This document shows positions 1 to 13,630 of a stretch of DNA of 13,630 nt, piece after piece. The notes under the pieces are model-generated. The model was not told the DNA's origin, made no database searches, and saw only the letters and a list, made by a program, of their open reading frames with translations. The stretch comes from a bacterium. Lineage in GTDB: Bacteria; BMS3Abin14. A program made the translations under genes and the position numbers. Where the stretch lies: the NCBI GenBank assembly GCA_020352595.1, contig CP070682.1, positions 1,684,738-1,698,367 on the forward strand, written 5' to 3'. Within the stretch, counting starts at the first letter, position 1. Each line of letters starts with the position of its first letter.

Positions 1-1
1 G

Positions 2-226
2 GAACGGGGGCTGCCGGTCATCGCCGTGGCCACCAAGGCCGACAAGCTCTCCCGTTCCCGCCGACTCAGATCCGTCGCCGTCATCGGACGCGACCTGGGC
101 ATCCCCGTCGAGTCCGTCATCCCTGTGTCCACAAAGGATCCCGCCCTTTCCGCGGAGCGCCTCTGGGATGAGATCGTCCCCTTCCTCACCCTCCCCGGCC
201 CGGAAGGGGAGCAGCCAAAGCCTTGA
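2..226 (+). CDS. engB: EngB/YihA/YsxC ribosome-assembly GTPase, C-terminal part
   Basis: This is the last 74 codons of a gene whose start lies before the window. The reading frame begins at base 2 and stops with TGA at 224-226. The visible protein contains VATKADKLSR, the G4 guanine-specificity motif (TKAD) in the setting typical of EngB. It is followed by a helix and VIPVSTKD, which sits where the G5 loop (usually SA) is expected. The end, LWDEIVPFL, matches the last helix of EngB. The family is an essential cytoplasmic GTPase needed for 50S subunit assembly. G1 to G3 are outside the window, so the assignment rests on the C-terminal pattern only. A different small TRAFAC GTPase is possible but less likely. 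The gene ends 5 bases before a strong terminator and converges on the cytochrome gene. Confidence 0.82.
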   Translation, partial: ERGLPVIAVATKADKLSRSRRLRSVAVIGRDLGIPVESVIPVSTKDPALSAERLWDEIVPFLTLPGPEGEQPKP

Positions 227-230
227 GAAA

Positions 231-256
231 AAAAGCCGCCCCCAGGGGCGGCTTTT
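231..256. terminator. Bidirectional intrinsic terminator between engB and the cytochrome gene
   Basis: The 10-base arm AAAAGCCGCC (231-240) pairs perfectly with GGCGGCTTTT (247-256), leaving a short CCCAGG loop that can close further. The stem runs into T4 on the plus strand and, read in reverse, into a T-run on the minus strand. It lies just after the engB stop and 36 bases past the cytochrome stop. It can therefore serve both convergent genes. Confidence 0.9.
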
Positions 257-274
257 CATAACGCATCCTTCCTT

Positions 275-298
275 CGGAGTTACTGACGGAGTTACTGG
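275..298. repeat. 12-bp tandem duplication across the cytochrome stop codon
   Basis: CGGAGTTACTG occurs twice in tandem with a 12-bp period (275-286 and 287-298; the last base differs). On the minus strand the unit contains the TAA stop of the cytochrome gene. A second in-frame TAA therefore follows four codons later. This looks like a small slippage duplication with no obvious function. Confidence 0.7.
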
Positions 299-1575
299 GC
301 GGCCACCGGCTGCCCCTCCCCGGCGTTCCGGTGGTAGGACTTCGGCTTGTGGCAGCCCACCATGCACTTTCCACCGTCCTCGAACTCGTAAAAGGTCAGC
401 GTGTAGCAAAGGACCTGCTCGCACTCGTACTGCCGCACCAGGTTGTGTGGCTGGGAAGACCCGTGGGGGTCGTGGCAGCCGGCGCAGGACCTGGCCTTGC
501 CGCGCTTGACGATGCCGTACTTGTTGGACTGCAGCTCCCCCTGGACGTGGGGGTCGTGAAGGTTCTCGACACCGTTCCTGAAGGCTGTGACGCCGTCCTC
601 CCCGCTGCCTTTCACAAGACCGGCGTCGTGGCACTGGAAGCAGAGGGCGAACTTGTCCTCGGAAAAATCGCCGGGATACCGCTCGGTATTGTAGGCGGCC
701 ACCAGCAGTTTGGGTTCGCCGGCTGAGTGCGGCCTGTGGCAGTCCGTGCAGATGCCATCGCTGAGGGCCGTGTGGACATAGGTGTCCAGGGCGCCCAGGA
801 TCTCATGGCACTCACCGCACAGGGTCTGCTCTTCGGCCAGCAGGAGAGACGCCTGCCTGGAGGCGTGTGGGCTGTGGCAGTCCGTGCAGTCCCCTCCCGC
901 GACCGCCTCGTGGACGAAGGCGCCGTCGGTCATGGAGCCGTGGCACTCCTGGCACAGCTGCCCCCGGGGGGCCATCAGGAGCCTGGCGTTCTCCGAGGAG
1001 TGCGGTGCATGGCAGGCGAGGCAGCCGTCTTCCTCGATGACGCCGTGGAGCCGGCCGGCCTCGGCTGGATCGTCGTGACACTGGGTGCACAGAGCCGGAC
1101 CTGACTGGACCAGGAGCTTCCTGTTCCTGGAGGAGTGGGGGTCGTGGCAGTCCACGCAGCCTCCGTCCCGGGTCGCCTCGTGGACCACGGCCTTGCCCGT
1201 GGGGTCGTCATGGCACTGGAAACAGAGGCTGTCCCTGGGCTCCAGCAGGAGGGCGCGGTTGGCGGAACCGTGTGGATCGTGGCAGGCCAGACAGCCGTCC
1301 TCCTCCAGGATGGGATGAAGGGCGCCCTTATCGGCGGGATCGTCGTGGCACTGGAAGCAGAGGGCGTTGCCCTCCTCCGCGAGGACGAGGCTGTTGGACT
1401 CGCCGTGATCCTCGTGGCACGATCCGCAGTCGGCTTCCTCATAGGGCGGGTGCAGGACCTTCAGGGCAGAGACCTGGGCGGCCCACTCCCCGTGGCAGTC
1501 TCCGCACTCCGAGGCGGCCGCTTGCGAGGCCGCGGCAGCAAACAGGAACAATGTGGCAAGCAACAAATGTCTCAT
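292..1575 (-). CDS. Periplasmic 15-heme cytochrome c, doubled-CXXCH type
   Basis: The 427-residue protein starts with a signal peptide (about 1-22, AAAS cleavage region) and has no lipobox, so it is probably soluble and exported. It carries 14 CXXCH heme sites, the first Cys of each at 24, 50, 73, 95, 118, 140, 163, 185, 208, 230, 253, 276, 312 and 364. A fifteenth site near the C-terminus has an extra residue (CMVGCH, 404-409). From 50 to 276 the sites alternate at 22-23 residue spacing. This gives a tandem 45-residue two-heme unit of the form LCxxCH, His, CxxCHxPH, which is the doubled-CXXCH pattern. Extra His residues such as those after CHDP and LHP can supply distal heme ligands. The likely role is electron transfer in the periplasm or at the cell surface, partner unknown. 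The gene lies 106 bases downstream of exbD on the same strand, and the ATG at 1573-1575 has only a weak ribosome binding site. Confidence 0.93.
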   Translation of the reverse strand: MRHLLLATLFLFAAAASQAAASECGDCHGEWAAQVSALKVLHPPYEEADCGSCHEDHGESNSLVLAEEGNALCFQCHDDPADKGALHPILEEDGCLACHDPHGSANRALLLEPRDSLCFQCHDDPTGKAVVHEATRDGGCVDCHDPHSSRNRKLLVQSGPALCTQCHDDPAEAGRLHGVIEEDGCLACHAPHSSENARLLMAPRGQLCQECHGSMTDGAFVHEAVAGGDCTDCHSPHASRQASLLLAEEQTLCGECHEILGALDTYVHTALSDGICTDCHRPHSAGEPKLLVAAYNTERYPGDFSEDKFALCFQCHDAGLVKGSGEDGVTAFRNGVENLHDPHVQGELQSNKYGIVKRGKARSCAGCHDPHGSSQPHNLVRQYECEQVLCYTLTFYEFEDGGKCMVGCHKPKSYHRNAGEGQPVAAQ

Positions 1576-1621
1576 CGGTTTCGGGGTGGTTCAAGATACC
1601 TGGGATTAGGCAAATGAGAGG

Positions 1622-1650
1622 TCCTTACCAAAGCAGACGCAGGCTGTCAA
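1622..1650 (-). promoter_or_regulatory. Possible sigma-70 promoter of the cytochrome gene
   Basis: On the minus strand there is a perfect -35 box TTGACA (plus positions 1645-1650). A poor -10 candidate TAAGGA (1622-1627) follows at 17-bp spacing, about 47 bases before the ATG. Only the -35 box is convincing. The cytochrome could instead be read through from exbD. Confidence 0.3.
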
Positions 1651-1681
1651 GATTTCCGGTCGGGAAAGGGGTGAACGGGGA

Positions 1682-2119
1682 TCAGGGGGGAGCGGCCGGT
1701 GCCCTCATGGTGCCCAGGCTCACGCGGTCGGCCCCGCTGTCCCTGAGCATCTCGAGGAGGGAGACCACGGACTGAACGGCAGCCCTCCTGTCGGAGAGGA
1801 TCTCGAAGGGCCTGCGCACGAAGGCCGGTCCCTGATCCCGGATGTGGTCCTCCATCTCCCTGAGGGAGTACTGCCGGCCCTGGAACAGGAGGCTGCCGTC
1901 GGCCCTGACCGTGATCCGGTTGGATTCCTCTCCGGGGATGACGTGGGGGCTCTCCGTCACCGGCAGGTCCACCTGGATCCCTTCGCTGACGATGAAACGG
2001 GAGGTGAGCATGAAGAAGATGAGCAGGAGAAAGACGATGTCGATCAGGGGAGTCATCCCCAGTTCCAGGGTGGGCCTGCGGTGGGATCGGAACCGTCTGA
2101 CCTCAGGATCGAACGACAT
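1682..2119 (-). CDS. exbD: ExbD/TolR-type proton-channel subunit
   Basis: The 145-residue protein has the standard ExbD/TolR build. A short basic cytoplasmic N-terminus comes first, then one transmembrane helix (about 22-42) and a periplasmic domain of about 100 residues. The helix begins MTPLIDIVFLLL, and Asp27 is the conserved proton-carrying residue of the family. The length is normal. It works with ExbB in an inner-membrane complex that couples proton flow to energising TonB, Tol or a similar periplasmic partner. The ATG at 2117-2119 overlaps the end of exbB by 17 bases and has GGAG about 9 bases upstream, which indicates translational coupling. No tonB, tolA or pal is in the window, so ExbD and TolR cannot be told apart. 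The symbol is used generically. Confidence 0.9.
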   Translation of the reverse strand: MSFDPEVRRFRSHRRPTLELGMTPLIDIVFLLLIFFMLTSRFIVSEGIQVDLPVTESPHVIPGEESNRITVRADGSLLFQGRQYSLREMEDHIRDQGPAFVRRPFEILSDRRAAVQSVVSLLEMLRDSGADRVSLGTMRAPAAPP

Positions 2120-2717
2120 CCTCGAGCTCCATGCTCATGCGCCCCAGTTCGCCCTCCACCCGCTCGATGCGCCCCTGGAACAGGTTGTGGAACATCAGGC
2201 AGGGGATGGCCACCGTAAGCCCCGCCGCCGTCGTCAGGAGAGCTTCCCAGATGCCTCCGGCGAGAAGGGCGGGGCTGACATTGGCGCCGTGGCGCTCGAT
2301 CTCCATGAACGCCCTGATCATGCCGATGACCGTGCCCAGAAGGCCCAGAAGAGGGGAGAGGGCCGCCACCGTCGCCAGTCCTCTCAGGGAAACCTCCATC
2401 TTCCTGATCAGTTCCCCGGCTGCCATGGCAAAGGAGGCCCCGATGCCCTCCGGTCCCGCCTCGAGCCGCGCCATCGCCTCCCGGAGCACGGTGCCCCCCG
2501 CGCTCTGATCCCCATCCAGCAGGTCCCTGGCGCCGGCGAGGTCCCCGCGCTGGAGCGCTCGCCTGACCCCGTCCCCGAGGGAGAACCCTCCCAGCCCCAG
2601 TTTCCTGTAGGTGTAGAAGCGGTCCAGGATCAGGGCCAGGCCGATGACCGAGCACAGGGCAATGGGGATCATGAGAACGCCGCCCCGCGTCAGGAAACTC
2701 AGCCAGGTGGATGTCAC
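2103..2717 (-). CDS. exbB: MotA/TolQ/ExbB-type proton-channel subunit
   Basis: The 204-residue protein starts at GTG 2715-2717. This start is chosen because GGAGGAG lies 7 bases upstream (plus 2725-2731). The open frame runs 30 codons further upstream, but that stretch is R-rich and has no family similarity. Transmembrane helix 1 is at about 12-33. Helix 2 (about 112-135) contains the family signature SPLLGLLGTVIGMI, and helix 3 (about 155-180) contains LLTTAAGLTVAIP. The cytoplasmic loop between helices 1 and 2 is normal in size. It forms the pentameric channel part of an ExbB/ExbD or TolQ/TolR motor and overlaps exbD by 17 bases. The pair is followed by the multiheme cytochrome, and no energised partner protein is visible. 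Confidence 0.92.
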   Translation of the reverse strand: MTSTWLSFLTRGGVLMIPIALCSVIGLALILDRFYTYRKLGLGGFSLGDGVRRALQRGDLAGARDLLDGDQSAGGTVLREAMARLEAGPEGIGASFAMAAGELIRKMEVSLRGLATVAALSPLLGLLGTVIGMIRAFMEIERHGANVSPALLAGGIWEALLTTAAGLTVAIPCLMFHNLFQGRIERVEGELGRMSMELEDVVRS

Positions 2718-2872
2718 GGTTGCACTCCTCCAGGTCCCGCGAGCCCGCCGCACCCCTCTGAAAGAATCCTCGGGTCGTCTTGACATGGCTCGCGGATTTG
2801 TGAACAATTCCGCCCATTGAGAGGGTAGTATTCTATCTTAACACCTTCAACCGGGAAAGAGGCTTGAGGACC
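2718..2872. promoter_or_regulatory. Divergent promoter region between exbB and the REC-PilZ gene
   Basis: This 155-bp gap must hold promoters for both directions. On the plus strand a perfect TTGACA (2780-2785) is followed after 17 bp by AACAAT (2803-2808), which matches four of six -10 positions. On the minus strand the best -10 box is TAGAAT (plus 2830-2835), without a good -35 box. The assignments are tentative; only the divergent arrangement is certain. Confidence 0.35.
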
Positions 2873-3580
2873 ATGAAGATCCTTCTGGTGGACGATACCG
2901 AGCTGTTTCTGGATCTCGAGAAAAGCTATCTTCAGAGGGAGAGCTTCCATTTTCTCACCGCCAGGTCCGGGGAGGAAGCGCTGGAAATGGTCAGGGATCA
3001 GCGGCCGGATCTCATCCTCCTGGACCTCCTGATGCCGGGCATGGACGGCGACGAGGTGTGCCGGGATCTGAAGAGGAACCCCGCCACCCGGGCCATCCCG
3101 GTCATCATGCTGAGTTCCGACACCGGAGAGGGGATGAAGGACCGGTGCCTCGCGGCAGGCTGCGACGCCTTCGTGTCCAAGCCTCTGAAAAGGGACGAAC
3201 TCCTCGAAGCCATAGAGAGGATGATGGGGGTGGCCCAGCGGCGCCATCCAAGGGTCCCCACACGCCTGACCTCCTACGTCCGGCACGGTGAAAGGGAGGT
3301 GGAAGCGTGGATCCACACCATCTCCAGCGGCGGCGTCTTCGTGGAGATGGAGCTGCCGCCGGACATCGGCGAGACCTTTTCGGTGGCGTTCATCCTGCCT
3401 GGCCACGATGAGGCCATCCAGGCGTCGGCCACAGTCAGGTGGGCCGGAAGGGTCAGGCCCGGCGGCCCTTCGGGGGTGGGCGCAGAGTTCCTCCTGGTAG
3501 GCGATGCCCAGCGTGCGGCCATCGGGGAGTACGTGGACCGGAAGCTGGCCAAGGTGGGGTCGCTCAAGGGGTTCGCGTGA
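2873..3580 (+). CDS. Response regulator with C-terminal PilZ domain
   Basis: The 235-residue protein has a receiver domain (1-118) with all key residues. These are the acidic pair Asp7/Asp8, the phosphoacceptor Asp51 in LLDLLMPGMDG, Ser81 and Lys103 in the KP motif. A PilZ domain follows (about 122-228), with RRHPR at 123-127 supplying the RxxxR c-di-GMP loop and ISSGGVF at 150-156. The usual Asp/Asn of the D/NxSxxG motif is Thr149, a variant I associate with PilZ domains of Myxococcus and Geobacter. The protein probably joins phosphorelay and c-di-GMP signals in the cytoplasm. No histidine kinase is adjacent. The ATG at 2873 is preferred because GAGG lies 10 bases upstream; a TTG at 2864 would add three residues. 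It converges on the radical SAM gene. Confidence 0.9.
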   Translation: MKILLVDDTELFLDLEKSYLQRESFHFLTARSGEEALEMVRDQRPDLILLDLLMPGMDGDEVCRDLKRNPATRAIPVIMLSSDTGEGMKDRCLAAGCDAFVSKPLKRDELLEAIERMMGVAQRRHPRVPTRLTSYVRHGEREVEAWIHTISSGGVFVEMELPPDIGETFSVAFILPGHDEAIQASATVRWAGRVRPGGPSGVGAEFLLVGDAQRAAIGEYVDRKLAKVGSLKGFA

Positions 3581-3582
3581 GC

Positions 3583-3617
3583 TTTGAAATTGGAGACCTG
3601 AGATCCGAGACCCGAGA
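3583..3617. repeat. Heptanucleotide-period degenerate array A
   Basis: Five consecutive 7-base units fit a YYYGAGA pattern; the last is CCCGAGA, and divergence grows toward the first. The array fills the whole gap between two convergent genes and ends on the base just before the radical SAM stop codon (3618-3620, minus strand). The same 7-bp period with other consensus sequences recurs at 11717-11897. Confidence 0.75.
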
Positions 3618-4739
3618 TCACTCCACCCCCCTCGCATAGCACTGGACGATGTCCGGGGCCAGAGGCGACCCTTCCAGCACCTGGGCCCGGAACCGGCAGC
3701 CGCCGGCGCACTCGGCAAGCTGCGGACACCGGCAGCGGAGGCTGGAGAGGGGGACATGGGGAACCCTTTCCCAGACCCTCGCCAGCCCTTCCCGGACGTT
3801 GCCCGCCGGCTCGTGAAAATAGAAACCGCACTTGGCCGCTGTCCCGTCCGGACCTACGGTCATCAGGTGCGAACCGCATGAGAGCCCCCGGGCGCCCCCG
3901 TGGAACCCGCCCCCGTAGGCGTGCCGGAGCTTTTCACTCATGGCCCGCAGCTGCTCCGGCTCAAGGTCTTCGCCGGCCCACCTCCCTGCCGGGCAGGGCA
4001 CGTCGATGCTCCATTCCTGGACCCCCATTTCCCTGAGGAAGGCGTCCATCCTCTGGAACTCGTCCAGATTGTGCCGGTGCACCATGGTGGCCGCCGAGAC
4101 GGGGACCCCCGCACTCCTCAGGGCCCTGATCCCCTCCACGGCCCTGGCGAAGGAACCCGGGCCCCGGAGACGGTCGTGCCCTTCCTGCCAGCCGTCCAGG
4201 GAGACCTGGACCTGGTGGTAGACATCCCGCAGGTCCCGGGCTTCCCGGGGCCCTATCCACTCCCCATGGGTGATGAGCACCCGGCGCATCGGCCAACGGC
4301 CGAGATCGCCGCTCATCTCACGGAACAGGGGATGGCAGGCCGGCTCGCCACCGGAGACCATGACCTTGAGCCCCTGGGCGGCGGTGAACTCTTCCAGGAT
4401 ACGGTGGAAGGTGCCCCGGTCCATGTCCCTTTTGTCGGGGGGACCGAGGTAGCAGTGCCGGCAGGCCTTGTCGCACCGCCCCGTGATCTGCACCTCAAGG
4501 TAGCGCAGGGACGGGTCCGCGGCACTCCCCTCGAAGAAGGGCGGCCCCGAGCGCGGGGACTCCTGGGCCAGCCCCGCCTCCCTCAGCAGCTCACCGGCCT
4601 CCGGATCATTCCCGCCTGCCTGCAGCGCCAGGATCCTGTGGAAGCCCTCCTCGTCCAGGAGGTAAAGTTCATCGCTCTGGATGTCGTAGACGTGGGGCTC
4701 CTCCAGGCGCTTCAGGTAGCAGTGGTCCCTGAGAAACAA
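3618..4739 (-). CDS. Radical SAM/SPASM-domain enzyme
   Basis: The 373-residue protein has a radical SAM core with the 4Fe-4S motif CX3CX2C (Cys89, Cys93, Cys96; CDKACRHC). The SAM-binding GGEP motif is at 130-133. The C-terminal SPASM region holds Cys288, Cys304, Cys336, Cys338, Cys344, Cys348 and Cys367, ending in the typical ECAGGCR. These Cys normally bind one or two auxiliary clusters, as in PqqE and the sulfatase-maturing enzymes. The first 45 residues form a short domain of the kind seen before many RiPP-modifying enzymes, with a weak PqqD-like look. The substrate is unknown, and no precursor peptide or PqqD partner is visible nearby. The start is TTG at 4737-4739, supported by GGAGAG 7 bases upstream. 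It is transcribed divergently from hflX. Confidence 0.9.
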   Translation of the reverse strand: MFLRDHCYLKRLEEPHVYDIQSDELYLLDEEGFHRILALQAGGNDPEAGELLREAGLAQESPRSGPPFFEGSAADPSLRYLEVQITGRCDKACRHCYLGPPDKRDMDRGTFHRILEEFTAAQGLKVMVSGGEPACHPLFREMSGDLGRWPMRRVLITHGEWIGPREARDLRDVYHQVQVSLDGWQEGHDRLRGPGSFARAVEGIRALRSAGVPVSAATMVHRHNLDEFQRMDAFLREMGVQEWSIDVPCPAGRWAGEDLEPEQLRAMSEKLRHAYGGGFHGGARGLSCGSHLMTVGPDGTAAKCGFYFHEPAGNVREGLARVWERVPHVPLSSLRCRCPQLAECAGGCRFRAQVLEGSPLAPDIVQCYARGVE

Positions 4740-4812
4740 TGGCAGGCTCTCCGTTCAGTTTTCAGGTGGCTCCAGCCGCGGAAAGTTCCGCCGCCCCTGC
4801 GCGATTCCGGTG

Positions 4813-4839
4813 CGGTTCACTATACCAGATCTTGAACCG
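4813..4839 (-). promoter_or_regulatory. Extended -10 promoter of the radical SAM gene overlapped by an operator-like dyad
   Basis: On the minus strand TGGTATAGT (plus 4819-4827) is an extended -10 element, placing the start near 4812 and giving a leader of about 70 bases. No good -35 box is seen, as is common for this class. A perfect 7-bp inverted repeat, CGGTTCA (4813-4819) and TGAACCG (4833-4839), has 20 bp between its half-site centres, about two helical turns. It overlaps the -10 box. A dimeric repressor site is a reasonable inference. Confidence 0.42.
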
Positions 4840-4914
4840 GGGGATCTTGCCCCCGGGATCCTTCCTCCTTGCGGAGGGTGCGGGGAAGGAGTACCATTTT
4901 CACGCAAGGAGGAG
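4837..4914 (+). promoter_or_regulatory. Structured hflX leader that sequesters its Shine-Dalgarno sequence
   Basis: Two hairpins precede hflX. The first pairs CCGGGGG (4837-4843) with CCCCCGG (4850-4856) around a 6-base loop. The second pairs TCCTCCTTGCG (4863-4873) perfectly over 11 bp with CGCAAGGAGGA (4903-4913), plus one possible G-U pair, around a 29-base loop. Its 3' arm contains the complete SD sequence AAGGAGG (4906-4912). A competing pairing exists between TCCTTCC (4859-4865) and GGAAGGA (4884-4890), which would free the SD. The layout fits a translational switch such as a thermometer, attenuator or ligand-responsive leader. Confidence 0.6.
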
Positions 4915-4919
4915 CTTCC

Positions 4920-6575
4920 ATAGCCCGCATTGAAGGTAAGACCACCGGCCTGAAGTCGGACCAGCTGCACCGCATCGAGCGTCTGGCGAGGGGCAAGCCC
5001 CGCGCCCAGGAGATCGTGTCGCCCGAGACCGCCAGGCGCCTGGCGGCGCTCTCCCGGGAGACGGGACGGCAGCTGGGCCTGCTCATCGACCGCCGTGGCC
5101 AGGTGACCCACGTCCTCGTGGGGGACCGGCGGGGCGTCCTCATCCCCGACCTGCGCCTCTTCCGGTTCAGCCCGGGACATCTGCGCGGCCTTCGCATGGT
5201 CCACACACATCTGGAACCCGGCGGCCTGGACAGGGAAGACCTCACGGACCTCCTCCTGGTCCGCCTCGACCTCATGGTGGCGGTGGAGGTGGACGCGGCG
5301 GGACTCCCGGGGAGGACACACCTCGCCTATCTGGTGGCCGAGGGGGAGGATCGCTGGACGGTTCACAGCTACGCCAACCCCCATGAGATGAGGGCCAGCC
5401 CCCTCGACCTCATCGAGCAGGCCGAGGCCCAGATGCGCCGGCACATCAGGGGCATCACGACGGAAGGCGTCCCCCGCGCCCTCCTGGTGGGGATCACCGG
5501 GAGCTCCGCCGAGAGGGCCGAGGAGGCCATGGCCGAACTGGCCGAACTGGCCCGCACGGCCGGCATGGAGGTAGTTTCCACCTACCTTCAGACAAGGGCC
5601 AAGCCGGATCCGCGCACCATCATCGGGCCGGGCAAACTGCGCGAGATCACCATAGACGCCCTGGACGAGGCCGCTGACATCCTGGTGTTCGCCACCGAGC
5701 TGTCGCCGTCCCAGCTCAGGGCCGTGACGGACGAGACCGAACTGAAGGTCATCGACCGCACCATGCTCATCCTGGACATCTTCGCCCAGCACGCCCACAG
5801 CCGGGGGGGAAAGATCCAGGTGGAACTGGCCCAGCTCAGATACCTGCTCCCCAGGCTGGTGGGCAAGGGCACGGCGCTGTCGCGTCTCGCCGGGGGCATC
5901 GGGACGAGGGGGCCGGGGGAGACCAAGCTGGAGGTGGACCGCAGGCGCATAAGGCAGCGCATCGGCAAGCTGGAAAAGGACCTGGCCCACCTGACCAGGG
6001 AGCGCAAGACCCGCCGCAAGCGCAGGGGCGCGGACACGACACCCATCGTTTCCATCGTGGGGTACACCAACGTGGGCAAGAGCACCCTCCTGAACACCCT
6101 GACCAGGAGCGATGAGGTGGCCGAGAACAAGCTCTTCGCAACCCTGGACCCGGTGAGCCGCAGGCTGACCACCGCGGAGGGCACCCTGTGCATCCTCACG
6201 GACACCGTGGGCCTCATCCGCGACCTGCCACCTGAGCTGGAAAGGGCCTTCGCGGCCACCTTCGAGGAGATCGGCGACGCGGACCTCATCCTGCACCTGG
6301 CCGATGCCTCCGCCCCCAACACCGGGGAACAGATCGTGACGGTGGAGGAGACACTGGAATCCCTGGGGCTGGAGGGGATCCCCGTCATGCTGGTGCTCAA
6401 CAAATCGGATCTGGTGGAAAGATCCGTGCTGCCCAATCTCCGGAGGCGTTTCGGTGCCCTGACCGTCAGCGCCCTGGACCGGGACACCCTGGGGGAGATG
6501 GTGGGGGAGGTAAGGGCCCGGCTCAACGAGATGGCGACCAGGCGACGAAGGGAAGCGGAGGGCCTCAGCACTTAG
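4920..6575 (+). CDS. hflX: Ribosome-associated GTPase HflX, long N-terminal form
   Basis: The 551-residue protein has the HflX N-domain from about 185, with IIGPGK at 234-239 and the Arg/Lys-rich coiled region at 340-370. The GTPase domain follows: G1 GYTNVGKST (381-389), G3 DTVG (428-431), G4 NKSD (494-497) and G5 SAL (517-519). HflX splits or rescues stalled 70S ribosomes under stress. The first 180 residues are an extra domain found in long HflX forms; it contains HTHLEPGGLDREDLTD (95-110), reminiscent of a JAMM metal site. The start is uncertain. AAGGAGG lies 7 bases before ATA (4920-4922), which sits where I expect the family's initiator Met. TTG at 4869 or GTG at 4878 would extend the frame but lack a usable SD. 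A start mutation, a true ATA start or a sequence error are all possible. Confidence 0.93.
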   Translation: MARIEGKTTGLKSDQLHRIERLARGKPRAQEIVSPETARRLAALSRETGRQLGLLIDRRGQVTHVLVGDRRGVLIPDLRLFRFSPGHLRGLRMVHTHLEPGGLDREDLTDLLLVRLDLMVAVEVDAAGLPGRTHLAYLVAEGEDRWTVHSYANPHEMRASPLDLIEQAEAQMRRHIRGITTEGVPRALLVGITGSSAERAEEAMAELAELARTAGMEVVSTYLQTRAKPDPRTIIGPGKLREITIDALDEAADILVFATELSPSQLRAVTDETELKVIDRTMLILDIFAQHAHSRGGKIQVELAQLRYLLPRLVGKGTALSRLAGGIGTRGPGETKLEVDRRRIRQRIGKLEKDLAHLTRERKTRRKRRGADTTPIVSIVGYTNVGKSTLLNTLTRSDEVAENKLFATLDPVSRRLTTAEGTLCILTDTVGLIRDLPPELERAFAATFEEIGDADLILHLADASAPNTGEQIVTVEETLESLGLEGIPVMLVLNKSDLVERSVLPNLRRRFGALTVSALDRDTLGEMVGEVRARLNEMATRRRREAEGLST

Positions 6576-6604
6576 TACCGGGCACTTTTCTACCGCCGTC
6601 CCCT

Positions 6605-7555
6605 TTATCTCCTCGCTTTTTCGTAAAGATCCATCATCTCGGGGTTGACCAGGACGGGGTCCGGGGTGTGGTCCGGGTCCAGTGCGTAGGCGGCCCGCAG
6701 GTCCTCCAGGGCGGCGTCGTTCTTGCCGAAGGCGTACTGGCTGGCCGCCAGGAGCCTGTAGGCCCTGGCCTTCTCCCGGCCCTGGAGCCCCTTGGAAGCC
6801 TCATGGCCCATGGTCCAGGCGTCCCCGTATTCCCCAGACCGGAAGGCCGCCTCGGCCCGATCCAGAAGGCCCAGGGCCTCGACCCGCGCCGTATCCTCCC
6901 TGGGCGCGGATTCCGCCTGGGGCTTTGGGGGCGGGGTCGGCCTGGCGGCGGGGGCAGGGGATGTCTTCGCGGCCCGGGGTCGGGTGGGCGGAGGCGCCTC
7001 CTCCCGGGCGGGCCTGGGGAGCACATAGGGGACCAGCAGGCGTGACCCGACCGCGACCCTGGTGGCGTCGGCGATGCCGCTGGCGGCCAGAACGGGAGCG
7101 TACTCCTTCGGATCGCCGTAGAACCTCTCCGCCACCATGGAGACCGTCTCCCCGCGTTTGAGCCGGTAGGGGATGAGGAAGGGCAGGGTCAGCCGTGTGC
7201 CGGCGGGTACCCTGGCCGGATCCTGGATGCCGTTGGCCCAAACGATGAGGGAATAAAGGCGCGGGTCGCCCCACCGCCTCTTGGCCAGTGCGCTGAGGCT
7301 CTCCCCCTGGCCGAGAGCCACATTGTCGGCGTAGGGCAGCCTCACCCTGTCCCCCGGCGCCACCATGGTGGGGTCCTCTATACCGTTGTAGGCGCCGACG
7401 ACAGCGTACAGTTCCGCCTTCCCGTAGGCCTGCTGACAAATGAGCGACAGGGACTGTCCCTGCCTCACCGTCCGGGACACCTCACCGGCGTTCGACGGGA
7501 AAGGGAGTGCCAGCAAGAGGGCGAGCACCATCGTGGGGGCCGCCAGGGCTCTCAT
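6605..7555 (-). CDS. Exported protein with three LysM domains and C-terminal TPR-like region
   Basis: The 316-residue protein has a signal peptide (1-23, ending SNA). Three LysM-like repeats follow at about 27-73, 78-125 and 129-176. Each opens with a QGQS-, QGES- or RGET-type turn and closes with an RLxLP- or RLLVP-like strand. A Pro/Ala-rich linker runs from about 178 to 218. The C-terminal helical region (about 222-316) has the alternating Ala/Leu pattern of one or two TPR units, with ALDPDHTPDP as a typical motif. LysM domains bind peptidoglycan glycan chains, so the protein is probably a periplasmic wall-binding adaptor. Its ATG overlaps the kinase stop codon (ATGA, 7552-7555). This tight coupling suggests that it supplies the envelope-side input or scaffold for the kinase. 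It converges on hflX across a 29-bp gap without a clear terminator. Confidence 0.9.
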   Translation of the reverse strand: MRALAAPTMVLALLLALPFPSNAGEVSRTVRQGQSLSLICQQAYGKAELYAVVGAYNGIEDPTMVAPGDRVRLPYADNVALGQGESLSALAKRRWGDPRLYSLIVWANGIQDPARVPAGTRLTLPFLIPYRLKRGETVSMVAERFYGDPKEYAPVLAASGIADATRVAVGSRLLVPYVLPRPAREEAPPPTRPRAAKTSPAPAARPTPPPKPQAESAPREDTARVEALGLLDRAEAAFRSGEYGDAWTMGHEASKGLQGREKARAYRLLAASQYAFGKNDAALEDLRAAYALDPDHTPDPVLVNPEMMDLYEKARR

Positions 7556-8811
7556 CTCGCCTCCTCCAGCAGGTTCACCGAAACGATGGCCGCCTTGCCG
7601 TCGGACAGGTCGAGGGACAGGGTCCGCTCTCCCAGGTGGGGATTGCGAAGCACGAGGGTGTGGCGTCCCGAAGCCACCTGGAACGGCTCGGCGCGGGGCG
7701 TCAGACCGAGGGCCTTGCCGTCTACGATGACCTCGGCCCAGGGGTAGGCGTGGACTGTCAGGGCCACGGTGGCAGGCACCGGGGCCACGGCAGGCACGAT
7801 GGTCTCGCGCGTGGCCACCCTGGGCCAGACCACCACCAGGGCGACGGCCGCCATGACCAGGAGCACCAGGGCGGGAAGGGGGCTACGCCTGCGGCCCCCC
7901 ACCTCCAGGGCCTGTATGGGAATGGTGGCCTCTTCGGTCCCTGTCCGTGCGGCGGCCGCCACCACGGCCGAGACGGCATCCTCCGTGGAGGCCGCCCTCC
8001 TGGGCAGCGATCGTCCCAGGGCCGCGGCCAGGTCGTCCATGGTGGCGAACCTCTTCCTGGGTTTCTTCCTGAGGCACCTCATGATCACCCTGGCCAGGCG
8101 CCTGGGGACGTTGGGGGCGAGGCGCCGGACTCCCATGGGCCGCTTCTTGACGATGGCGTGGGTCACGGCCACGTCCGAGGGCCCCTGGAACGGCTTCTGG
8201 CCCGTCACCATCTCGTAGAGCACCACCCCGAGGCTGAAGATGTCCGAGGCCGGCCCCACGGTCTCGCCTCGGATCTGCTCCGGGGACATGTAGGAAGGTG
8301 TCCCGATGATCTGTCCGGTGGTGGTGAGGTCCGCCTGCCCGGTGACGAGGACGATGCCGAAATCGGCCAGCTTAACCTGTCCGCGGTTGGAGAGCATGAT
8401 GTTGCCCGGCTTGACGTCCCTGTGGATGATGCCCCGCTCATGGGCGTAGCTGAGGGCCTGACAGATGGCTATGCCGATCCTGGCCGCGGAGACGGGCCCG
8501 ACGGAGCCCAGCAGATAGAGGACCTCCTTGAGCTCCAGCCCGTCCACGAACTCCATGGCGATGTAGGCTTTCTTGGATTTTTCCCAGAAATCGTGGACGG
8601 TGATGATGCAGGGGTGGTGGAGGGAGGCGGCGGCCTTGGCCTCCAGCTGGAATCGCTCCAGGGCCTTCTGGTCGGAGCCCGTGCGGCTCAGGTCGAGCTC
8701 CTTGATGGCGACGATCCGGTCCAGGGATTCCTGGCGGGCACGGTATACCACCGCCATGCCACCCCGACCGATCTCGCCCAGAACGCGGTATTTGCCCAGA
8801 CTTTTCGACAT
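7552..8811 (-). CDS. Transmembrane Ser/Thr protein kinase with PEGA-like outer domain
   Basis: The 419-residue protein has a complete Hanks-type kinase domain (about 8-270). It shows the glycine loop GRGGMAVV (15-22), Lys37 in VAIK, Glu57, HRDVKPGN (130-137, catalytic Asp132), DFG (150-152) and SPE (176-178). It is an RD kinase with Thr-rich activation-loop residues (TTTGQIIGTPSY), so it is likely activated by autophosphorylation. A linker leads to one transmembrane helix (about 312-330). A PEGA-like periplasmic domain of about 70 residues follows (VIVDGKALGLTP at 361-372). The start is the ATG at 8809-8811, where kinase homology begins. The frame stays open 88 codons further, but that part is R/G/P-rich with no domain. 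No strong SD is visible. It is coupled by ATGA to the LysM gene and lies 313 bp below the vWA/FHA gene. Confidence 0.95.
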   Translation of the reverse strand: MSKSLGKYRVLGEIGRGGMAVVYRARQESLDRIVAIKELDLSRTGSDQKALERFQLEAKAAASLHHPCIITVHDFWEKSKKAYIAMEFVDGLELKEVLYLLGSVGPVSAARIGIAICQALSYAHERGIIHRDVKPGNIMLSNRGQVKLADFGIVLVTGQADLTTTGQIIGTPSYMSPEQIRGETVGPASDIFSLGVVLYEMVTGQKPFQGPSDVAVTHAIVKKRPMGVRRLAPNVPRRLARVIMRCLRKKPRKRFATMDDLAAALGRSLPRRAASTEDAVSAVVAAAARTGTEEATIPIQALEVGGRRRSPLPALVLLVMAAVALVVVWPRVATRETIVPAVAPVPATVALTVHAYPWAEVIVDGKALGLTPRAEPFQVASGRHTLVLRNPHLGERTLSLDLSDGKAAIVSVNLLEEAR

Positions 8812-9056
8812 TTTGTGATCGCGTGACGCCGGAGCTTCGCGGGAGCGGCGAGCCCGCATTCCTCCCTGACCATGACGCCCGGCTCCGCCGGGTGGACGTC
8901 CCATCGCCACATCCGGCCGGCGCCCGAGGGGGTTCCGGAGCCTGAGGTCTTCCCGTTCAGGCGGGCGCCCGGATCCAGGACGCCGGACGTCCCCGGCGAC
9001 TGCTGGCCGGTGCACACCTCGCCGGCCCGTTCCCGGGCTTAAAACCCTTTCACGCC

Positions 9057-9085
9057 TTGCTATCACAGTTGCCATGGGAGGTCAA
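9057..9085 (-). promoter_or_regulatory. Possible internal promoter for the kinase-LysM pair
   Basis: On the minus strand TTGACC (plus 9080-9085) is followed after 17 bp by TAGCAA (9057-9062), a fair -35 and a poor -10 box. Overlapping it is a sigma-54-like TGGCAA/TAGCA (9058-9074), but GG and GC are 11 rather than 10 bases apart, which normally abolishes activity. The gap size argues for some promoter here; which one is unclear. Confidence 0.27.
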
Positions 9086-9093
9086 ACAGATGG

Positions 9094-9123
9094 AGAGGCG
9101 GCCCGCCGGAGCGGACCGCCTCT
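9094..9123 (-). terminator. Hairpin directly after the vWA/FHA stop codon
   Basis: AGAGGCGG (9094-9101) pairs with CCGCCTCT (9116-9123), and the stem continues inward after one mismatch to a CCGGA loop. On the minus strand it begins one base after the stop codon. No T-run follows, so it may be a weak terminator, a processing site or an mRNA 3'-end stabiliser that partly separates the kinase from the upstream genes. Confidence 0.5.
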
Positions 9124-9124
9124 T

Positions 9125-11215
9125 TCAGCGGTCCCGGTACAGGATGGTCGTCTCGCCCCAGGTGAGCGTCTCTCCCGGCCGCAGCGTCCGCGTGCCGCTT
9201 ACCGGGCGGTTGTTCACCAGGAGCGTTTCGCCGCCGATGGACACGGGGACTGTCATCCCGTGGCGGGTGAGGACCCTTGTGAGCATCCGGGTCGCCTGGG
9301 CGGATCCTTCCACCAGCATCACGCGGTCCGCCGACAGGTTGAAGGAGGTCAGCCGGCCTGCCGCGACGAGGCCGATGGGCCCGAGAAGACCGAGGAGGAC
9401 CAGGAGCCAGGATCCGTGCCCGCTGGTGCCCATGAAGGTGGCCCGGGGGGAGAAGTAGCGGCTGCCCACCTCGACCTGTCCCGTCCTGGTAGACACGCGC
9501 AGGGCAACGGGGACCACCTGCTCAGCCCTCGAAGCGGCCCGGTAGCGGAAGAGCACTTCCCTGCTGATCTCCTCGGCCATCCCCTCGAAAAGGGTGGAGA
9601 GGACCTCCGGTTCGCTGGTATAGACGGCCTTCCCGCCCGTCCTCAGGGCCATGCCGGTGAGCCGGTTTCGCCGCGCGTCCGAACCGAGGCCCACGAACAT
9701 CAGGCTCACCCCTGAGCGCTCGGCGGCCAGGAGCGACTCCTCCATGGAGACGCTGCCGCGGTTGGCCTTGCCGTCGGTCATGGTGAGCACGGCCCTGCGC
9801 CCGGCGGCACCTTCAAGGAGCCCGACACCCGCCCGCACGGCATCGAAGAGGGCCGTGTGGCCCGAGGCGGTGATGCCGGTGGCGTATTGTCCCAACAGGT
9901 CGGGGGAGACGTCCCTCGCGCGCACGCTGACCTTGTCGCTGAACACTACCAGGTGGACGCGTGCGTCGGAGGGGATGGTCTGGGAGAAACGCGAGAGGGC
10001 CTTCTTCATCTCCTCCATCTTCTCGCCGGCCATGCTCTGGCTCACATCAAGGACCACCGAGACGGTCAGGGGCACATCCCTCACGCCCTGCTTCAGGTCG
10101 CGCACCTCCACCACGGAGGCTTCCCTGCCGGCCTCGGTCACGGTGACGCTCCTGATGTCGCTGGGGCGCGCCTCTCCGGGCAGGATGGCGTAAAGGTCCA
10201 CCATGGGGTAGCGGCTGGTGTCCACCTGGGTGATCCTCCACTCCGGAGAAGGTTCCGCTTCCGCGGCGGCCTGCACCGGTGCCACGAGGCAGAGAAGGAG
10301 CGCCACGGCTGCGGCGGCCCTCGCCCGGGCGATGCCCGGTGCGTTGATCCGCAGCAGACTGTCGCCGATGCGGATCAGGTCGCCATGCCTCAGCGCGGCC
10401 GCCTGCCCGGACACTTTCCTGTCGTTGAGCCTCAGGCCTCTGGGTGACCCCAGGTCCTCGATGACGGCCCTGCCCTCCCTGAAGGTGATGCGTGCGTGCC
10501 TCTGGGCCACGCCGGCGCCCGTCAAACGTACGGAGCATCTGCTGTCCGCGCCGATGACCGCACTCCTGCCCAGTGCGAACTCCGAGCCCCTTCCGGGCCC
10601 GTCGAGGATCTGGAGACGCAGATGCGCCATGGTCCTCTGGATCCAGGCGATGCCCAGGCCGGTGGCCCCGCCGAGCACCAGGAGCCCCATGATCAGGCTG
10701 CCCGTGCCGAAAAGGGGGCGAAACAGCTGCATGACCGTACCGCCGGCCAGCCCGCCGGCGAATCCGCCGAAGGAAGCGGGCAGCCACCGGTCACGCCCGG
10801 AGGCAAAGGGCACCGTGATGGCGAGACCCACGGCAAGGCCTGTGAGGCCCCAGCCGACGGCCGATCCCGCGGAGAGGGGAAGAGCGATGCCGGCCACGGC
10901 CGAATCCACGAGCCTCACGCCCCAGGCCATGAAAAGGGCCTGCCCTGCGGAAGCCCCGAGGGCGCCGCCCATGGCACCCGCAGCGGTGGAGACGACGGTC
11001 CTGGAAAGGGAGTGGCCCGGCCTCCCGTACCACATGTGCTCGAAGACGGTGATGAAACCCGCCAGGAACCCGCCCACCATGAGACCGAAAAGGACGCTCA
11101 CGGCCCAGGCTCCGTGTATGGACACCATGACGAGCCCGAGGGGGATGGCCGCGGCGAGCGCTGCCGCCGACCCCACGAAGGTCATCCTCGCGACACTGCT
11201 TCCCACGGCTTTCAT
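9125..11215 (-). CDS. Multi-pass membrane protein with FHA-like domain, periplasmic vWA domain and C-terminal FHA-like tail
   Basis: The 696-residue protein has about six Gly/Ala-rich hydrophobic helices in residues 10-192, then an FHA-like domain (about 200-291). A second hydrophobic stretch (300-318) resembles a cleavable signal peptide with an AxA end. A von Willebrand A domain follows (about 383-560) with a complete MIDAS: Asp390, Ser392 and Ser394 (DVSQS), Thr454 and Asp481. A further transmembrane helix (about 602-621) precedes a short tail that resembles the last strands of an FHA domain (VNNRPVSG, then GETLTWGETTILY). The FHA at 200-291 has lost the usual phosphothreonine-binding positions: GR is GA, SRRH is AQRH, and TNGT is PRGL. 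The ATG overlaps the stop of the zinc-ribbon/FHA gene (ATGA, 11212-11215). The vWA domain may bind a metal-dependent protein partner in the periplasm. The overall role is unknown. Confidence 0.88.
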   Translation of the reverse strand: MKAVGSSVARMTFVGSAAALAAAIPLGLVMVSIHGAWAVSVLFGLMVGGFLAGFITVFEHMWYGRPGHSLSRTVVSTAAGAMGGALGASAGQALFMAWGVRLVDSAVAGIALPLSAGSAVGWGLTGLAVGLAITVPFASGRDRWLPASFGGFAGGLAGGTVMQLFRPLFGTGSLIMGLLVLGGATGLGIAWIQRTMAHLRLQILDGPGRGSEFALGRSAVIGADSRCSVRLTGAGVAQRHARITFREGRAVIEDLGSPRGLRLNDRKVSGQAAALRHGDLIRIGDSLLRINAPGIARARAAAAVALLLCLVAPVQAAAEAEPSPEWRITQVDTSRYPMVDLYAILPGEARPSDIRSVTVTEAGREASVVEVRDLKQGVRDVPLTVSVVLDVSQSMAGEKMEEMKKALSRFSQTIPSDARVHLVVFSDKVSVRARDVSPDLLGQYATGITASGHTALFDAVRAGVGLLEGAAGRRAVLTMTDGKANRGSVSMEESLLAAERSGVSLMFVGLGSDARRNRLTGMALRTGGKAVYTSEPEVLSTLFEGMAEEISREVLFRYRAASRAEQVVPVALRVSTRTGQVEVGSRYFSPRATFMGTSGHGSWLLVLLGLLGPIGLVAAGRLTSFNLSADRVMLVEGSAQATRMLTRVLTRHGMTVPVSIGGETLLVNNRPVSGTRTLRPGETLTWGETTILYRDR

Positions 11216-11646
11216 GAGACACTCCCTTCCTCGAAACCGGCATGGAAGACGGCCTTCAGGTTCCCGAGGTAGATCACGTCACCCTCACTCAGTTCCACGG
11301 GCTCTCCCGGCGGGACCTTTTCCCTGTTGAGGATCGTCCCGTTCTTGCTGCCCAGGTCCTCCAGGGAGTAGCGGTCCCCGTCCCTGTAGATCACCGCGTG
11401 ACGGCGGGAAACCCCCTGCTCGTATCCACCGTTGATACCGAGGTCCACATCGGGGTCGATGGCTTCCAGGGGATCCCGTCTCCCCAGCAGCGTGGACTCG
11501 TGGACGAGTTCGAGGCGTCTGCCGTCCTCGAGCTCCAGGCAGGCGTCGTTGGCATGGACCGGCGCGCCGGCCTCTTCCCCCGCGCAGTCGGGGCAAAGCT
11601 CAAGGCCCTTTTCCATTTCCACTTCGCATCTCGGACAGATATTCAT
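11212..11646 (-). CDS. Small zinc-ribbon/FHA protein
   Basis: The 144-residue cytoplasmic protein begins with a zinc ribbon (Cys4, Cys7, Cys18, Cys21; CPRC and CPDC). It continues into an FHA domain (about 36-136). All residues needed to bind phosphothreonine are present: GR at 55-56, SRRH at 80-83 and KNGT at 101-104, with Asn107 following. The loop between GR and SRRH is about 10 residues longer than usual. It is a likely phospho-dependent adaptor for the nearby Ser/Thr kinase, comparable in size to GarA/Fha adaptors though not clearly an orthologue. The ATG is well supported by AGGAGG 6 bases upstream. It is the first gene behind a consensus sigma-54 promoter and is coupled by ATGA to the vWA/FHA gene. 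Confidence 0.92.
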   Translation of the reverse strand: MNICPRCEVEMEKGLELCPDCAGEEAGAPVHANDACLELEDGRRLELVHESTLLGRRDPLEAIDPDVDLGINGGYEQGVSRRHAVIYRDGDRYSLEDLGSKNGTILNREKVPPGEPVELSEGDVIYLGNLKAVFHAGFEEGSVS

Positions 11647-11696
11647 GGTCTACCTCCTGACGGTTGGTCGTTGGAATTGCTCCATGCCGGTGTCAG

Positions 11697-11712
11697 AGCA
11701 AGGGAGGTGCCA
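11697..11712 (-). promoter_or_regulatory. Consensus sigma-54 promoter of the FHA/vWA/kinase operon
   Basis: The minus strand reads TGGCACCTCCCTTGCT, a perfect match to TGGCAC-N5-TTGCW, with GG and GC exactly 10 bases apart. The expected start is near 11685, giving a leader of about 40 bases before the ATG at 11646. A sigma-54 activator gene ends 187 bp further upstream on the same strand. Such promoters need an upstream-bound activator; two perfect inverted repeats at 11805-11820 and 11861-11893 are candidate sites. Confidence 0.85.
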
Positions 11713-11716
11713 AAAA

Positions 11717-11751
11717 GGAAAGGGGAAGGTGGAAAGGGGAAAGTGTAAAGA
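11717..11751. repeat. Heptanucleotide-period degenerate array B
   Basis: Five 7-base units follow GGAAAGG with zero to two changes each. The array lies directly upstream of the sigma-54 promoter. Confidence 0.75.
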
Positions 11752-11768
11752 AAACGGCTATTTGGAGG

Positions 11769-11803
11769 GCTTGCTGCCTGGTGCCTGCTGCTTGTCGCCT
11801 GTT
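11769..11803. repeat. Heptanucleotide-period degenerate array C
   Basis: Five 7-base units follow GCCTGCT with zero to three changes each. The period equals that of arrays A, B and D, but the consensus is unrelated. Confidence 0.72.
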
Positions 11804-11804
11804 T

Positions 11805-11820
11805 TTTCCGCGTTCGGAAA
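11805..11820. promoter_or_regulatory. Perfect inverted repeat, candidate activator site
   Basis: TTTCCG (11805-11810) and CGGAAA (11815-11820) form a perfect dyad with a 4-base spacer. It is centred about 128 bp upstream of the predicted sigma-54 start. The distance suits an enhancer for the Fis-type HTH activator encoded next door. There is no direct evidence of binding. Confidence 0.35.
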
Positions 11821-11848
11821 TCGAACGGGTGGACGGAAAGGAAACGGT

Positions 11849-11897
11849 GTCTGGAGTATGGCGTCCAGAGTCTGCTGTCTAGGCTCTGGACGCTGGT
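11849..11897. repeat. Heptanucleotide-period degenerate array D
   Basis: Seven 7-base units follow GTCTGGA with zero to three changes each. The array ends one base before the stop codon of the sigma-54 activator (11899-11901, minus strand), much as array A abuts a stop codon. Confidence 0.75.
11861..11893. repeat. Perfect 10-bp inverted repeat inside array D
   Basis: GCGTCCAGAG (11861-11870) and CTCTGGACGC (11884-11893) are exact reverse complements with a 13-base spacer. The hairpin starts 5 bases past the activator's stop codon, so it may act as a terminator, although no T-run follows. It is also about 190 bp upstream of the predicted sigma-54 start, so it could be an enhancer. Confidence 0.6.
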
Positions 11898-11898
11898 T

Positions 11899-13173
11899 TC
11901 AGTCGATCCCGAACCGCTTCATCTTCGCGTACAGTGTGGAGGGTGCGATGCCCAGCAGGCGGGCGGCCTTTCTCTTGTTGCCTCCCGCCTTCCGCAGGGC
12001 GTCGGCGATGGCCGCGGCCTCCGCGTCCCTGAGGCTGCCCTCCGCCGGACGTTCCTGACCCGCGACGAAGACGGGAAGGTCCGCGGCGCCGATGGACCCC
12101 GACCGGTTCAGGGCGGCCGCCGTCTCCAGGACGTTCCTCAGCTCCCGGACGTTTCCCGGCCAGGAGTGACCCTTCAGGGCCTTCAGGGCGCCATCCTCCA
12201 GGGCCAGGCCTCCCCTGCCGCGGGAAAGCTCCTCCAGGAAGTGGCGGGCCAGAAACTCGATGTCCTCGGGGCGTTCCCTCAGCGAGGGCAGTTCCACCCT
12301 GGCCGCTGACACCCTGAAGAACAGATCCCTTCGAAAACGGTCCTCGCGCACGAGGGAGCCCAGGTCCCTGTTGGTGGCCGCCACGAAGCGGACGTTGCTC
12401 TTTTTCAGCTCCGCTGTGCCGAGGCGGCGGTACTCCCTGCGGTCGAGGAGGCGCAGCAGCTTGGGCTGGAGGTTGAGGGGCAGTTCCCCGATCTCGTCGA
12501 GGAAAAGGGTACCACCCTCCGCCTCCCCAATGGCCCCGGGCCGGGAATCCGTCGCGCCCGTGAAAGCCCCCCTGGCGTAACCGAACAGTTCGCTCTCCAT
12601 GAGCTCGGCCGGCACGGTGGAGCAGTCGAAGATGATGAAAGGCCTGGCCGTCCTGGGACTGCGCTCGTGCAGGGCTCTCGCGGCGAGTTCCTTCCCCGTT
12701 CCCGTTTCCCCCTCTATGAGGACGGTCACGTCGCTGGCGGCCAGACCCTCCAGAAGCGCGAAGGCGCGCTTCATGGGCTCGCTTCTGGCCACCATCTCCC
12801 CGAAGGCGGAAGGCGCTCCTTCCCGGCGGAGCTCTCCTCCCTGACCCGGGACGAAGACCATGGAGGTCTTGCCCATGGTGAGGACAGCGCCGTCCCGCAG
12901 ATACGCCCGGTCCACCCGGACGCCGTTGAGGTAGGTCCCGTTGGTGCTCCCCAGATCCTGGAGGAGAAACCCCTGGGCCGTCCTTGAAACCTCGGCGTGC
13001 CTGCGGGAAACCGTGGGATCGCTCAGGCAAAGGCCGCTCTCGGGGCGGCTGCCGATGGTGAGGGTGCCCTCGATCTGCCTGGCCGCACCCTTGTCGGGCC
13101 CCTCCCGCACCAGCAGGGTGGGACTTTCCACGGAACCGGTCCCGTCACCCGAGATCTTTCGCGTCAGGCTCAT
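11899..13173 (-). CDS. FHA-domain sigma-54-dependent transcriptional activator
   Basis: The 424-residue protein has an N-terminal FHA domain (about 19-107) in place of the usual receiver or PAS input. SRRH is at 56-59 and TNGT at 77-80, but the pocket Arg after Gly41 is Ser42, with Arg at 43. The AAA+ domain (about 125-365) has Walker A GETGTGKE (155-162), the sigma-54-contacting GAFTGA loop (202-207) and Walker B LFLDE (223-227). A Fis-type helix-turn-helix occupies about 385-424. It activates sigma-54 promoters and probably senses phosphorylation. The start is uncertain. ATG 13171-13173 is chosen for domain fit; ATG 13192-13194 directly abuts the SD sequence GAGGAGG, which is too close. A sigma-54 promoter lies just downstream, before the kinase operon, its likely target. 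Confidence 0.95.
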   Translation of the reverse strand: MSLTRKISGDGTGSVESPTLLVREGPDKGAARQIEGTLTIGSRPESGLCLSDPTVSRRHAEVSRTAQGFLLQDLGSTNGTYLNGVRVDRAYLRDGAVLTMGKTSMVFVPGQGGELRREGAPSAFGEMVARSEPMKRAFALLEGLAASDVTVLIEGETGTGKELAARALHERSPRTARPFIIFDCSTVPAELMESELFGYARGAFTGATDSRPGAIGEAEGGTLFLDEIGELPLNLQPKLLRLLDRREYRRLGTAELKKSNVRFVAATNRDLGSLVREDRFRRDLFFRVSAARVELPSLRERPEDIEFLARHFLEELSRGRGGLALEDGALKALKGHSWPGNVRELRNVLETAAALNRSGSIGAADLPVFVAGQERPAEGSLRDAEAAAIADALRKAGGNKRKAARLLGIAPSTLYAKMKRFGID

Positions 13174-13184
13174 GCCATCATCAT
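13170..13184 (-). CDS. Possible four-codon leader ORF coupled to the activator start
   Basis: ATG ATG ATG GCA TGA encodes MMMA. It begins 10 bases after AGGAGG (plus 13195-13200), a better spacing than any in-frame activator start has. Its TGA overlaps the ATG at 13171-13173 as ATGA. It could pass ribosomes to the activator gene. The ORF is too short to judge by coding signal. Confidence 0.22.
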   Translation of the reverse strand: MMMA

Positions 13185-13215
13185 ATGGGAACATCCTCCT
13201 CAAGTCGAGAGAGCT

Positions 13216-13228
13216 GTTTCGCCGAAAC
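13216..13228. promoter_or_regulatory. Short palindrome upstream of the sigma-54 activator
   Basis: GTTTCG and CGAAAC form a perfect dyad around a single C, about 45 bp upstream of the activator's chosen start. It shares TTTC/GAAA halves with the dyad at 11805-11820 but has a different spacer. An autoregulatory site is possible; chance is equally so. Confidence 0.22.
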
Positions 13229-13317
13229 CGGGGCCGGATGGATCATGGACCCTGCCGGCTTCCATGGGCGCTCCGGGCACATCAGCCCCACAGCGCACCG
13301 CTTCACCGAAAGGAGCG

Positions 13318-13346
13318 TTGACTCTTTTTCCCTGATCTGCTAGAGG
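13318..13346 (+). promoter_or_regulatory. Probable sigma-70 promoter of the Rho-N gene
   Basis: TTGACT (13318-13323) is followed by a 17-bp spacer that ends in TGC, then TAGAGG (13341-13346). This is a good -35 with an extended -10 element. The start would be near 13353, giving a leader of about 58 bases. That leader contains the palindrome GTGTTCAACAC (13379-13389) and a second GTTCAAC at 13404-13410. Confidence 0.45.
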
Positions 13347-13410
13347 TTTACGTTCTTCCTGGAAGCAGCGACACTGAGGTGTTCAACACAACGCAGAAAA
13401 GGAGTTCAAC

Positions 13411-13630
13411 ATGGACATCAAGGAACTCGAGAGCAAAACGGTTGCCCAGCTCAGGGACATGGCCAAGGAGATGGGTCTTACCGGATACTCCTCCATGAAG
13501 AAGGCCGACCTCGTCACCGCCATCTCCGGCGCCCCCAAGGCTCCCGCCGAGGCCCCTCCGGAGCCGGTGGCTGAAGAGACGGCCCCGGAACCCGAGGCCG
13601 CGGCCGAGGAGGCGCCGTTAGAAGCTGAGG
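13411..13630 (+). CDS. Rho N-terminal-domain protein, 5' part
   Basis: Seventy-three codons are visible before the window ends. Residues 1-40 (from MDIKELESKTVAQL to KKADLVTAI) fit the Rho-N/SAP-like helical fold, a small nucleic-acid-binding module. After it comes a low-complexity acidic stretch rich in Ala, Pro and Glu. The start is firm: AAAAGGAG (13397-13404) lies 6 bases before ATG. Small stand-alone Rho-N proteins are common in deltaproteobacteria. The gene could also be an unusual Rho factor with an acidic insert, which only the missing 3' part can decide. It is divergent from the sigma-54 activator and has its own promoter candidate. Confidence 0.85.
   Translation, partial: MDIKELESKTVAQLRDMAKEMGLTGYSSMKKADLVTAISGAPKAPAEAPPEPVAEETAPEPEAAAEEAPLEAE

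Follow-up and report, generated by a model that had tools for sequence, protein, structure and literature searches.

The five genes reported here, together with the sigma-54 promoter among them, are real, and we believe that they form a signalling cluster that is conserved in its lineage, works by Ser/Thr phosphorylation at the membrane, falls into two parts and has a sigma-54 switch of its own. We give this reading a probability of about 0.55; the function of the cluster is something that we infer from sequence. The genes all lie on the minus strand of the window (the whole 13,630-nt stretch of DNA analysed), as the first-pass annotation had said, and encode a sigma-54 activator (Act), a zinc-ribbon/FHA protein (FHAzr), a membrane vWA/FHA protein, a Ser/Thr kinase (Kin) and a LysM protein (Table 1). 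The cluster recurs within a phylum-level group of uncultured bacteria that comprises one family (n = 12 genomes); the window genome has 2.16 Mb and a completeness of 73.7%. Both the gene order and the promoter had been expected to be conserved among relatives. Indeed, the order FHAzr-vWA-[sFHA]-kinase-LysM is kept, sFHA being a small FHA protein encoded in relatives, and an equivalent sigma-54 site, scoring 9-12, is present in 8/8 loci, but only four of eight genomes have the activator gene no more than 1.5 kb away from the cluster. Orthologues of the vWA/FHA protein also occur among metagenome proteins, and an alignment-based search of genome contigs returned seven loci; in one of them (L055) the similarity is confined to part of the vWA domain. 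Among the titles and abstract openings listed by searches of the open-licence PMC literature, none described this gene set. New here are a palindromic putative activator site at a fixed distance 5' of the sigma-54 site, a second conserved promoter-like element that divides the cluster, a sixth, GarA-like FHA gene in relatives that was not found in the window genome, and, on a Nitrospirae contig, a related island that encodes a PP2C phosphatase.

Table 1. Positions of the cluster's genes and sequence elements in the window.
Feature	Position	Strand	Basis
LysM/TPR-like protein, signal-peptide-like N-terminus, 316 aa	6605..7555	-	Pfam; overlaps kinase gene by 4 nt
Kin, Ser/Thr kinase with TM helix and PEGA-like outer segment, 419 aa	7552..8811	-	Orthologues in 11/12 group genomes
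Place of sFHA in relatives, gene not found here	8812..9057	-	No FHA homology in interval
Conserved promoter-like element TTTGACCTC-N12-TGN-TAGC(A/T)	9058..9086	-	Exact pattern in 9/9 loci
Strong hairpin, terminator- or attenuator-like, no clear U run	9094..9123	-	Just 3' of vWA stop codon
vWA/FHA membrane protein, 696 aa	9125..11215	-	Pfam; orthologues in 10/12 group genomes
FHAzr, zinc-ribbon + FHA, 144 aa	11212..11646	-	Pfam FHA; overlaps vWA gene by 4 nt
Sigma-54 -24/-12 site TTGGCACCTCCCTTGCT	11697..11713	-	12/12 scored consensus positions
Putative upstream activator site GTTCGATTTCCGAAC, palindrome	11812..11826	-	8/8 loci
Act, FHA + AAA+ (GAFTGA) + Fis-type HTH, 424 aa	11899..13173	-	Pfam; orthologues in 8/12 group genomes

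The domains that the first-pass annotation had assigned to Act, FHAzr and the vWA/FHA protein are all recovered. In Act, FHA (3.2e-18), Sigma54_activat (PF00158; 4.4e-62) and HTH_8 (PF02954; 2e-14) score in Pfam and GAFTGA is readable in the translation, which gives it the AAA+ domain with GAFTGA and the C-terminal Fis-type HTH of a bEBP. The FHA domain of FHAzr (2.1e-19) follows a CPRC...CPDC zinc-ribbon-like motif recognised by reading, and the membrane protein contains FHA (1.9e-14) and vWA (5.4e-13) domains and hydrophobic helices, the latter found both by reading and in a structure model. For Kin, the kinase domain stands (Pkinase 7e-57), with HRD and DFG kept in 8/8 aligned sequences and orthologues that are partial in G005 and G008, but its proposed PEGA-like outer domain was below the cut-off everywhere we scanned. 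PEGA (PF08308) gave no score in the window kinase even at E 1, reached 0.0021 and 0.014 in two group relatives (18.4 and 15.8 bits, against a cut-off of 20.8) and was absent from three kinases outside the group, though the outer segment is conserved. The kinase start, which had been put at 9075, is replaced by the conserved start at 8811. Similarly, the protein annotated as exported, with three LysM repeats and TPR, retains its LysM part (1.9e-7, with Phage_tail_X at 1.4e-5 on the apparent third LysM-like repeat), whereas TPR is sub-threshold (0.011); the three repeats and the signal peptide are recognised by reading.

Sites were scored against the sigma-54 -24/-12 consensus, whose pattern occurs at three sites in the whole window genome. 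In one locus (L044) the sigma-54 site at the aligned place scores 9 and is surpassed by another in the 300 nt, which scores 10 at -158. The palindrome, with the pattern GTTCG-N5-CGAAC, ends 97-99 nt 5' of the sigma-54 site in 8/8 loci. It is degenerate in G001 (L046), where the copy at the common distance matches at 7/10 and a better copy (8) lies 19 nt further up; in the window genome it is the only mismatch-free copy of the pattern. The combined palindrome and sigma-54 pattern was found at nine places in the 12 genomes, eight of them at the cluster, while the reversed control gave no match, and the genomes with the combined pattern are the same eight that have an Act orthologue. Given this conserved palindrome at a fixed distance from the promoter, which is the arrangement expected of a bEBP, control of the cluster by the activator is likely, and Act, whose HTH is nearly invariant in 8/8 orthologues, is the putative binder of the palindrome. 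A second FHA-type activator paralogue, 42-47% identical and present in eight genomes, was also considered as the general palindrome binder; it is disfavoured because G000 and G008 carry the site with no paralogue at E 1e-60, but not firmly, as both genomes are incomplete.

The sigma-54 site leads into the FHAzr and vWA genes. It had been taken as the promoter of the last four genes, and the site is indeed there, but the second promoter-like element also lies between them, preceding (sFHA)-kinase-LysM and splitting the cluster in two. A further variant of this element, with one change, is found in G004, and the exact pattern occurs nowhere else in the 494,666 strand-bases of loci retrieved. The hairpin beside it has -39.3 kcal/mol over 85 nt (z -3.6) in the window; structure with z -3.7 or lower is present in 6/9 loci and none in 3/9. 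An orthologue of sFHA, at least 57% identical to the G009 query, is encoded in 9/12 genomes; the best match in the window genome covers 103 of 138 aa at 41% identity and belongs to a longer frame at another place. We rejected a frameshifted sFHA in the window, since no FHA pattern is readable in any of the three minus-strand frames of 8800-9130, and in tblastn six sFHA queries matched the gap at E 2.5 at best. The gene may have been removed by biological loss or by a deletion in the incomplete assembly. In the relatives, sFHA resembles GarA, OdhI and FhaB in being a small FHA protein with an N-terminal Thr motif and in matching their families, but these matches are below the NCBIfam cut-offs (for the G009 protein, OdhI 69.5 bits against 200 and FhaB 74.1 against 125).

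The residues with which FHA domains read pThr are GR, SxxH and NG, according to PMC1262709, and the FHA domains of the cluster differ in them. FHAzr keeps all three in 8/8 aligned sequences (GR/SRRH/NG in the window), and the four Cys of its zinc-ribbon-like motif are present in six of the eight, including the window, and lost in G003 and G009. The three are likewise kept in the eight aligned of nine sFHA orthologues, which carry the N-terminal motif [DE]FxPTxx[IM], the ninth (G004) reading GFEPTHTM. In Act, IGS, IGT or LGT replaces IGR in 8/8 orthologues, so that the Arg of GR is missing while SxxH and NG are kept, and the first FHA of the vWA/FHA protein is without Arg after Gly and variable at the Ser position (17 sequences).

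The closest working analogue of the cluster is the archaeal ArnA/ArnB/ArnC system. According to PMC12852372 and PMC6509490, the Sulfolobus archaellum network joins a zinc-ribbon/FHA protein (ArnA), a vWA protein with MIDAS (ArnB) and a Ser/Thr kinase (ArnC) in the control of gene expression. The same three parts recur here: FHAzr (its zinc ribbon as a motif only), a vWA domain whose MIDAS residues D390, S392, S394, T454 and D481 are invariant in 17 vWA/FHA sequences, and Kin. Moreover, the best sequence match of the vWA profile among solved structures is 8s05_A, chain A of the ArnAB complex (8.5e-16); in structure comparison the model has the vWA fold, with ArnB not ranked above other vWA domains. 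However, the cluster is bacterial and its vWA domain sits within a multi-pass membrane protein (N-terminal helix bundle, FHA, TM, vWA, TM and degenerate C-terminal FHA-like piece); ArnB is soluble and has a phosphorylated C-terminal helix bundle. Beyond the vWA part we recognised a hydrophobic helix and the FHA-like piece and no ArnB-type bundle, in a model that is poor in 623-662. The cluster also adds LysM, PEGA-like outer parts and a sigma-54 activator.

The first-pass annotation had combined these parts into a self-reinforcing circuit, in which wall state sets the kinase, the FHA of Act reads its marks directly and the operon yields more kinase. This interpretation is partly supported overall. 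An operon driven by the activator is made likely by the conserved sites, and an envelope role is fitting in view of LysM, the weak PEGA-like segment and an SH3b gene (SH3_3) that in G002 stands behind the same switch; furthermore, the kinase gene shares the strand of the sigma-54 site and lies 3' of it, and Act carries an FHA domain. However, given that this FHA lacks the Arg in all orthologues, that no combined site was found 5' of the activator gene in the 12 genomes, and that a separate conserved promoter-like element, behind a hairpin in most loci, precedes the kinase and LysM genes, so that sigma-54 may not be required for expression of the kinase, positive feedback is weakened. As Act is also unlinked in half of the genomes, "self-reinforcing" is only a guess, any feedback might have either sign and we consider such a loop unlikely. 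It is rather unlikely, too, that the cluster is a phospho-control module of cell division or wall synthesis whose output is protein activity, with Act only dosing the vWA/FHAzr half on an unrelated cue. PknB-FhaA/FhaB-PBP circuits exert comparable control, the best family model for Kin is PknB/PASTA, the FHA parts match FhaB and OdhI, and distant helix-bundle/FHA relatives lie directly 3' of ftsA-ftsZ at three loci in one family (G232, G091 and G361), a position that we also count in favour of an envelope role in our main reading. Yet the Kin match (330 bits, cut-off 450) is confined to the kinase part and no PASTA repeat was matched, the FHA matches are all below cut-off, and no division gene was recognised beside the cluster in the window. 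The ftsAZ-linked proteins are distant, being 25-29% identical to the G361 bundle protein; L151 (G027) was left out of the helix-bundle alignment since it shares only the FHA part.

A secretion-type Thr-phosphorylation pathway like PpkA-PppA-Fha of type VI secretion would account for the kinase, vWA, FHA and sigma-54 activator, and for sub-threshold matches of the FHA parts to the TagH model. We nevertheless hold it to be very improbable, given that PpkA has kinase and vWA in one protein (PMC1262709) and the two are separate here, that no secretion gene was recognised by Pfam among the ten window proteins scanned, and that PP2C_2 (PF13672, E 0.001) was found in 0/12 group genomes. The same search had matches in 7/14 named genomes used as a control. 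Judged by PF13672, the lack of a visible PP2C that had been remarked for the window holds throughout the group. This lack would also suit a scaffold that works mostly without phosphorylation, its FHA domains being plain protein binders and the vWA/helix-bundle protein a sigma-54-controlled envelope structure, as would the missing pThr residues in Act and the first FHA of the vWA protein. However, the conserved kinase with its intact HRD and DFG, and the pThr pockets kept by FHAzr and sFHA, make such a scaffold quite improbable.

Related parts are found further afield. On the contig of Nitrospirae bacterium GWC2_56_14 (L054, MHDY01000170.1), an FHA-type sigma-54 activator (45% identical over 411 aa), a small FHA protein, a kinase (43% over 336 aa) and a full-length vWA/FHA relative (28%) lie side by side. 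Unlike the window, this island has a PP2C phosphatase and a second kinase, and its vWA protein has an intact C-terminal FHA and a zinc-ribbon-like motif; no match to the LysM protein was found in the 12.3 kb examined. We tentatively propose that the cluster is a bacterial, membrane-anchored counterpart of ArnA-ArnB-ArnC, in which FHAzr and small FHA proteins would read kinase-made pThr marks on the transmembrane vWA/FHA protein, and a branch of a wider bacterial kinase/helix-bundle-FHA/vWA system whose parts may be joined or separate, may have a PP2C or lack one, and partly stand beside ftsA-ftsZ. In the reading that we favour for the cluster itself, low, constant amounts of Kin and the LysM protein would keep watch on the envelope. 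Kin would phosphorylate Thr residues, among them probably that of the PTxxI/M motif at the N-terminus of sFHA in genomes that have this gene, and FHAzr and sFHA, with their intact pockets, would read these marks, FHAzr working with the transmembrane vWA/FHA protein much as ArnA does with ArnB in archaea. Act would bind the palindrome and fire the sigma-54 promoter, inducing the reader/vWA half on need, while its atypical FHA may touch a partner protein and not pThr.

The signals sensed by FHA-type sigma-54 activators are, to our knowledge, poorly known. Such enhancer-binding proteins reportedly occur in Myxococcus xanthus with the same FHA, AAA+ and HTH architecture; unlike them, Act goes with a single promoter that has a defined palindrome, and its FHA is without the GR Arg. 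As the cluster defines one activator, one palindrome, one spacing and essentially one target operon, the question of what these activators sense becomes directly testable with purified parts. Finally, in the wider family Ser/Thr kinases, FHA readers and membrane vWA proteins would be connected in several bacterial groups, and this family suggests a logic in common with the archaeal phospho-switch.

The gene cluster picked out by the first-pass annotation proved to be a real and conserved signalling cluster, and a well switched one. Its members are a zinc-ribbon/FHA protein (FHAzr), a 696-aa vWA/FHA membrane protein, a Ser/Thr kinase and an exported LysM/TPR-like protein, with an FHA/AAA+/Fis sigma-54 activator (Act) before them; the FHAzr and vWA genes overlap by four bases, as do the kinase and LysM genes. 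The longest open reading frame of the kinase begins at 9075, and the conserved start is 8811. As far as sequence can tell, the kinase and reader residues are intact, and gene order, switch architecture and the second promoter-like element described below are conserved. The source genome is a single contig of 2.16 Mb with a completeness of 73.7%.

Features of the signalling cluster (window positions)
Feature	Position	Strand	Order
Act, FHA/AAA+/Fis sigma-54 activator	11899-13173	minus	first
FHAzr, zinc-ribbon/FHA protein	11212-11646	minus	second
vWA/FHA membrane protein, 696 aa	9125-11215	minus	third
Second promoter-like element, window copy	9058-9086		
Ser/Thr kinase	7552-8811	minus	fourth
LysM protein	6605-7555	minus	fifth

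The comparison group, the window's phylum-level lineage, comprises 12 genomes, all of one family. The vWA/FHA protein is full-length or nearly so in ten of them, the kinase occurs in 11 (partial in G005 and G008), a small FHA protein (sFHA) in nine and Act in eight. The order FHAzr-vWA-sFHA-kinase-LysM was found wherever the contig permits, with two exceptions. In G008 (L042) the kinase is cut short to a fragment and a LysM match is absent from the 19.9 kb of the locus, through either an assembly fault or a real loss, and the G004 cluster is split into two halves on separate contigs, which may still be neighbours. At the G004 half-junction the same open reading frame start, transposase-like by reading, is found on both contigs (L101 8509-9027; end of L043). 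Four of the eight genomes with Act (G000, G001, G002, G004) encode it at most 1.5 kb from the cluster; in the other four (G003, G007, G008, G009) it lies elsewhere.

A Rho-type gene runs divergently from Act, with its N-terminal part inside the window (13411-13630; Rho_N, 1.1e-13). The window also carries, at 292-2807, a multihaem cytochrome with doubled CXXCH (seven Paired_CXXCH_1 stretches), adjoining an ExbB-like and, by reading, an ExbD-like gene. A radical SAM gene (3618-4739) is flanked by HflX on one side and by a response regulator-PilZ gene on the other; none of its best 25 NCBIfam models was above cut-off, and the equivalent place in G002 (L041) has neither room for it nor a match.

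A sigma-54-like site lies upstream of FHAzr in 8/8 loci, 62-85 bases 5' of the ATG, and scores 9 to 12 out of 12. In 20,000 random 300-base windows, drawn from the same loci with the real sites left in, the best score was at least 9 in 3,007 and at least 10 in 572; the score by itself is thus not rare, and the weight rests on position and spacing. About 100 bases further upstream is a palindrome, GTTCG-N5-CGAAC, whose end is 97-99 bases from the sigma-54 site in all eight loci, including the degenerate copy of G001 (7/10 positions matched); among 20,000 random windows, again with the real sites left in, 280 scored 9 or 10 for the palindrome. Four loci have a second copy 19 bases farther up, which outscores the first in G001, matches it in G007 and falls short of it in G003 and G009. 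The pattern GTTCGATNNYCGAAC, with zero mismatches, occurs at seven places in the 12 genomes, five of them at the cluster. Palindrome, 97-101 bases and sigma-54 site combined occur at nine places across the 12 genomes, eight at the cluster, and the reversed control at none. Since the combined pattern was derived from the eight cluster sites, their recovery is by construction, and the informative result is the near-absence of sites elsewhere. The ninth place, in G002, is upstream of the gene for a 191-aa protein (L120 760-1335) in which hydrophobic stretches flank a bacterial SH3 domain. Act would bind the palindrome, other activators being possible; G000 and G008, two incomplete genomes, showed no copy of the group's other FHA-type activator.

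A second conserved element, TTTGACCTC-N12-TGN-TAGC(A/T), follows the vWA gene and precedes the sFHA or kinase gene in 9/9 loci; G004, in addition, has it with one change, and the 494,666 strand-bases of fetched loci gave no further match. Its sequence loosely resembles an extended -10 promoter. A hairpin-like structure lies 5' of it in six of the nine loci (z <= -3.7) and is absent in three. Given this element and the structure preceding it, the primary targets of sigma-54 are most likely the FHAzr and vWA genes, and the kinase and LysM protein can be made without it; we infer two separate transcripts. The sigma-54 promoter previously placed before the last four genes stands as a site, but the kinase and LysM genes have a promoter-like element of their own. 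It is on this point above all that the proposed positive feedback, from wall state through the kinase and Act to the operon, needs correcting; the feedback is unproven and somewhat weakened.

By the canonical rule for phosphothreonine-reading FHA domains as given in PMC1262709 (GR, SxxH and NG residues), FHAzr and sFHA qualify. The FHA domain of Act does not, Ser or Thr replacing Arg in 8/8, nor does the first FHA domain of the vWA/FHA protein. The C-terminal ~65 residues of the latter align with the intact second FHA domain of a Nitrospirae relative (L054), so that this end looks like a worn-down FHA domain. In relatives, sFHA is encoded between the vWA and kinase genes; its GR/SxxH/NG residues and an N-terminal [DE]FxPTxx[IM] motif are present in 8/8 aligned sequences, and a ninth orthologue (G004) reads GFEPTHTM. 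It recalls GarA and OdhI, yet scores below their model cut-offs. The vWA-kinase interval is 313 bases in the window, where FHA homology was not found, as against 553-732 in eight relatives. The best match elsewhere in the window's genome (41% over 103 aa) lies in a longer frame with an internal stop, and no sFHA orthologue was found there; FHAzr is thus the cluster's only canonical phosphothreonine reader in this genome.

When the vWA/FHA protein was searched against 5.8 billion proteins, with the 8000 best word-sharing candidates scored, 42 of 43 matches had 52-100% identity (the window's own among them) and one had 28%. Its profile matched 79/386 genomes at 1e-15, ten of the 79 from the group; genome matches outside the group are mostly to the vWA part alone or the FHA part alone. 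A Nitrospirae bacterium GWC2_56_14 contig (L054) holds a related island with a full-length relative (28%), a kinase, a small FHA protein, a PP2C, a second kinase (43%) and an FHA-type activator with 45% identity to Act over 411 aa. A helix-bundle plus FHA profile, run on 386 genomes (374 outside the group), matched near full-length at at least ten places in at least nine out-group genomes of at least five families; among the matches listed are G314, G361 (twice), G071, G212, G302, G163, G232, G091 and G015, and the profile rows themselves include G314, G361:C39 and G071. A protein search started from the bundle-FHA protein of G361 returned 46 matches; for 26, identity was 32-90% across at least 82% of the query. 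Kinase, bundle-FHA and vWA are separate genes in a row in G314 and G361, their vWA genes having a weak, sub-threshold FHA-like end; in G071 a vWA gene with zinc ribbons adjoins the bundle-FHA gene, G015 and G163 have two FHA genes and then a vWA gene, and G027 has FHA and vWA-FHA genes without the bundle. As the parts are separate genes elsewhere, the 696-aa protein looks like a fused form. In G232 (L184), G091 (L185) and the second G361 locus (L187), all of one family, a bundle-FHA gene encoding a distant relative of the N-terminus of the vWA/FHA protein lies right after ftsA-ftsZ. A second FHA gene is also found directly after ftsA-ftsZ at these three loci, FtsA and FtsZ being identified by Pfam. 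The earlier remark that no PP2C phosphatase is visible extends to the group, with PP2C_2 (PF13672) in 0/12 genomes. Ser/Thr kinases number several per genome across these 12, each without a PF13672 PP2C. The out-group genome G302 has FHA genes close to a PP2C-like gene.

The cluster combines known kinds, an FHA-type sigma-54 activator and a kinase/FHA/vWA module. The switch described in PMC12852372 and PMC6509490 shows that such proteins can work together: it consists of ArnA (zinc finger and FHA), ArnB (vWA) and the kinase ArnC, and the zinc finger of ArnA binds ArnB, with the FHA domain of ArnA joining in when ArnB is phosphorylated. The cluster likewise pairs zinc-ribbon/FHA, vWA and kinase proteins. 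Its kinase would phosphorylate Thr sites of substrate proteins and respond to an envelope signal. The LysM repeats, a weak PEGA-like segment, the SH3-domain target in G002 and the ftsA-ftsZ neighbourhood of the distant relatives together suggest that the cluster would serve a role in the envelope.
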